DNA of 64,000 nucleotides from Alphaproteobacteria bacterium (GTDB lineage: Bacteria > Pseudomonadota > Alphaproteobacteria > Sphingomonadales > Kordiimonadaceae), in assembly GCA_021774695.1 (NCBI GenBank), contig JAJFIU010000089.1:1-64000 (forward strand), written 5' to 3'. Shown here piece by piece: positions 1-64,000 of the stretch; within the stretch, counting starts at the first letter, position 1, and each line of letters starts with the position of its first letter. Below the pieces are notes generated by a model, which saw only the letters and a program-made list of their open reading frames with translations, had not been told where the DNA came from and did no database searches. Both the position numbers and the translations under genes were made by a program.

Positions 1-1
1 T

Positions 2-586
2 GCCCAGGCAGCGGCCCAGGCGGCGGCTGATGCAAACGAACAAGTGAGGCGTTCAACCGAGGCTCTTCTTGAGGCTCAAGTTGAACTTGCTCAGGAAAAC
101 ACCCGGCAAACCGAGCTTGCGTTGCAGGTAGCGCAGAGAACCGCCGAGGACGCCATTGAGGCATCACTTGATGCAACCACACTGGCAACTCAGGCGATAG
201 CAAGTGCCGCGCAGTCCAATAACAGCACCGTTGAGCGGATCGCTCGCGATGCCCAGGAAACGGCACGCAATGCGGTTGACCGCGCTAATGAGGCCGTGAA
301 AACCGTGAGCGATACGATCAGCGATGTTGCTGAGACGGCTTTGCGGTCCAATGAGAATGTAATTGATGGTGCAGGCGGATTTTTAACAGCCGCACTTGAA
401 GACAGTAACCAGCTTTCCCGCTCTCTTTTGGAAGATGCTCAGGAAACAAATCAGCTTGCAATCACGTCGGCGACCCCAGGCGGTCAAATCATTGAGCAAA
501 CCGAAACCGTAGCACTCGGACTTGGTGCGGTGTTGGTGGCAATCGTTGTGATCGTGATCGCTCTTAGCATGAGGAAAAAATCGTAA
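2..586 (+). CDS. Phage-like coiled-coil protein with C-terminal membrane anchor (5' partial)
   Basis: The reading frame is open to the left edge, so the true start lies outside the window; at least 194 residues are visible. The protein is rich in Ala, Glu, Gln, Asn and Thr with heptad-like spacing, which predicts a long coiled coil. It ends in one hydrophobic helix (GLGAVLVAIVVIVIALSM) followed by a basic tail (RKKS), so it should be C-tail anchored in a membrane. The stop overlaps the next start (taatg). It heads a same-strand run of short phage-like genes. I do not recognise a family. A virion membrane or spike-base protein is possible, but that rests on context only. Confidence 0.7.
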   Translation, partial: AQAAAQAAADANEQVRRSTEALLEAQVELAQENTRQTELALQVAQRTAEDAIEASLDATTLATQAIASAAQSNNSTVERIARDAQETARNAVDRANEAVKTVSDTISDVAETALRSNENVIDGAGGFLTAALEDSNQLSRSLLEDAQETNQLAITSATPGGQIIEQTETVALGLGAVLVAIVVIVIALSMRKKS

Positions 587-870
587 TGTTTATCACCAAT
601 GCAGTTGATCTTTATGCGGACGGCCTGGAGGCGGTGAAGGTGGTTGATGCGGACGAGCGACGCACATCGCTCAATATTTCCGCTGGCACTACACCCTTGT
701 TTTGGGGCGGCAACAGAAAAGTAAAGGCCGGGACGGTATCAAATGCCGTTATCGCTGGCGGTCGGTTTGAGATCAAAACATCTGCGGAAGTTTGGGTTAT
801 TCGCCAAGCCGGTGATGCCGGAACATTTGGATTTTCAGAGGAGTTTACTGGCGATGGCCCAAGTCTATGA
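586..870 (+). CDS. Small beta-rich phage-like protein
   Basis: This 94-residue protein has no membrane helix. Alternating short hydrophobic stretches (VDLYADGLEAVKVV, FEIKTSAEVWVI) and many glycines suggest a small all-beta fold. The start codon overlaps the stop of the upstream coiled-coil gene, implying coupled translation. A minor structural protein of the phage-like element is plausible from its position between the anchored coiled coil and the fibre-like gene. No family was recognised and no function is assigned. Confidence 0.6.
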   Translation: MFITNAVDLYADGLEAVKVVDADERRTSLNISAGTTPLFWGGNRKVKAGTVSNAVIAGGRFEIKTSAEVWVIRQAGDAGTFGFSEEFTGDGPSL

Positions 871-883
871 AGGTGATGCTGTA

Positions 884-1030
884 ATGGAGGTTTTTTTATT
901 GCAGCAAGCGGAACTTGAAGCGCTGAAAAACACGCATAGCGTGGCAATCCTGGCACTTCAAACCGAACAAGTTAGCCAGGGCATTGTAGATGCTGATCAC
1001 GAAACTCGTATTACGAATTTGGAGCCTTAA
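884..1030 (+). CDS. 48-residue hypothetical phage-like protein
   Basis: The frame stays open further upstream into the preceding gene, but the ATG at 884 has an AAGGTG ribosome-binding site 8 bases upstream and avoids the overlap, so this start is preferred; ATG 854 is the alternative. The product is a short helical peptide (Gln/Glu/Leu rich, then ADHETRITNLEP). It lies 3 bases before the fibre-like gene. It could be a small structural or chaperone peptide; nothing more can be said. Confidence 0.45.
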   Translation: MEVFLLQQAELEALKNTHSVAILALQTEQVSQGIVDADHETRITNLEP

Positions 1031-1033
1031 ACC

Positions 1034-1897
1034 ATGACCACAACAGATGATGTAGTAGCGGCTTCAACCCTGCAAACAGCCACGTTTCAGGCTCATGTTG
1101 ATGTGATTGCAGGTGCGGCCCAGGCGGCTACCGACGCAGGTAACGCCAAAACAGCGGCGGAAGCTGACGCGGCAAGCATTGATGGAATTCATACGACTGT
1201 AGCGGGCCAAGCTGGAAACATAACGGACACAATTAACGACATTAACGCGGCGATTGTGCCAAAAATTCAATACAGAAATCAGCTTATTGGTGGCGGGCGT
1301 TTTATGGATAATGCCGCTGATGAAGATAGCCCGTATTTGACAAATGCTTTTTCTACTAATGGCCTTGGCGGTTATAACGGCGCGACTATCGTTGACGGTG
1401 GTAAGTACGCATATAATAACAGCACCTATGGCGGTTCTGCGGCGGAAGTTGATCAAACTGTTATTGACCTGCTAACCACTATGGGCCGTGCGGGTCAACG
1501 GTACGGGACCAGCTTTCGCATTGCAGAGTTAACCGCAGGTGATGGCACATATGTTCTTGTAGACGGCCTGCCGCAAGCAGTCGTTTCAAACGGCATTGAC
1601 ATGAGCATGTACAACGATTTGTCGTATGCATGTTGGGTGCGTCTGATCAGCGGCACGGCAATAGTTGAAGATCTGGCCGGACTCTGGATTGACGGTGTTT
1701 CTCAACCTAGCAACAAGGCCTTAGATGTTGCGGAAAACTGGGTTCATGCTGCGGGAATATATAATCGTCCCCTTGGCTATTACACCGATTATTACCCTAA
1801 AATTCACGCGTCCGAGGGCTCGGTAATTCAGCTCGCCATGCCTGTTCTGGTCGCCGCTGCTGTTCAACTGCCCATTCACATTCAGCCTCTAGTGTAG
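1034..1897 (+). CDS. Putative phage fibre or spike protein
   Basis: This 287-residue protein has two visible parts. Residues 1-80 are Ala/Thr/Asp-rich with helical repeats, as in trimeric fibre shafts. Residues 85-287 are rich in Gly, Tyr, Asn and Thr with aromatic beta-strand patterns (LGGYNGATIVDGGKYAYNN, CWVRLISGTAIVEDLAGLW), resembling a lectin-like or carbohydrate-binding head. This shaft-plus-head layout is common in phage receptor-binding proteins. The gene lies between small structural-type genes and a lysis module. Assignment is by architecture and context only; no named family was recognised. Confidence 0.5.
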   Translation: MTTTDDVVAASTLQTATFQAHVDVIAGAAQAATDAGNAKTAAEADAASIDGIHTTVAGQAGNITDTINDINAAIVPKIQYRNQLIGGGRFMDNAADEDSPYLTNAFSTNGLGGYNGATIVDGGKYAYNNSTYGGSAAEVDQTVIDLLTTMGRAGQRYGTSFRIAELTAGDGTYVLVDGLPQAVVSNGIDMSMYNDLSYACWVRLISGTAIVEDLAGLWIDGVSQPSNKALDVAENWVHAAGIYNRPLGYYTDYYPKIHASEGSVIQLAMPVLVAAAVQLPIHIQPLV

Positions 1898-1907
1898 GAG
1901 AACCAAA

Positions 1908-2363
1908 ATGCTCAAAGTATTGTTGGACGGACAGCCACACACGCAAATTAGTGACCCGATTGCGCTTGACGAACATGCAGACCGAATAGGCGTTGATGTG
2001 TCTCGCTTATCGATTGATGCCGATGATCTGGCGACATTTGAAGCCGGGCAAAAGCGCAAGAAAATCCGCGCTGAAATCGAGCCGGCTGCAGGCGATACGC
2101 CAGCCATTCAAGGCACCATTGCCGACAATGTTGGTTTAATCATGGAAAAACTCGGACGGCTCGCGCTGGCGCACGCTCAAGATGAGGCCGCTTTCACCGC
2201 GGCAATGGCTGATCTGGCAAACACCCTCACACCGCTTGTTGCCGCGATTGACGGCGGCACTTGCACCATGACCCACCACGTCAAGGGTGTTGGCACGGTG
2301 GTGAGTGATGCCTGCGAACGCTCGAACGCCGTAGCAGGCGTGTTGATCGCAAATGCGGAATAA
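1908..2363 (+). CDS. Hypothetical phage-like protein following the fibre gene
   Basis: 151 residues, start ATG supported by TAGGAG 6 bases upstream. The N-terminal third is a short beta/alpha stretch (MLKVLLDGQPHTQISDP); the middle (GTIADNVGLIMEKLGRLA) is amphipathic helix. No membrane helix is seen. The final 11 bases overlap the cell-wall hydrolase gene, so the two are probably co-translated. Its position right after a fibre-like gene would suit a fibre-assembly or capping protein, but this is inferred from place alone. Confidence 0.55.
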   Translation: MLKVLLDGQPHTQISDPIALDEHADRIGVDVSRLSIDADDLATFEAGQKRKKIRAEIEPAAGDTPAIQGTIADNVGLIMEKLGRLALAHAQDEAAFTAAMADLANTLTPLVAAIDGGTCTMTHHVKGVGTVVSDACERSNAVAGVLIANAE

Positions 2364-2850
2364 TGATGGAAAATTGATCATTGCAGTGATCGCACTGCTT
2401 TTGATTTTGATAGTTTGGAGAAGTTTGATGAAAAATATTGAATGGACAGCGCGGATTGCCTGGGGCGAAGCGCGCAGTGAAGGTGCTCAAGGGCTGCATG
2501 CCGTTACCAACGTCATTGATAACCGAGCCCGAATGGATCTGTTTAACGACAATAAGCCCGATTGGTGGGGTGAAACTCATGTCGGTGTTGCAACAAAGCC
2601 CTGGCAGTTTTCCGCCTATAATCCCGGCGATCCAAACCGGAAAAAGCTCGAAAGTGTTACCGATGCTGATCCCCTTTTTGCAACAGCAATTGAGCTGGCA
2701 GCAAAAGCGTTGAAAGGCGAACTCCCAGACATCACAGAAGGCGCAACCCATTACCATACGGTTGGCCTCTCACCGCTGCCAGATTGGGTAAATGTGGCAG
2801 TGCCCACGGTTCGTATCGGCAAACACCAATTCTATAAGGATGTCGCCTAA
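2353..2850 (+). CDS. Cell-wall hydrolase, SleB-like, with N-terminal membrane anchor
   Basis: 165 residues. Residues 8-22 (KLIIAVIALLLILIVW) form one hydrophobic helix; the rest matches the SleB-type cell-wall hydrolase domain (WTARIAWGEARSEGAQGLHA, VINR-like NVIDNRA, then KPWQFSAY). In this family the Glu of the GEAR motif is the likely catalytic acid for cutting peptidoglycan glycan strands. It is the expected endolysin or virion-entry lysozyme of the element. A second ATG at 2428 has a good GGAG site 7 bases upstream and would give a soluble form without the anchor. The 5' end overlaps the preceding gene by 11 bases. Confidence 0.85.
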   Translation: MRNNDGKLIIAVIALLLILIVWRSLMKNIEWTARIAWGEARSEGAQGLHAVTNVIDNRARMDLFNDNKPDWWGETHVGVATKPWQFSAYNPGDPNRKKLESVTDADPLFATAIELAAKALKGELPDITEGATHYHTVGLSPLPDWVNVAVPTVRIGKHQFYKDVA

Positions 2851-3029
2851 TGCCGTTGATTTTAGTAGCCCTTGCCGCTTTCGGCGTTGGCGCATTTGGC
2901 GGCGCACAAGCCGACGACGCCATTGAAGTTGTAACCGGTGAAAAAGATGTTTTTCCGCTGTTGCCGATCCTGTTTGTGCTCGGTGTTGGCTTGTACATTT
3001 TCGTTAAGACCAGGAAAGCCGGATCATGA
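2850..3029 (+). CDS. 59-residue membrane protein with two hydrophobic segments
   Basis: Translated directly from the sequence: an N-terminal Gly/Ala-rich hydrophobic stretch (LILVALAAFGVGAFGGAQA), a short charged loop (DDAIEVVTGEKD), then a strong membrane helix (LLPILFVLGVGLYIFV) and a basic end (KTRKAGS). The first segment could also be a cleavable signal (GAQA-DD). The ATG shares its A with the stop of the hydrolase gene. Small one- or two-helix proteins of this sort are typical of the internal membrane of tailless phages, and also of small phage lysis proteins. No family recognised. Confidence 0.6.
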   Translation: MPLILVALAAFGVGAFGGAQADDAIEVVTGEKDVFPLLPILFVLGVGLYIFVKTRKAGS

Positions 3030-3196
3030 CTGTTGAACAGATAATCATGATTGCTTTTGGAGCCCCAACGGTAGCGCTACTGAGCGGCATCTATTTTCGC
3101 CTTGGCGGTATCCAGGTGGCACACGAACATTTTGAAAAACAGGTTGAAAAACTGTGGACGGCCATTCGTGAATTGAGAAAGGACTATGCAAGATGA
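3026..3196 (+). CDS. 56-residue protein with N-terminal membrane helix
   Basis: The start overlaps the upstream stop by 4 bases (ATGA). Residues 5-24 (QIIMIAFGAPTVALLSGIYF) are hydrophobic, followed by an amphipathic, charged helix ending LRKDYAR. This is the layout of small phage spanin- or holin-associated proteins and of small virion membrane proteins. The continuous 4-base overlaps from here through 3196 argue that this is a real translated gene despite its size. Function unknown. Confidence 0.55.
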   Translation: MTVEQIIMIAFGAPTVALLSGIYFRLGGIQVAHEHFEKQVEKLWTAIRELRKDYAR

Positions 3197-3369
3197 GTAG
3201 ACGCAGAATTATGGCGCGCAACCGCGCTGAAATTGAAGTTTCTGAAGCCTCGCCTTATGCGGCGATGAGCAAAGACCAATTGGCGGACCTATTCCGCGAA
3301 AAAGGCGGCAAGGGTGTTCCCGAAGGCTGGCCAAACGCGACCATCATTAGAAAACTAGAGGAGTTATGA
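3193..3369 (+). CDS. 58-residue basic hypothetical protein
   Basis: The start overlaps the upstream stop by 4 bases. The N terminus is strongly basic (MSRRRIMARNRAEIE) and the C-terminal half (YAAMSKDQLADLFREKGGKG, then TIIRKLEEL) looks like a small SAP- or HeH-type helix-extended loop-helix that could bind nucleic acid. No membrane helix. The gene sits immediately before the very basic 45-residue protein. A DNA-associated virion protein is possible; the fold suggestion is tentative. Confidence 0.5.
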   Translation: MSRRRIMARNRAEIEVSEASPYAAMSKDQLADLFREKGGKGVPEGWPNATIIRKLEEL

Positions 3370-3371
3370 AA

Positions 3372-3509
3372 ATGGCAGTTAAGAAACTGAAAACTGGACA
3401 GACCCGAAAGCGGATTAAAGGGACTGTTCGCACAGTTTTGAAAAAAGGCTATCGCTACGGTAAAAGCGGAAAGCCGATCAAAGCTAAACCAGCACGTCGC
3501 AGAAAATGA
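3372..3509 (+). CDS. Very basic 45-residue protein
   Basis: The product is almost wholly Lys/Arg/Gly (MAVKKLKTGQTRKRIKGTVR and ending KPARRRK) with hardly any acidic residues. ATG 3372 is chosen because the GAGGAG ribosome-binding site ends 8 bases upstream; ATG 3366, in the same frame, is only 2 bases from that site. Its stop overlaps the next start (ATGA at 3506). Such polybasic small proteins commonly bind phage DNA. The same composition would also suit an RNA-binding peptide. Confidence 0.55.
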   Translation: MAVKKLKTGQTRKRIKGTVRTVLKKGYRYGKSGKPIKAKPARRRK

Positions 3510-3730
3510 GTTACCGGCGTGTCATATTGTTTGGTTTTGCATTGTATTTCTGCGTGCTCATGTGGCGTGTAGCGACCCTTGATACACAACCGGCGACCGA
3601 TCTTGCCGACGCGCTGCCCTGGGCTCTGGTGATCATTCTTATGTTGCCCGAGACACGCTTTAAGGTCGGCGAGCTTCTGTCGGGCCTTAAAACTTGGCGA
3701 AACGGTGAAGATGAGGGAGATAAATCATGA
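3506..3730 (+). CDS. 74-residue membrane protein with two membrane helices
   Basis: Residues 5-21 (RVILFGFALYFCVLMW) and 37-51 (LPWALVIILMLP) are hydrophobic; the C terminus is hydrophilic and charged (WRNGEDEGDKS). Starts and ends overlap the neighbours by 4 bases. Placement immediately before a holin-like gene suggests a lysis accessory or virion membrane protein. No family recognised. Confidence 0.6.
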   Translation: MSYRRVILFGFALYFCVLMWRVATLDTQPATDLADALPWALVIILMLPETRFKVGELLSGLKTWRNGEDEGDKS

Positions 3731-4263
3731 TACTTGATATCCTTGGCTCTGCCGGTTTTGGCACCATAATAGGCGGTGTTTTCGGCTTTTTGGGTAAGCG
3801 TGAAGAGCGCAAATTACTCTCAGAAAAAAACGACCATGCACTAAACTATATGAAGGCCAAAACTGATGCGGCAATCGCCGTCGCAAAGATGGGCATTGAA
3901 GAGGCTAGAGTTGCTGGAGCAATGGTAGTCGAAAAGATTGAAGCTCAAGCTTTCTCAAACAGTCAAAAAAGTAGTTCTCCGTTTTCAGATGCCGTTAAAA
4001 GTTTTGTGCGCCCGGTTATTCTCGGCCTGCTGATGTATCAAACCTACAAGATACTATCTTCACTCGAAGTCTTGACCGGTGGCCTTGCTGGTGTTCCATC
4101 CGCTGATGTGATTGCACTTTACAAGGTGGTGATACTATCAGTAACCGGGCTTACTTCAACGGCTGTTGGCTGGTATTTTGCTACACGCTCGAGCAAACAG
4201 TTTGATAAGTTACTTGACCGCGAATATCAAAAACCTGCGGGCGGAACCACACCACGTCAGTAA
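3727..4263 (+). CDS. Holin-like membrane protein
   Basis: 178 residues: an N-terminal hydrophobic, Gly-rich helix (ILGSAGFGTIIGGVFGFLG), a long charged helical middle (residues about 25-85), then two membrane helices around 95-112 (RPVILGLLMYQTYKILSS) and 133-150, with a C-terminal segment GLTSTAVGWYFATRSSKQ. The spacing and the GWYF-x-x-RS ending resemble three-helix holins found in alphaproteobacterial phages. It would make the inner-membrane lesion that lets the SleB-like hydrolase act. It overlaps the preceding gene by 4 bases. Holin function is inferred from layout and neighbours. Confidence 0.55.
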   Translation: MILDILGSAGFGTIIGGVFGFLGKREERKLLSEKNDHALNYMKAKTDAAIAVAKMGIEEARVAGAMVVEKIEAQAFSNSQKSSSPFSDAVKSFVRPVILGLLMYQTYKILSSLEVLTGGLAGVPSADVIALYKVVILSVTGLTSTAVGWYFATRSSKQFDKLLDREYQKPAGGTTPRQ

Positions 4264-4278
4264 TAGCGATGCGGGATC

Positions 4279-4506
4279 GTGTTTGTTGCTGGCTGGCGGC
4301 CTGCGGTTGGCTGGGTATGTGCCGACGCTCTTGCCTGGCATTTAGTACTCTATGACCTCGCCGCCTGGGCACAACTTGCGTTCTTCCCCGAGACACCGGC
4401 CCTGCCCACGCTCAGCTGCACCGGTGAGCTGGTAACGGTGCTGTTTTCTATGTTGGGGATTGGTGGGCTAAGAGGCTTTGAGAAGCTGAAGGGAATATCA
4501 CGCTAG
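4279..4506 (+). CDS. Short 3TM-holin family protein, possibly truncated
   Basis: 75 residues from a GTG start. The sequence (FVAGWRPAVGWVCADALAW, GELVTVLFSMLGIGGLRGFE, KLKGISR) matches the conserved core of the 'holin of 3TMs, for gene-transfer release' family, including the GWRP-x-x-GW and MLG-x-GGLR-x-x-EK motifs. Family members normally carry 50 or more extra residues before GWRP. Here an in-frame TAG lies 15 bases upstream, and the usual charged lead-in seems to continue in another frame (ATG at 4269). So this is either a shortened holin or one broken by a frameshift. It follows the first holin-like gene by 15 bases. Confidence 0.6.
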   Translation: MFVAGWRPAVGWVCADALAWHLVLYDLAAWAQLAFFPETPALPTLSCTGELVTVLFSMLGIGGLRGFEKLKGISR

Positions 4507-5660
4507 GCTTTCGAGTGGAGAGAGAGCTCATAGACGCTAGTTTCGATACACAGTTCCCCCGTAGCTACTCGCTTTGCTGGATGCTTAAAAACCTCGATTT
4601 TGGGTGATTGGGAAAGTGCTTCTTTCACTAGATAAATCCAGTATTGCTCAGCAATTTTAGGATCATTTGCGGCTTTCCATTCATTGCGCGTAATCTCGAT
4701 ACCGTTGATCTGTTTTCCCTTGGTTGCCTTTACTTCGATATATATTTTAGCTCCAGATAAATCATACGACGTTATATCCCAACCCGGAGTGTCTCCTCTG
4801 GCCGCATGATGGTCTATTTTGGCCGCCAACTCTGTAAGGCCTGCCTGGATGAGCTTCTTCTTTTCAGCCCGAAGAACAGTTAACTCACCTGCGTTGCCGA
4901 CTTTCTTGCTAACTTTTGAGCGGCGTTGACCGCCGCCCTTTCCGCCAGTATTACGCGCTTTTTTTGGCGATCTGGGCTGAAAATTCAAGTAGCTTTCGAC
5001 AACGCTCGCCTCAACCTTAGGCAGGGACGCTTCGACCAGTTCGTCAATATCCGGAATTGCAGGGTCCTCGACAACCTCCAGATAAAAATCAAGAATACCT
5101 TGATAATCGGCCTCCAGCTGAGAGTTAGGCGGCAAATTATCCACTTGATATGCAGCGAACGAAAAGATGCTTCCCACCTCATACGCCTCATAGGACCATG
5201 GAGCGCGTATCGAGTTCAAATTGAGTTGAGGCAAATCCAACCCTTTTGGCGGATGTTTATCCTGACAGTGTCCTTGAATTTTCTGAGCTGCAGTTTCAAT
5301 TTTTTGCAAGCAATTTTTGTTTGAGCCGAACTGCTTTTGAAATTGTGTGGCGCCAAGTGCAAAGCTTAGATAGACGCGCTCAAGGTCGGCGGAAAACAGA
5401 TAAACGGGGTAATAGCCGTCGGTCGCAGCCTTTGTTATTTGTGGATGAAATGTTGCAACCCACGGCGCGACAGCAATGTTCCCTTTCCCCGATGACCCTG
5501 TGTGGAGGAAAGGCCGGTTCTGTGGAGATAGCCTTTTCAATTCCTGGCTAAACTCTTTGACGACAAGAAGATTCGTTGAATGCGCCCCGTCTATTGTTCC
5601 TAGTTTTCGATATTCCGGCCAGTCCTCCGCCACTCGTGCAATTAGCTCTCGTAACTTCAC
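4503..5660 (-). CDS. Restriction-type nuclease: McrB-like N-terminal domain plus NOV/DUF3883 domain
   Basis: 385 residues from a GTG start with GGAGG 7 bases upstream. Residues about 20-190 match the McrB-type N-terminal domain (DUF3578): GSSGKGNIAVAPWVATF then ITKAATDGYYPVYLFS and VYLSFALG. A basic linker (about 228-255) follows. Residues 255-385 match the NOV/DUF3883 nuclease-like domain, with Asp295 in GWDITSYD and the IEVK motif (Glu309, Lys311), consistent with a PD-(D/E)xK core. There is no McrB GTPase. In other bacteria these domains occur in type IV-like restriction and anti-phage proteins. It converges on the phage-like run with a 4-base overlap. Likely a defence gene carried by the element. 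Confidence 0.75.
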   Translation of the reverse strand: MKLRELIARVAEDWPEYRKLGTIDGAHSTNLLVVKEFSQELKRLSPQNRPFLHTGSSGKGNIAVAPWVATFHPQITKAATDGYYPVYLFSADLERVYLSFALGATQFQKQFGSNKNCLQKIETAAQKIQGHCQDKHPPKGLDLPQLNLNSIRAPWSYEAYEVGSIFSFAAYQVDNLPPNSQLEADYQGILDFYLEVVEDPAIPDIDELVEASLPKVEASVVESYLNFQPRSPKKARNTGGKGGGQRRSKVSKKVGNAGELTVLRAEKKKLIQAGLTELAAKIDHHAARGDTPGWDITSYDLSGAKIYIEVKATKGKQINGIEITRNEWKAANDPKIAEQYWIYLVKEALSQSPKIEVFKHPAKRVATGELCIETSVYELSLHSKA

Positions 5661-5818
5661 AGGTACACCCTCCTCTATTTTGCAACACCGTCGTGCACAA
5701 TTGTTTCACTAGATCAATTCTCCCCAAAATAGTCTAGCTGAAAGGTGTGGGAGGCTCGGTTACGCCGAATTTTGATGTATGGTATTAGTGGGGTAAACAT
5801 CTAAATCATTGAAAGATA

Positions 5819-5864
5819 TGGTGCACCCGATAGGATTCGAACCTGTGGCCTCTGCCTTCGGAGG
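5819..5864 (-). other. tRNA-Arg(CCG) 3' fragment, attachment-site scar
   Basis: On the minus strand the sequence runs from the anticodon loop (CTCCGAA, anticodon CCG) through the 3' anticodon stem GGCAG, variable loop, T arm with GGTTCGAATCC, acceptor strand and an encoded CCA. Homology stops at the anticodon stem: the bases at 5865 onward do not resemble the D arm or 5' acceptor strand. Anticodon-loop-to-CCA blocks are the classic attB/attP core used by tyrosine integrases. For a minus-strand tRNA a displaced 3' fragment should mark the left border of an element lying to its right. No intact tRNA-Arg is found in the window. Confidence 0.85.
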
Positions 5865-5901
5865 AAGCTAGGATAGGGCTGGTGTATAGAAGTAAAAGGA
5901 C

Positions 5902-6612
5902 ATGACGAGGGTGCTAACTCACTATACTAATTCAATCGATAATGTCGTTTCCATCTTGAGGAGCGGTTTTATCTTTGTACCAAATACCCGCGGGTTGCTT
6001 GCGGCTCTACTGGAGGTCGAGGCAATAAAAGAACAGCCTTGTCGTGGTATGGTATGTTTTACGGAGATTACCCCAGAAGATGCTGTGGAGAAGATGTCCG
6101 ATTTTGGAAAATTCGGCGTAGCGATGAAAGCGGAATGGTGTGCTTTAAACAATGCAAAGAAAGTGCATTATCTGGGAACAAACAAAAACAGCGTCGATTT
6201 TCGCGCTGCACAAAATAAGTTCCAATCAGCATATCCAAATATTGATACATCGAAAGTTCCAAGGCTGGAAGATTGGCTAAAAAACTTGGCAGCAAACAAA
6301 CGCGAATTTGCTAAATCCTTTGGAGCGGAAGAGTTCGCCGCGCTGCTCGATGAATATGAATATTATCAGACCGATGAACACTGGAGCGAACACGAATGGA
6401 GAATCATGAGGTCTCATGAATTCTCATATTCTGAGGGTATGGACCGCGCTGATTTGATCGAAACCTTAAAGCGATGTGCAGCGGCTAATAGAATACCTAC
6501 GTTGAGATTCGATCCGCAAGATGTTGCTCATTTTGTGTGTCCGGGCCACGAGCAAGACCAATTGAACGAGTTATTGCCTGAAAACTATCGATGTCATCCG
6601 ATCTACTGCTAG
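5902..6612 (+). CDS. AbiGi/DarT-like protein, possible abortive-infection ADP-ribosyltransferase fold
   Basis: 236 residues. The N terminus (LTHYTNSIDNVVSILRSGF, His7-Tyr8-Thr9) resembles the H-[YF]-T...SILxxG opening of DarT-type and related ADP-ribosyltransferase-like folds. GMVCFTEI (49-56) and EHEWR (163-167) resemble conserved blocks of the AbiGi and DUF2971 families. These have been linked to phage exclusion, but the biochemical role of this protein is unknown. The gene stands alone, 37 bases after the tRNA-Arg fragment, with no macrodomain or other antitoxin partner nearby. It ends before a strong terminator. The AGGA site is only 2 bases from the ATG, so the start is not certain. Confidence 0.65.
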   Translation: MTRVLTHYTNSIDNVVSILRSGFIFVPNTRGLLAALLEVEAIKEQPCRGMVCFTEITPEDAVEKMSDFGKFGVAMKAEWCALNNAKKVHYLGTNKNSVDFRAAQNKFQSAYPNIDTSKVPRLEDWLKNLAANKREFAKSFGAEEFAALLDEYEYYQTDEHWSEHEWRIMRSHEFSYSEGMDRADLIETLKRCAAANRIPTLRFDPQDVAHFVCPGHEQDQLNELLPENYRCHPIYC

Positions 6613-6695
6613 GGCAGATTAGCGAGCCTAGACTCGTAAAAATTCCACCATTCGCCCACCAAATGCACGATAAGATTTTGAATTTTATTGATTTT

Positions 6696-6726
6696 TTGGT
6701 GCCTCTTCTGGGCACCAATTTTTTTA
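6696..6726. terminator. Intrinsic terminator between convergent genes
   Basis: Arms TTGGTGCC (6696-6703) and GGCACCAA (6711-6718) with a 7-base loop, followed by a run of T. It should stop transcription from the AbiGi-like gene; the A/T-rich flanks on both sides would also let it serve the convergent VOC gene. Confidence 0.8.
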
Positions 6727-7104
6727 TTTTATCATATGCAATGCGCAGATCTTGTTGCCAGACGGGTCGCGCAAATAGGCCAGATACATTTGAGTTGTAT
6801 CATTGCCGCGAATGCCGGGCGGGTCTTCGATTGCCGTGCCGCCGTTGGCCAGGCCCGCTTCATGCCACGCATCAGCCAACTCAGGGCTAGCCGCACCAAA
6901 CCCTATCGTGCTGCCGTTGCCGCATGAAGCGGCTTTGCCGTCAATTGGCTTGCTGAGGGAAAATATACCGGTTTTCTCATAATAAAAGCAGCGGCCTTTT
7001 TCGTCCATAACGCCGGGCCGGTGGCCGAGAACCTCTAATATTGCATCGTAAAATTTCTTCGATTCAGCGACATCATTGGCGCCGATCATAATATGGCTAA
7101 ACAT
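6724..7104 (-). CDS. VOC (glyoxalase/bleomycin-resistance fold) family protein
   Basis: 126 residues from the ATG at 7104, which has GAGAGG upstream; the frame is open further upstream but without family similarity. The start (MFSHIMIGANDVAESKKFYD) and end (AYLRDPSGNKICALH) are the hallmarks of the vicinal-oxygen-chelate fold, with potential metal ligands at His4 and the C-terminal Glu/His region. Such proteins act as lyases, dioxygenases or ligand binders; the substrate cannot be told from sequence. Single gene, convergent with the AbiGi-like gene and divergent from the secreted protein at 7368. Confidence 0.85.
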   Translation of the reverse strand: MFSHIMIGANDVAESKKFYDAILEVLGHRPGVMDEKGRCFYYEKTGIFSLSKPIDGKAASCGNGSTIGFGAASPELADAWHEAGLANGGTAIEDPPGIRGNDTTQMYLAYLRDPSGNKICALHMIK

Positions 7105-7367
7105 AGCTATGTACCTCTCAAAACTAAATGGTCCCGATTGTATGACCAGCGGCTGTGCGTTAGTCAATACTGCTGCAACCATATCCCAACTCTGCCTGAT
7201 CCAACTTGCCCGGGCTGACCTGCATGAACAGATAACCGACACGGCTTCGACAACGCTTCCTTAGCTATCGTTCTGGCCCGCGGCACACCCGTTTCACCGA
7301 AATTAACTGGCGGCGCAGCGCGCTTATGGTCACTTTGGTTTAGCAAAAGAAGAATAGGGGATATTCA

Positions 7368-7931
7368 ATGCGAAAAATGTCAGTGGTACTTGCCGCGATC
7401 ATCGCGCTAACGGGATCGCAAGGCGCCTACGCCCAAGCCAGCTGCGAACTTGGAAAACCGGCAGAGGGTATGCCGCCAGAGTTTGACCAGTTCAAATTTA
7501 TTATCGGCGACTTTGACATTAATGTGCGCAAAATGACCGAGGACGGCTGGAGCGATCCGATCGGAAAGGCCCGCTGGAACGGCCGCTACTCATTGGGTGG
7601 CCAGGCGATCATGGACTGGTGGCACGGGTCGGGCGGTGGCGGCGGGGTTAACCTGCGCATGTACGACCCAAAACTTGGCGAGTGGCGAACTGCCTGGCAA
7701 GCAACCGGCAATTTCGAAACCCGCGACCTGCGCCAGAAGATATGGCCCGAGGACGGACTGCTTCATTTATGGCAGGTTTATCCCGAAGCGCCTGAGCGTA
7801 ATTTATATTTTGAAACTTATAACGACGGCAGGTGGGCACGAATAGACCAAAGAAAAGACCCTGAAACCGGCGAATGGAAACCAGTGTTTATGCTGGAGGC
7901 TGTTCCTGCGGCTTGCGAACCAAGAAACTAG
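7368..7931 (+). CDS. Secreted protein, DUF1579-like
   Basis: 187 residues with a clear Sec signal peptide (MRKMSVVLAAIIALTGSQGAYAQA, cleavage after AYA or AQA). The mature part has the pattern of DUF1579-like beta-barrel proteins: an opening FIIGDFDINV, repeated WxG/W strands (GRYSLGGQAIMDWWHG, LGEWRTAWQA), and YFETYNDGRWARID. Such proteins are periplasmic or surface proteins of unknown role, probably lipocalin-like binders. A GGGG-containing ribosome-binding site lies about 7 bases upstream. Single transcription unit. Confidence 0.7.
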   Translation: MRKMSVVLAAIIALTGSQGAYAQASCELGKPAEGMPPEFDQFKFIIGDFDINVRKMTEDGWSDPIGKARWNGRYSLGGQAIMDWWHGSGGGGGVNLRMYDPKLGEWRTAWQATGNFETRDLRQKIWPEDGLLHLWQVYPEAPERNLYFETYNDGRWARIDQRKDPETGEWKPVFMLEAVPAACEPRN

Positions 7932-7992
7932 CCGCCGCAAACGCTTCAAATGATGGCAACGTGTGATGGCATAGCGGTCGGGGGCATTCGAC

Positions 7993-8793
7993 TCACTCGA
8001 AATACACCATACATTGGCGCGAAAGCGCGATCAGTGCTCCGCTTTCGCTGTATATGCTGCCGCTTTGCTGCGAATAACCACCTGCAGCGGCATCAAGCGC
8101 AAAATCCAGATAGAACCAATCACCTTGCACTTGTTCCGGCGACACAATAAATTCGATCGACCAGCTCATGGTGCTGGCACGCGCAGGCTGATCATAATGG
8201 CTCAGGATAACCGGGGGCGGCATATCCGCGATACTGATGATTTTGGCGATGGGGAATGCATTCATATCGCTGCGGTGCCGCACCCACATAGACGTGCGGC
8301 GGTCTTTCGAACCGCTCATCGGCACGCCGCCGCCGGTCCAGCGGATATCAAAATTATCAAGAAATCCCGGCAGCGGGCGCAGATCTTTCTGCATCGACGG
8401 CACGCTATCGCGCGCTGGCATATGGACAGCCTTATCTGGAACCATCTCAACGCCGGGCCGGTCATCGCCGAAGGCGGCTGATGCCGTGAAACAAACCTGA
8501 TCGCCCGAAAGTATATCGGCGCGAGTTTGCACCACAGCACGACCCTCCCGCAAAATTTCAGTCTTTATGGCCAAATCGCCTTCTGGTGCCGGTGCAACAA
8601 AATTTCCAAGAAACGACCGAATCGGTCTTGGTGCCGACAGCAGGTTTGCCATAGCATCTGCAGCTATTGCAGCCACCAGCCCACCATAAACCGCGCGCCC
8701 CTGCGCCCACCCGGCTGGTATTTGCACGCTACCGCCGGCTGTTCCGGCCAGATTTTCCATAATTTCTTGCATGCTGGTGGTATCAGACATCAT
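7993..8793 (-). CDS. Acyl-CoA thioesterase-like double-hotdog protein
   Basis: 266 residues. Residues 25-110 (GWAQGRAVYGGLVAAIAADA, then RSFLGNFVAPAPEGDLAIK) and 190-266 (VILSHYDQPARASTMSWSIE, GDWFYLDF, GSIYSESGALIALSRQ) form the two hotdog repeats of TesB-like/thioesterase-superfamily proteins. The family hydrolyses acyl-CoA thioesters in the cytoplasm; chain length cannot be predicted. There is a second ATG 3 bases downstream. It is divergent from rnd across about 215 bases. Confidence 0.8.
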   Translation of the reverse strand: MMSDTTSMQEIMENLAGTAGGSVQIPAGWAQGRAVYGGLVAAIAADAMANLLSAPRPIRSFLGNFVAPAPEGDLAIKTEILREGRAVVQTRADILSGDQVCFTASAAFGDDRPGVEMVPDKAVHMPARDSVPSMQKDLRPLPGFLDNFDIRWTGGGVPMSGSKDRRTSMWVRHRSDMNAFPIAKIISIADMPPPVILSHYDQPARASTMSWSIEFIVSPEQVQGDWFYLDFALDAAAGGYSQQSGSIYSESGALIALSRQCMVYFE

Positions 8794-9007
8794 TGGCTCT
8801 CACTGCTTGTTAACATTGGGTTTTCTGCTGCTCAGACAGTAGCTAGTGCGGCAACCATACATGCCAAGGATTTCGGCCAAAGCAACAATAATGTATGCCG
8901 CAAATACAATGATCAACGAAGCGCCCTTTATTCTGCCATAACCTTCTCTATAATAGCCGAAAATTACAAACTGCCGTTTTTGGCAGCGATTAAAGGATTG
9001 CCAACGA

Positions 9008-9619
9008 ATGGCCATTTATTTTTACGAAGACGATTTGCCCGCCGATGTTTCTTTCGGGGCTAGCGTCGCGGTTGACAGCGAGACCATGGGCCTTAACCCG
9101 CACCGGGACCGCTTGTGTGTGGTGCAGCTATCATCCGGCGACGGAAACGCCCATCTGGTGCGTTTCAAGCAAGGCAGTTATAGCGCACCCAATCTGAAAC
9201 GGCTGATGACAGATCCGGGCGTTCTCAAGATATTCCACTTTGCCCGCTTCGACGTGGCGGTGATGAAAAAATACTTGGGCGTGGATACAGCACCGATCTA
9301 TTGCACCAAAATTGCCTCCAAACTGGTTCGCACCTATACTGATAGGCACGGACTGAAAGACCTATGCGCCGAGCTTGCCGGCGTGACACTGGACAAGCAA
9401 CAACAGTCTAGTGACTGGGGCGCTGACAAAATTAGCGATGCCCAGCAAACTTACGCCGCAGCGGACGTATTGTATCTGCACACACTCATGCAAAAGCTGG
9501 ACACTATGCTGGCACGCGAGGGCCGAGCTGAGACGGCTGCAGCTGCGTTTGCGTTTCTTGCCACCCGCGCCGACATGGATTTGGCTGGGTTCGGTGCAAT
9601 GGATATATTCTCACACTGA
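9008..9619 (+). CDS. rnd: Ribonuclease D-like 3'-5' exonuclease (short form)
   Basis: 203 residues. The DEDDy exonuclease motifs are visible: Asp23 and Glu25 in VDSETMGL, Asp82 in HFARFD, and Tyr149/Asp153 in YAAADVLYL. It lacks the HRDC domains of the 375-residue E. coli enzyme, as is usual for the alphaproteobacterial short form. It would trim 3' ends of tRNA and other small RNAs. AAAGGA lies 9 bases upstream of the ATG. It opens the rnd-lptC-lptA-lptB-rpoN-hpf-ptsN cluster, a gene order widely conserved in Alphaproteobacteria. Confidence 0.93.
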   Translation: MAIYFYEDDLPADVSFGASVAVDSETMGLNPHRDRLCVVQLSSGDGNAHLVRFKQGSYSAPNLKRLMTDPGVLKIFHFARFDVAVMKKYLGVDTAPIYCTKIASKLVRTYTDRHGLKDLCAELAGVTLDKQQQSSDWGADKISDAQQTYAAADVLYLHTLMQKLDTMLAREGRAETAAAAFAFLATRADMDLAGFGAMDIFSH

Positions 9620-9646
9620 GACAGCACGACCTGAAGGACAGTTGGT

Positions 9647-10348
9647 TTGAGTAGCCCGGTCAAAGATCATTATCAAAGCCCTGAGCGTGCCCGCGAGGTG
9701 GCTAAGGCAGGCCTGCGCCCGGCCATGTCGGCTGACGGGCGTACCAACTGGGATGGTTTTATCCGCCTGATGCAAATTTTTCTGCCAATCAGCGCCTTAA
9801 TTCTCGGGACCATAACCATTGGCTGGCCGTTTTTGAACGATGCTGAAGTAAGTTTCACCCTGTCGAAGGACGATGTCGCTCGTTCGGACGGCATTATCAG
9901 AATGACCAACATGAATTACGTTGGCACTGACGCCAAAAACCGACTGTTTCGTATTCACGCGAACTCCGGCGAACAAGACAACCCAAGCGCCCCCCGGGTA
10001 CGGCTCACCGATATCCGAGCGGAAATGGAACTTGAAGAAGGCCAGTTGGCAACCGTTGATGCCCGCACTGGCATACTCCGGACCAAAACCAACAGTCTCT
10101 CCCTAATCGGCGGGGTTAATCTGGCAACAGGAAACGGCTATACACTACAAATGGCTGGCGCAGAAATTGACCTGCGATCCCGGTCTGCTACCGGGCAGGG
10201 AGACGTGACCGGACGCTCGGAGCTAGGCCAATTAAAAGCCGCGCGCATGAGTTTGAATGTTAAAGAAAAAGAAGCTGTGTTCGAAGGCGGTGTTTCGTTG
10301 CATATTACGCCGAAGCGCCCGTTAGGCGAACCGGAAACCGGGAGATGA
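9647..10348 (+). CDS. lptC: LPS export protein LptC
   Basis: 233 residues from a TTG start with GAAGGA upstream. A single membrane helix (residues 41-63, LMQIFLPISALILGTITIGW) is followed by a periplasmic beta-jellyroll domain (SGEQDNPSAPRVRLTDIRAE, NGYTLQMAGAEIDL, AVFEGGVSLHI). LptC is the bitopic component that takes LPS from LptBFG and passes it to LptA. The 4-base overlap with lptA and position in rnd-lptCAB support the assignment. The cytoplasmic N-terminal segment of about 40 residues is typical of alphaproteobacterial LptC. Confidence 0.9.
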   Translation: MSSPVKDHYQSPERAREVAKAGLRPAMSADGRTNWDGFIRLMQIFLPISALILGTITIGWPFLNDAEVSFTLSKDDVARSDGIIRMTNMNYVGTDAKNRLFRIHANSGEQDNPSAPRVRLTDIRAEMELEEGQLATVDARTGILRTKTNSLSLIGGVNLATGNGYTLQMAGAEIDLRSRSATGQGDVTGRSELGQLKAARMSLNVKEKEAVFEGGVSLHITPKRPLGEPETGR

Positions 10349-10911
10349 TCATGACCGTAACGACATTATGGCTCAGCCAAATACGCAGCGCCGCCGCGGT
10401 GATGGTTGCGTTAGTTTTATGGGCTGGCGGCATTACAGCGCCCGCCATCGGTCAGTCGGTTCTCAAAGACCATGATACATACCAGCCCATCGACATTACT
10501 GCCGAGCGGCTCGAGATGCAGCAAAAGCAGGGTCGAGCTGTTTTCACAGGTGCCGTGCAGGTTCTCCAGGGCAAGCTAACACTGCGCTCCAATACCATCA
10601 CGGTTTTTTATGATCGGCCCAAAGCAGACGGAGACCCGTCCATTTCTCGGCTGGATGCCCAAGGGCAATTTCAGTTGCTGTCTGATAGCGAAACGCTTAC
10701 CGGTGACTGGGGTGTTTATGATGTGGACCGGCAGTTGATCACAGTTGGCGGTGCCGTCATATTCAAGCAAGGAACCTCGGAATTAACCGGTTCACGGCTG
10801 GAGTTTGATCTGGTGTCAGGTCTGGCAAAACTGGACGGTAAAAACACCGCAACAGAAGATGGCCGCGTGCGCGGCACCTTCAGCGTTCCAAGCAAGCCCA
10901 AACCCGATTGA
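10345..10911 (+). CDS. lptA: LPS transport periplasmic protein LptA
   Basis: 188 residues: a hydrophobic signal segment (about 15-36) then an OstA-like domain (ITAERLEMQQKQGRAVFTGA, VQVLQGKLTLRSNTITVFYD, LITVGGAVIFKQGTSELTG). LptA forms the periplasmic bridge carrying LPS between LptC and LptD. Two Met codons (residues 1 and 3) are near the start; the first overlaps lptC by 4 bases. The absence of the next gene, lptB, for 304 bases is a slightly long gap for this cluster. Confidence 0.92.
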   Translation: MIMTVTTLWLSQIRSAAAVMVALVLWAGGITAPAIGQSVLKDHDTYQPIDITAERLEMQQKQGRAVFTGAVQVLQGKLTLRSNTITVFYDRPKADGDPSISRLDAQGQFQLLSDSETLTGDWGVYDVDRQLITVGGAVIFKQGTSELTGSRLEFDLVSGLAKLDGKNTATEDGRVRGTFSVPSKPKPD

Positions 10912-11215
10912 TCAGGTGACCATTCGTCATTACTCAACAGTGGTGGCACGGCAGCTTGTTAATAAAATTATAGTCTGACCTGCCGCACTGTCATCGACAG
11001 GATATCCAATCACTCTACCAAAACCACCATTGGCAAAATCACGAATTTTCCGGGATTCATTATTTATTTCACTGGATTGGCCGGGGCGTTCATGATTTAT
11101 TGACAATTATCATGCACAAATTGAGCCAAGATGTGGCTTGCTCACGGTCCGGAAGAGGCCATAGCGCGATAAAACAATAAAATATCAACCACAACCGGAA
11201 TGATTTGAGACAATT
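10912..11215. other. Gene-free stretch between lptA and lptB
   Basis: About 300 bases without a credible reading frame. There is a TTGACA at 11100-11105, but no good -10 hexamer at 16-18 bases, so a promoter for lptB-rpoN is only suggested. No strong terminator hairpin was seen after lptA. Confidence 0.5.
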
Positions 11216-11986
11216 ATGACTGCAGAACAGCAGCTAAAGCAGGAAAACGGCGCGGCCGAAACCTTTGACGGCCTGAACGTGCTGGGCATTGGTAAATCTT
11301 ATAATGGTCGGCCGGTGCTGCGCGATATATCCCTGTCGGTTCACCGCGGCGAAGTCGTTGGGCTTTTGGGCCCTAACGGCGCGGGAAAAACAACCTGTTT
11401 TTACAGCATCACTGGGCTGATCGCACCAGACCATGGTCGGGTTGAGCTGGACGGCCAGGACATCACCCACATGCCCATGTATCGCCGCGCCCGGCTTGGC
11501 ATCGGGTATCTGCCGCAAGAAACATCAATTTTTCGCGGCATGACCGTTGAAGAAAACATTAGAGCCGTTCTTGAGGTTGTTGAACCCGACCGCGCCCTAC
11601 GGAACGCCATGCTGGACGAACTACTGGATGAGTTTTCTATCACTCACTTGCGCAACACACCAGCTCTTGCCCTTTCGGGCGGCGAGCGCCGCAGATGTGA
11701 AATCGCCCGTGCACTGGCGGCCAGACCAAAGTTTATCCTGCTGGACGAACCTTTTGCCGGCATTGACCCGATCGCCATCGCCGACATTCGTGAACTAACT
11801 GCACACCTGAAAGACCGGGGCATCGGTGTTTTGATCACCGATCACAATGTACGCGAAACCCTCGATATTATTGATCGCGCCTTCATCAGTTATGATGGCC
11901 ATGTTCTGTTTGAAGGCAATGCAGAAGCTGTACTGGCCAGCGAAGAGGTGCGCCGCGTGTACCTCGGCGACAGCTTCAGTTTGTAG
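11216..11986 (+). CDS. lptB: LPS export ABC transporter ATP-binding protein LptB
   Basis: 256 residues with all ABC ATPase motifs: Walker A GPNGAGKT (52-59), Q-loop YLPQETSIF, signature LSGGERRR, Walker [14 protein letters not shown] and the H-loop His in ITDHNVRET. The PQE[12 protein letters not shown] segment is characteristic of LptB. It powers LPS extraction by LptFG at the inner membrane. It is followed by rpoN after 11 bases, the standard alphaproteobacterial arrangement. The N terminus carries about 20 extra residues. Confidence 0.96.
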
Positions 11987-11997
11987 AGGGATTTGCG

Positions 11998-13602
11998 ATG
12001 GCATTAACCCCAAGATTGGACCTAAGACAAAGCCAACAATTGGTTATGACGCCGCAATTGCAGCAGGCGATCAAACTGTTGCAACTTTCCAATCTTGACC
12101 TCGCGGACTATGTCACCACCGAAGTGGAGAAAAACCCGTTCCTCGAAGTCGGCGAAACGGACACTGGCGCGCCAGCTGAAGGCGGCGAGCACGGCGGCAC
12201 TCATACTGACGACACGATCCGCGAGCGCGAGACAGATTCAAATGGCCGGGATGTCAGCAGTGACGGTGGCGACGCTAGCGACGGCATGGTCGCTTCTGAC
12301 CGCAGTATGGAAAGCGGACTGGACACATCCAGCTCATCCGATGCGGCACTTGATACCAACATGGACACAAATATCTATAATAATGACGCTGCGCCGGACC
12401 GCGCGGATGCAAGCGGCGGTCTTTCGTCCGGCCTCACATACGAAGGCGGCGGCACGATAAAGGGCGGCGGCGGTGTTTATGATGACCGCGGACTGGACCA
12501 AACCCTGGAAGGCGAGGAAAATCTGCATGATTTTCTGCAGCGACAAATGTTGGTTTTGTTTGAAGGCCCAGCCGAGCGCCTTGTTGCAACCTATATCATC
12601 GATGCTGTCGACGAAGCGGGGTATGTGCCTCCAGCAATTGTCAGCGAAGTTGCAGAGCGCCTGGGCGCGTCGGACGAAGCTGTAGGCCGAATATTTACGT
12701 CATTGCAAACATTGGAGCCATCGGGGGTTTTTGCCCGATCCCTTTCTGAGTGCCTGGCGATCCAGTTAAAAGACCAGGACCGCTTTGATCCAGCGATGCA
12801 GGCGCTAGTTGAGAATCTGGAACTGTTGGCCAAGCGCGAACTATCAACGCTTAAAAAATTGTGCGGCATCGACCAGGAAGACATGACTGACATGATCCGG
12901 GAAATACGGACGCTCAACCCCAAGCCTGGGCTGGCGCATGGCGGGCAGGCTGTTCAGCCAGTGGTGCCCGATATTTTCATCCAAAAAAGTCCCGCCGGTA
13001 CTTGGATCGTAGAATTGAATACCGACACACTGCCCAAAGTGTTGGTTAATTCGCAGTATGTGAGCGAATTGTCGGGAATAGGCCAAGACAAAGAAGCCAA
13101 GGCTTTCGTCTCGGACTGCATGTCTAACGCCAATTGGCTGGTGAAAGCCCTGGACCAGCGTGCGCGTACAATTTTGAAAGTTGCCACTGCTTTGGTGAAA
13201 ACGCAGCAACCATTTTTTGAACATGGGGTTCGCTATCTGAAGCCATTAACACTGAAAGACATTGCCGAAGAGATTGAGATGCACGAATCCACCGTTTCTC
13301 GGGTTACCAACAATAAATTTCTTTCCTGTCCGCGCGGCATGTTTGAATTAAAATATTTCTTTACCTCATCAATTTCTTCTGCCGACGGCGGTGATGCCCA
13401 CTCTGCCGAGTCGGTAAAATACCGCCTGAAAGAATTGATTGATGCTGAAGACCCAAAGAAAATTCTATCTGATGACAAGCTGGTTGTGATGATGAAGGCG
13501 GATGGGATTGATATCGCGCGCCGTACAGTCGCCAAATATAGAGAAGCGATGAAAATTTCTTCCTCGGTCCAGCGGCGGCGCCAAAAAAACATGGCAACCT
13601 GA
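11998..13602 (+). CDS. rpoN: RNA polymerase sigma-54 factor RpoN
   Basis: 534 residues. Region I (residues about 4-50, Gln/Leu-rich, LRQSQQLVMTPQLQQAIKLL) interacts with enhancer-binding proteins; region II (about 52-165) is acidic, low-complexity and long; region III contains the core-binding and HTH parts (TLKDIAEEIEMHESTVSRVT); the RpoN box ARRTVAKYRE (507-516) is intact. It recognises -24/-12 promoters and needs AAA+ activators such as the response regulator at 18441. AGAGGG precedes the ATG. It sits in its usual place before hpf and ptsN. Confidence 0.97.
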   Translation: MALTPRLDLRQSQQLVMTPQLQQAIKLLQLSNLDLADYVTTEVEKNPFLEVGETDTGAPAEGGEHGGTHTDDTIRERETDSNGRDVSSDGGDASDGMVASDRSMESGLDTSSSSDAALDTNMDTNIYNNDAAPDRADASGGLSSGLTYEGGGTIKGGGGVYDDRGLDQTLEGEENLHDFLQRQMLVLFEGPAERLVATYIIDAVDEAGYVPPAIVSEVAERLGASDEAVGRIFTSLQTLEPSGVFARSLSECLAIQLKDQDRFDPAMQALVENLELLAKRELSTLKKLCGIDQEDMTDMIREIRTLNPKPGLAHGGQAVQPVVPDIFIQKSPAGTWIVELNTDTLPKVLVNSQYVSELSGIGQDKEAKAFVSDCMSNANWLVKALDQRARTILKVATALVKTQQPFFEHGVRYLKPLTLKDIAEEIEMHESTVSRVTNNKFLSCPRGMFELKYFFTSSISSADGGDAHSAESVKYRLKELIDAEDPKKILSDDKLVVMMKADGIDIARRTVAKYREAMKISSSVQRRRQKNMAT

Positions 13603-13928
13603 GTCGGTGCTTTTTGCATAAGACGGGTAATTTTTTTGCACATAAAACCGTTTATTTTTCAGTGCTTTGATGAAAATCAAGACGCGCACAAATGTTTTGA
13701 GTAAGCTTATACTGCTAGGGTTGGACCACTGTCGCAACGACGGTTTAACCCGAGTTCGGTTGGTTAGATAACCGAATTAAAGGCTGCCTATGTCAAACCC
13801 GGTAAGGGACGCTAGGCTTATATTGCCCTTGTTGGTTGACCGAACATTCGGGCAGGTCAACATAGTTTCGACAGCCACTTGAACGGTTCAAGGACCAGGC
13901 TGGTCGCAAAAAAGGAAGATTAGCACAT
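13603..13928. other. Gene-free stretch between rpoN and hpf
   Basis: About 325 bases with no credible gene. It contains an inverted repeat, TTCGGTT (13755-13761) and AACCGAA (13770-13776) with an 8-base loop and no following T run, and A/T-rich segments around 13620-13660 and 13680-13715 where an hpf promoter could lie. No consensus promoter could be fixed. Confidence 0.5.
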
Positions 13929-14510
13929 ATGGATATCAATGTTACCGGACGCAAAGTGAACGTTGGCGAAGCCCTCACAGCACATGTAAAAGACAGACTA
14001 GCCATTGTTTCCGATAAATATTTTAACCGATCCATTGACGCTTCCACCACATTTGCCAAAGAAGGCCACAGTTACCGAACCGATATTTCACTTCACCCCA
14101 ATCAAGGGGTTAATCTTCACAGCCGTGCCGAGGCGGAAGACCCCTATGCGGCATTTGAGCTGGCTGCAGAAAAAGTGGAAAAACAGTTGCGTCGATACAA
14201 ACGACGCCTTAAGAACCACCATAATTTGCCCAGCCGTGACATTGCGATGGAGATAGCGCGCGACGTTGTTATAGCGCCGGAGCCGGACAATGACACAGAC
14301 GGGGCAGTTGAAACCAGCGAAGATGATCAGCCAATTATCATAGCTGAAAGTAACCGTGAGATACCGAAAGTATCAGTTGGCGACGCCGCGATGTTGATGG
14401 ACTTGGCAGACGCAAATGCATTTGTATTCCGCAACATTAAAGGAAATGTGCTTGAAGTTGTATACCGCCGCGCCGATGGTAACATCGGCTGGATTAGCCC
14501 AAAAGACTAA
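13929..14510 (+). CDS. hpf: Ribosome hibernation-promoting factor, long form
   Basis: 193 residues. The N-terminal domain (1-105; MDINVTGRKVNVGEALTAHV, KVEKQLRRYKRRLKNHH) is the S30AE/YfiA fold that binds the decoding centre. The C-terminal domain (about 130-193; PKVSVGDAAMLMDLADANAF, NVLEVVYRRADGNIGWI) is the dimerisation domain of long HPF, which joins two 70S ribosomes into 100S dimers in slow growth. The two domains are linked by an acidic spacer. It lies between rpoN and ptsN, as in many proteobacteria. Confidence 0.95.
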   Translation: MDINVTGRKVNVGEALTAHVKDRLAIVSDKYFNRSIDASTTFAKEGHSYRTDISLHPNQGVNLHSRAEAEDPYAAFELAAEKVEKQLRRYKRRLKNHHNLPSRDIAMEIARDVVIAPEPDNDTDGAVETSEDDQPIIIAESNREIPKVSVGDAAMLMDLADANAFVFRNIKGNVLEVVYRRADGNIGWISPKD

Positions 14511-14646
14511 CCAAAATACCCTGAACGGGTAATTGCGCTAAACAACCACTGCGCGGCCAGCATAATGTGCCGCGCGGGCAAGCAAAGCCGCCAGAGTTTG
14601 TAATGCATGCCATCGAAGCCACGATGACACAGGCAAGAGAGTTGTA

Positions 14647-15108
14647 ATGAATATCGAAGATTTGTTGGTCACCGATCTGGTTTATGCTGACTTCAAAGCC
14701 TCCAGTAAAAAACAAGCGCTTCAAAATCTTTCCCGTCGTTGGGCGGAGGTTCACAGCATGGACGACCGTCTGGTTATGGAAAAACTGTTGGACCGTGAGC
14801 GATTGGGCAGCACCGGTGTTGGCAAAGGTGTTGCCATTCCGCATGCTCGCATAGAGGGTTTGACAGAAATCAGCGGCGCGTTTGCACGGCTTGCGGCACC
14901 CGTCGATTTTGATGCAGTGGACGACGTACCAGTAGATTTAGTCTTCATGTTATTTGCGCCAGAAGACGCGGGCGCCGATCACTTAAAAGCCTTGGCACGG
15001 GTGTCACGGCTTCTGCGCGACAGCGCTGCCTGTGATAAATTCAGGCAAACAACCAATGCAGGCGCACTATATGCAATGATTGTTCAACCAACCAGCAACG
15101 CAGCCTAG
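14647..15108 (+). CDS. ptsN: Nitrogen PTS EIIA protein PtsN
   Basis: 153 residues with the EIIA (PTS fructose/mannitol type) domain; the phosphorylated His is His66 in GVGKGVAIPHARI. PtsN receives phosphate from PtsP-NPr and regulates K+ uptake and nitrogen/carbon balance rather than carrying sugar. Note that a TrkH potassium transporter is encoded at 49813, although there is no physical linkage. It is the last gene of the rnd-lpt-rpoN cluster and converges with truA. Confidence 0.95.
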   Translation: MNIEDLLVTDLVYADFKASSKKQALQNLSRRWAEVHSMDDRLVMEKLLDRERLGSTGVGKGVAIPHARIEGLTEISGAFARLAAPVDFDAVDDVPVDLVFMLFAPEDAGADHLKALARVSRLLRDSAACDKFRQTTNAGALYAMIVQPTSNAA

Positions 15109-15126
15109 CCTCAACCCTCCAGCGTT

Positions 15127-15876
15127 TCATTCTGGCAGATAGTCTACCCGGTCAAAATATAGGCCGTCCGGCGGCGCATTTATACCAAGCGCACTACGGT
15201 CTTTGGCTTCAAGTGCTCTTTTCACGTCTTCAGGCAACCATTTTCCGGCGCCAACCAGCATCAGGGTACCGGTGATCGAGCGAATTTGGTGATGCAAAAA
15301 CGACCGCGCTCCAGCAAAAACATGAACTTCTGACCCTGCACGTTCAACCCGCAAATAGTCCATGGTTTTAACTGGATCTTTTGATTGGCAGTGCACATGG
15401 CGGAAGGTAGTGAAATCATGCTTGCCCACCAAATACTGGGCTGCCGCGTGCATCAGCTTTTCGTCAAGCTGCGGCTTGACATGCCACTTCAGCCCTCTGT
15501 CGAAGGTAAGCGGCGCTCGGCGATTGCAAATTTTATAAATGTAATGCCGGGCCGAAGCAGAAAAGCGCGCATCGAAACCTTCATCAACCAACTCGGCACC
15601 TACCACTGCTATTGGTTCACGGCCCAAATGATAATTGATAGCCCCCTGTACTTTGTCGCTCGAGATATCTCGCTCGGTATCAAAATGAGCCACCTGACCG
15701 TAGGCATGAACACCGGCGTCAGTGCGCCCAGATCCAGAAACGCGGATATCCTGTTCAGGGACAAACCTTTCAATCGCTTTTTCAAGCGCCTGCTGAACTG
15801 AAGGGCCATTATCCTGGCGCTGCCAGCCAACATACGGCCTGCCGTCATATTCAATTGTTAGTTTAAATCTGGACAT
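15127..15876 (-). CDS. truA: tRNA pseudouridine(38-40) synthase TruA
   Basis: 249 residues, typical length. The catalytic Asp53 is in the signature [40 protein letters not shown] is the C-terminal conserved block. It isomerises U38-40 in the tRNA anticodon stem. It is the last of the def-fmt-truA minus-strand group; its ATG overlaps the fmt stop by 1 base (TGATG), indicating translational coupling. Confidence 0.96.
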
Positions 15877-16820
15877 CAGATGTCGTCACTCAACTGCGCA
15901 CCAGTTGGCACCGGAAAACCACGCAAAAACTCTTCTCGCCCCATAGCCCCTTTGCCTGCGCGCTGCGCGGTTTCAATTTGGAACGCTTTCTGGCCGCAAG
16001 CCACCAACAATGTATCAGTTAATGTTTGCCCTGCCTTTGCTTCTGGCTTTGCTTCTGGCGCTGGCCGGTCAACTAGCGTGCCTGCCAAAATTTTAACACG
16101 CTCTCCATCAATGCTGGTCCAGGCCCCCGGAAAAGGAAACAGCCCGCGCACTTGCCGGTCGATTTGAACAGCGTTTTGTGTCCAGTCGATGCGTGCCTCT
16201 GCCTTGTTAATTTTATGTGCATAGGTAACACCCTCGACTGGCTGGGGCATCGGCAGGGCTGTACCAGAGTCCAGACCCGCAAGCTCCGTACCTATCAAGG
16301 AGGCGCCCAGGTCAGCCAGCGTGTCATGTAATTCCAAAGTCGTGGACTGGGCGGTGACCGGTACCTGCGCAGACTTGAGAACAGGCCCGGTATCGAGCCC
16401 GGCTTCCATCTGCATGATACAGACGCCGGTTACTGCGTCACCTGCCATAATCGCTCGGTGAATTGGAGCTGCACCGCGCCATCGCGGCAACAAAGACGCA
16501 TGCACGTTTATGCAGCCCAGTCGGGGCGCATCCAGTACCACTTGCGGTAAAATTTGACCGTAAGCCACCACCACGGCGCAGTCTGCACCCAGCGCAACAA
16601 GCTCTTGCTGAGTGGTCGCATCTTTCAGGCTTTTGGGTGTTCGCACCAATAGACCAAGCTCGTCAGCAACTTTATGAACGGCGCTTTTTTGCTCGCGTTT
16701 TCCGCGGCCCGCGGGGCGGGGTGGCTGAGTGTAAACAGCGAGAATATCGTGGCCTTCGCCGTGAAGCGCACGCAGGGTCGGCACAGAAAAATCAGGCGTG
16801 CCCATAAAGATCAACTTCAT
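15876..16820 (-). CDS. fmt: Methionyl-tRNA formyltransferase
   Basis: 314 residues from the ATG at 16820, which has GGGAGG 6 bases upstream; the reading frame extends upstream but without similarity. Catalytic Asn105, His107 and Asp143 are present ([17 protein letters not shown] and [11 protein letters not shown]). It formylates initiator Met-tRNA using 10-formyl-THF. It is paired with def, the deformylase that removes the formyl group, 31 bases upstream. The C-terminal tRNA-binding domain (about 207-314) has an Ala/Pro/Lys-rich loop ([13 protein letters not shown]). Confidence 0.96.
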
Positions 16821-16851
16821 CGCGCCCTCCCGCCAAATTGAAATTAGGTTG

Positions 16852-17370
16852 TTAGAGAACCACCGAGTCTTTTTGCGCTTTCTGAACCTTCTTAACAATC
16901 ATATTGCGCTTGAGCCTCGACAAATAGTCAATGAAAACAACGCCGTCCAGATGGTCTATTTCATGCTGAACGCATGTTGCAGTTAGCCCGTCCACCAGAG
17001 TTTCCTGCATCTCGTTATTATAGTCGAGATATTTCACCCGAACCGACGCTGGCCGTTCAATGTCAGCATAATATTCAGGAACCGACAAGCAACCCTCGCT
17101 GTATACCGAGTGCTCTTCCGATTCCCAGACCACCTCGGGGTTGACCAAAAACAGTGGAGATTTTTCATCTTCCTCTGCTGACGTATCGATCACTATCATG
17201 CGTTTTGCGACCGCAACCTGAATAGCCGCCAGGCCGATGCCAGGTGCAGCATACATTGTCTCCAGCATATCATCCAGCATTTGGCGGATATCAGAATCAA
17301 CTCTGGCCACAGGCGTTGAAATTGTTTTCAACAGCGGGTCCGGTACATTGATGATATTTAGTTTGCTCAT
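16852..17370 (-). CDS. def: Peptide deformylase
   Basis: 172 residues. All three motifs are present: GIGLAAIQV (44-52), EGCLSVP with Cys94, and QHEIDH with His136, Glu137 and His140, which bind the catalytic metal. It removes the N-formyl group from nascent proteins in the cytoplasm. First gene of def-fmt-truA. The family motif 1 is canonical (GxGLAAxQ), so this is an active-type enzyme rather than a degenerate type III deformylase. Confidence 0.97.
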
Positions 17371-17448
17371 TGGCTCGTTAGCTCATTCATATTGCAGGAA
17401 GGCTTTACCTATGGAGCAACGATGGCTGCGTCAAGGGTTTCGAGCAAT

Positions 17449-17784
17449 TTAGTCATCTAGAAGCGGCGCATCCAGCTGGTAGATGCCGCGCATGTCCTCT
17501 ATTTCTAAAATCCACAGATCGGCATCAAAATGCCGTTTTTTGTCAATTATTGTCTGCGCCTGCGCGTTATCAAGCACGCTGCTCAACTGCCGCCACACTC
17601 TGTTTCCGTCAAAATCGAGCGTACGCTCATAGAGAAAAATACCGCTATCGAACCGGTCCACCTTTAAAACTATGCCGCCGCGATCAGAATCGCCGCGCGC
17701 AACAACAAAGGCAGGGCAATCAAGGGAAAAACAAGTTCGGATATGCGCTTCGATCCAAAGCGATGTTTTCAGGGCGTCAATCAT
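17449..17784 (-). CDS. DUF1491 family protein
   Basis: 111 residues from the ATG at 17784; the longer upstream frame has no similarity. The sequence (SLWIEAHIRTCFSLDCPAFV, RGDSDRGGIVLKVDRF, WILEIEDMRGIYQLDAP) matches DUF1491, a small family of unknown function in Alphaproteobacteria. It often sits near PilZ or core metabolic genes but has no known role. No membrane segment or signal peptide. Confidence 0.8.
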   Translation of the reverse strand: MIDALKTSLWIEAHIRTCFSLDCPAFVVARGDSDRGGIVLKVDRFDSGIFLYERTLDFDGNRVWRQLSSVLDNAQAQTIIDKKRHFDADLWILEIEDMRGIYQLDAPLLDD

Positions 17785-17866
17785 GGGACTTCTTAGGACA
17801 TGGATGGCTACAGTGGTCAAGCTTCGCTGTCGCTCGGTGCCTTTAGCCGGTGGCAATCTGACAGGA

Positions 17867-18271
17867 TCAGAGATCAGACTCTGTGGGCTCCAGGCCCAAG
17901 GATTGCAATTGATCAATAAATAACAAGCGCACTTCCTCGGCTGGAATATTGAAGGACAGCCCAGCAGTATCATTTCGGAACCAGCGGACCGTCGCTGGAA
18001 TTTCCCCGCGGCCAGCAATAATCAACCGAACTGCCGCGCCTTCTCTTATCGGCAAGTCTAATCGTACTCGCGCACCGCCAAGGGACATGTTCCATATTTG
18101 GCACTGAAAGTCGTGCGAACCGACTATTAATTTGGCGGGCCACAGAACTGACCTGCGTCGATAGCCGCGCGCGTCGGCCGATCCGCCGATAAACTCAGGC
18201 GGACTTTGCTCACTGTCAGAGGCGCTTTCACTATCCACTTGCTGAATATTGGTCATACCGTTCGGGTCCAC
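17867..18271 (-). CDS. PilZ domain protein
   Basis: 134 residues. After a polar, Ser-rich N terminus (1-33), residues 35-120 show the PilZ fold: an arginine cluster RGYRRRSV (35-42; the RxxxR c-di-GMP-binding switch) and NMSLGGARV (61-69; the (D/N)xSxxG motif). It should bind cyclic di-GMP and relay it to motility, adhesion or polysaccharide targets. A second ATG at residue 6 is an alternative start. It is transcribed divergently from a sigma-54-dependent response regulator 169 bases away. Confidence 0.88.
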   Translation of the reverse strand: MDPNGMTNIQQVDSESASDSEQSPPEFIGGSADARGYRRRSVLWPAKLIVGSHDFQCQIWNMSLGGARVRLDLPIREGAAVRLIIAGRGEIPATVRWFRNDTAGLSFNIPAEEVRLLFIDQLQSLGLEPTESDL

Positions 18272-18440
18272 GCTTTAGGTCAAAAAAGGATCATCGAATC
18301 AAAATACAATAATCTCGTAAAGCTTTCGTCACCAACTCGATACAATTTTCATCAACGTTTATCGCAAAATGCGACGATAGCGCTTGGGGGCTGCTGCATT
18401 TTGCACTAAAGTTACGCCGCATGCGAAATTTGAGGGATAG

Positions 18441-19868
18441 ATGACAATACCGGAAGAACATATTCTCATTGTTGAGGACAGCCCAACGCTAGCGCTCACT
18501 TACCGCGAATATTTAAAGCCCCTAGGTATCCCGGCGCAAATAGCCGAAACCGGCGAGCAGGCGCTGAGTAAAATAAACGCCAACACACCTACAGTGATTT
18601 TGCTGGACCTAAAATTGCCAGATATGGACGGTATCGATATATTGAAGCAACTGAGCGCCGACAAGGTATCTTCGCGGGTAATCGTTATTACAGCGCACGG
18701 CTCAGTAACTATCGCGGTTGAAGCCATGAGGAACGGCGCATCAGACTTTTTGCTAAAACCTTTTACAGCTGAACGCTTAACAACCACGGTTAACAATGTT
18801 CTTGAGATTTCCCGTCTGTCAAACCTGGTCAAACAATATAGTGGTGGGCCGCTCAAAAAATTCGACAGGTTCATTGGCAACAGCCCGGCGATGAAGGCTG
18901 TTTACCGTATGATTGAGGACAGCGCACCCTCCAAGGCAAGCGTATTCATTATGGGGCCATCTGGAACCGGCAAGGAATTATGCGCCGAGGCAATTCATCA
19001 ACTGAGCTCGCGAAAAAACAAACGATTTGTAGCCTTAAACTGTGCTGCAATACCTGAAAATCTCATCGAAAGTGAGATTTTTGGACATGTGAAAGGTGCC
19101 TTTACTGGCGCAACATCAAACCGTGACGGCGCAGCGGTTTCTGCCGACGGCGGCACATTATTTCTTGATGAAATTTGTGAGATGCCGCTGGATATGCAAA
19201 CCAAACTGCTCAGGTTCATCCAAACCGGCCAAGTAGTGCCTGTGGGCAGCAACCAGTCGATCAATGTAGACGTTCGTTTCGTTTGCGCAACAAACCGCAC
19301 GCCCGCTCTGGAGGTCGCCGAAGGACGATTCCGCGAAGATCTTTATTACCGGCTTCATGTGGTACCAATCCATATGCCAGCGCTGAGTCAGCGTGGCGGC
19401 GACGTGCTTGAAATTGCCAAACATTTCCTAAATGTATTCTCCAGTGAAGAAGGCAAAAAGTTCAAAGGTTTTTCAGCTGATGCGCGCGAGCGACTGATAG
19501 CATATAGTTGGCCGGGCAATGTGCGGGAGCTTGGCAATGTTATTCAAAGTATAGTTGTTTTAAACGACTATGAAGAATTGTCTGCAGACATGCTTGAGCC
19601 CATGTTAGGTTCTGTGCCCGTTCGCCGACCTGGCTTTGCCGCCACCGACCCACAACAGGCGGCGGCTCCTGCGCGCAATGCCGTTGAGGAAACCAACACA
19701 GTCTATCCCTCAAACAGGGGAATAGAGCCACTTGCTGTGGTGGAAAAGCGAGTGATTGAACAGGCGATTGCACTGTCTGATGGCCGTGTGCGCAAGGCAG
19801 CTAAAGCACTTGAGGTAAATCCTTCAACGCTTTACCGAAAAATCAGCAGTTGGCAGAGTGAGCCCTAA
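18441..19868 (+). CDS. Sigma-54-dependent response regulator (NtrC/LuxO type)
   Basis: 475 residues in three domains. Receiver 7-120 with phospho-acceptor Asp56 (acidic pocket Glu12/Asp13, Thr84, Lys106). AAA+ domain about 143-370 with Walker A GPSGTGKE (172-179), GAFTGA sigma-54 contact loop (219-224) and Walker B GGTLFLDEI. Fis-type HTH near 435-470 (GRVRKAAKALEVNPSTLYRK). It should hydrolyse ATP to open sigma-54 promoters when phosphorylated. Walker A has Pro where most homologues have Glu (GESGTGKE). No sensor kinase is adjacent. Preceding PilZ gene suggests a surface-behaviour regulon, but this is context only. Confidence 0.93.
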   Translation: MTIPEEHILIVEDSPTLALTYREYLKPLGIPAQIAETGEQALSKINANTPTVILLDLKLPDMDGIDILKQLSADKVSSRVIVITAHGSVTIAVEAMRNGASDFLLKPFTAERLTTTVNNVLEISRLSNLVKQYSGGPLKKFDRFIGNSPAMKAVYRMIEDSAPSKASVFIMGPSGTGKELCAEAIHQLSSRKNKRFVALNCAAIPENLIESEIFGHVKGAFTGATSNRDGAAVSADGGTLFLDEICEMPLDMQTKLLRFIQTGQVVPVGSNQSINVDVRFVCATNRTPALEVAEGRFREDLYYRLHVVPIHMPALSQRGGDVLEIAKHFLNVFSSEEGKKFKGFSADARERLIAYSWPGNVRELGNVIQSIVVLNDYEELSADMLEPMLGSVPVRRPGFAATDPQQAAAPARNAVEETNTVYPSNRGIEPLAVVEKRVIEQAIALSDGRVRKAAKALEVNPSTLYRKISSWQSEP

Positions 19869-19886
19869 CAAACGCTGTGGGCAGCC

Positions 19887-22199
19887 TCAAAGCTGCAGCT
19901 CTTCCTGTGTTTTTATCTTTCCGCGGGTTTGTTCAAGCATATCGGCATTGGCCGCCGCAAGCGCGGCCATGTTGACAAGGTCCGTCGCTGTCGAGGTTAA
20001 CCGCGCCACTTGAATGGCGTGGCTCATCCCCAGCAACATAGGGCCAATAACTCTACCGCCGCCAAGTTCGCTTAATAATTTATAGCTAATGTTAGCCGAA
20101 TGCAGTGTGGGCATAATCAACAGGTTTGCCGGACCAGATAACCGCATGAACGGATATTTTTCCATCAAATCCCGATTAAGTGCCACATCGGCCTGCATTT
20201 CACCGTCAAACTCGAAGTCTACACCCCGCTCTTCTAAAATTGACACTGCTTCCTGAATATGCCGCGTCCGGTCTGAAGGTGGGTTACCAAAATTTGAGAA
20301 GGACAGAAAAGCCGCTCGCGGATCATGCCCCAACCGGCGAACAAAAGCAGCGGCAGCCTCGGCGATATCCGCAAGGTCGGTCGCGGACGGCAGCTCATTA
20401 ACTGTAGTATCTGCCAAAAATACAGTGCGCCCACGCATCACCATGATCGACAACCCGAACGGACGCTGGCCCGGCAACGGGTCAATAACACGCCGCATAT
20501 TTTTAAGCGCGCGCCAATAGTGTCTGGTAACACCGGTGACAACTGCGTCTGCATCACCGCTGGCCACCATACAGGCGGAAAATACGTTGCGGTCTCTTTT
20601 CACCAAGCGGGTCACGTCCCGCAGCAAAAAGCCACGCCGATTGAGCCGCTCGTAGAGCATGTCCACATAGTGGCCGCGCCGCGGGTTGTTGCTGGCGTTG
20701 GATATCTCAAAATCTTTGTCGTCCACGCCCATTTCACGCAGTTTCTCTCTAATCGGGGCTTCGTACCCGACCAACACCGGAATACCGTAGCCCGCGTTTT
20801 TAAAACCGATGGCTGCCCGCAAAACACGGTCTTCCTCAGCCTCAGCAAACACCACGCGCTTGAGAGGGCGGCGTTTCAGGTCTTCAAAAATAGTCGACAG
20901 GGTGTCCACGGTTGGGTCCAAGCGTGCCGAAAGCTCCTGTTCGTAAGCTTCCATATCGTCGATGGGCTTGCGGGCAACCCCGGTTTCCATCGCCGCACGC
21001 GCCACATGTACCGGAATTGTCCTGATCAATCTGGGGTCAAAAGGCGCCGGAATAATATAGTCCGGCCCATAATGTGGCTGTTCGCCGCCGTAAGCTGCGG
21101 CAACTTCATCCGGCACGTCCTCACGTGCCAATTGAGCCAGGGCATGAACCGCAGCAATTTTCATCTCTTCATTGATGGTGCGCGCACGCACATCCAGCGC
21201 ACCTCGAAAAATATAGGGAAACCCGAGCACATTATTGACCTGATTGGGATAATCCGACCGGCCAGTGGCGATGATAGCGTCTGGGCGAACAGCACGGACA
21301 TCTTCGGGCAAAATCTCAGGATCAGGGTTTGCCATGGCAAAAATGATCGGCTTATCAGCCATCGACGCAACCATTTCCTTGGTGATGGAGCCTGCAGCGG
21401 CCAATCCAATCACGGCATCCGCACCCTTGATAGCCTGGGTCAGGTCGCGCGCGTCCGTTTCAATCGCATGGGCAGATTTCCATTGGTTCATGCCCTTGGT
21501 GCGGCCAGCGTAGATAACGCCGGTACGGTCCACCATAGTGACATTCTCATGGGGCAAGCCCATCGCTTTGATCAGTTCGATACAGGCGATGCAGGCAGCG
21601 CCCGCGCCCACTGCAACAACCCGGGTTGTTTTGATATCGCGGCCAGTGAGATCCAGCGCATTGATGAACCCTGCGGCCGTTATAATCGCGGTGCCGTGCT
21701 GGTCATCATGGAAAACCGGAATATCCATAAGCTCGCGCAGGCGCTGCTCAATAATGAAACATTCCGGCGCACGGATATCTTCCAGATTAATGCCGCCAAA
21801 ACTAGGGCCCAGCAGCTTCACACAATTAACAAATTCATCGATATCTTCTGTATCGACCTCAAGGTCAATCGAATCGATATCCGCAAATCGTTTGAAAAGA
21901 ACCGCCTTGCCTTCCATCACCGGCTTGGATGCCTGCGCGCCAAGCGCACCCAACCCCAGTATCGCGGTACCGTTTGAAATTACAGCAACCAAATTGCCTT
22001 TGGATGTATAATCGTAAGCTGCGTCGGGGTCTGCAGCGATTGCTTTCACCGGCACTGCAACCCCTGGACTGTAGGCGAGCGACAGATCACGCTGAGTTGC
22101 CATAGGCTTGGACGGTATAATCTCCAGCTTGCCGGGCCGACCAGAGGAATGGAACCGCAGCGCCTCATCATCGGTGAATTTTGTCGGTTTGGTTGGCAT
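19887..22199 (-). CDS. maeB: NADP-dependent malic enzyme with phosphotransacetylase-like domain
   Basis: 770 residues, the full length of MaeB. Residues about 1-420 form the malic enzyme (SLAYSPGVAVPVKAIAADP, FKRFADIDSIDLEVDTED, DDQHGTAIITAAGFINAL, NAD(P)-binding VVAVGAGAACIACIEL). Residues about 430-760 form the PTA-like domain (RPLKRVVFAEAEEDRVLRAA, LAGPANLLIMPTLHSANISY-type region). It decarboxylates malate to pyruvate with NADPH; the C-terminal domain regulates through acetyl-CoA and is not thought to be catalytic. Divergent from mutS across 183 bases. Confidence 0.95.
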   Translation of the reverse strand: MPTKPTKFTDDEALRFHSSGRPGKLEIIPSKPMATQRDLSLAYSPGVAVPVKAIAADPDAAYDYTSKGNLVAVISNGTAILGLGALGAQASKPVMEGKAVLFKRFADIDSIDLEVDTEDIDEFVNCVKLLGPSFGGINLEDIRAPECFIIEQRLRELMDIPVFHDDQHGTAIITAAGFINALDLTGRDIKTTRVVAVGAGAACIACIELIKAMGLPHENVTMVDRTGVIYAGRTKGMNQWKSAHAIETDARDLTQAIKGADAVIGLAAAGSITKEMVASMADKPIIFAMANPDPEILPEDVRAVRPDAIIATGRSDYPNQVNNVLGFPYIFRGALDVRARTINEEMKIAAVHALAQLAREDVPDEVAAAYGGEQPHYGPDYIIPAPFDPRLIRTIPVHVARAAMETGVARKPIDDMEAYEQELSARLDPTVDTLSTIFEDLKRRPLKRVVFAEAEEDRVLRAAIGFKNAGYGIPVLVGYEAPIREKLREMGVDDKDFEISNASNNPRRGHYVDMLYERLNRRGFLLRDVTRLVKRDRNVFSACMVASGDADAVVTGVTRHYWRALKNMRRVIDPLPGQRPFGLSIMVMRGRTVFLADTTVNELPSATDLADIAEAAAAFVRRLGHDPRAAFLSFSNFGNPPSDRTRHIQEAVSILEERGVDFEFDGEMQADVALNRDLMEKYPFMRLSGPANLLIMPTLHSANISYKLLSELGGGRVIGPMLLGMSHAIQVARLTSTATDLVNMAALAAANADMLEQTRGKIKTQEELQL

Positions 22200-22382
22200 A
22201 CTAATTCCCTGATCTGTTTATTTCTCAGTTCTTATACTTGGCAGTCGGTGCCTGAATGCTCTAAACCAGAATACAGTAATTTTGTAAACTGAAGCGGCGC
22301 TTACTATCGCACATTGCGCTCACCAAACTAAACTGAAATTCTTGTGGATGTTTTCACAAATATTTGTTGAGGGAGTTCGGCT

Positions 22383-25178
22383 TTGGACGCCAATGCCGTA
22401 AAAAATGATGTTGCCAACGACTCTGCCAATGACATGGGCGGGGAAAGCGAAGCATCATTGCACGCTTCAAACAGTCCAGATTTGCCAAAACCTGCGGAGA
22501 ACAAATGGCTGAAAGCGCTCAAAGGACCAGGCGTTACACCGATGATGCTACAGTTTTTGGAAATAAAAGCCGCTTATCCTGATAGTCTTTTATTTTACCG
22601 AATGGGTGATTTTTACGAACTGTTTTTCGAAGATGCCGAAAAAGCCTCAACAGCCCTTGATATCACCCTGACAAAACGCGGCAAACTATCGGGCGAAGAC
22701 ATCCCTATGGCCGGCGTGCCTGTTCACGCAGCAGAAAACTATCTGGCCCGGCTGATCAAGCGAGGCTTCAAAGTTGCCGTATGCGAACAAACTGAAGACC
22801 CGGCAGCCGCCAAACGGCGCGGGGCAAAATCAGTGGTTCGCCGCGAAGTGGTTCGGCTGGTAACGCCCGGCACACTCACCGAAGACACGCTTTTGAACCC
22901 GCGCAGTCACAACTATTTGGTCGCATTGGGGCGAGCCCAAAAGGATGTGTCGCTAGCGGTTGCAGACATGTCCACTGGCGAGTTTTTTATACTTCCCACT
23001 AAAGCAGGGCGACTGGACGCTGATATTGCCCGGCTGCAACCCGGTGAAATACTGGTACCAGAGAGCGCCGCTTTGGACGAAACCATCAGCGCCGCATTAT
23101 TTGACTGGCGTACCAGTATGAGCTTGCTCGCCGACACTGTTTTTGACAGCGGCAGCGGTAAGCGCAAGCTGGAAACATTGTTTGACGTTTCAACTTTGGA
23201 CGGTTTCGGCAATTTCACTCGGGCAGACCTAGCCGCTGCAGGGGCTTTGCTGGACTATCTGGAAGATACGCAAAAAGGTACGCTGCCGAGGCTCAATCCG
23301 CCGAAGCGTTTGTCCGCGGACGGCTCGATGATGATTGATGCAGCAACTCGCCGAAGCCTTGAATTAGTGCGCACTCAAACCGGTGACACTGATGGCAGCC
23401 TGCTGGCGGTTGTCGACCGCACAATCACTGGCGCCGGGGCGCGCCTGCTGGCCAAACGCCTGTCTGCGCCACTAACCGATCCGGTTCGTATAGGCGAACG
23501 TCTTGACTGTGTGAACTTTTTCACCGATGCGCCCGCACTTCGCAGCGAGCTTCGGCTGGTGCTAAAATCTGCACCTGACATGGATCGTGCACTGATGCGG
23601 CTTTCCATGGGGCGCGGTGGGCCTCGGGACATATCGGCAATTCAAGCGGGTCTCAAAGCTACTGCAATAGCAAAGGCCCTGCTTCTTGCGCAGTCACATG
23701 CGCTCGATGAAACGCCCATGCGCATCGACGACGCCGTTGTCGATTTGAGTGACCATACAGTTTTGGTTGATGAACTTGAAAAAGCGCTGGTGGACGAGCC
23801 GCCAATGCTGACCCGCGACGGTGGTTTCATCCGCGAAAAATATAACCAGGCACTGGATGAGTTTAGGGTTCTGCGCGACCAGTCCCGGCGACTGATTGCA
23901 GCACTTGAAGGCGAATATCAACAGCTAACCTCGATCAACACGCTCAAAATCAAGCATAATAACGTGCTTGGCTATCATGTGGACCTAAATGCAAAACACG
24001 CAGAAAAAATGATGTCTGCGCCGCTCAATGAAACCTTCATCCACCGCCAAACACTGGCAAATGTGGTGCGGTTCTCCTCGGCTGAATTATCACGGTTGGC
24101 GGGGAAAATATCGGAAGCTGGCGACCGGGCGTTGGCGCTGGAGCAAGACTTGTTTGCCGGCTTGAGCGCGATGGTTCTGGACCAAGCCGGACCAATTTCA
24201 CTTGCCGCCGACGCGCTCGCCATGCTGGATACAACATCAGCCCTCGCAGTATTGGCCGAAGACAGCAACTTAACGCGCCCTGAAGTCGACGATAGCCAAT
24301 CTTTCGAAATTAAAGGCGGCAGACATTTGGTGGTTGAGGCAGCCCTTGCACGCTCCAGCAATGCCGTCTTCATTGCCAACGATTGCGCTCTTAACCCGGA
24401 TGACCGCTTGTGGCTTTTGACCGGACCTAATATGGCCGGTAAAAGCACTTTCCTGAGGCAAAATGCCCTGATCGCCATACTGGCCCAGATGGGAAGCTTT
24501 GTGCCTGCCGCACATGCACATATAGGCGTTGTAGACCGCTTGTTCAGCCGCGTCGGAGCGTCCGACGATCTGGCACATGGGCGCTCTACCTTCATGGTCG
24601 AAATGGTGGAAACCGCAGCAATCCTTAACCAAGCGGGGCCACGTTCGCTGGTTATCCTTGATGAAATCGGGCGTGGTACGGCAACTTACGACGGCTTGTC
24701 CATCGCATGGGCCGCGGTGGAGCACTTGCATAATATCAATCAATCGCGCGCCTTGTTCGCGACCCACTATCATGAATTAACCGCGCTCAAGGAAACACTG
24801 GAAGCAGTATCTTTGCGGTCCATGAAAGTCCGCGAGTGGAAAGGCGAAGTTGTCTTTTTGCACGAAGTAGCTGCAGGCGCTGCTGACCGGTCATACGGCA
24901 TCCAAGTTGCCAAACTAGCTGGTCTTCCAGCGGCAGTTGTAGCGCGCGCGCGGCAAGTGCTGGACCATTTGGAAACATCGGACAAGGGAAGCGGCGCCGA
25001 GCGATTGGTGCATGACTTACCACTCTTTCAAAACAATGCTGCCGGGACGCGAGAGCAGGCTTTGCGCACAGCAAGCGACATTGAAGACAAGCTGGACGCG
25101 ATAAATCCAGACACCCTGACGCCGAAGGAAGCGCTTGACCTACTGTACGAGCTGAAGGACCTTCAATCAGACCAATGA
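22383..25178 (+). CDS. mutS: DNA mismatch repair protein MutS
   Basis: 931 residues from a TTG start that has GAGGGAG about 8 bases upstream. After an unusual polar 45-residue N-terminal extension, the mismatch-binding motif [14 protein letters not shown] is present (Phe and Glu of the F-x-E contact), then the ATPase with Walker [30 protein letters not shown], and Walker [14 protein letters not shown]. It recognises mismatches as a dimer and recruits MutL. An ATG at 22434 is an alternative start that would remove part of the extension. It leads the mutS-glnD-murJ-trpS run. Confidence 0.97.
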
Positions 25179-25239
25179 TGCGAAACTACAATGAACAAAT
25201 CCGCTTAACCGATTCTCCACTGGAAAGCCCTAGGTTCAC

Positions 25240-28017
25240 ATGAAACCAATCCGACAAAAACGGAGATTGATTAACCGCAAGGCGTTGACGGCTGCCCTTG
25301 AGGAAATGGCAGCTACTGTGCCAGAAAGCGATTGGCAGCCCCATTTGGTGGAGGTCTTGAAAGGCGCTCACCAAGCTGGTTGGGATGAGGTAAAGCGGCG
25401 GTTTTTTGACGAGGCCGACAAGGGTACGGTATCAGCCCAAGCGCTCAGTTATGTTTTGGACCAACTGATGCGGGTGCTCTATGACTTTGTAACAGAGCAT
25501 GTTTTTCCACTGGCCAACCCGACCGCCGGTGAGCGGTTATGTCTGGTGGCCACCGGCGGCTATGGTCGCGGCGAACTGGCACCCTATTCAGACATCGACC
25601 TTCTGTTTTTGATCCCCTACAAAGCCACGGCTTGGGCGGAAAATGTCGCGGAGTATATGCTTTATGTGCTGTGGGACTTGGGTCTTAAGGTTGGACACGC
25701 AACCCGAACCCCGGAAGAATGTGTTCGCCTAGCCAAAGAAGACCTGACAATCCGTACTTCATTACTGGAATCGCGCTATATTTGGGGTGAACAGAAGCTT
25801 TTTCAGCTGGCCGCAACCAGATTTTACAAACGCGTTGTGTCCGGCACTGGTCCGGCGTTTATTGCTCAAAAACTGGAAGAGCGCGATGGCCGCCACAAAA
25901 AAATGGGCGACAGCCGCTATGTGGTTGAACCCAATATAAAAGACGGCAAAGGCGGACTGAGAGACCTGCAAACTCTATGGTGGATTGCCCGCTACTTGTA
26001 CGGCGTGGAACGCAGCGGTGTGATCAATGAAGACATTTTAACCACAGCGGAAAACCGCCAGTTTGATAAAGCAGAGAATTTTTTATGGACCGTCCGGGTC
26101 GCATTGCATTTTCTGGCAGACCGTGCAGACGAGCGTCTGACGTTTGATATGCAACTGCGTCTGTCAGAGTTACTGCAATATAAAGACAGGGCTGGTTCAT
26201 CAGGGGTTGAGCGCTTCATGAAGCACTATTTTCTGGTAGCCAAACAGGTGGGGGACCTGACCAGAATTTTCTGCGCGGTTTTGGAGGCACGCCAACAAAA
26301 AACCTTTTTCTCGCGGCTACGGCGCACCAGGAAACTGCGTGGGTTTGGAGTACAGTCCGAACGGCTGGTTACCTTGAACGAAGATGACTTCCGAAACGAC
26401 CCGTCCTTGATGGTAAAGATTTTTGCCGTGGCAGATGAAAATGACCTGGATATCCACCCCGAAACACTGCGACTAATTAAACAAAATCTACCTAAAATGA
26501 GCCTGCCTGTGCGGCGCAGCGCAGACGCTAACAAATATTTTCTCGATATTTTAACCTCCCGAAAGCAAGGCGAGGTTAATTTGCGCAGAATGAACGAGGC
26601 CGGTGTTTTCGGCAGGTTCTTGCCCGACTTTGGCCGCGTTGTCGCGCAGATGCAATATGATATGTATCATCATTATACAGTTGATGAGCATACGATCCGG
26701 GCCGTGGGGCTGGTTGCAAAAATTGAAGCGGGCGAGCTGGAACAGGACCACCCCCTATCAACCGGCGTAATTCAGGAAATATTGTCCCGCAACGTTCTGT
26801 ATGTCGCGGTCTTGTTACATGATATTGCCAAAGGACGAGGCGGCAACCATTCCGTTATCGGTGCTGAAATAGCCGAGCGGGTATGCCCTAGGTTAGGCCT
26901 CAAGCCGTCCGAAACAGAAACCGTTGCCTGGCTGGTACGGTGGCATCTGCTGATGAGCAACACCGCTTTCAAGCGCGACCTGGCCGATCCAAAAACCATT
27001 CAGGATTTTTGTGACATCGTAAAAAGCCCCGAGCGCCTGCGCTTGCTGGTAGTTTTAACCGTCGTAGATATCCGGGCCGTTGGCCCCAATGTCTGGAATG
27101 GCTGGAAAGGCCAGCTGCTTCGCGAGCTATATTATGCAGCGGAAGAAGTATTGAGGCCGGGGCACGTAACAGTTGGGCGCAGCGACCGGGTAAAATGGAA
27201 AAAAGAAGCTTTCGTTAAAACACTCAAGGGGTGGTCGGCAACCGAATCCAAAAAACACCTGAAACGCATGATCGATGCTTACTGGATCGCAGAAGACAAT
27301 GACACACAGGTGCAAAATGCGCAGCTGATGCGACGCGTTGATAAAACAGACGACTTGATCGGCGTAGCAGCGCGGGTGGAAAAATGGCAAGCAATGACAA
27401 ATGTCGCCGTTTACACGCAGGATCACCCTGGTGTTATTGCCCGGGTTGTGGGTGCACTTGGTGTTGCAGGCGCGTCGATTCTGGGGGCAAAAATTCACAC
27501 CTCGCGAGACGGCATGGCAGTTGATAATTTCATCGTTCAGGATTTTGACGGCAACGCCTTTGATAGCCGCCAGCAATTAGACAAACTTGAAGAAACAATT
27601 CTCAAAACATTGCAAGGATCAGTACGTCCCAAAGAGCGGTTAGGGAAAAAGCGCCTTTTTGGGTCAAAGGATTCAGCTTTTACCATCGAACCTGTTGTGC
27701 TGCTGGACAATAAAGCATCAAGCAGATCGACGGTTATGGAAATAAACGCCAAAGACCGACCCGGCTTACTGTATGACCTGACCTACGCACTTTACGGGCT
27801 AAAACTTTCGATCATTTCGGCCCATGCGGCCACATACGGTGAGCGAGCAGTTGACGTATTTTATGTCACTGACCTTTTGGGTGGTAAAATTACCAACAAA
27901 ATCCGGCTGCGGAACGTTGAAGAAAAAATACTGAAAGCCGCTCGGGGTGAACCTATTTTCAGCAAAAAGGCCGAGGAAAAAAAGGATATTAAATCCGCAA
28001 CAGGAACCGCCGTATGA
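25240..28017 (+). CDS. glnD: Protein-PII uridylyltransferase/uridylyl-removing enzyme GlnD
   Basis: 925 residues. Nucleotidyltransferase domain: GGYGRGELAPYSDIDLLFL (GG...D-x-D). HD hydrolase domain: VLLHDIAKGRGGNHSVIGAE. Two C-terminal ACT domains (around 710-790 and 825-900; DHPGVIARVVGALGVAG and KDRPGLLYDLTYALYGLKLS) sense glutamine. It uridylylates PII proteins when nitrogen is short and removes UMP when glutamine is plentiful, so it works upstream of the NtrC/RpoN response. Its stop overlaps murJ by 4 bases, a pairing seen in many Alphaproteobacteria. Confidence 0.97.
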   Translation: MKPIRQKRRLINRKALTAALEEMAATVPESDWQPHLVEVLKGAHQAGWDEVKRRFFDEADKGTVSAQALSYVLDQLMRVLYDFVTEHVFPLANPTAGERLCLVATGGYGRGELAPYSDIDLLFLIPYKATAWAENVAEYMLYVLWDLGLKVGHATRTPEECVRLAKEDLTIRTSLLESRYIWGEQKLFQLAATRFYKRVVSGTGPAFIAQKLEERDGRHKKMGDSRYVVEPNIKDGKGGLRDLQTLWWIARYLYGVERSGVINEDILTTAENRQFDKAENFLWTVRVALHFLADRADERLTFDMQLRLSELLQYKDRAGSSGVERFMKHYFLVAKQVGDLTRIFCAVLEARQQKTFFSRLRRTRKLRGFGVQSERLVTLNEDDFRNDPSLMVKIFAVADENDLDIHPETLRLIKQNLPKMSLPVRRSADANKYFLDILTSRKQGEVNLRRMNEAGVFGRFLPDFGRVVAQMQYDMYHHYTVDEHTIRAVGLVAKIEAGELEQDHPLSTGVIQEILSRNVLYVAVLLHDIAKGRGGNHSVIGAEIAERVCPRLGLKPSETETVAWLVRWHLLMSNTAFKRDLADPKTIQDFCDIVKSPERLRLLVVLTVVDIRAVGPNVWNGWKGQLLRELYYAAEEVLRPGHVTVGRSDRVKWKKEAFVKTLKGWSATESKKHLKRMIDAYWIAEDNDTQVQNAQLMRRVDKTDDLIGVAARVEKWQAMTNVAVYTQDHPGVIARVVGALGVAGASILGAKIHTSRDGMAVDNFIVQDFDGNAFDSRQQLDKLEETILKTLQGSVRPKERLGKKRLFGSKDSAFTIEPVVLLDNKASSRSTVMEINAKDRPGLLYDLTYALYGLKLSIISAHAATYGERAVDVFYVTDLLGGKITNKIRLRNVEEKILKAARGEPIFSKKAEEKKDIKSATGTAV

Positions 28018-29588
28018 GTTTGATCAAACGAATTTCCACGGTTGGCGGCTTCACGTTGTTGAGCCGTATATTTGGGCTGGCCCGCGATTTTCTCATGGCG
28101 CGCTATCTGGGCGCAGGCATGGCGGCGGACGCATTTTTAATCGCGTTCAAACTACCTAATTTTTTCAGGCGTTTGTTTGCAGAAGGCGCATTTTCAGTTG
28201 GTTTTATTCCGCTGTTTTCTCGCGCATTGGGTAAAGATATTACCGCGGAAAGCCAAAAAGCTGCGGAGGCCTTTGCCGGCCGTGTGCTTGGCTGGCTATT
28301 GCCAGTACTTGTGGTGCTTTTAATAGTAATGGAACTATCGATGGTGCCGGTAATGCTGGGGTTAACCGGCGGTTTTGATGTTGGCGGTGCAGATTCAGTG
28401 CAAAAGTTTGATCTTGTGGTTGAGCTTGGTCGTTATACATTTCCTTATCTGTTGTTGATTTCACTGGTTTCCTTCTTCTCTGGCATGCTCAATGCCGTCG
28501 GTCGCTTTTCAGCAGCTGCATTTGCACCCGTACTACTCAATATACTTATGATCAGCGCCTTATTGCTGTTCCATGACACCGACGCCCAGGCTGCGCGCTA
28601 TCTGGCAGGTGCTGTATCCGTATCGGGTTTGGTTCAGTTAATATGGCTCTACGTTGCGGCCCGGCGGGCCGGTTTATCCGTGCACCTGCCACGTCCCCGT
28701 TTAACTGACGATGTGCGAGAACTATTGCGCATCATGGGCCCCGCCGCGATCGGTGCCGGGGTCATGCAAATCAACCTGCTTGCCGATGTGGTAATTGCGG
28801 CACGCATGTTACCGGAAGGGTCGGTTTCATGGCTTTTTTATGCCGACCGGCTGGCACAACTGCCGCTCGGCGTGATTGGAGTTGCCGTAGGCACAGTTTT
28901 ACTGCCGGGTATTTCGCGTCTGCTGGCTGCAAACGACCAGGCTGGCGCAATGGTCCAGCAAAACCGAGCGTTGGAATTCTCGCTTTTGATGACAATTCCC
29001 GCCGCTGCAGCACTGGCGGTGCTGGCAGAACCGGTCATTGCCACTATCTTCGAGCGCGGCGCCTTCAACGCGGCAGATACTGGTTCCACGTCAATGGCGT
29101 TGTTTGCCTATGCGTTCGGTCTGCCCGCCTATGTTATTCAAAAGGCATTAACACCAGCATATTTTGCCAGAAGTGACACCCGCACCCCGGTTATCTATGC
29201 CATCATATCGCTAGTGGTAAACCTGATCCTGAACTTGATTTTGATCCAGTATTTTGCCCACGTGGGGCTGGCAGCAGCTACAGCAATTGCTGCATGGCTT
29301 AATGTTGCGTTGCTATATTGGGGCCTTCGGACCAGAGGCCATTTCATCGCCGACAGTCGCACCCTTACCAACGCTATTAAATTTGTCGCTGCGAGCGCGG
29401 TGATGGGCGCGGCACTTTACTGGGCGGCCAGTCGTTTTGCCTTTGTCTTTGCAGAAGACGGTCTGGTTCGTGTCGGGGGGTTGGCCGGTTTCGTTATTGG
29501 CGGCGCTGCACTTTATTTCGCAGTTGTGTTTGCGCTCCGTGGTATTAATGTCCGCGAAATTACTGCATCACTGAAAAAGACACACTGA
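28014..29588 (+). CDS. murJ: Lipid II flippase MurJ
   Basis: 524 residues with about 14 membrane helices of the MVF/MurJ family. Conserved starts (TVGGFTLLSRIFGLARDFLM, GAGMAADAFLIAFKLPNFFR, LFAEGAFSVGFIPLFS) are present, including the charged residues of the transport cavity. It flips lipid II for peptidoglycan synthesis to the periplasmic face. Translation is coupled to glnD through the 4-base overlap. The peptidoglycan theme recurs at 33-36.8 kb. Confidence 0.96.
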   Translation: MSLIKRISTVGGFTLLSRIFGLARDFLMARYLGAGMAADAFLIAFKLPNFFRRLFAEGAFSVGFIPLFSRALGKDITAESQKAAEAFAGRVLGWLLPVLVVLLIVMELSMVPVMLGLTGGFDVGGADSVQKFDLVVELGRYTFPYLLLISLVSFFSGMLNAVGRFSAAAFAPVLLNILMISALLLFHDTDAQAARYLAGAVSVSGLVQLIWLYVAARRAGLSVHLPRPRLTDDVRELLRIMGPAAIGAGVMQINLLADVVIAARMLPEGSVSWLFYADRLAQLPLGVIGVAVGTVLLPGISRLLAANDQAGAMVQQNRALEFSLLMTIPAAAALAVLAEPVIATIFERGAFNAADTGSTSMALFAYAFGLPAYVIQKALTPAYFARSDTRTPVIYAIISLVVNLILNLILIQYFAHVGLAAATAIAAWLNVALLYWGLRTRGHFIADSRTLTNAIKFVAASAVMGAALYWAASRFAFVFAEDGLVRVGGLAGFVIGGAALYFAVVFALRGINVREITASLKKTH

Positions 29589-29686
29589 ACAGGCAGTATG
29601 CCGTTTTGCTTCGCCGTCCCGCTTGACCCGCGCGGCACAGCTTGCCATAAGGCGGGCACTTGATTTTTGCGAAACGGAGACCCGCT

Positions 29687-30700
29687 TTGACCACCTCGCC
29701 CAAAATATCCGGCCGCGTATTTTCCGGTGCACAGCCATCCGGCAATATGCATCTTGGCAACTATCTGGGCGCGTTCAAAAATTGGGCGCGGCTTCAAGAC
29801 AGTTATGAAGCTTTATACTGTATCGTGGATATGCATGCGATCACCGTTTGGCAGGACCCACTAATCCTTCAAGCCCAAATCCGTGAAGCTGCTGCAGCTT
29901 ATATCGCGTCTGGTGTCGATCCAGCACGCTCGATACTTTATAATCAGAGCAAAGTTGCAGGACACGCGGAACTGGCGTGGATTTTTAACTGTGTTGCGCG
30001 GCTGGGCTGGTTAAACCGCATGACCCAGTTCAAAGACAAGGCTGGCAAAAACAAGGAGAAGGCTTCGGTTGGCCTTTATGTCTATCCCAATCTTATGGCG
30101 GCGGACATCTTGTTGTACAAAGCCACCCACGTGCCGGTGGGTGAAGACCAAAAACAGCACCTGGAACTAACACGCGACATCGCGCAAAAATTCAATAGCG
30201 ACTATAACGCAGACATATTTCCGCTAACCGAACCAGTAATAATGGGTGAAGGTGCGCGGGTGATGAGCCTGCGCGATGGCAGCAAAAAAATGTCAAAATC
30301 TGATCCGTCTGACATGAGCCGGATCAATCTCAACGACAATGCCGACACATTGGCCGCAAAAATCCGCAAAGCCCGCACCGATGCAGAACCATTGCCAAGC
30401 GATGCGTCAGGCTTGCAGGGGCGCCCCGAAGCGGCAAACTTGGTTGGCATTTATGCCGCCCTGATGGACCAGAGCCGGGACAGCGTGTGCGCCGAGTATG
30501 AGGGTCAGGGTTTTGCTGAGTTCAAAAAAGCACTTACGGACGTTGTTGCCGCCAAATTAGCGCCGATCACTGAAGAAATGGCGCGGCTCCAGAAAGAGCC
30601 TGATTATATTGACGGTATTTTGTTAGACGGTGCCGAAAAGGCGCGCGTTCTTGCCGCGCCCGTGCTGGCCGAAGTAAAGCGCACGGTAGGGTATTTATAG
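29687..30700 (+). CDS. trpS: Tryptophanyl-tRNA synthetase
   Basis: 337 residues from the TTG at 29687, which has GGAGA 7 bases upstream; the frame is open another 9 codons. Class I signatures: HIGH-type [14 protein letters not shown] and KMSKS (KKMSKSDPS). It charges tRNA-Trp. The interval from murJ (about 100 bases) lacks a clear promoter. It is the usual fourth member of the mutS/glnD/murJ/trpS neighbourhood in Alphaproteobacteria. Confidence 0.95.
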
Positions 30701-30929
30701 ACCAGCCTGTTCAGGACCCAAAGGCGACCAGTAGGCTTGTTCAGTTACGGTTCATATATAACGGGCTAACATATGAGGAAATCGCTTAACTGAGCGATCT
30801 TGTGTCAACTTGATTTAATGTCACCGCTGGATTTTCTCCAGCAATGCTTTTTGTGGTCGCTTAATCAGGTGTTTGTTCATAGTGTATAAAGCTACGGACT
30901 GCTTATCGTCTGTACCTTAAGGATTTAAT

Positions 30930-31574
30930 ATGGCCCGACAAATTTTCCGAACAGCTTCAATAGTGGTTATAGCGCTCGCTTTATCAGCCTGTGCCAGCAC
31001 TTTTAGAAGTAATGTGACCAGCTTTCACACCGCAACGCCTGCTGCAGGCGCAAAAGTTGTTTTGGTACCCATCGATGAAACCCGACAAGACAGCCTGGAA
31101 TATCGGCAATATGCCAGTTCTATCCAGGGCGTGTTAGAGCGCAGTGGTTTTGTTGGTGCCCGCAGCGACAAGCCGGACTATGTGATTGGCTTTGACGTTT
31201 CCATCAACGATGGCCGTGAAAAAATACGTGCCTTCCCGGGAGGCTTTGGTGTCAACAACAGATATTGGAACAGTGGTTATGCCTGGGGTGGCTGGTGGAA
31301 CCCACATTATGCCTTTGGCGGTGGTTTCGGCAGCGGATATGGGGCCGGTTTCGGTGGCAGTGACATCACAGCACGCACAGTATACCTGGCTGAATTACGA
31401 ATAGAAATTCGCGAGCCCGACGGTACCATGATCTTTGAAGCAACGGCAGAGACCGAATCGCGCTCCCGTAGCCTTCCTGAGCTTATCCCACTGTTAGCAG
31501 CGGCCCTGTTTGAAGAATTTCCTGGAGAAAACGGGAAAATGCGTCGCGTTAGGTTGGAGTTGGACCCCAAATAG
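30930..31574 (+). CDS. DUF4136-type outer-membrane lipoprotein
   Basis: 214 residues with a lipoprotein signal (IVVIALALSACAS; lipobox LSAC, Cys21). The mature protein has the DUF4136 pattern: a beta-strand start, VVLVPIDETRQDSLEYRQYA, GFDVSINDGREKIRAF, and a Gly/Trp/Tyr-rich loop (WGGWWNPHYAFGGGFGSGYG) before IRIEIREPDGTMIFEATAE. Such lipoproteins are periplasmic or outer-membrane proteins of unknown role. The Gly-rich loop is longer than usual. A strong terminator follows. Confidence 0.8.
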   Translation: MARQIFRTASIVVIALALSACASTFRSNVTSFHTATPAAGAKVVLVPIDETRQDSLEYRQYASSIQGVLERSGFVGARSDKPDYVIGFDVSINDGREKIRAFPGGFGVNNRYWNSGYAWGGWWNPHYAFGGGFGSGYGAGFGGSDITARTVYLAELRIEIREPDGTMIFEATAETESRSRSLPELIPLLAAALFEEFPGENGKMRRVRLELDPK

Positions 31575-31620
31575 CCCTGCGACTCCAGCCAACTGTTAAT
31601 GGCTAAATGTCCACCAAATC

Positions 31621-31648
31621 AAAAGCGGTCTCGCAAGGCCGCTTTTTT
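31621..31648 (+). terminator. Intrinsic terminator of the DUF4136 lipoprotein gene
   Basis: Arms AAAAGCGGTC (31621-31630) and GGCCGCTTTT (one G-T pair) with a short loop, followed by a T run. It ends the DUF4136 transcript about 50 bases after its stop. Confidence 0.85.
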
Positions 31649-31853
31649 GTTGTTCGCACCAATAATTCGTCAGGAAAGGTCTGCCTCCGACGATTTGGTG
31701 TTCATTCCGGCAGGGTCGAAACTGGTCAACGGTTGACATCACTGCGTTGGCGTGCGGCATGATCGCTGCGGCCTTTCATGTAATTGCGTTGGCAACTGAT
31801 GAAACGACTTGCCAACCCACAGAATAAATCATCGAAAACTAAATAGTGCAAAA

Positions 31854-31878
31854 AAAAGGGGCGAAAAACGCCCCTTTT
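31854..31878. terminator. Intrinsic terminator of the metallo-beta-lactamase-fold gene
   Basis: Perfect arms AAAAGGGGCG (31854-31863) and CGCCCCTTTT (31869-31878) with a 5-base loop and A/T runs on both sides, so it works in both directions. It stands about 16 bases beyond the minus-strand stop of the gene at 31894. Confidence 0.9.
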
Positions 31879-31893
31879 CTTAACCCTGCAACT

Positions 31894-32802
31894 TTAAAGA
31901 CTGTTGAAAACGAATCCAACAAACAGTTTTGGCCACTCAGCGCTAAAGCCAACAAAACTATCCAAAAAATCAGCTACCGGATTTTCGGCTTGCACTTCTT
32001 CCAGCGTTTTACCTGCTGACTTCATCTCAGCAACGCGGCCGCGCACAGTGACCAACATATCGCGGTAGGAGGTCAGCCCTTTGTTGTCAGTGACCTGGCC
32101 GTGGCCAGGAATAATGCGCGTTTCACCATTAACCATCGCCAACACTTTATTCGCTGCCGCAATCATGCCGTCTACTGAACCGCCGCTATCCACATCTATG
32201 AAGGGGAACATGCCAGCAAAAAACGTGTCTCCCATATGCACAACATTTGAGCCCTCAAAATACACAATGCTATCACCGTCGGTGTGCGCGTTGGCAACAT
32301 AATGCATACGCGCCTGTTCACCGTTCAGGTGCAGACCTGCCTGATCGTTGAACGTAACAACGGGTAAGGCTAAGCCTTCCTTGGGGGGTACGTGATCGTT
32401 AAACGCTTTAAGGAAAGTGCCCTTTTTCATACGAATCCGCACATTGTCGTGCGCAACAATAATTGTGCCTTCTTTGCCCAGGTTTTCATTCCCGCCGGTG
32501 TGGTCACCATGATAGTGGGTGTTGATGGCGAACCTGATTGGCTTATCGGAAAGGGCAGCGATTGCAGCTTTAATTTTTTCCGTCAGCGGCGCAAACTGGT
32601 CGTCAATGATATAAACACCGTCTTCGCCGACCGACACACCAATGTTGCCACCCTGACCGAACAATACGTATATATTACCGCTTACTTTCTCGGTTTTAAT
32701 CTCAACCTTGCTCCAGTCCTGTTCCTGCGCAGTTGCCAGTGTGGAACCCGCCATCAGCCCGATAGAAACGGCAGTTGCCGTCATCCATTTGTTGATATTC
32801 AC
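31894..32802 (-). CDS. Secreted metallo-beta-lactamase-fold hydrolase
   Basis: 302 residues from a GTG start that has AAGGAG 7 bases upstream; the frame is open further upstream. A Sec signal peptide (ATAVSIGLMAGSTLATAQE) precedes a metallo-beta-lactamase fold with the zinc motif THYHGDHTGG (HxHxDH), later His residues in NAHTDGDSIVYF and IPGHGQVTD. Proteins like this include class B-type hydrolases and quinoprotein-relay or SoxH-type proteins; which one cannot be told. Beta-lactam resistance should not be assumed. It has a bidirectional terminator after it and no operon partner. Confidence 0.85.
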   Translation of the reverse strand: MNINKWMTATAVSIGLMAGSTLATAQEQDWSKVEIKTEKVSGNIYVLFGQGGNIGVSVGEDGVYIIDDQFAPLTEKIKAAIAALSDKPIRFAINTHYHGDHTGGNENLGKEGTIIVAHDNVRIRMKKGTFLKAFNDHVPPKEGLALPVVTFNDQAGLHLNGEQARMHYVANAHTDGDSIVYFEGSNVVHMGDTFFAGMFPFIDVDSGGSVDGMIAAANKVLAMVNGETRIIPGHGQVTDNKGLTSYRDMLVTVRGRVAEMKSAGKTLEEVQAENPVADFLDSFVGFSAEWPKLFVGFVFNSL

Positions 32803-33049
32803 CAAACTTCTCCTTGACCCTGTGTGAAATCTCGAGCGCCATCTTAGACATTGCAATTGGGCGGTCAATGGTGGTCACATTCTATTGATATGACTTGGTC
32901 TGCGTTTTTGGCGGCTATGCCATCATGCGGTCATGGTTATGGTTTTTCATGTTTTTGCTTTGCCGTGGCCGCGGTTTTAGCTACATCAATACGGGTAAGC
33001 GACTAGCAAGCACACCGCGGGCGAGGTTGCTACAACGTGAGAGGTTCGG

Positions 33050-34276
33050 ATGTCCGAGAAAAAAGTGATCGCTGTCGTTTTTGGTGGCCGCAGTGTCGAA
33101 CATGATGTCAGCATCTTGACCGGCTTGCAGTTTATCGAGGCACTTGACCCAACGAAATACGAAGGCCTGCCAGTTTATGTGGATGCGCTTGGGCAGTGGT
33201 GGACCGGCGCGGCACTCAGAGACCGCTCGAAATACCCGGTGTCGCCAAGCGCGCAAGAAGGCCTGCAACAGGTTTATTTGGACCTGGCTGCACCAGCAAG
33301 CAACCGACCGCGGCTGACCACACGCGAAAAAAGTTTTTTGGGCGAGAAAACAAGGGTTATCGAATTTGACTTGATTGTCCCGGCGATACATGGCTCCAAC
33401 GGCGAGGACGGAACTCTGCAGGGACTGCTTGAATTTGCGGGCATTCCCTTTTCCGGCTGCCGCACGCTGGGTGCTGCCGCCACGATGAACAAAGAATTTG
33501 CAAAGGCATCCGCGCGCCAACACCGGCTTAATATCCTGCCCGAACTCACGGTTGAAAAGCCCGGCAAGGGCAACTTCCTTGACCCCGACGCACTAAGCAA
33601 AGAATTAACCACCGCACTCAGTGTCGATCCGTTCCCCCTAATCGTAAAACCCAGTAACCTGGGTTCCAGCGTCGGCGTGTCCAAAACCGATGACATGGAC
33701 GGGCTTATTGCGGCACTAATGGCGGTTTTCCGGCTTGATAAATCCGCAATCATTGAGCCTTTTGTGGCTAATTTAGTGGAATATAATATTGCGGTGAGAC
33801 GCACACCCGACGGCGATATCCAGACATCCGCAATTGAGCGGCCGCTCAGCGAAACTGATGTGTTGGATTTCAAGAATAAATATCTAGCTGGCGGCGCACC
33901 TGGCGGCCCTAAGTTGAACACTGGGCCAAGCGAAGGCATGGCGTCGCTGAACCGCGTATTGAACCCACCTGAGTTATCAGAAGCTCAGGAAGTCCAAATA
34001 CGCTCAACATCGGCATCAATTTTTTCTGCTTTAAATCTAGCTGGCAGCGTGCGAATCGATTTTTTATGCGACAGTAAAACCGGCGAATTATGGTTCAATG
34101 AAGCCAATACAGTACCAGGGTCGTTTGCCTACTTCCTGTGGGAAGCCGCCGCAGAACCGTTAAGTTTCCTGTCACTGACCAGCGATATGATTGACGAAGG
34201 TTTCCAGCTTTCTAGCGGCCGATTAGGCGCAACCGATGCCGCCAGCGGCGGCGCAACCATTTTTGCCGAGGGCTAA
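33050..34276 (+). CDS. Divergent D-alanine-D-alanine ligase-like ATP-grasp enzyme
   Basis: 408 residues, longer than standard Ddl (about 300-360). ATP-grasp features of Ddl are visible: GGRSVEHDVSILTG at the N terminus, HGSNGEDGTLQGLLE, IVKPSNLGSSVGVSK, LVEYNIAVRR, and the metal-binding end RIDFLCDSKTGELWFNEANT followed by VPGSFAYFLWE. In housekeeping Ddl the last block reads NEINTMPG(F/M)T, so this belongs to the variant group with ...PGS(L/F)A(F/Y)YLW. It should join D-Ala to a second D-Ala or another amino/hydroxy acid. It leads the trio with a hydrolase and a membrane MurF-like ligase. Confidence 0.85.
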   Translation: MSEKKVIAVVFGGRSVEHDVSILTGLQFIEALDPTKYEGLPVYVDALGQWWTGAALRDRSKYPVSPSAQEGLQQVYLDLAAPASNRPRLTTREKSFLGEKTRVIEFDLIVPAIHGSNGEDGTLQGLLEFAGIPFSGCRTLGAAATMNKEFAKASARQHRLNILPELTVEKPGKGNFLDPDALSKELTTALSVDPFPLIVKPSNLGSSVGVSKTDDMDGLIAALMAVFRLDKSAIIEPFVANLVEYNIAVRRTPDGDIQTSAIERPLSETDVLDFKNKYLAGGAPGGPKLNTGPSEGMASLNRVLNPPELSEAQEVQIRSTSASIFSALNLAGSVRIDFLCDSKTGELWFNEANTVPGSFAYFLWEAAAEPLSFLSLTSDMIDEGFQLSSGRLGATDAASGGATIFAEG

Positions 34277-34281
34277 GGGCT

Positions 34282-35061
34282 TTGGCTAACATTCCTGCAC
34301 ACCCAAGCACCGAAAGCTGGCACGAAGTTACTGTCGGCGACAAAGGGCCTTCCTTTGTCTGGCTGCATGGCTGGGCACAGGACCTCACCGCCTTCGACAA
34401 GTTGGTATCTCTTCTCGCCGGGACAGGCCGTCACCGTCTGTTTGACCAGCCAGGGTTCGGGAAAACCCCTATTGCCAACATGGAAGCCGATACCCGCGAC
34501 TATGCTGACCGTCTGGCTGGCATTTTAAAAGGAACCGGGCCTCACATTTTTGTTGGCCATAGCTTCGGCGTGCGCGTTTCGATCCAGATGGCCGCTAACC
34601 ACCCCGAGTTGGTTTCGGCCGTTATCGGCATCGCGGGCGCAGGTTTGCAGCGAAAACGATCACTTTTATTCCAAGCAAAAGCCCAAATGACAAAAACCTG
34701 GGGGCAGATGACAAGGCTAATTGATCAGTTTTTCGGCACTTCCTTGCGGTCCAGCTTTGAGGCACGATTTGGCAGCGCCGATTACCGAAACGCTGGCGCG
34801 CTAAGAACAACCTTTGTCAAGGTTGTCACCGAGGACTTGAGCCCGCAGGCTGCAAAAACAACATGCCCAGTCTGCCTGATATACGGCGAAAACGACAGCG
34901 AAACGCCACCGGAGTTTGGCAGGCGCTACGCAGAATTAATGCCCAGTGCTACGTTTTACGAACTTCCCGGATTTAACCATTGGGACATCTTGACCCGCGG
35001 CACCTATCAGTGCGAAGCCATCATCAAACAGTTTTTAGATAAATCGAGCTTCAATGATTGA
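34282..35061 (+). CDS. Alpha/beta hydrolase in the ligase cassette
   Basis: 259 residues from a TTG start 6 bases after the ligase stop, so probably co-translated. It has an alpha/beta hydrolase fold: oxyanion region WLHGWAQD, nucleophile elbow GHSFG (Ser about 95), Asp in YGENDSETPP, and catalytic His in PGFNHWDI. No signal peptide. It overlaps the next gene by 8 bases. A role in recycling or editing the Ddl/MurF product (for example an esterase or peptidase) is an inference from its position between two peptide-ligase genes. Confidence 0.85.
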   Translation: MANIPAHPSTESWHEVTVGDKGPSFVWLHGWAQDLTAFDKLVSLLAGTGRHRLFDQPGFGKTPIANMEADTRDYADRLAGILKGTGPHIFVGHSFGVRVSIQMAANHPELVSAVIGIAGAGLQRKRSLLFQAKAQMTKTWGQMTRLIDQFFGTSLRSSFEARFGSADYRNAGALRTTFVKVVTEDLSPQAAKTTCPVCLIYGENDSETPPEFGRRYAELMPSATFYELPGFNHWDILTRGTYQCEAIIKQFLDKSSFND

Positions 35062-36814
35062 TTTCTCCGCAATAAACCCCCTTGTCGGAACAGCCACAGC
35101 CTTGATGGTACTTTCGGCTCTTTGGTTTGCCGCCAGCCGCGGCTTGGCCCTGATGATGTTTTTCCAGCAGGAAGAATACGACGACATGCGCTTTGTCGCG
35201 TGGCTAAAAGACAAACAAGCCTACGACAAAACGGCCAGCATCTGGCTCATTTTTGCTGCAATTCTTTCTGCGGTATTTCAAAGCGATATCAGCGCCGCCG
35301 TACGCGCAGAGGTTTCCATTCTTCCGCTGGCGCCGCTTGCGCTGTTTGCTGTCGGCATATTTGCTGGAATTCGGCGTTCGCGAGCAACGGTAAAAGACAA
35401 CAAAAAACCCTTGGTCCGAACTGATCGGGTCAAACGAGTTTTTCGCCTCTACATGCTTTTAACGCTCGCAGCATTGGCCGCTGCCTTTTGGCTAGCCAGC
35501 TTCGCCCCAAAAGGGTCAAGCTACAGTGTTTCTTTTGAGGAAAACGCTGCCAGTTGGCTCGATACTTTTAATTTTTTGAGCTTGTCCCACGACTGGCGCT
35601 TCGCGGCGGCAACAATCCTTTTGGTCGGTCTATTTCAACTATTACCTTTTTTAATCATCGGCGCAAACAAGTTGCTGGAGCCTTACGAAGAGCGGGTTAA
35701 GGCTGGATTCCGCGCTGAAGCAGTTGATAAATTTAAAAAACTGGCCCCTAAAGTAATTGCTATCACCGGGTCATTCGGCAAAACCTCAACTAAGCATATA
35801 TTGGCCCACATATTGGAGGCTGCGGCACCAACACTGGCAACACCCGGAAGCGTTAATACGGAAATGGGTATCACCCGTGTTATCCGCGAACAGCTCAGCG
35901 CAGACCATCAGTATTTTATTGTTGAAATGGGTGCATACGGGCCCGGTTCCATCGCGCGCCTATGCTTGCTTACACCGCCCGATGTGGCTCTGATCACCGC
36001 GGTTGGTGCGGCGCACTATGAACGCTTCAAGTCCATTGAAACCGTTGCCAAAGCCAAGTTTGAAATTGCGGAAGCTGTTTTCAAAAATGGTGGCAACGCC
36101 GTTATAAGTACGGACGGCATACCTATGGAACATATTAGCGAACGCACAGCGGCCGTTCCCGGTAACTATACCCTTGTAGGCAGCGGCGGCGACATCTCGA
36201 TAAAAAACTACCAGATTACTGCTGAAGGCGTCATATTAGACGTTGTTGAAGGCGCTGAGGAGCATACGATCTCTACCCCCCTATACGGCCACCATCAGGC
36301 AGAAAATATTTTGATGGCCGCAGCTACGGCCCGCGCACTGGGGCTGCCGTGGTCCGCAATTAAGGGGGCACTTGCATCCGTTCCGCAAATTCGCTTCCGG
36401 CTCGAAGTGTCCAGAGACAGCGGCGCACCTACTGTCATTAACGATGCCTACAACTCAAACCCTGTAGGGTTCGCTGCCGCCCTTGAATGTCTCGATGTTC
36501 TGGTGAAACCAGAGGGCCGGCGCATACTGGTAACCCCGGGCATGGTTGAGCTGGGCGCTCTGCACGAGGCTGAGCATGAAAGACTAGGGGCACTTGCCGC
36601 CAAACATGCAGATATTGTCTGCGTTGTTACACCTGACCGAATTCCCAGCTTTCTAACCGGACTTGAAGCCAATAATGATGGTACAACAACGGTCATGGCA
36701 TTTAGCTGTCAGGAGGATGCGGAAAAATGGGTAAAGGCAAACTGGAGGCCCGAAGACGCTATTTTGTTTGAGAATAACCTGCCCGACCTTTATGAGGCTT
36801 CGGTCGATTTTTAG
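35054..36814 (+). CDS. MurF-like ligase with N-terminal membrane domain
   Basis: 586 residues. Residues 1-205 contain about five membrane helices (around 10-36, 60-77, 88-106, 128-150, 182-203). Residues 235-586 are a Mur ligase: P-loop ITGSFGKTSTK (GSFGKTS at 239-245), the MurF-type NDAYNSNPVGFAAALE near 459, then VTPGMVELG and FENNLPDLY. Housekeeping MurF is cytoplasmic and about 450-470 residues, so the membrane part is a marked difference. It could add a D-Ala-D-X unit to a membrane-bound UDP-MurNAc peptide or another lipid-linked acceptor. Last gene of the trio. Confidence 0.85.
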   Translation: MIDFSAINPLVGTATALMVLSALWFAASRGLALMMFFQQEEYDDMRFVAWLKDKQAYDKTASIWLIFAAILSAVFQSDISAAVRAEVSILPLAPLALFAVGIFAGIRRSRATVKDNKKPLVRTDRVKRVFRLYMLLTLAALAAAFWLASFAPKGSSYSVSFEENAASWLDTFNFLSLSHDWRFAAATILLVGLFQLLPFLIIGANKLLEPYEERVKAGFRAEAVDKFKKLAPKVIAITGSFGKTSTKHILAHILEAAAPTLATPGSVNTEMGITRVIREQLSADHQYFIVEMGAYGPGSIARLCLLTPPDVALITAVGAAHYERFKSIETVAKAKFEIAEAVFKNGGNAVISTDGIPMEHISERTAAVPGNYTLVGSGGDISIKNYQITAEGVILDVVEGAEEHTISTPLYGHHQAENILMAAATARALGLPWSAIKGALASVPQIRFRLEVSRDSGAPTVINDAYNSNPVGFAAALECLDVLVKPEGRRILVTPGMVELGALHEAEHERLGALAAKHADIVCVVTPDRIPSFLTGLEANNDGTTTVMAFSCQEDAEKWVKANWRPEDAILFENNLPDLYEASVDF

Positions 36815-36817
36815 CCT

Positions 36818-37732
36818 TTAGGGATTTTCGTCTTTCACCACATCAACTCGCTCGATATTGGTGCGCGCTGCATCGGCATCGGGACCAACCGCTGTAAGCG
36901 TAAGCACCTTCAACCATGCCTGGCGAGCGGCAGCACTATTGCCTAAAGCATCCTTGAGATTGCCCAACTCCAGAAACGCTGATGGGTCATCTGGATACAA
37001 CTTGATATAGCGCTTGAGCGCGCCGTCAGCCTTGGTAAAATCCGCCGTTCCACGAGCCGCTGCGGCGACAAAAAGCAAAAGGTCAGTACGCCTTGGCTCA
37101 GCGCGCAGAACCGTTTCCAATTCGCTTAGCGCCAGCGTGAAATCCTCTTCTACTGCCGCAATGCGGGCACGGATTACCCTCAACGACCGCTCAAGCCGGG
37201 TGTAGGGAGGCACCAGCCCCAACGCCTGACCGATAGACGCTTCAGCCCGCACAATTTCTCCGCCCAACAGCCAGGCATTCGCAGCCTGACCATATGTATC
37301 GGCCAACATGCTGGCTGTCGCAGTTGCACGCTCATCGCCGCGAACCGGCATGCCGCGGCCAATGCGCATATCCTCAGCAATACCCTCAAGCCTGACAGCG
37401 GCTTCCGAATATTCACCTGCGTAAAAAAGACCAAGCGCCTCACAGTGGCGGGCGGGTACGCCGCCGCCTTCCAATTGCCACTCCAGTGCATTATTGATGC
37501 CCTTGTCGGGCGCTTTTTCCACCAGATCCAGGCAGAGACTGTAACGGTCTTGCTGGTCTGGTTCTGATTGTTGATCGGACTGTTGGCCCGCATGTGCCTG
37601 TCCCAAGTTTGAACTGGCATTTAGGCTGGCATTTAGGCTGGCAAGTCCCAGCAAAATCAGTAAAGTTGCCGCTGGCCGCTGCGTGGAACAATGGATATAT
37701 TTCATCATGGGCGGACAGTGCTCAAAAGACAT
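36818..37732 (-). CDS. Tetratricopeptide-repeat periplasmic protein
   Basis: 304 residues. A hydrophobic N-terminal segment (about 19-32, AATLLILLGLASL) suggests a signal or anchor; it is followed by a Gln/Asp-rich stretch and then TPR-like helices (GEYSEAAVRLEGIAEDM, DFTLALSELETVLRAEPRRT, PDDPSAFLELGNLKDALGNS). No other domain. The first ATG at 37732 lacks a good ribosome-binding site; ATG 37708 is an alternative. A 12-bp direct repeat encodes repeated LNAS near residue 32. Divergent from the SDR gene. Partner and role unknown. Confidence 0.7.
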   Translation of the reverse strand: MSFEHCPPMMKYIHCSTQRPAATLLILLGLASLNASLNASSNLGQAHAGQQSDQQSEPDQQDRYSLCLDLVEKAPDKGINNALEWQLEGGGVPARHCEALGLFYAGEYSEAAVRLEGIAEDMRIGRGMPVRGDERATATASMLADTYGQAANAWLLGGEIVRAEASIGQALGLVPPYTRLERSLRVIRARIAAVEEDFTLALSELETVLRAEPRRTDLLLFVAAAARGTADFTKADGALKRYIKLYPDDPSAFLELGNLKDALGNSAAARQAWLKVLTLTAVGPDADAARTNIERVDVVKDENP

Positions 37733-37753
37733 GGCAATTTCAAGGCGGAATCA

Positions 37754-38656
37754 ATGATGGCCATCAAGAAAACCGAACAACCACACCTTCTTGTTTTCGG
37801 TCCCGGATACAGCGCATCGGCCTTGATTTCAACCACCGTTGATAAGAAATGGCAGGCGTCTGCCACCTGGCGCCGAGAAGAAGCGGCGCAAGCAATATTA
37901 GCCCAAGGCGCGCAGCCTCTGGCTTTTTCGACAGAAGCTCTTACGCGTTCGGACACCCAGAATAGTGTTACCCATATTCTGGTGTCGATTGCTCCCCAAC
38001 CAAACGGCGATCCGGTTTTAAACTCCTTTAAAGACTGGATTGCTGCCTGCCCGAATTTGCGCTGGATTGGGTATCTTTCCAGCACAAATGTCTATGGTGA
38101 CCATGATGGAGATTGGGTTGATGAAACCACCGCAACCAACCCCAGCTTGGAACGGGGCAAACGTCGGCTGACCGCAGAAAAAAACTGGCTGCAATTCGGT
38201 GCAGACGCCCACATACCAGTTCATATTTTCCGACTGGCGGGTATTTACGGTTTGGAGCGAAACGCCCTGACAAACATTCGCAAAGGCAAAGCCCGACGGG
38301 TAATTAAACCCGGTCAGGTTTTTGGCCGTATTCACCGCGATGATATTGCCTCAGCGCTGTGGCTTGCGGCAAATTCTGGCCTAGAGAGCACCATATTTAA
38401 TCTGGCCGACGACCTTCCTTCACCGCCGCAGGATGTTATCTTGGAGGCGGCGCGCCTCCTGGGAGCCAGTCCGCCGCCCGAGATAAATATTGAAGATGCT
38501 GCTTTAAGCCCGATGGGCCGTAGCTTTTACCAGGAGAACAAGCGGGTGAAAAACCAGAAAGCCAAGGATATGCTAGGCTGGAAACTGGCTTACCCCGATT
38601 ATCTTAGGGCGCTGCCAAAAATACTGGAAATAGAGAAAAAACTTAAGAGCGATTAA
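37754..38656 (+). CDS. NAD(P)-dependent SDR/epimerase family protein
   Basis: 300 residues from the ATG at 37754 (37757 also possible); the longer frame upstream overlaps the divergent TPR gene. It has the extended SDR/YeeZ-like pattern: GxGYxA-type nucleotide site VFGPGYSASAL, active-site YSSTNVYGDHDG-like LSSTNVYGDHDG, then FRLAGIYGLERNAL. The catalytic Tyr-x-x-x-Lys is replaced by a Tyr-Gly arrangement, as in YeeZ-like members with unclear activity. It ends 4 bases into the stop of the UspA gene on the other strand. Confidence 0.75.
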   Translation: MMAIKKTEQPHLLVFGPGYSASALISTTVDKKWQASATWRREEAAQAILAQGAQPLAFSTEALTRSDTQNSVTHILVSIAPQPNGDPVLNSFKDWIAACPNLRWIGYLSSTNVYGDHDGDWVDETTATNPSLERGKRRLTAEKNWLQFGADAHIPVHIFRLAGIYGLERNALTNIRKGKARRVIKPGQVFGRIHRDDIASALWLAANSGLESTIFNLADDLPSPPQDVILEAARLLGASPPPEINIEDAALSPMGRSFYQENKRVKNQKAKDMLGWKLAYPDYLRALPKILEIEKKLKSD

Positions 38657-39156
38657 GCCATTGCGTCCACTTGATCATAGGTCATATGACCCGGAACGAT
38701 GAAGACCGGGCAGGGCAAATCGCAAATGGCAGCGCCGGTAAAATAGTCTACCAGCGGGCCAGGGCCAGCTTCAGCGCCTGCACCTAGCACAAGGCCAAAC
38801 ACATCGTCCCTGCTGTTGATATATTTCACCAATTCTTCCTGCGGTTCACCTTCGGCAACAACCGTTTCCGGTTCAACACCGCAATAGTCGTTCAGCCTCT
38901 GCGACACGCCGGCGAGCAATTCTTCAGCTTCTTCCCGTGCTTCCTCGCGCATACGGTCGGCAACCGCCATCCAATGCTGGAATTCGCCGGGCCGCGTGCA
39001 ATGGAACAATATCAGGCCTCCGCCAGTGATATGCACAGCGCGCGCGGCAGCGAAGCGAACAGCTATTTTCGATTCCGGCGAGTCGTCGATAACCACCAAA
39101 AGTCTCCGGTGGCGCTTGGCAACCGGTCGGATAGGTCCATGGATATCTTCAACCAT
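38653..39156 (-). CDS. Universal stress protein family
   Basis: 167 residues from the ATG at 39156, which has AAGGGG about 9 bases upstream. It has the UspA fold: RRLLVVIDDSPESKIAVRFA (ATP-binding Asp region), a helix with ADRMREEAREEAEELLA, and CDLPCPVFIVPG at the end. The usual G-x2-G-x9-G(S/T) nucleotide loop is altered here (LGAGAEAGPGPLVDYFTGAA), so ATP binding is uncertain. Such proteins modulate stress survival. It neighbours a DUF2333 membrane protein on the same strand, 78 bases away. Confidence 0.8.
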   Translation of the reverse strand: MVEDIHGPIRPVAKRHRRLLVVIDDSPESKIAVRFAAARAVHITGGGLILFHCTRPGEFQHWMAVADRMREEAREEAEELLAGVSQRLNDYCGVEPETVVAEGEPQEELVKYINSRDDVFGLVLGAGAEAGPGPLVDYFTGAAICDLPCPVFIVPGHMTYDQVDAMA

Positions 39157-39233
39157 CTGCTGCGTCCCCTTGAGCGCTAGATTGGCAGTCAATCGACCGG
39201 CTGGCAAGCCTAGATTGGCCCAAGCTCCGCCCT

Positions 39234-40256
39234 TTATTTCAACAAAATGTTGCTAACTTCGCGCAATTGGGTGCGGGCGCGTAGCAGGAAAAACCCCTGC
39301 ATAGACAGATGGTTTGCTATCACACCGTCAATAGCGCCGTTGCTAACAACAACGGGGTCCAGCGCCGCCGCTGTGTTCATGGAACGAAGCAGGTCGTCAT
39401 ACAATGCCGCGATTTCGCGGTTTTCTATAACATCGGAAAAGTCTTTCCGAATCGCTTTCAAGAGAATCGTATAGGCGTAAACCTGACCCTTAACCTGATA
39501 AAACAGATCATCGGCACCAACGTCCGGTATAACGCCGCCGGAATTTTCGCCAATATACGTATCAAGCGAAGCCGACGATGCGCCCAAATCAAGGGCAATA
39601 CGGTCCAGCGTGGCGAGCAGGTTATCAGAGCGTCGGTCAAAAACCGCCTGATCACTGCCAAGCTGCACATTATACGTATCAAGCTGGCCCAGCGCCTCGC
39701 GGTAATATTGGTCTGACGGGCGTGTTGGAAGCCAGCTTGCAGAAAAATCTATAATCCAGCGTTCTGGCTCAATCGACAGATTGCTTGCCGCTTTCTCCAG
39801 ATTTGTATCGATGGAGCTTGAGCCCCGGCGCCGCCCGAGCTGGTCGCGCAGTTCAAAGGAAAAACGCGACAGCGCGCCCATAATTCCCTTTTGAAAGTTG
39901 GGTGTATTATCAATCCACCAACCCGGCAAAACAAACGGATCATTGGGTGTCCAGTTATTTTGCTCAGCCTCTCGGCGCACCAAGTATGAAACTGCTGCAA
40001 CTGTTGCTGAGCCACCGGGGGGCGAAACTGCGTCTACGGTCAAATTATCATCGATGCGGTTGGCAACCGGCATGCCTATTAAAATATAAAGGAAAAATAC
40101 CAGCGGCGTACCAACGGCAACTTTGCGCCATGTACTGCCGGAAACTGTTTGCAACCAACCGGCAAAATACCGCCACATCATGCTTAGGCCACCAGCGACC
40201 CAGCCGAGCAGAGCCGCCAGTTTCTCTTTTATCCACAACCAGATTTCTTTTACCAC
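39234..40256 (-). CDS. DUF2333 family membrane protein
   Basis: 340 residues with one membrane helix near residues 46-66 (KVAVGTPLVFFLYILIGMPV) after a Trp-rich, amphipathic start. The rest (AAVSYLVRREAEQNNWTPND, PFVLPGWWIDNTPNFQKGIM, FSFELRDQLGR, YAYTILLKAIRKDFSDVIEN) matches DUF2333, a proteobacterial family of unknown function. Its large C-terminal part should be periplasmic. It is 78 bases upstream of the UspA gene; the region after its start (40257-40442) has no gene. Confidence 0.82.
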   Translation of the reverse strand: MVKEIWLWIKEKLAALLGWVAGGLSMMWRYFAGWLQTVSGSTWRKVAVGTPLVFFLYILIGMPVANRIDDNLTVDAVSPPGGSATVAAVSYLVRREAEQNNWTPNDPFVLPGWWIDNTPNFQKGIMGALSRFSFELRDQLGRRRGSSSIDTNLEKAASNLSIEPERWIIDFSASWLPTRPSDQYYREALGQLDTYNVQLGSDQAVFDRRSDNLLATLDRIALDLGASSASLDTYIGENSGGVIPDVGADDLFYQVKGQVYAYTILLKAIRKDFSDVIENREIAALYDDLLRSMNTAAALDPVVVSNGAIDGVIANHLSMQGFFLLRARTQLREVSNILLK

Positions 40257-40442
40257 CGCGTGTCTCCTATTAGTGCTCTTGGGGGCACTTTAGTGCGCTG
40301 AAGCTTATATGTCGTGACCTTGAGCGCACAAAACAAGGTTTAACCCTAATATTATCGGCGCGATACAGCAACATGGGCTCAAATGCAGCGAATTTTTCTG
40401 TTGGTTCTTGCGCGCGCCCAGTTGCCCGCTTATTGATCAACC

Positions 40443-40808
40443 ATGGAAAACTGGATTTTTAAAATTCTTCGTCCAGACGAATGGGCCAACTGCAAGAATA
40501 ATGATTGTTATGCTGGTGCGCCGATTGATATTTCCGATGGTTACATCCATTTTTCTACCCTCGACCAGTTGCAGGACACAGCAGATAAGCATTTTTCAGG
40601 TGAACAAACCATTCATATAGCCGCTTTTTCCAGCGCGACCTGGCCGCACACTCTGAAATGGGAGCCTTCGCGGGGAGACCAGTTGTTTCCTCACCTCTAC
40701 GGACCACTGGACATGACTCTGGTGGCTAAAAACTGGCAACTTGAGAAAAAGCCGGATGGCACGTTTGATATATCTGCCGTCACTCTGTGGGCTCAAAACC
40801 ATGATTGA
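40443..40808 (+). CDS. DUF952 family protein
   Basis: 121 residues. The pattern FKILRPDEWANCKNND, GYIHFSTLDQLQDTADKHF and EPSRGDQLFPHLYGPLDM identifies DUF952, a small protein with an ADP-ribosyltransferase-like fold whose role is unknown. It overlaps pyrD by 8 bases; this DUF952-pyrD pair is common in Alphaproteobacteria, so co-translation is expected. Confidence 0.9.
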   Translation: MENWIFKILRPDEWANCKNNDCYAGAPIDISDGYIHFSTLDQLQDTADKHFSGEQTIHIAAFSSATWPHTLKWEPSRGDQLFPHLYGPLDMTLVAKNWQLEKKPDGTFDISAVTLWAQNHD

Positions 40809-41880
40809 CCTATACCCTTTCGCCAAACCCTTCATTCACAGCCTGGACCCCGAGCGTGCCCATGGCTTGACCATCTCGCTTCTCTCGAGGGGCATCACCG
40901 GCACGGCGCGGCGAGCGCGCAGCTTCAAAATTCTCAAAACAAGCGTGTTTGGTCTATCGTTTGATAACCCGATCGGGCTTGCCGCCGGGTTTGACAAAGA
41001 CGCAGAAGCAATCACTGGCGCACAGAAAATGGGCTTTGGCTTTGTCGAGGCTGGAACCGTAACCCCCGCACCGCAACCAGGCAATGACAAGCCACGTTTG
41101 TTTCGCCTGAGCCGTGACCGCGCGGTTATCAACAGGTTCGGTTTCAACAGCAAGGGTGTTGAGGCCTTTGCGGGCAATCTGGAAAGCCGCCGAACAATAA
41201 ATGCACATGCGGTGGTGGGCGCTAACGTAGGTGCTAACAAAAATTCCGACGACCGCACTGCAGACTATGTTACCTGCATTGATCGCCTTTATGGCCTTTG
41301 CGACTATTTTACCGTTAATATATCCAGCCCTAATACACCAGGGCTTCGGGCCCTTCAGTCAAAGGCGGCCCTGGAGGACCTTATTGGCCGGGTTTTGGAT
41401 GTGCGATCCGCAAAACAAAAAAGCGGTAGTGAGCGAACCCCTATATTGGTCAAAATTGCGCCAGACTTGCTCGACCGTGACATTACCGATATTGCCGAGG
41501 TTGCGCTCTCCACTGATATTGACGGTTTGATTGTCAGCAACACAACCATCGAACGCCCCGAAAGCCTTCGCTCGGTTGATAAAAGCCAAACAGGTGGATT
41601 ATCGGGTAAACCCCTGTTCGCGCCATCTACCGAAATGCTCAGGCGAATTTACACCGCAACTGGCGGGCAAAAGCCATTGATCGGCGTTGGCGGCATTGCG
41701 TCTGCTGCCGATGCCTATACGAAAATACGGGCGGGTGCATCATTAGTACAATTATATTCCGCCATGGTTTATGAGGGGCCAAGCTTGGTTGAACGCGTTA
41801 AAAGCGGCCTAGCGCACGCACTTAAAAAAGACGGGTTTTCCAGTGTTAAAAATGCGGTGGGGTCGGACGTTCGACTTTAA
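40801..41880 (+). CDS. pyrD: Dihydroorotate dehydrogenase (quinone), class 2
   Basis: 359 residues from the ATG at 40801, which overlaps the DUF952 gene. Class 2 features: an N-terminal amphipathic membrane-contact helix, NPIGLAAGFDKDAEAITGAQ, FTVNISSPNTPGLRALQ (catalytic Ser), KIAPDL, SNTTI, and GVGGIASAADAYTKIRAGAS for FMN. It oxidises dihydroorotate to orotate and passes electrons to ubiquinone at the inner membrane in pyrimidine synthesis. Confidence 0.97.
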   Translation: MIDLYPFAKPFIHSLDPERAHGLTISLLSRGITGTARRARSFKILKTSVFGLSFDNPIGLAAGFDKDAEAITGAQKMGFGFVEAGTVTPAPQPGNDKPRLFRLSRDRAVINRFGFNSKGVEAFAGNLESRRTINAHAVVGANVGANKNSDDRTADYVTCIDRLYGLCDYFTVNISSPNTPGLRALQSKAALEDLIGRVLDVRSAKQKSGSERTPILVKIAPDLLDRDITDIAEVALSTDIDGLIVSNTTIERPESLRSVDKSQTGGLSGKPLFAPSTEMLRRIYTATGGQKPLIGVGGIASAADAYTKIRAGASLVQLYSAMVYEGPSLVERVKSGLAHALKKDGFSSVKNAVGSDVRL

Positions 41881-42752
41881 GCAAGCAAATCCAGAGATAC
41901 CTGCGCGAGAGTATTAACCGTAGGTTCTTCAAGGGCGTTATCTTCTTGGTTTACCTGGCCATTCAACAAAGCTGACACACCAAGGCTACCGCCCTCATCT
42001 GATGACCCTCCATTGATTTCACCTAAATGCTCATCGGCCCGCTCGGCGTTCAATTCAGTTTGTGCTGCTCTAATTCCTGCTTCAGCTTGAGCTGCCACAG
42101 AGCGGTCCTGCCCCGATGGTTTGGCTGGGGCAAGCGCCGCCCGTCGAACGGTTTCCAGCTTGCGGATAGTCGCAGACGGGTCGCCGCCAACTGCGCTGGT
42201 ATCAATTTTCACGCTGCCAGAGACAGCATACCGGACGCCATCTGGGCCGGTTACAAATTCATAGGTGGGTCGTCCAGCAAGACCACCGCCAGTGGCCGCA
42301 TGAGCCGCTTCATGAGCACGGACCTCCCGGTCAATTGCCTTCAACTCATTAGCATACGCCTGCTCGTCATCGGTAAGGCCTACCGCGTTTTCACCGGCGG
42401 CGGACCCATTTTCATTATTCAATGCACGAACTTCGTTGGCAGCCGGAGATAGCGCTGAATTGCCCTCATCCGCCTGCGCTGCGATCACTGCAAACGCCGC
42501 GACCGACACCGGCCGACCACTTCCTGCCTGATCAGCCGACGTTTCATCGGGCTCGCCGCGCCCGACTAATCTGGTTGATGATTGAGCCAGATATCCAGGC
42601 TGTACGATGGCTACAGCTGGCTGTGAATCGGGCTGTCCACGCGAAGACTCGACGTTCCCTGCGCCTCCGGGCTGAAGCTCTCGCGGAATTGGCGCACGCC
42701 TGATATCGGGCGGCGCGGCACCGAAGGTAGGTAGTATTGATCCGCTGGACAT
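41877..42752 (-). CDS. SprA-related putative metalloprotease
   Basis: 291 residues. Residues 130-230 match the SprA-related (PF12118-type) family: NELKAIDREVRAHEAAHAAT (HEAAH at 147-151), GGLAGRPTYEFVTGPDGVRY, AVSGSVKIDTSAVGGDPSAT, RRAALAPAKPSGQDRSVAAQ. The HEAAH motif suggests zinc, though no protease activity is established for the family. The first 130 residues are Pro/Gly/Ser-rich and disordered; the tail is acidic. It overlaps the stop of pyrD by 4 bases on the opposite strand. Upstream is the TATAAT repeat. Confidence 0.85.
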   Translation of the reverse strand: MSSGSILPTFGAAPPDIRRAPIPRELQPGGAGNVESSRGQPDSQPAVAIVQPGYLAQSSTRLVGRGEPDETSADQAGSGRPVSVAAFAVIAAQADEGNSALSPAANEVRALNNENGSAAGENAVGLTDDEQAYANELKAIDREVRAHEAAHAATGGGLAGRPTYEFVTGPDGVRYAVSGSVKIDTSAVGGDPSATIRKLETVRRAALAPAKPSGQDRSVAAQAEAGIRAAQTELNAERADEHLGEINGGSSDEGGSLGVSALLNGQVNQEDNALEEPTVNTLAQVSLDLLA

Positions 42753-42856
42753 AGTTGCAATTTAGCACATTTCCACCGAGTTAGGCCAAATTATAATTTT
42801 GAGACACGTGATTTCAGTTGAACTCTAGAGCCCGCAATAGATAACAGCCCACGCCG

Positions 42857-42891
42857 ATAATGACTATAATGACTATAATGACTATAATGAC
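42857..42891 (+). repeat. Four tandem 9-bp units, three carrying TATAAT
   Basis: The unit TATAATGAC repeats exactly at 42865, 42874 and 42883; the preceding 42857-42864 is the same unit lacking its first T (it follows a G). Each full unit contains a perfect -10 hexamer. No TTGACA was found 16-18 bases upstream, and there is no plus-strand gene downstream, so promoter activity is uncertain. Confidence 0.9.
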
Positions 42892-42929
42892 GAGGACTTA
42901 GGCGCTGCAGCTATGAAGTCACTACAGCA

Positions 42930-43484
42930 TCAAAACTCATCGGGTGGTGGAGGCCGGTCAGAACCCGGTTCTCCGTCACGACTGCCTGAGCCTCGGGGAG
43001 GGCGACCTCCGCCAGGCCTACGCCGAGGTGGCTTGAACAGGTCTTCCGCCACAGCACGCCGTGTCTCTACGTCAAGTGTGGCAACAAACTCCAGAACCAA
43101 TCGGCGAGTGGTTAAACGTGTTTCAGACATCAATTTTTCGTGGCTGTCGAGCAGCCCGGACAATTGAACAGAATCGACGGTATCTGCGACCAATAAATCT
43201 CGAATTTGGCGCTCATTCCGTCGTATTTGGCTTGTTTTTTCGCGCAATGTTCGCCGATTTTCAGCCAACAATTCACGAGCTGCTGTTTTTTCCTCTTGCG
43301 ATAAATATTGGTTAAGCGATCGTACGTTCAGCCCCGCATCAGATGGCGGTCCAGACAATTGTTGCCTGCTAGGGCCAAGCACACGCTTACCTATGGCAAA
43401 GCCAACAAAAAACACGTTGGCTGCCAGCGATAAAGTGAGCCCGGCAACGATCCATTTCATAGATTTACTCATCGAATTACTCAT
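42930..43484 (-). CDS. Membrane-anchored periplasmic sensor of the CnrX/Spy-like (heavy-metal resistance) type
   Basis: 184 residues from the ATG at 43484 (AAGGACAAGG upstream); frame open a further 6 codons. One N-terminal membrane helix (KWIVAGLTLSLAANVFFVGF) is followed by a helical periplasmic domain (LSQEEKTAARELLAENRRTL, SQIRRNERQIRDLLVADT, SETRLTTRRLVLEFVATLDV), resembling the metal-resistance/CnrX fold, and a Pro/Arg/Gly-rich tail (PPRRRPGGGRPPRG). In CnrYXH systems such a protein senses metal and controls an anti-sigma factor. Position downstream of the sigma/anti-sigma pair fits. The tail is unusual. Confidence 0.75.
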   Translation of the reverse strand: MSNSMSKSMKWIVAGLTLSLAANVFFVGFAIGKRVLGPSRQQLSGPPSDAGLNVRSLNQYLSQEEKTAARELLAENRRTLREKTSQIRRNERQIRDLLVADTVDSVQLSGLLDSHEKLMSETRLTTRRLVLEFVATLDVETRRAVAEDLFKPPRRRPGGGRPPRGSGSRDGEPGSDRPPPPDEF

Positions 43485-43525
43485 GGGCCTTGTCCTTCCC
43501 ATTCATTGTGTGACCAAAAAACGGG

Positions 43526-44038
43526 CTAACCATCAAAAGAATACTCCTGATCCGCCGCTTCGAACAGTCCTGAACTGATATCATAGTCTTCAAAGCTCTC
43601 TGTTCCGCCAGCATTGGCGCCAACCATCACGCCGACAAACAATAGTGCCGCTGCAAAAGCCCCCTGCGAAACAAGGCCGGCCGGAGACCATAGGCGCGCC
43701 GGCTCAAAAAACCTGTCGATAACGGATGCAACCGACCAATTGGTCTCGGGAATTGGCGCAGCGCTTTGATGCTGCTGGCTATGGACATCCGCTATTGCTG
43801 TTAACTGCGCCAAAAACGCACTTGTGTCGCCGTCTTGGCTGCGCAGATCTGCCCGCATTTGAGCAGTATACTCTTCCATCTCACCCGATCTCTCTAGGGC
43901 CAGCTTGCCCGGGTCAGTCTCGATAAACTTTAACGCGGACGCGCGCGCTTCATCAGGCCAGATTGCTATTTCCGTGCCGTAAGAAACGATACCAGCTTCA
44001 AATTCTTCTTCTGTCATTTTGTGTTCAAATTTTTCCAA
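43526..44038 (-). CDS. Putative membrane anti-sigma factor
   Basis: 170 residues. A charged cytoplasmic N-terminal part (residues 1-120) precedes one membrane helix around 128-148 (VSQGAFAAALLFVGVMVGAN) and a short acidic periplasmic tail. Anti-sigma factors often look like this. It lies between an ECF sigma factor and a periplasmic sensor in one minus-strand operon, which makes it the probable anti-sigma factor. No named domain was recognised; the assignment is from context and layout. Confidence 0.6.
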   Translation of the reverse strand: MEKFEHKMTEEEFEAGIVSYGTEIAIWPDEARASALKFIETDPGKLALERSGEMEEYTAQMRADLRSQDGDTSAFLAQLTAIADVHSQQHQSAAPIPETNWSVASVIDRFFEPARLWSPAGLVSQGAFAAALLFVGVMVGANAGGTESFEDYDISSGLFEAADQEYSFDG

Positions 44039-44047
44039 TGCTGCCCC

Positions 44048-44638
44048 CTATGCAAATGCCGACAGTAAATCTGTTTTATTCTTGCCCAGTTCTTCGCGCA
44101 TTTTGGCGCGCGCGCGAACAAGAAGGCTTTCAAACGCCTTAATGTTCAGTTCCATAATTTCCGCCGCATCAATATTGGAGTAACCATCCAAGTAACTAAG
44201 TGTCAGGGCGCTTCGTTGGCGGTCAGGCAAATGCTCAAGCGCGGCAAAAAGTTGTTTTAAACCCCTGTCCCTGCTCATCACGGTGTCGGCGCCAGGTCTG
44301 TTATCTACAGCGTCAAAACCTTCGGGCAACGCCTCTGGTCTCTTGCGTCGCAGTTCGTCAAGACACCGATTAACCACAACACGGTGAAACCAAGTGGTAA
44401 ACTTTGCTTTTCTCGCATCGAACCTGCCTGGATCAAACTTATCAGGGCGGGTCCAGAGCTTTACAAAAGCCTCTTGTACCATTTCTTCTGCCATCATCTG
44501 GTCACCGCAGGTACGCACCGCAATGGCTCTAAACCGAAGGCCGTGGCGCTCAACAAGACAAGCGAACGCCAACCGGTCGCCGCTGCACACCCGTTCAACT
44601 AGCGCTTCGTCGCTCATTTCATCTCGGCTGTCTTGCAC
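44048..44638 (-). CDS. ECF (RpoE-type) sigma factor
   Basis: 196 residues from a GTG start; ATG 44617 is an alternative. Region 2 (VERVCSGDRLAFACLVERHG, MAEEMVQEAFVKLWTRPDKF, TWFHRVVVNRCLDELRRKRP) and region 4 (LEHLPDRQRSALTLSYLDGY, SNIDAAEIMELNIKAFESLL) are clear. With the anti-sigma and sensor genes downstream (10 and 41 bases) it forms a CnrH-like cell-surface signalling set, probably for metal or envelope stress. The proximity of the MATE exporter and arsC is noted, but these are on the other side of ugd. Confidence 0.92.
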   Translation of the reverse strand: MQDSRDEMSDEALVERVCSGDRLAFACLVERHGLRFRAIAVRTCGDQMMAEEMVQEAFVKLWTRPDKFDPGRFDARKAKFTTWFHRVVVNRCLDELRRKRPEALPEGFDAVDNRPGADTVMSRDRGLKQLFAALEHLPDRQRSALTLSYLDGYSNIDAAEIMELNIKAFESLLVRARAKMREELGKNKTDLLSAFA

Positions 44639-44876
44639 CCGGAATTCGACCTTTTGTTCTCGCTATATGTCGCTGCACTATGAATTGTACGACAGAGCGT
44701 GCACTTTCCTTCGCATAAAATATTGTTTAGTCAAAAATCTGTGTGATAATTTCAGCTATGTTTTTTGTATCTTCTGGCATCAACTCTGGTTTATCACATA
44801 AACGCAACACACTAGATTGATACGAAATTGACACAAGGCTTCGGTGGGGCGAAGCTGCACACAAAAGGGTAATGCG

Positions 44877-46184
44877 ATGAAAATTGCAGTGATCGGTACA
44901 GGCTATGTTGGTTTAGTCTCTGGAACATGTTTTTCGGAATATGGTCACAGGGTTACCTGCGTCGATAAGGACGCTGCAAAAATTGATGCGCTAAAAAAAG
45001 GTATCATCCCCATTTTTGAGCCTGGCCTTGACACCATGGTTGCGCGTAACCAATCGTCGGGCCTGCTGAGCTTCACCACCGACCTAAGCGAAGCCATGGA
45101 CGACGTTGACGCGGTTTTCATCGCCGTGGGAACCCCAAGTCGCCGCGGTGACGGGCATGCAGACCTACAGTATGTTTTTGCTGCCGTTACTGAGTTGGCT
45201 GATCATATAAAGAGTTTCACAGTTGTCGTAACGAAGTCGACGGTTCCTGTTGGAACCGGCGCGGAAATCAAGAAGCTTCTGTCCAGCAAACTGGACGCGA
45301 GCCTATTCAGTGTTGCCTCAAACCCCGAGTTTTTGAGAGAGGGCGCAGCGATCGAAGACTTCATGCGCCCCGACCGAGTTGTTATCGGCGTTGACGATGA
45401 CCGCGCAAAAGCGGTTATGCAGGAGCTGTATCGGCCGCTAAACCTGAACGAATCTCCTCTGGTATTCACCGGGCGTGAAACTGCTGAAATCATTAAATAT
45501 GCCGCCAATGCCTTCCTTGCGACCAAAATCAGCTTCATCAATGAAATGGCAGACCTCTGTGAAGTGGTTGGTGCAGACGTTCAGGCGGTGGCAAAAGGCA
45601 TCGGGCTGGACAAGCGAATCGGTGGAAAATTCCTACACGCTGGCCCTGGGTTTGGCGGCAGTTGTTTTCCAAAAGACACACGAGCATTAATGCATTCCGC
45701 GGATGATTACGGCATTCCGATGCAGATCGTCCGCTCTGTGATTGATGTGAACGAGGCCCGAAAACTGGCGATGGCTGACAGGGTTATAAAGGCGGCTGGC
45801 GGCAGTATCGACGGCAAGCGCATTGCAGTACTCGGATTGACTTTCAAGCCCAATACAGATGACATGCGGGAAAGTCCATCGCTGGACATCATCCCTGCCT
45901 TGCAGAAAGCTGGCGCGGAAATTCATGTATTTGACCCAAAAGGCATGCCCGAGGCGCGCGAAATGCTGCCTGGAGTGAACTTTCATGATGATGCCTATGG
46001 AACCTTGGACGGCGCCGACGCTCTGGTGATCATCACCGAGTGGAACCAGTTCCGCGCGCTTGATATGGAAAAAGTAAAAACTCTCATGAAAACGCCGCTA
46101 ATGGTGGACCTTCGAAACATCTATCCCCAAGCCGACATGGAAGCTAAAGGCTTTACCCATATTGGTATCGGCCGCCCCGCGTAA
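44877..46184 (+). CDS. ugd: UDP-glucose 6-dehydrogenase
   Basis: 435 residues from the ATG at 44877; the frame extends 11 codons upstream with no family similarity. The NAD-binding motif GTGYVGLVSGTCFSEYGH and the catalytic Cys263 in GPGFGGSCFPKDTRAL are present. It oxidises UDP-glucose to UDP-glucuronate for capsule, LPS or exopolysaccharide. A TTGACA lies at 44828-44833 but lacks a clear -10. It is divergent from the ECF sigma gene and 9 bases before the MATE exporter gene. Confidence 0.96.
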   Translation: MKIAVIGTGYVGLVSGTCFSEYGHRVTCVDKDAAKIDALKKGIIPIFEPGLDTMVARNQSSGLLSFTTDLSEAMDDVDAVFIAVGTPSRRGDGHADLQYVFAAVTELADHIKSFTVVVTKSTVPVGTGAEIKKLLSSKLDASLFSVASNPEFLREGAAIEDFMRPDRVVIGVDDDRAKAVMQELYRPLNLNESPLVFTGRETAEIIKYAANAFLATKISFINEMADLCEVVGADVQAVAKGIGLDKRIGGKFLHAGPGFGGSCFPKDTRALMHSADDYGIPMQIVRSVIDVNEARKLAMADRVIKAAGGSIDGKRIAVLGLTFKPNTDDMRESPSLDIIPALQKAGAEIHVFDPKGMPEAREMLPGVNFHDDAYGTLDGADALVIITEWNQFRALDMEKVKTLMKTPLMVDLRNIYPQADMEAKGFTHIGIGRPA

Positions 46185-46193
46185 GCATTCGCC

Positions 46194-47534
46194 TTGGCAG
46201 AACCCCAAAAAACCACAATCCAATCCGTAAGCGATAACCGGCGGGTATGGGCAATCGCCGGGCCTGCCATCATCGCAAATTCTTCTACACCGCTGGTTGG
46301 CCTTGTTGATACCTGGGCCATCGGTCATTTGCCGGGCGCAACCTATCTGGCAGCGGTTGGTGTAGGGGCTACTGTCTTCAGCTATATTTTTTGGGCATTC
46401 GGTTTTATGCGCATGAGCACAACCGGGCTTGTGGCCCAAGCTTATGGACGCCGCGACACCAACGGTTTGCTAATGATTGTAATGCGATCACTTGTTTTGG
46501 GCGGTTTGATCGCACTGTCGTTACTTCTACTACAAAGTCTCCTTTTTGCTGCAAGCCTTACTGCCCTTGCCCCGCCCCAAGCCGTGGTTGCGCTCTATGC
46601 AGACTATTTCGACATTCGAATATGGTCTGCGCCCGCTGTGTTATTCACCTACGGCATCACCGGGTATCTGATCGGCGTTGCGAAAGCGCGCGCCGCACTG
46701 GTTTTGCAACTTGTGCTCAATATTACCAACGGCGGTCTTAATCTGTTGTTTGTTATTGGCTTTGGGCTGGGAGTGAAAGGTATTGCGCTTGGGTCATTGA
46801 TCGCCGAATGGACAGCGGCACTAGCTGGTATCGCCATGTTGGTATCGCACTTTGGCGGCGCCAACTTGCGGCGCATGCTTGTCGATAGGGCTTTGTGGCA
46901 TATCAAGGGTTTCACCGGTCTGGCACAAACAAATGGCTATATTTTTGTCCGCACGCTTCTGCTGATGACGGCGCTTACGCTCGTGACCCGCGAAGCGGGG
47001 CTAATCAGCGAATCAGCGCTGGCAGCAAGCCACATCATGACCGTTTTTATGCTGCTGATTAGCTTGGGGCTGGACGCTTTTGCTTATGCAGTCGAGGCAC
47101 TGGCCGGTGCAGCCTACGGAAAAAAATCCCAGATAGAATTCAAGCGGTGGGTGACGCTCACCAGCAAATGGGCGCTGTTGGTGGCGGTGATCTATTCGAC
47201 TTTCTTTTACCTGTTCGGCAGCAATGTGATAGCGGGTTTAACCGACGTAACGTCTGTTCAGAGTGTCGCATTAGGCACTCTGCCAATCATCGTGTGGCTG
47301 CCGCTTGTCTCGGTTGCTTGTTACCAGTTCGACGGCATCTTCATCGGGGCCACGGCCGCAGGGGCCATGATGGTGACCATGTTCATTTCGTTTTTGGTGT
47401 TTCTGGCGATTATTGACCCATTAACCTCTGCTCTCGGCCTTAAGGGGCTTTGGCTATCGGTAATAATTTTTTCGGGTTGTCGCGGGCTAACCCAATGGAT
47501 CTACTACCCGAGAATCGTTAAAAAACTGGCCTGA
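46194..47534 (+). CDS. MATE family efflux transporter (DinF-type)
   Basis: 446 residues from a TTG start, with about 12 membrane helices. The DinF-like MATE start (WAIAGPAIIANSSTPLVGLV, DTWAIGHLPGATYLAAVGVG) is present, including Asp in VDTWAIG. Such pumps export drugs or organic ions using H+ or Na+. It follows ugd by 9 bases and could be transcribed with it. No substrate can be inferred. Confidence 0.93.
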   Translation: MAEPQKTTIQSVSDNRRVWAIAGPAIIANSSTPLVGLVDTWAIGHLPGATYLAAVGVGATVFSYIFWAFGFMRMSTTGLVAQAYGRRDTNGLLMIVMRSLVLGGLIALSLLLLQSLLFAASLTALAPPQAVVALYADYFDIRIWSAPAVLFTYGITGYLIGVAKARAALVLQLVLNITNGGLNLLFVIGFGLGVKGIALGSLIAEWTAALAGIAMLVSHFGGANLRRMLVDRALWHIKGFTGLAQTNGYIFVRTLLLMTALTLVTREAGLISESALAASHIMTVFMLLISLGLDAFAYAVEALAGAAYGKKSQIEFKRWVTLTSKWALLVAVIYSTFFYLFGSNVIAGLTDVTSVQSVALGTLPIIVWLPLVSVACYQFDGIFIGATAAGAMMVTMFISFLVFLAIIDPLTSALGLKGLWLSVIIFSGCRGLTQWIYYPRIVKKLA

Positions 47535-47543
47535 ATAACTGCT

Positions 47544-47888
47544 TTACAGTATTTCCAAAACGCTTTCAGGCGGACGGCCAAGCGCTGCTTTATTGCCGTT
47601 AATGACAACCGGTCGCTCAATCAGCTTCGGTGTGCTGGCCATTGCCTCAATGAGGGCATCGCCTGCTTTACCCGCCAAACCTTGCTCCTTGTATTCGGCC
47701 TCTCCGGTACGCATCAATGTGCGCGGGTCATCAAGGCCGAGCATCCCTAGCGCCGCTCTAATTTCAGCGGCGGTTGGAGCATTTTCCTGATACAATCGAA
47801 TATCGGGGCTCAGCCCTTTTTCTTCCAGAAACGCCAAAGTTTGACGTGATTTACTGCAGCGCGGATTGTGCCAGATAACAAGAGACAT
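47544..47888 (-). CDS. arsC: ArsC-family arsenate reductase (glutaredoxin-type)
   Basis: 114 residues from the ATG at 47888. The frame is open upstream but would run through the tRNA-Gly gene, so this start is chosen. Motifs: IWHNPRCSKSRQ with the catalytic Cys11, EYKEQGL, and RPVVINGNKAALGRPPESV. It reduces arsenate using glutaredoxin or is a YffB-like relative; no ars operon is adjacent. Tail-to-tail with the MATE gene, 9 bases apart. Confidence 0.88.
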   Translation of the reverse strand: MSLVIWHNPRCSKSRQTLAFLEEKGLSPDIRLYQENAPTAAEIRAALGMLGLDDPRTLMRTGEAEYKEQGLAGKAGDALIEAMASTPKLIERPVVINGNKAALGRPPESVLEIL

Positions 47889-47915
47889 AACGACTTCCAT
47901 ATGTAGTTTCAGTGT

Positions 47916-47990
47916 TGGAGCGGGTGAAGGGATTCGAACCCTCGACACCGAGCTTGGGAAGCTCGTGCTCTACCCCTGAGCTACACCCGC
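47916..47990 (-). tRNA. tRNA-Gly (anticodon CCC)
   Basis: 75 nt with encoded CCA. All arms fold: acceptor GCGGGTG/CACCCGC, D arm with GCTC, anticodon arm CGAGC-TTCCCAA-GCTCG (loop TTCCCAA, anticodon CCC), T arm GGGTTCGAATCCC. Intact, unlike the tRNA-Arg fragment at 5819-5864. Confidence 0.97.
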
Positions 47991-48172
47991 CTGTTGGGTG
48001 TTTCTACATCGACTTAAAGCGAACGCCAAAAAGATAATGAGATTAATCGTGGATTACCGGCAGCCTAAGCTTGACGCGCGCGCATACTATGGTCAACCTA
48101 ATCTGGTAAAAGAGCAGCGCTGCCTGATTAAACCTTACCCCATGTTTTAAGTTACTATGTTGGAGACACGCC

Positions 48173-49381
48173 GTGAAACACCGCACAGGCACAGACAGAA
48201 ACACCACATCCAAATGGGCGAAACAAACCCAGATGGTGCGCGCTGGCTCGATGCGGTCCAACTTTGACGAAATGTCAGAAGCGCTGTTTCTGACATCCGG
48301 TTTCGCCTATGAGAGCGCCGAAGAAGCCGAAGCGCGGTTTGATGGCCGCGCTGAGGGCTTTACCTATTCACGCCAATCCAATCCGACAGTTGCCATGTTC
48401 GAGGAGAGAATGGCTATACTTGAAGGCGCTGACGTTGGCCGCGCCACAGGCACTGGCATGGCTGCAATGGCGGCGTCGCTGCTGTCATGTTTGCGTGCAG
48501 GCGATCATGTGGTAGGCGCACGGGCGCTGTTTGGGTCATGCCGTTGGTTGGTGGACGAACTTCTACCTCGTTACGGTATCGAAACAACTGTTGTTGATGG
48601 CCGCGACCTGAACGCATGGAAGGCTGCTATCCAGTCCAATACCAAAGTGTTTTTTCTGGAATCGCCGGCCAACCCAACGCTTGAGATAATTGACCTGAAA
48701 GCAGTCGCGGATATAGCCCACGACGCTGACGCTATACTGATTGTCGATAATGTTTTTGCAACCCCGATTCTACAGCGACCCTTGGAGCTGGGAGCGGATA
48801 TTGTCTGTTATTCAACTACCAAACATATCGACGGACAGGGCCGGTGTCTGGGAGGCATTATCCTGTGTGACAAAAAATTTGATGAAGATCACCTATATCC
48901 CTATTACCGGCACACCGGCTGCGCCATGTCACCGTTCAACGCGTGGGTGATGCTCAAAGGGGTAGAGACCATGGGCCTAAGGGTTAACGCCATGTGCGAC
49001 AGCGCCGAAATAGTGGCCGCTGCAATGGCTGAAAAAGTAAGCGATGTTCGTCATCCTGCACTGGCGTCCTTCGCTCAACGAGATCTAGCTCTATCTCAAA
49101 TGGACCGCGGCGGCACCATGGTAGTTTGCGAGTTGCCCGGCGGCCGCGACCAGGCATTTGAGTTTCTCAATGCGCTGGAGATTATTGATATTTCCAATAA
49201 TCTGGGGGATTCACGTTCTATCGCTACCCACCCATGGAGCACGACGCACAAAGCGCTTTCAGAAGATCAGCGCTTGGAACTTGGTATCACACCGGGCCTT
49301 CTCAGGTTGTCAATTGGCCTTGAGGATCCGTCTGACCTTGTGGCCGATATTATGGCAGCACTTGATGTGGCCAGGGCATAG
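48173..49381 (+). CDS. metZ: O-succinylhomoserine sulfhydrylase
   Basis: 402 residues from a GTG start with GGAGACAC upstream. A cystathionine-gamma-synthase-type PLP enzyme: pyridoxal Lys217 in YSTTKHIDGQGR, plus GRAEGFTYSRQSNPTV and LFLTSGFAYESAEEA. The pattern is that of MetZ, which makes homocysteine from O-succinylhomoserine and sulfide in methionine synthesis. It is followed by apaG after 3 bases; the metZ-apaG pair is common in Alphaproteobacteria. Confidence 0.93.
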   Translation: MKHRTGTDRNTTSKWAKQTQMVRAGSMRSNFDEMSEALFLTSGFAYESAEEAEARFDGRAEGFTYSRQSNPTVAMFEERMAILEGADVGRATGTGMAAMAASLLSCLRAGDHVVGARALFGSCRWLVDELLPRYGIETTVVDGRDLNAWKAAIQSNTKVFFLESPANPTLEIIDLKAVADIAHDADAILIVDNVFATPILQRPLELGADIVCYSTTKHIDGQGRCLGGIILCDKKFDEDHLYPYYRHTGCAMSPFNAWVMLKGVETMGLRVNAMCDSAEIVAAAMAEKVSDVRHPALASFAQRDLALSQMDRGGTMVVCELPGGRDQAFEFLNALEIIDISNNLGDSRSIATHPWSTTHKALSEDQRLELGITPGLLRLSIGLEDPSDLVADIMAALDVARA

Positions 49382-49384
49382 TTT

Positions 49385-49804
49385 GTGGAAGACCTGATCG
49401 ATAGTGTGATGACGTTCGAAGCCGTAACCGGCGAAATACGCATTGCCGTGCAATCCTATTTTCTGGAAGCACAGTCTGACCCTAGTGAGCCGCAGTTTGT
49501 TTGGGCATATAGGATCAAGATCGCTAACGAAGGCAAAACAACTGTCCAATTGCTGAACCGCAAATGGGTTATCACCGATGCTGCCGGTGCCGTACAGGAA
49601 GTGCGGGGCGAAGGTGTCATCGGCGAGCAGCCAGTAATCGCGCCCGGCCAACATTTTATCTATACAAGTGGCACGCCCCTTTCGACCGCCACCGGCTTCA
49701 TGCAGGGGTCATACGAGATGCAAGACGAAGACGGTGATCATTTTTTTGTTGAGATACCAACCTTCTCACTGGATAGTCCTTACTATTCGCAACATGTAAA
49801 TTGA
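49385..49804 (+). CDS. apaG: ApaG-domain protein
   Basis: 139 residues from a GTG start. It shows the ApaG fold: FVWAYRIKIANEGKTTVQLL, NRKWVITDAAGAVQEVRGEG, VIGEQPVIAPGQHFIYTSG. ApaG is linked to Co2+/Mg2+ homeostasis and diadenosine polyphosphate effects but its biochemistry is unclear. It lies between metZ and trkH. Confidence 0.95.
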   Translation: MEDLIDSVMTFEAVTGEIRIAVQSYFLEAQSDPSEPQFVWAYRIKIANEGKTTVQLLNRKWVITDAAGAVQEVRGEGVIGEQPVIAPGQHFIYTSGTPLSTATGFMQGSYEMQDEDGDHFFVEIPTFSLDSPYYSQHVN

Positions 49805-49812
49805 GGTCCGGC

Positions 49813-51261
49813 ATGCTGGATATGCGTCCAGTTCTATACACACTTGGGTCACTGGTGCTGATGCTGGCCGGCGGTATGTTTGTGCCGGTTTTATTTGACC
49901 TACTAGCTGGCAACCCAGACTGGAAAGTTTTTGTTCTGTCGGCGTTTTTAACCGCCACCGTGGGCGGTATGTTCATGCTGGCAAACCGCGGAACGGGTGA
50001 TGGCATCAACCTGAAGCAGGCCTTTTTGCTGACCTTCCTCGCCTGGTCAACATTGCCAGCTTTTGCAGCCTTGCCGATAGCCTTTTCAGAATTAAATCTC
50101 AGCTACACTGACGCCTATTTCGAAGCTATGAGCGGCATAACTACCACCGGGTCTACGGTTATAACGGGCCTGGACAGTGCACCCCCAGGCATTTTGATAT
50201 GGCGCGCGCTGCTGCAATGGTTCGGCGGTATCGGTATCGTGGTGATGGCAGTAGCTGTCCTGCCCATGTTGCAAGTGGGGGGCATGCAGGTATTCAAGGC
50301 CGAAAGCTTTGATACAGTTGAAAAAATATTGCCTCGCGCTGGTCAGATATCCGGGGTTATCAGCGGAGTGTATGTTGCCCTTACGGCGATTTGCATGTTT
50401 GCTTATCTGATTGGCGGCATGGGTGCCTTTGATGCTCTTGCGCACGCGATGACAACAATTGCGACCGGCGGGTTTTCCACGTCTGATGCCTCGATGGGTA
50501 AATTTGACAGCTTTGGCCTTGAGATGACCGCTACACTTTTCATGCTCTTGGGGTCCATACCCTTCATTCTTTACCTGCAGGTTCTGCGCGGAAAACCTCT
50601 AAGGGTTTGGCGCGACGAACAAGTGCGCGGATTTTTGCAACTGGTGATGTTCCTGTGCTTTACCGTTATCGCTTGGTTGATGATCTGGAAAGGATTCTCT
50701 CTGTTTGAAGCCATCCGCTACGGCAGCTTCAACATCATATCAATTTTAACAGGCACCGGGTATTCGACCATCGATTACAGCCAATGGGGCAGCTTTTCAG
50801 CCACATTGTTTTTCATGATCATGTTCATTGGCGGCTGCGCCGGATCAACCAGTTGCGGTATCAAGATATTTCGTTTTCAGGTGCTACTGAAATCCATGAA
50901 AAGTTGGATTGACCAAATCCTACAGCCCAACGGGGTCTTCATCGCCCGCTATAATAGCCGACCAATTCCAGAAGATGTACGAAACTCTGTCATGAGTTTC
51001 CTGACCCTGTTTCTGGCGTCTTTTCTGGTGCTGTCGTTCGCTATTTCTGCAACCGGGGCAGATTGGATCACCTCATTTTCCAGCGCTGGCACTGCTTTGG
51101 CAAACGTGGGGCCCGGCCTCGGCGAAGATGTGGGGCCAGCCGGCACTTTCAACGGATTGAATGATGCTGCCAAATGGTTGATGTCTCTGGGAATGTTGGT
51201 TGGACGGTTAGAGTTGTTTTCGGTTCTGGTACTGTTATCACCGCGTTTTTGGCGCGCTTAA
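49813..51261 (+). CDS. trkH: TrkH-family potassium uptake protein
   Basis: 482 residues from the ATG at 49813, which has GAGG 6 bases upstream; the frame begins earlier with a TTG. Repeated pore segments of the Trk type are visible (GITTTGSTVITGLD, GGCAGSTSCGIKIF), with many membrane helices. It imports K+ with TrkA, which is not in this window. PtsN (14647) regulates K+ uptake through TrkA in other proteobacteria; a link here is possible but untested. Confidence 0.94.
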   Translation: MLDMRPVLYTLGSLVLMLAGGMFVPVLFDLLAGNPDWKVFVLSAFLTATVGGMFMLANRGTGDGINLKQAFLLTFLAWSTLPAFAALPIAFSELNLSYTDAYFEAMSGITTTGSTVITGLDSAPPGILIWRALLQWFGGIGIVVMAVAVLPMLQVGGMQVFKAESFDTVEKILPRAGQISGVISGVYVALTAICMFAYLIGGMGAFDALAHAMTTIATGGFSTSDASMGKFDSFGLEMTATLFMLLGSIPFILYLQVLRGKPLRVWRDEQVRGFLQLVMFLCFTVIAWLMIWKGFSLFEAIRYGSFNIISILTGTGYSTIDYSQWGSFSATLFFMIMFIGGCAGSTSCGIKIFRFQVLLKSMKSWIDQILQPNGVFIARYNSRPIPEDVRNSVMSFLTLFLASFLVLSFAISATGADWITSFSSAGTALANVGPGLGEDVGPAGTFNGLNDAAKWLMSLGMLVGRLELFSVLVLLSPRFWRA

Positions 51262-51320
51262 ATGGACATGGCCCAGTTACAGTTCAGCATGGGTTCAGAT
51301 TTAGCCACTAAAGTGCGCTT

Positions 51321-52157
51321 GTGAAATATTTTGCTTATATGTTGCTTTTTTTCTTCTCGCAGGTGGGGTTTGCCACTGAACCCGCACGCAATATTGACGA
51401 TGCCCTGCTCGACTATAACGCGGGAAATTTTGCTGCTGCAAAGACCACCGCACAACAACTAAGCACTGCCGAAGGCTATGCGTTGGCGTGTCAGGCGGGG
51501 CTGGTGATTGGCGGCTTCCAGGAAAAAGGTGTGGCGGCAGTAAGGTCGCTTCACGGTGCAATCGAGGATTGCCGAAAGGCGCTCGACCTGGAGCCTACCA
51601 ACTATAGTGCTGGGGTAAGTCATGCCATAGCAACAGGATTTGAAGGTTTGCGCCTGAAAAAGGTAGCCTATGCCCGCGCTTCCAAAAAAGACATTGAAAC
51701 CTTGATCAGGCGTTTTCCAAACAATGCACTTGCCGCAGGAGCGTTAGCGGGTTGGCATGCCGCTGTATCTCGTCAAGGAGTGTTTGCCCGATTGATCCTT
51801 GGTGCTGGCCGCGATAAAGCGCGCAGCCTGTTTGCTCGGGCTGTCCTGCTACGCGGAGCGGAGCTTCCCGTATATTTTGAATATATTCGGTTTTTGGCCG
51901 CTGGAAACAACCAGGACAAATCTAAAGCCGAAAGTTTGCTGGCAAAAATCACAGCCAGGCCTCCAAAAAACGCACTGGAAAAACTGTTGCTGGAAAAATG
52001 TCTTCAAATACAAAGCGCGCTGCAGTCAGGCGACAAAAAATCTTTGAAACAGGCACTGGCCGTGGCCACGCCCTTTACTGGCATCGATGCATGGGGAGCA
52101 GTGAAAAAAACCAATATCAAAGGGTTTCCACTGCAACAAAATCGCGGCACACCATGA
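51321..52157 (+). CDS. Secreted TPR-like hypothetical protein
   Basis: 278 residues from a GTG start, with a signal peptide (YFAYMLLFFFSQVGFATEP). The rest is helical, with TPR-like pairs (DDALLDYNAGNFAAAKTTAQ, AIEDCRKALDLEPTNYSAGV, FPNNALAAGALAGWHA). It overlaps the cytochrome b561 gene by 4 bases and so may be part of that operon. A periplasmic chaperone or scaffold role is possible. No named family. Confidence 0.7.
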   Translation: MKYFAYMLLFFFSQVGFATEPARNIDDALLDYNAGNFAAAKTTAQQLSTAEGYALACQAGLVIGGFQEKGVAAVRSLHGAIEDCRKALDLEPTNYSAGVSHAIATGFEGLRLKKVAYARASKKDIETLIRRFPNNALAAGALAGWHAAVSRQGVFARLILGAGRDKARSLFARAVLLRGAELPVYFEYIRFLAAGNNQDKSKAESLLAKITARPPKNALEKLLLEKCLQIQSALQSGDKKSLKQALAVATPFTGIDAWGAVKKTNIKGFPLQQNRGTP

Positions 52158-52747
52158 AGCCTTCAACACCCCATATCGAACGCTATTCAGCGATTGCTAT
52201 TCTTTTGCATTGGCTGATTGCATTACTGTTTATTGGCATGATTGGCGTCGGCTTTTACATGACCGGCCTCGGTGACGCTGATTTGAGTCTTAAATTTTCT
52301 CTCTATCAGTGGCACAAGTCGTTTGGCGTAACTATTATGGTCTTGACGCTGTGCCGACTGGGCTGGCGGCTAACCCACGCACCGCCGCACGGGGCCGACC
52401 CTCACGCAGGGGCACAACAGGTTGCTAAGGCCGCCCATATTCTATTATATTTCCTGACGCTTGCGGTACCGCTGGCAGGTTGGGCGATGGTTTCTGCCTC
52501 GTCTTTCAATATTCCCACCCTATTGTTCGGTGAGTTTCATTGGCCACATATTGCTTTTTTTAACAATTTATCTGACAAAATATCTGCAGAATCGGCCCTG
52601 AAGTTGATTCATAAAACCCTTGCCTACGGTACGGCTGTTTTGGCCGCGGGCCATATAGTTGCAGCGCTTCGACACCAATTTATCCTGCGCGACCACACAT
52701 TGGCGAAAATGATGCCAACGGCTAAAAAAGCGAGACCTACTGAATGA
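52154..52747 (+). CDS. Cytochrome b561
   Basis: 197 residues with about four membrane helices. Haem-ligand His residues stand in the pattern IAILLHWLIALLFIGMIGV, YQWHKSFGVT, AAHILLYFLTLAVPLAGWA and LKLIHKTLAYGTAVLAAGHI. It is a dihaem electron carrier of the inner membrane. It overlaps the TPR gene and the YceI gene by 4 bases each. Cytochrome b561 and YceI genes are often paired; the partner function is unclear, perhaps isoprenoid quinone handling. Confidence 0.93.
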   Translation: MKPSTPHIERYSAIAILLHWLIALLFIGMIGVGFYMTGLGDADLSLKFSLYQWHKSFGVTIMVLTLCRLGWRLTHAPPHGADPHAGAQQVAKAAHILLYFLTLAVPLAGWAMVSASSFNIPTLLFGEFHWPHIAFFNNLSDKISAESALKLIHKTLAYGTAVLAAGHIVAALRHQFILRDHTLAKMMPTAKKARPTE

Positions 52748-53319
52748 AAAGGGTGAAATGCATATTTTCTATGCCCGTAATATTCTTGTTGCTTGCGGCT
52801 ACTCCAGCAGTTGCAGCTGACGGCTGGGCGCTTGTTCCACGCGAAAGCTCTATCAGCTTTACCGGCACACAAACCGGCGAACCCTTTTCTGGTGTCTTCA
52901 ACCGCTTCGACGCGGACATCTCGTATGACCCTGCCAATCCCGCCGATGCGCATGTCCGGGCGGAAATTGATCTCGCGTCTGTTTCAACGGGCGATGCTCA
53001 ACGTGACACAGCCCTGCCGACCGAAGACTGGTTTTTTGTGTCTTCATTCCCGCAGGCCGCTTTTGAAGCTGTCGGTTTTCAAGCGTTCGGCGAAAACAGA
53101 TTTACTACCGCGGGCGAACTGTCGCTGCGCGGACTTAAAAAACCGATCGCGCTGCCATTTGAACTGAAAATAGAGGGCAACCGCGCCACAATGATCGCGA
53201 CAGTCACCTTAAACCGCGCCGACTTTGGTGTTGGCTCCGGACCGTGGGCTGACGGTAAGTGGGTTGGGCTTGACGTGGCTGTTATTTTAAACATTGTTGC
53301 TGAACGGAAAATGCCGTGA
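52744..53319 (+). CDS. Periplasmic YceI family protein
   Basis: 191 residues with a signal peptide (MPVIFLLLAATPAVAADG). The lipocalin-like YceI fold is clear: DGWALVPRESSISFTGTQTG, GVFNRFDADISYDPANPADA, VSTGDAQRDTALPTEDWFFV, FTTAGELSLRGLKKPIALPF. YceI proteins bind isoprenoid quinones or polyprenyl lipids in their pocket. First of two YceI genes in tandem, overlapping each other by 4 bases. Confidence 0.93.
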   Translation: MKRVKCIFSMPVIFLLLAATPAVAADGWALVPRESSISFTGTQTGEPFSGVFNRFDADISYDPANPADAHVRAEIDLASVSTGDAQRDTALPTEDWFFVSSFPQAAFEAVGFQAFGENRFTTAGELSLRGLKKPIALPFELKIEGNRATMIATVTLNRADFGVGSGPWADGKWVGLDVAVILNIVAERKMP

Positions 53320-53951
53320 CTACCAAAACACAGCCCACCGTTAGGTTACTCGTCATAGCTACAGCGGTTTTATTGTCGGCATGTGCGTCGGTGGTCTCGG
53401 TCGTTTATCCCTTGAATGAAAATGCCGCCAAGGCGCGCGCCGGCGCCTACACGCTGGACCCTGATCATGCCTCCGTATTGTTTGCGGTTTCTCATTTCGG
53501 CTTTTCAACTTTCCGCGGGCGTTTTAGCGTTCTGTCGGGATCACTGGACCTGGATAGCGAAAACCCGGAAAACAGCAGCGTCACGATCGAAATCAAAACC
53601 GCCAGTATCGATACTGGTGTCGGTGAGTTAGATGAACTTCTGCTGGAAAATGACATGCTTGCAGCAGCTGATAACCCTGTCATTGCGTTTACATCAACAT
53701 CGATCACTCGAACTTCTGAGGACCGCGCGACAATCGAAGGCGTTTTAACAATGGCGGGCGTAACCAACCCTGTCATCCTGCAGAGCCAGTTTATTTGCAG
53801 CGGCACCAATCCGCTTACTCGCAAAAAAACGACTGGCTTTTCGGCAACAGCAACGCTTCTGCGGTCAGAGTTTAACCTGAAAGAATGGCTACCATTTGTT
53901 GGCGACGAAGTGGAAATTACCATTGATGTGGAGTTCACAAAAGAACGATAA
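53316..53951 (+). CDS. YceI family lipoprotein
   Basis: 211 residues with a lipoprotein signal (LLVIATAVLLSACASVV; lipobox LSAC). It has the same YceI fold: AYTLDPDHASVLFAVSHFGF, STFRGRFSVLSGSLDLDSEN, TIEGVLTMAGVTNPVILQSQ. It is a membrane-anchored counterpart to the soluble YceI directly upstream. It converges on the TerB gene. The two copies differ enough to suggest different ligands. Confidence 0.92.
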   Translation: MTTKTQPTVRLLVIATAVLLSACASVVSVVYPLNENAAKARAGAYTLDPDHASVLFAVSHFGFSTFRGRFSVLSGSLDLDSENPENSSVTIEIKTASIDTGVGELDELLLENDMLAAADNPVIAFTSTSITRTSEDRATIEGVLTMAGVTNPVILQSQFICSGTNPLTRKKTTGFSATATLLRSEFNLKEWLPFVGDEVEITIDVEFTKER

Positions 53952-53990
53952 TTATCCGGTTAACATTCGCCGAAGCGGCCTATTGGTCGC

Positions 53991-54404
53991 CTAACTAAAC
54001 ATCTTCTGGCGCGCCGCAATGCCGCGCTCGATGGCGGCGGCGGTCAGGCGGTCCACATCCAGATAATGACGAATCATTTCTAAAAGCCGCAGCTCTTCCT
54101 GGGTCAGGTTGCTATCAGAGGCCGCCACTTCACACGCTAGCGCATATACTAGGTCATAGTGCGTTTCTGAAACTGCTTCCTCAATTAAGCCCAGAACAGC
54201 ATCAAGGCCTTCTTCGCTTTGCAGGAGCTGAATACATGTTTGAGTATCCGTGCGCAGTCGTTCGACATTATAACTCTGAAACGCTGGCAAATAACCGACA
54301 ATCCCGGTCATGCGCGTCAGTTCGGTATCGGTCATTTCATCATCTGAAGCTGACACAGTAACCATGACATATATGAGAGCGGTCTCCGGGCTGATTGTCG
54401 ACAT
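53991..54404 (-). CDS. TerB-family tellurite resistance protein
   Basis: 137 residues, all helical: ALIYVMVTVSASDDEMTDTE, LTRMTGIVGYLPAF, ALACEVAASDSNLTQEELRL. This is the TerB pattern with conserved acidic positions that bind divalent metal. No terC or terD genes are near, so resistance is not implied. Alphaproteobacteria often carry a lone TerB of unknown role. Confidence 0.88.
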   Translation of the reverse strand: MSTISPETALIYVMVTVSASDDEMTDTELTRMTGIVGYLPAFQSYNVERLRTDTQTCIQLLQSEEGLDAVLGLIEEAVSETHYDLVYALACEVAASDSNLTQEELRLLEMIRHYLDVDRLTAAAIERGIAARQKMFS

Positions 54405-54486
54405 AGTATTCTCCTCTTTCGGCGACCCTAAATTGCCCGCAGGGACTATACAAGAAAAATACAGTCATCTTTGACAAAGCAATCTT

Positions 54487-55455
54487 TCAGCGAAAAAACC
54501 AAAACTTTTTTTTGGCAGTTTTTCGGATGGTCTCTTGAAAATTAACAGCTTCTTCTTTTGACTGCACCAAGCCAAACCGTCGCCAAGCTTGTGTTACCGC
54601 AGCAAGTATCTTTGGGTCACCGGCCGCTAAAACCTCTCGGTGAACGCCAAAACAATAAACATCTTCCTGCTCAAGCTGCGCTATCTTTACGTTGACCGTA
54701 TCCACGTCGACTTTCTGGCTTCCCATCAAGGATACGGCGTGATTCGGTACAACATTATAAAGCACTTCCAAGCTACCTACTCTCGAGATCAGGTAGGCAT
54801 AAATGAGATAAAACTCTGTAAAGCGTTTTTTTGGCCGCATAAACACTTCGAAAAAACTCTTGTTTTCACGCTTCTCCATTTCTTCGATCAAGTCAGCTAC
54901 CAGTTTTGTCGGAACAAGAAAGGGGGTGGTCGTGGGCAGCGCAATCTCAGTTCCAACATTTGACGCAACCCCAAAGTAGGTGCTGGCCGCATGAAAATAA
55001 TGAGCAAACCTCGGGATAATACGGTACGGACGGGTCTTGATGCGGCCATCCCCCGACCAAACCTGATCCGGCCCCACCGGCCTGATAAAATGGTTTTTAC
55101 AATCCAGAATCATTGAAAGAGGCGATACGGCATGGGCTGTTGCTAGTATTTTAAATGCCTGCTGAGTTCCCCACCCGCATTTGTTTAACCGTACACCTGC
55201 AAGCTCTTTAGCCGTTACAAAAATCACCCGATCAGCAAAGCCGCCATACTCGGGCAATATATCGCGCTTAACAGCTTGCATCACAGCGCGAGGAGAGGGT
55301 TCATTAATCACAAGTATAATTCGACCCAGAATTTGGCTATCCATAAACATACGAATTGAGCGCGCCTGCAATCGCAACAAATTCAACTCTGCTGCAAAGC
55401 AAACCGTTATCAGATCAAGCTGTTGTTTTTTCGTTAGCCAATCATCATGCATCAA
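54487..55455 (-). CDS. DUF6492-like protein, possible glycosyltransferase fold
   Basis: 322 residues. The opening DLITVCFAAELNLLRLQARS, then RIILVINEPSP, SMILDCKNHFIRPV and TTTPFLVPTKLVADLIEEME resembles DUF6492, with a DxxN/D-like position similar to GT-A folds. The sequence is lower in GC than the helicase. It overlaps the 3' end of the upstream helicase gene by 11 bases on the same strand, so the two are probably transcribed together. Activity unknown. Confidence 0.65.
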   Translation of the reverse strand: MMHDDWLTKKQQLDLITVCFAAELNLLRLQARSIRMFMDSQILGRIILVINEPSPRAVMQAVKRDILPEYGGFADRVIFVTAKELAGVRLNKCGWGTQQAFKILATAHAVSPLSMILDCKNHFIRPVGPDQVWSGDGRIKTRPYRIIPRFAHYFHAASTYFGVASNVGTEIALPTTTPFLVPTKLVADLIEEMEKRENKSFFEVFMRPKKRFTEFYLIYAYLISRVGSLEVLYNVVPNHAVSLMGSQKVDVDTVNVKIAQLEQEDVYCFGVHREVLAAGDPKILAAVTQAWRRFGLVQSKEEAVNFQETIRKTAKKKFWFFR

Positions 55456-58261
55456 AAAATGTCCTGGCTTTTTGAACCGCCTCTGCCAACCCTACGCGCG
55501 ACACTTCCACCCCTTCCGGAAAGGCGTCCAAAAGCCGCGTCGGTGTTTGCCCGTCCAACATGATGAACAGTCCGCGGTCGTCAGCCCGCCTGACAAGCCG
55601 GCCATAAGCCTGCGCCAACTTCAGGCGAGTTAGCATTTCATCGTACAACCGGCCTCCAAATGCCGCCCGGCGTGCCCGGTGCAGCAACGTGGGCCTTGGC
55701 CACGGCACCCGGTCAAACACAATCATCCGTAGGCTTTCACCCGGCACATCAACGCCGTCCCGCACCGCATCGGTTCCCAGCAAACAAGCGTTTTCCTCGT
55801 CGCGAAAAATATCAACTAATGTTGCGGTATCAACCGGATCAATATGTTGGGCATACAGGGACACACCCGCCTTTTCCAAGTCAGCGGCGATATGATGATA
55901 GGTCGCGCGCAACCGGCTTATGGCGGTGAACAACCCAAGCGCGCCGCCGCCCGACACCTGAAACAGCTCGCGGTAGGCGGCACCAACCTGCAAAGGGTCG
56001 GCTTTATTGACATCACCCACAATCAAAACTTGCGTTTGGGCACCGTAATCAAACGGCGACGCTACATTCAGCCGCCTGGGCGGCACTGTCAGGTGCTGCG
56101 CCCCGGTGCGCATATCAGCCGAGGACCAATCGTCCGCATGGCCCGCCTTATCGCGCAGAGTAGCTGAGGTAATAATAACGCCGTGGCTGCCAGCCAAAAC
56201 AACGTCAGCAAAGGGTTTAGTCGGGTCGACAAAATGCCGGCAGTAAGCAACATCGCGCTCGCGGCCATCAATACGGTCAATCTCAAGCCAATCGACAAAT
56301 TCCTCTGCGGGCGGGCTGCCAAATGTTTCGCTCATACTGGCCCAAAGCCCAACCGTGTCTGCCCGCAACCGGAGCGAGCGCGCAGATGCCTCCAACCTGC
56401 CCCGCGACGTGCTATCCAGCGTTTCAGAGTCTTCGTCTAGCCTCTGCGCGAGCGCAGATGCCAGCGCGCCCATTGGTTTTGCAAGGTTAACGAAAGCCTC
56501 GGCAAGCGAATGAGCGGCAGGCGCGAGCCCCTCTATCGGTTCAGTAATGCTTGCTTCCAGACCGTGCGGCCCAGCAGCGTTTGTTCGTGCCATTACTTGC
56601 GCGCGGCTCAGCATTAAGAAACTTTCAAAGCGCGACATCGCTGCAGCACCCGTTACCCGACCAAGCCAATTGTCCGACGGTAAAATACGCGCGGCTTCCA
56701 ATACGTCATCCAGCAAAGCCTTGCTCTGCAAATCATCCGCAACAAGTTCATCGAGCCGGGACTTCAGCCCGCGCGCCCGGGTGCTGCCGCCAGTTTCCTT
56801 ACCCCGAATCCACCGCCTAAGCTCCGCGCCCTCTAAGCCGGACAGTCGAACCGAAAAGGCGCTGTCAGCGGCCTCGAAAACATGATGCCCCTCATCAAAC
56901 ACAAGGCGGCGGGGTAAGTCGGGGTCATCACCGCGTGTCGCAGCCTGTGTGACAACCAGCGCGTGGTTTGCCACCACCAAATCAGCGTGTTTGGCTTTGC
57001 GCGCCGTCTTTTCGACAAAACACTTTCGGAAATGAGCGCAGGCCGAATAGAGGCACTCACCGCGCCTGTCGGTTAGCCCTGCGATGCGGCCTGCGCCGAA
57101 GTGCGCGCCGAGCCAACTGGGGAAGTCACCGCCGATCATGTCTCCGTCGCGGGTGAAGCGCGCCCAGCGCGCCACCAGCCCAATAAGAACACGGTCGCGG
57201 TCAACACCACCAAAACCACCACTAGCACTGCCGCCGCCTGAACCCTTATTTGGGCTATTCATGTTGGCCCTCATCATCACGGCACGCAGGGTTTCTTCAA
57301 TGTTCAACAAACAAGCATAATTCTCGCGGCCTTTACGAATGACCGCTCGCTTGGCTTTGATTTTCGGATCCGGATATAATTTCGACAATTCCTGATCAAG
57401 CTGGCGCTGCAGGTTTTTGGTGAAAGTAGACAGCCATACGGGGCCATCATTTTTCTCCGCCCACAAGCTGGCGGGTGCAATATACCCCAGCGTTTTGCCC
57501 GTGCCAGTACCGCCTTCCAGCAGTTGCAAGTTGGGACTATCGGCAACTTCACGCGGCCTGAAGGCGTGGGTGGCAGCAGCTGCAAAACGCTGCTGGCCGG
57601 GTCGTTCTTCAGCGCCTTCACCCAGTAGTTGATTGAGCCGATTTTGGCTATCGTCCGGATGCACCGGATCGTCGCCGGGCGGCGGCGGCGGCGCACCATC
57701 TTCCCAGTCAGGCAAGGCACCCCACACCGCAAGTCCGTCTTCCCGGCTATTGTCGGCGTAGGTTTCAACCGCGCGTAATACAAGCGGGCCCCATGGCCAT
57801 CCAGCCCGCGCCATCATCATCGCAACTCGCGCAGACCCCGCGCGGTAGCGATATGTTTGGGCCGCAGGGTCTTCGAGCAAGCGCGCTGCGACCAGCTGCA
57901 GCGCAAGGCAATCGTTTTCACCCTCACCGGTTGGTGCATCCAACGTTAGAACTTTGGTCAGGCCACCCACTGTTGGCAGGCAATAACGCGCCGGGCGGAT
58001 GAAAGCGAACAGCTCAAGTACATCGTAGGCGCGGATAGACGGCAAACCGAGCCGCCGCGCAGCAACCACCCTGTTCGCCAGCAAATGCGTGGTGCCGCTA
58101 ATTGTGTTCGCAGCTTCGTCCAGCGACAATTGCTGAAATTCACCGTCCGCAGACAAAATTGTAACCGACGTAACACCAACAACAGCCACAGGAACCGCAC
58201 CCAAGGATGCGCTGCGCTTTTCACTATCAATTAACAGGTCGTCGGGTGCCAAATCATTCAT
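55445..58261 (-). CDS. DinG-type ATP-dependent DNA helicase
   Basis: 938 residues. XPD/DinG family features: Walker A LEGGTGTGKTLGYIAPASL (about residue 247), the iron-sulfur cluster cysteines in RGECLYSACAHFRKCFVEK, the DEAH-like box DEGHHVFEAAD, and the C-terminal motifs GVIITSATL and DGVDVPGESLRMIVFDRVPW and GRLVRRADD. It unwinds DNA 5' to 3'. An extra N-terminal part of about 200 residues is present, as in alphaproteobacterial DinG-like proteins. It precedes and overlaps the DUF6492 gene. Confidence 0.93.
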   Translation of the reverse strand: MNDLAPDDLLIDSEKRSASLGAVPVAVVGVTSVTILSADGEFQQLSLDEAANTISGTTHLLANRVVAARRLGLPSIRAYDVLELFAFIRPARYCLPTVGGLTKVLTLDAPTGEGENDCLALQLVAARLLEDPAAQTYRYRAGSARVAMMMARAGWPWGPLVLRAVETYADNSREDGLAVWGALPDWEDGAPPPPPGDDPVHPDDSQNRLNQLLGEGAEERPGQQRFAAAATHAFRPREVADSPNLQLLEGGTGTGKTLGYIAPASLWAEKNDGPVWLSTFTKNLQRQLDQELSKLYPDPKIKAKRAVIRKGRENYACLLNIEETLRAVMMRANMNSPNKGSGGGSASGGFGGVDRDRVLIGLVARWARFTRDGDMIGGDFPSWLGAHFGAGRIAGLTDRRGECLYSACAHFRKCFVEKTARKAKHADLVVANHALVVTQAATRGDDPDLPRRLVFDEGHHVFEAADSAFSVRLSGLEGAELRRWIRGKETGGSTRARGLKSRLDELVADDLQSKALLDDVLEAARILPSDNWLGRVTGAAAMSRFESFLMLSRAQVMARTNAAGPHGLEASITEPIEGLAPAAHSLAEAFVNLAKPMGALASALAQRLDEDSETLDSTSRGRLEASARSLRLRADTVGLWASMSETFGSPPAEEFVDWLEIDRIDGRERDVAYCRHFVDPTKPFADVVLAGSHGVIITSATLRDKAGHADDWSSADMRTGAQHLTVPPRRLNVASPFDYGAQTQVLIVGDVNKADPLQVGAAYRELFQVSGGGALGLFTAISRLRATYHHIAADLEKAGVSLYAQHIDPVDTATLVDIFRDEENACLLGTDAVRDGVDVPGESLRMIVFDRVPWPRPTLLHRARRAAFGGRLYDEMLTRLKLAQAYGRLVRRADDRGLFIMLDGQTPTRLLDAFPEGVEVSRVGLAEAVQKARTFFDA

Positions 58262-58351
58262 CCGCCGAGCATAGCGATGCTGCCTTTAAAATACAGGCTC
58301 AAAATGTTTTAATAGGGCAAGAATTCATTTTGCTTCTCTTTGGTGTTTTCC

Positions 58352-58380
58352 TTGACGAAAGCGCGCGGAATGCATAGGGT
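58352..58380 (+). promoter_or_regulatory. Probable lysK promoter
   Basis: TTGACG (58352-58357) and TAGGGT (58375-58380) with 17 bases between. This fits the housekeeping sigma-factor pattern of Alphaproteobacteria. It lies about 45 bases before the lysK start. Confidence 0.5.
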
Positions 58381-58424
58381 CCGCCGCCTTAACGGACGAA
58401 AAACCGTGCGCTAAATTGAACAGA

Positions 58425-60023
58425 ATGGTGACCATGATGACCGGAAATATTGACCTTGCGCTTGCCTCCAATGCCTGGCCGTTTAAGGAAGCCGAGAAAC
58501 TGGTCAAACGGTTCAAGGACGGCGCACCTGAAAAAGGCCATATCCTGTTCGAAACCGGGTACGGCCCGTCGGGCTTGCCGCATCTTGGCACCTTCGGCGA
58601 GGTTGCCCGCACCAGCATGGTGATGCGCGCCTTTCAGGAAATTTCTGATATACCTACGAAGCTGATCTGTTTTTCGGATGATATGGACGGCTTGCGCAAA
58701 GTGCCCACCAACGTACCGAACCAGGAACTGCTGGCTGGTGCGCTGGGAATGCCGCTAACCGAAGTGCCAGACCCTTTTGGTACCCACGATAGTTTCGGCG
58801 CCCACAATAATGCCCGCCTGCAAGCCTTCCTTAAGCAATTTGGCTTCACCTATGATTTTTATTCCTCCACAGACTGTTACAAAGCCGGTCGCTTCGATGC
58901 GACTCTGCTGAAAATATGCCAACGCTACGACAAAATCATCAAAGTAATCCTGCCGACACTGGGCGAAGAGCGCCGCCAAACCTACAGCCCGTTTTTGCCT
59001 CGCTGCCCCGAAACAGGTGTAATTTTGCAGGTGCCCGTAACCATTGAAGACCCCGACACAGGAATTGTTTCCTTCAAAAGCACGTCTGGCGCTCGGCACG
59101 AAGTGTCGGTCACCGGCGGCAATGTGAAATGCCAGTGGAAAGTGGATTGGGCCATGCGCTGGGATGCGCTGGACGTGGATTACGAGATGGCTGGCAAGGA
59201 TCTGGACGAAAGCGTCAAGCTGTCGTCGATCATTCGGCGCATCCTTGGCGGCAAACCGCCAGAGGCACTGAGCTATGAAATGTTTCTTGATCAGAACGGT
59301 CAGAAAATTTCCAAATCAAAAGGCAACGGTATTTCAATTGAAGAATGGCTTGCTTACGCCAGCCCTGAAAGCCTGTCACTTTACATGTTCCAAAGCCCAC
59401 GCAAAGCCAAGCGGCTGTATTTCGATGTGATACCCAAGGCGGTTGATGAATATTATACCTTTGTTGGCAAGTTCCATGAGCAGGAACTGGCAGACCAATA
59501 TAAAAACCCGGCGTGGCATATCCACGGCGGCGATGTGCCTGCGGCCAGCCTGCCGGTTTCTTTTGGATTGCTGCTTAATCTGGTGTCGGTTGCCAACACT
59601 GAGGACCGCAACACCTTGTGGGGCTTTCTTGCGCGCTATGTGAGCGGCGCGTCCGCTGAGACATATCCGGACCTTGATAGCCTGATGGGTTATGCGATCC
59701 GCTACTATACTGATTTTGTAAAGCCAACGAAGTCATTCCGCTTGGCGAATGATCAGGAGCTTATCGCATTCGAAAGCCTAAAAACCCGGCTTGCGGCGCT
59801 GAACCCAGACGAACATGATCCCGAAGTGATCATGACCGAGGTCTATTCCGCCGGCAAAGACGCCGCGTTTGAAAACCTGCGTGAATGGTTCAAGGCTTGC
59901 TATGAAGTGCTGCTGGGCCAGAGCCAAGGTCCGCGCATGGGCGGCTTTATCGCGTTGTATGGCATCAAGGAAACGCTCGGCCTGATCGACGATGCACTGG
60001 CTGGTAAATTTATTGGCGAATAG
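58425..60023 (+). CDS. lysK: Lysyl-tRNA synthetase, class I
   Basis: About 532 residues. HIGH-type signature GPSGLPHLGTFGEVARTS and KMSKS-type KISKSKGNG identify the class I enzyme, which is found in Alphaproteobacteria and archaea but not in most bacteria. It charges tRNA-Lys. ATG 58425 was chosen; TTG 58416 and ATG 58434/58437 are possible and none has a good ribosome-binding site. A perfect hairpin follows its stop. Confidence 0.95.
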   Translation: MVTMMTGNIDLALASNAWPFKEAEKLVKRFKDGAPEKGHILFETGYGPSGLPHLGTFGEVARTSMVMRAFQEISDIPTKLICFSDDMDGLRKVPTNVPNQELLAGALGMPLTEVPDPFGTHDSFGAHNNARLQAFLKQFGFTYDFYSSTDCYKAGRFDATLLKICQRYDKIIKVILPTLGEERRQTYSPFLPRCPETGVILQVPVTIEDPDTGIVSFKSTSGARHEVSVTGGNVKCQWKVDWAMRWDALDVDYEMAGKDLDESVKLSSIIRRILGGKPPEALSYEMFLDQNGQKISKSKGNGISIEEWLAYASPESLSLYMFQSPRKAKRLYFDVIPKAVDEYYTFVGKFHEQELADQYKNPAWHIHGGDVPAASLPVSFGLLLNLVSVANTEDRNTLWGFLARYVSGASAETYPDLDSLMGYAIRYYTDFVKPTKSFRLANDQELIAFESLKTRLAALNPDEHDPEVIMTEVYSAGKDAAFENLREWFKACYEVLLGQSQGPRMGGFIALYGIKETLGLIDDALAGKFIGE

Positions 60024-60027
60024 GATT

Positions 60028-60053
60028 GTTGTTTGGGTCGCAACCCAAACAAC
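60028..60053. terminator. Perfect 11-bp inverted repeat after lysK
   Basis: Arms GTTGTTTGGGT (60028-60038) and ACCCAAACAAC (60043-60053) around a 4-base loop (CGCA), 5 bases after the lysK stop. There is no T run, so termination would be weak or factor-assisted; it could also be a transcript-stabilising stem. Confidence 0.55.
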
Positions 60054-60072
60054 TCGAAACACTTAAATCAAC

Positions 60073-60360
60073 TTAAGGGCACTCTGGAAGACTAAGAAGG
60101 TTATTAGGCTCCTCACCATCCGCCTTCGTTTTAAGATACTCATTCCCGTGTGGACTTTTGGCAATAACGACATCTACGCGACTGGTTCCAGTGCCAACGT
60201 AAAATTCCCATTTTTTGTTTCTAATACCATCAATCGCTCTTTTTTGTGTGAGCATCCAACGCGTACCGTCGGCGTTCAGACCCCCTACGTCAGTAATCCT
60301 CTCGTACGGATTCATACGATCACCCTTCTTGATACATTTTATTTCATGCCTGCTAGCCAT
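60073..60360 (-). CDS. DUF3892 family protein
   Basis: 95 residues. HEIKCIKKGDRMNPYERITD, GLNADGTRWMLTQKRAIDGI, WEFYVGT and YLKTKADGEEPNNLLSLPEC match DUF3892, a small cytoplasmic protein of unknown function found widely in bacteria and often as a lone gene. It converges with lysK. Confidence 0.88.
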   Translation of the reverse strand: MASRHEIKCIKKGDRMNPYERITDVGGLNADGTRWMLTQKRAIDGIRNKKWEFYVGTGTSRVDVVIAKSPHGNEYLKTKADGEEPNNLLSLPECP

Positions 60361-60704
60361 TGTTAATGTCCTTTGATCTAAAAGACATCGGGCTTGACGT
60401 AGAATATAATATGAGGGATATTTCCCTTGCTAATACTATTGCCCGCGCCCGATACCAAATAAGTGCGGGTTGCAAATTGAGGCCGTTTACGAGTTCGCGC
60501 TCGTAGCGGCCTTTCATTTACAATCTATAAAATAGTCCGCAATCAAAAAGACCCTGTCAACACATTGAATCCAAAGTACACTAAGTAGCTACAATATATG
60601 GTGTTTACTACTTTTGGACATACAATATGTACCTTTGTTCACCTTACGTTTTTGAACGACTCGGCCATCGCAATTATCGAGGATACGTCCAAATACTCTA
60701 GATA
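60361..60704. other. Gene-free stretch between DUF3892 and XRE genes
   Basis: About 340 bases, A/T-rich, with no credible reading frame. It contains the hairpin at 60480-60512 and little else that can be recognised. Confidence 0.5.
60480..60512 (+). terminator. Hairpin, possible orphan terminator
   Basis: Outer arms AGGCCG (60480-60485) and CGGCCT (60507-60512), inner arms TACGAG (60488-60493) and CTCGTA (60500-60505), loop TTCGCG, then TTCATTT. No adjacent gene on the plus strand explains it. Confidence 0.45.
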
Positions 60705-60893
60705 TTACGGTTGAAAAACCCCTTCTATTGTCAGGTGAAATACGCTCGCAATAGCAAACGCTAGCGGCAGGCTGGGGTCGTATTTCCCGCGTTCGATGGA
60801 AATAACCGTTTGGCGTGAAACACCCAATTGGTCTGCGAGGTCAGCTTGCGACCAACCGTGCTTCGTACGCAGTTCTTTCAGTCGGTTGTTCAC
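60705..60893 (-). CDS. XRE-family HTH transcriptional regulator
   Basis: 62 residues from a GTG start at 60893; the 4-base GTGA overlap with the upstream gene makes this start preferred. The HTH is intact (RLKELRTKHGWSQADLADQL, GVSRQTVISIERGKYDPSLP). The family is common next to a small membrane protein, and members are often autoregulators. It should bind the palindromes at 61304 and 61341. Confidence 0.92.
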   Translation of the reverse strand: MNNRLKELRTKHGWSQADLADQLGVSRQTVISIERGKYDPSLPLAFAIASVFHLTIEGVFQP

Positions 60894-61273
60894 AGGTATT
60901 TTCCGCGAACCAGAACCATTGCCGCTCCCTGGACCGCGATCAGCATGGGCATAATCCAAACGGTATCCAAAATCGGGAAGCCAACACCTTCCAGAAAACC
61001 GTATGTAAAACTGCCGATACCAACAATAAAGAAAGCAATCACCGTTGCCTCAAAGGCAATTTGCCGTTGCAACTCATCCCATGACCGGCTGAATAAAATT
61101 AGCGCTCGCGCGAAATACAAAATGGGCAGAATGGGTAACAGCGCCAACACAGCTGGAATCCATCCATCTACGCCGCTTGCGATGAGATAACTATTCACAG
61201 AAAATAGTAGAACACCATAGAGGGAAAAGCTGATGATGGTGTCGCGGCGATATATTTTTGATGCTGTTTGCAC
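60890..61273 (-). CDS. Four-helix membrane protein paired with the XRE regulator
   Basis: About 127 residues with four hydrophobic segments (SFSLYGVLLFSVNSYLI, WIPAVLALLPILPILYFARA, FEATVIAFFIVGIGSFTYGF, TVWIMPMLIAVQGAAMVLVR). The frame is open upstream, but TAGGA is 7 bases before the GTG at 61273; ATG 61279 is only 1 base from it. It overlaps the XRE gene by 4 bases. A membrane sensor or modulator of the regulator is an inference; no family name is assigned. Confidence 0.75.
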   Translation of the reverse strand: MQTASKIYRRDTIISFSLYGVLLFSVNSYLIASGVDGWIPAVLALLPILPILYFARALILFSRSWDELQRQIAFEATVIAFFIVGIGSFTYGFLEGVGFPILDTVWIMPMLIAVQGAAMVLVRGKYL

Positions 61274-61303
61274 TTTCATTCCTACTTTGTTGTGATCACT
61301 ATT

Positions 61304-61321
61304 TGTAAAGTACGCTTTACA
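61304..61321. promoter_or_regulatory. Operator palindrome 1, overlaps the -10 element
   Basis: Perfect 7-bp arms TGTAAAG and CTTTACA around TACG (61304-61321). The -10 element TATGTA (minus strand, 61318-61323) overlaps its right end. The best operator candidate for the XRE protein. Confidence 0.8.
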
Positions 61322-61346
61322 TAGGTATCGACAACTCACTTGTCAA
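61318..61346 (-). promoter_or_regulatory. Promoter of the membrane protein-XRE operon
   Basis: On the minus strand: -35 TTGACA (61346-61341), 17 bases, -10 TATGTA (61323-61318). It reads into the gene starting at 61273/61279. Both hexamers lie inside the two operator palindromes, so repression by steric block is likely. Confidence 0.8.
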
Positions 61347-61358
61347 GTGTGCTTTACA
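61341..61358. promoter_or_regulatory. Operator palindrome 2, overlaps the -35 element
   Basis: TGTCAAG and CTTTACA around TGTG (61341-61358): the same motif as operator 1 with one mismatched pair. Its centre is 37 bp from operator 1. The mismatched half supplies the TTGACA -35 hexamer on the minus strand. Confidence 0.75.
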
Positions 61359-61429
61359 TTTCACATATTAATGATTTGTACAGTTCGTCAATAAGCCGCT
61401 AGTCTTTTGGCAATCGTTGGGGGGCAAAC

Positions 61430-62167
61430 ATGTTTATACATTGCAAAATATTGATCGGTGTTCTTCTTATGTGGGCACCCGCTGCAACAGCCGCCGAGCA
61501 GCCGGTCTCGTTCACTACTGATGACGGCATTAGAATCACTGCGGTTTTGTCGCTGCCTACCAACAGTGCAGGAAAATCACCGGCTGTTATTTTCATTCAT
61601 CAAGGTGGCTCTGACAAAAGCGAGTGGACCAAACAACCCCTGTTCAAGGCCGTTGTTAGTGAGGACTTGATCGCGCTAGCTTACGATGTGCGCGGACACG
61701 GTGGTTCGGGCGGCAAGGCGGATTTTTCCACGCTATTTGATGACCCCAAGCAAGCGCCCTTGGACCTTAGGGCCGCAATTGCTTTTCTAGTGACAACCGG
61801 CAAAGTTGATGAAAGTCGCATCGCTATTGTCGGGGCATCCATTGGCTCCAATCTGGCTGTGATGGCCATGGGCAAACCTGAGTTTGGTGTAAAAACGGCT
61901 GTTGCTATGTCCGGTAAAACCTCTGCGGTTTATAATTTGGCTGGTGTCAAGAACGGCGAGCTTTCTTATGCTTCCGTCTATCATATTGCGTCCGTCGAGG
62001 AGCAGAACGGCTTGAGGGCCAAATGGGCAGAAGAGCTTTTTGAGCAAACCGCAAGCCCGAGAAAGATCGAAATTATTGAAGGTTCAAATGGCCACGGTGT
62101 GTCTATCTTTAATGACGACCCGAGCTTGGCACGCCGGATTTTAAGCTGGCTAAAAGAAACCCTTTAA
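61430..62167 (+). CDS. Secreted alpha/beta hydrolase
   Basis: 245 residues with a Sec signal peptide (ILIGVLLMWAPAATAAEQ). The alpha/beta hydrolase fold is clear: VIFIHQGGSDKSEWTKQ, YDVRGHGGSGG, nucleophile elbow GASIGS and a C-terminal NGHGVSIF catalytic His. It resembles dienelactone-hydrolase and prolyl-oligopeptidase-like enzymes; the substrate is unknown. Single gene ending at a strong terminator. Confidence 0.85.
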   Translation: MFIHCKILIGVLLMWAPAATAAEQPVSFTTDDGIRITAVLSLPTNSAGKSPAVIFIHQGGSDKSEWTKQPLFKAVVSEDLIALAYDVRGHGGSGGKADFSTLFDDPKQAPLDLRAAIAFLVTTGKVDESRIAIVGASIGSNLAVMAMGKPEFGVKTAVAMSGKTSAVYNLAGVKNGELSYASVYHIASVEEQNGLRAKWAEELFEQTASPRKIEIIEGSNGHGVSIFNDDPSLARRILSWLKETL

Positions 62168-62179
62168 ACCGCAAAAGAA

Positions 62180-62205
62180 AAAGCCCCGCATTACGGCGGG
62201 GCTTT
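62180..62205. terminator. Bidirectional intrinsic terminator
   Basis: Perfect arms AAAGCCCCGC (62180-62189) and GCGGGGCTTT (62196-62205) with a 6-base loop and flanking A/T. It ends the hydrolase gene on the plus strand and the grpE transcript on the minus strand. Confidence 0.9.
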
Positions 62206-62232
62206 GCTATTTACTTCCAGTAACACCAGCTA

Positions 62233-62850
62233 TCAGGCTTCGGTGTCCACCACTTTGGCTTCACCTTTGGCAACACCCACCATCGCAGGTCGCAAAAGGC
62301 GGTCTTTTATCACATAGCCCGGTGCCACCACTTGCATCACGCTACCCGGCGCATGGTCAGGGGTGGGCACCTCAAACATGGCCTGATGGAATTTGTGATC
62401 AAATTTTTCACCGATTTCAGGCTCAACTTTTTTGATGCCGTAGCGCTCCATAATATTAAGGAGCTCGCGTTCGGTCATCTCAACGCCTTCGATAAAGGCT
62501 TTGATGTCATCAGCCACATCGTCAGGCATAGTATCAAGCGCGCGGCGCAGATTGTCGCTAACGGTTAGCATGTCACGGGCAAAGCCTGTAACAGCGTAAG
62601 CGCTGGCATCTTGCCGGTCGCGGTCAGCGCGGCGGCGTACATTTTCGGTTTCGGCGCGCGCCCTTAAAACCTGATCCTTGAGCACAGCAACTTCAGACTG
62701 AAGAGCGGCGATTGGATCAATATCTTCCTCCACATCAACGTCTTCAGGCAAATCATCTTGCGCGTCCATATGGGCGTCTTCGCCCGCAACAGCTTCCAGG
62801 TCCACATGCTCGCTCTCGCCAGCGGTTGGTTTTCTTCGCTCAGCGCTCAT
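62233..62850 (-). CDS. grpE: Nucleotide exchange factor GrpE
   Basis: 205 residues: an acidic N-terminal region, a long coiled coil (residues about 45-110, [34 protein letters not shown]), and the C-terminal beta domain ([40 protein letters not shown]). GrpE releases ADP from DnaK. It follows hrcA by 42 bases, the usual alphaproteobacterial pair; dnaK-dnaJ are not in the window. Confidence 0.95.
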
Positions 62851-62892
62851 ATCATACGTATCCTTACTAACTCTATATTAGGCGGTAGCAGC

Positions 62893-63930
62893 CTATAAAA
62901 TTCGGCTTACCACCTGCGCGGTATAATCTACCATCGGTACAATCCGCGCATAATTTAACCGCGTGGGGCCAATAACCCCGATCACACCGACAATTTTGTT
63001 GGCACCGTTCATATAGGGAGAAACCACCAAAGATGAACCCGAAAGTGAAAATAAATTATTCTCGGAGCCTATGAATAAACGCACGCCGCGCCCGTCTTTG
63101 GCCAGTTCCATCAATTTGATCAAGTCTTTTTTTCGCTCCAGCTCATCAAACAGCTTTTTCATTCGTTCCAAATCGTCTGCCGCTTGTACATTTTCCAGCA
63201 GGTTACTGTGACCTGAAACAATCAGTGTCGACGGCAAAGCATCGCCGCCAGCCCACACGGCCAGCCCGCTTTGCACCACTTTTTCAGCTAAGCTATCCAG
63301 CTCGCTTTGGTGACTGGTCAGCTCAAGTTCTACTCCCTGAAGCACATCTTCCATCGCCCGACCTGCCAACCGCGCATTGAGAAAGTTAGTCGCCTGCACC
63401 AGCGTGGTCGGCGGCAACCCAAGCGGAATATCAATCAACCGATTTTCAACCATACCGTCTTCCGACACCAGAACAACTAGTGCCTTGTCAGCGGCGATTG
63501 GAACAAACTCCAAATGTTTAATTCGTGCTTCCTGGTGCGGCACCATCACCAAAGAGGCGCATTGAGACAGGCCAGACAAAACTTTGGTCGCGTCGGACAA
63601 TACATCTTCAAACTGTTTGCCCGACGTTACGCATTGACCCTTGATGGCCTCGCGTTCGGCTTTGGTCAAGTTGCCCACTTCCATCATGCCGTCCACAAAC
63701 AATCGCAAGCCAAGATCTGTGGGGACACGACCAGCGGAAGTGTGCGGCGCGAGAAGCAGCCCTGCTTCTTCAAGGTCAGACATGACATTGCGAATGGTTG
63801 CAGCAGAAACGCTGATACCGTCGGCACGGCTTATCGTGCGAGAGCCAACCGGATCACCGCTCTCAAGATACGTTTCTACAATTTGACGAAAAATCGATTT
63901 TGACCGTTCGCTTAATCCAGCAATTGACAT
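62893..63930 (-). CDS. hrcA: Heat-inducible transcription repressor HrcA
   Basis: 345 residues. The N-terminal winged helix (residues about 5-80, LSERSKSIFRQIVETYLESG, SVSAATIRNVMSDLEEAGLL, LLAPHTSAGRVPTDLGLRLF) and the C-terminal ligand/dimer domain with VIGVIGPTRLNYARIVPMVD are standard. It represses chaperone genes at CIRCE operators. No CIRCE element is seen in the 70 bases between its start and the right edge; promoter elements may lie beyond the window. Confidence 0.96.
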   Translation of the reverse strand: MSIAGLSERSKSIFRQIVETYLESGDPVGSRTISRADGISVSAATIRNVMSDLEEAGLLLAPHTSAGRVPTDLGLRLFVDGMMEVGNLTKAEREAIKGQCVTSGKQFEDVLSDATKVLSGLSQCASLVMVPHQEARIKHLEFVPIAADKALVVLVSEDGMVENRLIDIPLGLPPTTLVQATNFLNARLAGRAMEDVLQGVELELTSHQSELDSLAEKVVQSGLAVWAGGDALPSTLIVSGHSNLLENVQAADDLERMKKLFDELERKKDLIKLMELAKDGRGVRLFIGSENNLFSLSGSSLVVSPYMNGANKIVGVIGVIGPTRLNYARIVPMVDYTAQVVSRIL

Positions 63931-64000
63931 ACATCTCTTTCGCTTGGCAGGCGTGTTTACACTGGTCTCTTATTTTCTTGTTTCTCTTATATAGGGTATA

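Follow-up and report, generated by a model that had tools for sequence, protein, structure and literature searches.

The first 4.5 kb of a contig from a Kordiimonadaceae genome (JAJFIU010000089.1, positions 1 to 64,000 of which were analyzed and are referred to here as the window) carries a packed run of tiny genes, and the question is what kind of element these genes belong to. A sequence-only reading had proposed a tailless, membrane-containing phage, and had offered PRD1, PM2, and FLiP as possible types. We conclude, with little doubt, that a temperate, tailless phage of the PM2 kind (order Vinavirales) is integrated in the genome of this marine Kordiimonas, and that the run forms the right half of its late operon. 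Of the types offered, it is PM2 that the evidence supports, with the membrane and particle predicted from the genes. Directly observed, and the basis of this conclusion, are which genes are present and in what order, the families of the capsid protein and the ATPase, the attachment sites, and conservation in relatives.

Positions 2–4506 are tiled by 13 ORFs, all on one strand (the forward strand, as for every feature below unless otherwise stated). The tight packing described earlier is borne out, with overlaps of 1–17 bases at nine of the 12 junctions and gaps of 3, 10, and 15 bases at the other three. We take these ORFs as real genes because they are conserved in relatives: at E≤0.01, 11 of the 13 are matched in the provirus of a related genome, G070, in the same order, and eight, two, and three of the 13 are matched in G049, G024, and G061, respectively. 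It should be noted that both low-complexity and composition corrections were off in this comparison, so the weak E-values are optimistic. None of the 13 matched PM2 (blastp, E≤0.01). By hydropathy, six products (194, 165, 59, 56, 74, and 178 aa) have a membrane segment, in agreement with the earlier count of at least six, and there is a seventh, marginal call in a 287-aa protein that is probably a beta strand.

Extension across the contig break

Base 1 of the window is the end of an assembled contig. The last 18 bases of another contig of the same genome, C144, are an exact overlap with the first 18 bases of the window, and the end of C144 reads in frame into a coiled-coil gene that is cut at the window start. 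This in-frame overlap supports C144 as the probable left continuation of the window. The joined gene would encode a membrane-anchored coiled coil of 279 aa in the position of PM2 P10 (first 90 codons at L023:12383–12652 on C144; C-terminal 194 aa at 2–586 of the window), with identity to a 278-aa protein of G070 in 190 of 283 aligned columns.

The genes that identify the element lay out of sight beyond the contig break. As the sequence-only reading had anticipated, leftward extension reveals both a jelly-roll capsid gene and an adjoining gene for a P9-type FtsK/HerA packaging ATPase, with neither a portal nor a large terminase among the C144 ORFs scanned. The 305-aa capsid protein is of the PM2 P2 kind and is predicted to be a double jelly roll. 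It scores 27.5 bits against Pfam P2_C (cut-off 25), which its homologues in G070 (29.1 bits) and G049 (33.6 bits) also exceed, and 18.6 bits against P2_N, under the cut-off of 25. The family of PM2 P2 itself, phrog_8536, is matched by the capsid proteins of C144 (E=3.2e-4) and G049, and not by that of G070. For a low-confidence model of a relative's capsid protein (pLDDT 44.7), the top Foldseek match is PM2 P2 (E=2.2e-6), with PRD1 P3 ranked under it; VIA-align ranks PRD1 P3 over PM2 P2, covering only residues 167–312. The capsid profile had no match among PDB sequences.

The ATPase matches phrog_2666, the family of PM2 P9 itself, at E=1.7e-16, and hhalign against PM2 P9 gives 96.6%. Against Pfam FtsK (cut-off 24), the C144 ATPase falls under the cut-off (20.4 bits) and that of G070 over it (27.1 bits). 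In the class as a whole, 346 of 385 genomes matched the ATPase profile, but mostly with weak FtsK-like scores, and this count was left unused. Families for portal, HK97 capsid, large terminase, tail tube, tape measure, and baseplate were found in none of the 13 window genes or of the 17 C144 ORFs that were scanned, in keeping with the earlier statement that no tail or terminase gene is visible. The only matched family labelled terminase large subunit is the one that contains PM2 P9, and PF04466, the one terminase profile sought genome-wide, was absent.

Other similarities are fainter. A 121-aa protein weakly matches PM2 P8 (phrog_8911, E=0.0084; blastp, 5.7e-4), and the Rep on C144 has a weak Rep_1 match under the cut-off and, unlike PM2 P12, no phrog_91 match. 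Candidates for P3, P8, P10, orf h, and a GNAT protein fit in position and size, with hhalign to PM2 not significant, and no GNAT match was found in the 128-aa protein. Small alignments compared by hhalign with single PM2 proteins (P2, P3, P1, orf h, and orf j) also gave nothing significant. No viral contig matched capsid alignment A1, ATPase alignment A3, the coiled coil, or the 287-aa protein. Phage records likewise gave no match to the C144 capsid protein, the coiled coil, or the basic peptide described below, and only weak FtsK-type matches (E about 0.1) to the ATPase.

Small membrane proteins and predicted lysis genes

Downstream from the probable spike genes (see below) lies a 151-aa protein (1908–2363; 45% identity to its G070 homologue, in the same order) with no family match at E<0.1. 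It is followed by a 165-aa membrane-anchored cell wall hydrolase of SleB type (2353–2850) in the position of PM2 P5, which scores 52.6 bits against Pfam Hydrolase_2 (cut-off 27). Relatives of this hydrolase occur in G049, G024, and G061; G070 has a weak M15-type match in its place. Next come small membrane proteins of 59 aa (2850–3029; matched in all four relatives) and 56 aa (3026–3196; matched in G070 and G049), a 58-aa protein (3193–3369; also matched in G070 and G049), and, after the basic peptide, a 74-aa membrane protein (3506–3730; 40% identity to its G070 homologue). The basic peptide (3366–3509) had been described as almost pure Lys/Arg/Gly, which overstates its composition: it has 47 aa, of which 43% are Lys/Arg and 11% Gly, around a KKGYRY core. 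Counterparts are present in the G070, G049, and G499 proviruses, and it is a possible DNA-packing protein.

The run ends with a 178-aa lysis-type membrane protein (3727–4263; phrog_6637; 84% identity to G070), of a type also present in tailed phages, and a 75-aa ORF related to GTA-type holins (4279–4506; phrog_3427, E=5.6e-10). The 75-aa ORF covers only positions 71–138 of the 141-position holin family, scores 24.4 bits against PF11351 (just below the cut-off of 24.8), and aligns at 83% identity with a segment of a Kordiimonas gwangyangensis (G049) protein 132 aa long. Because both the family match and the match to the 132-aa protein are partial, the ORF is probably a truncated C-terminal remnant. 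The truncation is what favors a PM2-like provirus that has decayed or been domesticated and can no longer make particles. We consider this unlikely, as the remaining late ORFs are open and conserved, the integrase and repressor are open, the attachment sites are recognizable, and the role of the holin may have passed to the 178-aa protein.

Extent of the element and attachment sites

Positions 2–4506 cover only part of the PM2-like provirus, which starts on C144 and continues to window position 6717. A repeat scan of window positions 1–9000 did not find a convincing attachment site. The right end, attR, is an exact 16-base copy of the 3′ end of tRNA-Leu(CAG) at 6702–6717; the match has E=0.33 when taken alone, and the call is carried by place and synteny. 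An intact tRNA-Leu lies on contig C104, 19 bases from the contig end, and no overlap between C104 and C144 was found. Contig C158 had been considered as the left flank on a 36-base match to a locus in G073, and was rejected because of the intact tRNA-Leu on C104 and the different insertion in G073 (∼17.8 kb, at the same tRNA-Leu). The whole element is about 19.4 kb, with two defence-like genes included.

These two genes lie between the late operon and attR. The first, on the reverse strand (4503–5660), encodes a MrcB_N plus NOV_C protein of a defence-like nuclease type (114 and 58.4 bits) with partial PADLOC matches, and the second (5902–6612) encodes an AbiGi-like protein (26 bits, cut-off 22.4; PADLOC AbiGi, 1.6e-10). 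It could be argued that the phage is only window positions 2 to about 4506 and that 4506–6702 is a second element at the same tRNA-Leu, given that cargo genes vary among relatives and that G073 carries another insertion at this tRNA. We find this improbable: a search of the window contig gave no other copy of the tRNA end, no integrase was seen by eye between 4506 and 6702, and in G070, too, about 2 kb separate the last holin-type gene from attR.

Probable spike genes and the tailed-phage alternative

The genes that follow the coiled coil in the PM2-like late operon would encode the vertex spike. The first product is a 94-aa small beta-barrel protein (586–870) in the position of PM2 P1, and probably a spike part. 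Its model (pLDDT 67) aligns to P1 residues 91–335, and P1 is the best row in VIA-align (Z 10.2, rmsd 2.3, 84 aligned; unrelated barrels reach 9.1). Foldseek alone (E=0.063) and hhalign against P1 were not significant. A 58-aa protein (854–1030), 53% identical to a G070 homologue in the same place, is a probable connector. The third is a predicted spike/receptor-binding protein of 287 aa (1034–1897) with an N-terminal adaptor that also occurs in G070 and a C-terminal part (residues 76–286) that matches a baseplate protein of JBD30 (8rk3 chain a, E=1.1e-20; about 31% identity over 76% of the protein). We infer that these three separate proteins make up the spike and bind the host.

The stated alternative, in which an ordinary tailed prophage ends here with its lysis and tail-fibre genes, was tried first on matches to JBD30 and ZP6 and was dropped when C144 was found. 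It is now barely tenable: the C-terminal part of the 287-aa protein is shared with JBD30-like siphophages and the 178-aa protein does occur in tailed phages, but a PM2-type capsid gene and ATPase lie upstream where terminase, portal, and tail genes were not found, those families are absent from the scanned proteins, and four relatives share the same contiguous layout.

Related proviruses and the capsid tree

The relatives in G070, G049, G024, and G061 span 14.8–21.0 kb, with the gene order preserved and contiguous in all four. In a tree of 17 capsid rows (none dropped; Jorvik absent), the five Kordiimonas-group proteins form one deep branch (support 100/100) apart from the PM2/GXT1010 branch. 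Five other alphaproteobacterial rows were drawn from a profile started with the Kordiimonas rows, and the G495 and G499 rows, which have N-terminal extensions, were cut back to start at an inner Met ahead of the tree. The YY capsid falls outside the Kordiimonas branch, in a position that is unsure because its own branch is very long (2.53).

The G049, G024, and G061 proviruses have dif-like sites at their ends, and no integrase in their gene calls. In G024, extra direct repeats of 29 and 27 bases lie outside the dif-like pair, so that the boundary and size of this provirus have an alternative. These observations suggest that members of this small group integrate in two ways: by an integrase of their own at tRNA genes (G000 and G070), and at dif-like sites (the other three).

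It is possible, if somewhat short of likely, that the Kordiimonas group holds a new family-level PM2-like lineage, with integrated genomes (14.8–21.0 kb) about twice the size of sequenced members, a larger capsid or the KKGYRY packing peptide, a spike of separate adaptor and receptor-binding proteins, and receptor-binding domains and holins taken from tailed phages of another realm.

Proposed life cycle and significance

The membrane and particle, the packaging of DNA, the assembly of the spike, the roles in lysis, and any activity today are predictions from the genes. A tyrosine integrase would insert the circular genome into tRNA-Leu, and an HTH/S24 repressor would hold the provirus silent. 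Upon induction, a rolling-circle-type Rep would copy the genome, and the double-jelly-roll capsid would assemble around a membrane bearing the small helix proteins. Packaging would fall to the FtsK-like ATPase, with the basic peptide perhaps condensing the DNA; a host-binding vertex spike would be built from the 94-, 58-, and 287-aa proteins; and the anchored cell wall hydrolase and a holin-type protein would open the cell.

Membrane-containing tailless phages are common in water, and few are cultured. Tail-based detection misses tailless prophages. Named carriers, including the type strain K. gwangyangensis DSM 19435, offer a chance to induce and observe this deep, large-genome branch. The element also shows tailed and tailless phages sharing a receptor-binding domain and a lysis protein, and the small basic peptide is a testable candidate for DNA packing.

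Comparison with known phages

The marine Pseudoalteromonas phage PM2 (Corticoviridae, Vinavirales) shares with the element a P2-type capsid protein, a P9-type ATPase, and the late order (ATPase, small membrane protein, capsid, membrane proteins, long anchored protein, spike or its predicted counterpart, anchored hydrolase). Its genome is 10,079 bp, compared with at least 19.3 kb, and the element differs in its Rep, SleB-type hydrolase, predicted spike spread over several genes, integrase, and cargo. The element falls outside Corticoviridae: its capsid lies outside the PM2 clade, and it has neither a P12-type replication protein nor a P5-type lysin.

Phage Jorvik and Marinomonas phage YY (Mestraviridae) are, like the element, temperate, with a GTA-type holin ending the structural operon. 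They have a small putative acetyltransferase gene between the membrane proteins and P10, a place where the element has a candidate counterpart of fitting size. Jorvik also has an alphaproteobacterial host; unlike the element, it is 8,762 bp, lacks an integrase, and uses dif-like sites. Its authors report that the phage is lost when centrifuged or filtered. Clade A of Vinavirales (54 genomes; Yutin et al. 2022; PMC9502842), compared here by its published description, resembles the element in its alphaproteobacterial host, provirus state, and SleB-type hydrolase at the P5 place, a trait present in the window, G049, G024, and G061; an integrase is not described for this clade, and in the same census integration is unclear for most members. 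Among tailless prophages, those of Vibrio (ISME J 2024) and the PM2-like ones of Krupovic and Bamford (2007) are described with integrases, CI-type repressors, dif sites, and defence cargo; the Vibrio tailless and filamentous prophages described there are <16 kb, and host and capsid branch differ from those of the element. Pseudomonas phage JBD30 (Caudoviricetes), a siphophage with tail and baseplate (PMC11445458), shares the receptor-binding part of the 287-aa protein. The PM2-like phage is of a known general kind, represented here by a deep, large-genome branch with its predicted spike split over several genes.

Gene run and joining of its upstream half

A sequence-only reading had taken the first 4.5 kb of the window to be thirteen same-strand genes of a possible tailless, membrane-containing phage, and thirteen ORFs are indeed found at 2-4506. 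Most junctions overlap, as proposed (9 of 12), with a range of 1-17 bases rather than 1-11, and six of the thirteen products have a clear membrane segment, in keeping with the minimum of six suggested. The window corresponds to G000:C160:1-64000 and so opens at an end of the assembly. In the related genome G070, a protein 68% identical to the cut first ORF is situated in a contiguous provirus with the order integrase, Rep, P-loop ATPase, 312-aa protein, and then the same small-gene run. Searching with the 312-aa protein identified a 63% homologue on C144, another contig of the window's own genome. This contig is 12,654 bases long, and its terminal 18 bases are the window's opening 18 bases (an 18-mer with a single copy in each). 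Joined across the two contigs, the ORF has 279 codons' worth of protein (279 aa), which can be aligned over its full length with the 278-aa G070 protein (identity in 190 of 283 columns). Leftward extension had been predicted to reach a jelly-roll capsid gene and a HerA/FtsK-type ATPase, and C144 carries a capsid gene (P2_C above cut-off) and an ATPase. The gene run is real, and the interpretation placed on it is supported.

C144 also encodes an integrase (76.5 bits, cut-off 27.1), an HTH/S24 repressor, and a Rep whose similarity to Rep_1 is weak (24.3, under the cut-off of 33.2). Rep genes vary among the elements (L023:4367-5563, L014:12916-14187, L031:5796-6983): they are Rep_1-like in G000 and G024, with a close relative in G061, and Rep_trans-like in G070, and the G049 replication gene has no Pfam match. 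A lipoprotein-like product of 350 aa that includes a long run of charged residues is encoded between the ATPase and capsid genes of C144 (L023:9009-10061). Family searches gave no significant match for it, and no such gene was called at this position in G070.

Capsid protein and packaging ATPase

The capsid proteins of G070 (the 312-aa protein; 29.1), G049 (33.6), and C144 (27.5) all exceed the cut-off of 25 for Pfam P2_C, which represents the C-terminal domain of P2, the coat protein of PM2; the N-terminal P2 domain scores under the Pfam cut-off in G070 and G049. In family searches, PM2 P2 belongs to phrog_8536 and the packaging ATPase P9 to phrog_2666. The C144 proteins match these same families (3.2e-4 for the capsid protein, 1.7e-16 for the ATPase), and the G070 capsid protein, searched likewise, gave no phrog_8536 match. 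The ATPase alignment scored 96.6% against PM2 P9 in hhalign. Modelling the G070 capsid protein with AlphaFold2 from a three-sequence input gave a poor result (pLDDT 44.7). With this model, Foldseek placed PM2 P2 first (E 2.2e-6), followed by PBCV-1 and iridovirus capsids, with PRD1 P3 and STIV lower down amid some unrelated rows. VIA-align matched PR772/PRD1 P3 (Z 10.7), STIV (9.4), and PM2 P2 (8.6) over residues 167-312 only, so the N-terminal jelly roll is absent from what the model demonstrates.

Probable spike genes and likenesses to tailed phages

Early leads, from the 287-aa and 178-aa proteins, pointed toward tailed phages. For the 287-aa protein, the matches are phrog_2875 and 146 phage records, almost all of Pseudomonas phages, and its residues 76-286 resemble chain a (which we infer to be gp54) of 8rk3, an entry for the JBD30 baseplate (E 1.1e-20). 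Its likeness to the 271-aa G070 protein is mainly in the first ~75 residues, and the remainder differs. The adaptor and receptor-binding parts thus look exchangeable, with a JBD30-type domain used in the window's copy.

A 94-aa window protein is predicted to be a small beta barrel (model pLDDT 67). Foldseek alone gave no significant likeness to the PM2 spike P1; VIA-align put P1 on top (2vve, Z 10.2; 2w0c, Z 9.5), with unrelated barrels at or below 9.1. The match covers P1 residues 91-335, outside the N-terminal part, and we therefore call this a probable spike protein and not a penton base. It is a separate gene in G070 and G049 too and is fused into larger ORFs in G024 and G061 (924 and 934 aa). 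In G049, tail-repeat domains occur in this region.

The 178-aa lysis-type protein also occurs in tailed phages, with a counterpart in Alteromonas phage ZP6 (51.5% over 92%). It matches six viral contigs; in the one that was scanned, genes for a tape measure and a baseplate are present. A 75-aa ORF behind the gene (the two together span window 3727-4506) resembles the leftover of an older GTA-type holin, intact in G049. At the position of the SleB-type hydrolase, G070 has a 174-aa protein (L030:14437-14961); the wall enzyme is apparently swapped there, with a weak peptidase M15 match below cut-off.

Ends, size, and cargo

Window 6702-6717 is identical to the 3' end of tRNA-Leu(CAG), a 16-base match that is weak by itself (E 0.33) and gains weight from its position. 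An intact tRNA-Leu(CAG) lies on another contig of this genome, C104, 19 bases short of the contig end; the genes preceding it, which we take to resemble gltB, gltD, and uppP, have the order of the insertion-free G070 locus. No overlap was found between the ends of C104 and C144. These lengths give a minimum of 12,654 + 6,717 - 18 = 19,353 bases for the provirus. Just before attR it carries two defence-like cargo genes, MrcB_N+NOV_C and AbiGi (window 4503-6612). The G070 element (20,991 bases) is flanked by copies of part of tRNA-Cys, and those of G049, G024, and G061 (17,119, 14,818, and 15,895 bases) by a 17-base core that resembles E. coli dif. Among the genes of the G024 element is one for a protein resembling C-5 cytosine methylases (L024:9883-10608). 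Another genome of the genus has a different insertion of ~17.8 kb at the same tRNA-Leu (G073:C57, 16275-16290 and 34057-34145).

Distribution and comparison with known phages

Of 396 genomes searched within the order, 5 have the capsid protein, and a five-row profile identified it in 6 of 385 from the class, the window's own included in both counts; G070 and G049 belong to the window's own genus. Relatives of the capsid protein are present in records of uncultured Kordiimonas 2-78-G, Kordiimonas gwangyangensis DSM 19435, and uncultured Kordiimonas 81-G. The 47-aa basic protein may pack DNA. It has a KKGYRY-type core in common with counterparts from G070 and G049 and from one further alphaproteobacterium, G499. 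Among 289 class genomes searched it matched two (E 1.8e-5 and 0.0055), both with such proviruses and the peptide at the same place; tblastn of the phage collection found none. Neither PM2 nor the G404, G495, and G683 proviruses showed this core, and the basic proteins encoded by G024 and G061 did not show it either.

Knowledge of PM2-like prophages goes back to Krupovic and Bamford (2007); integrases and CI-type repressors are encoded by some of these prophages (PMC1950889). In later papers, SleB hydrolases are reported in alphaproteobacterial members and integration is described as unclear (Yutin 2022; PMC9502842), NO16 phages use dif-like sites (PMC9966536), and tailless prophages of Vibrio are reported with integrases, dif sites, and defence cargo (PMC11630473). 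A 2025 taxonomy summary lists five families within the order (PMC12451628). The Jorvik paper counts 849 hits in prophages and describes, at corresponding positions, a GTA-type holin as well as a putative acetyltransferase (PMC10589892); the Kordiimonas-group proviruses may be among those hits. For Kordiimonas and prophage, the only literature match concerned a Shewanella phage.

In a capsid tree of 17 proteins (published clade A left out), the five Kordiimonas-group proteins form a single branch (100/100, length 1.47), separate from PM2/GXT1010, fNo16/PG21, D526/1.020.O, YY, and five further proteins from Alphaproteobacteria; the branches leading to YY and G499 are long. Genomes with such capsids were given as 10-15 kb (Yutin 2018; PMC5894146), and records of phages with PM2-like capsids span 10.0-12.5 kb among 20 listed of 23. 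The Jorvik genome is 8,762 bp (PMC10589892) and that of YY 8.8 kb, in contrast to at least 19,353 bases for the element described here. The general kind is already known; in its branch, genome size, and spike arrangement, this is a variant deserving experiment.
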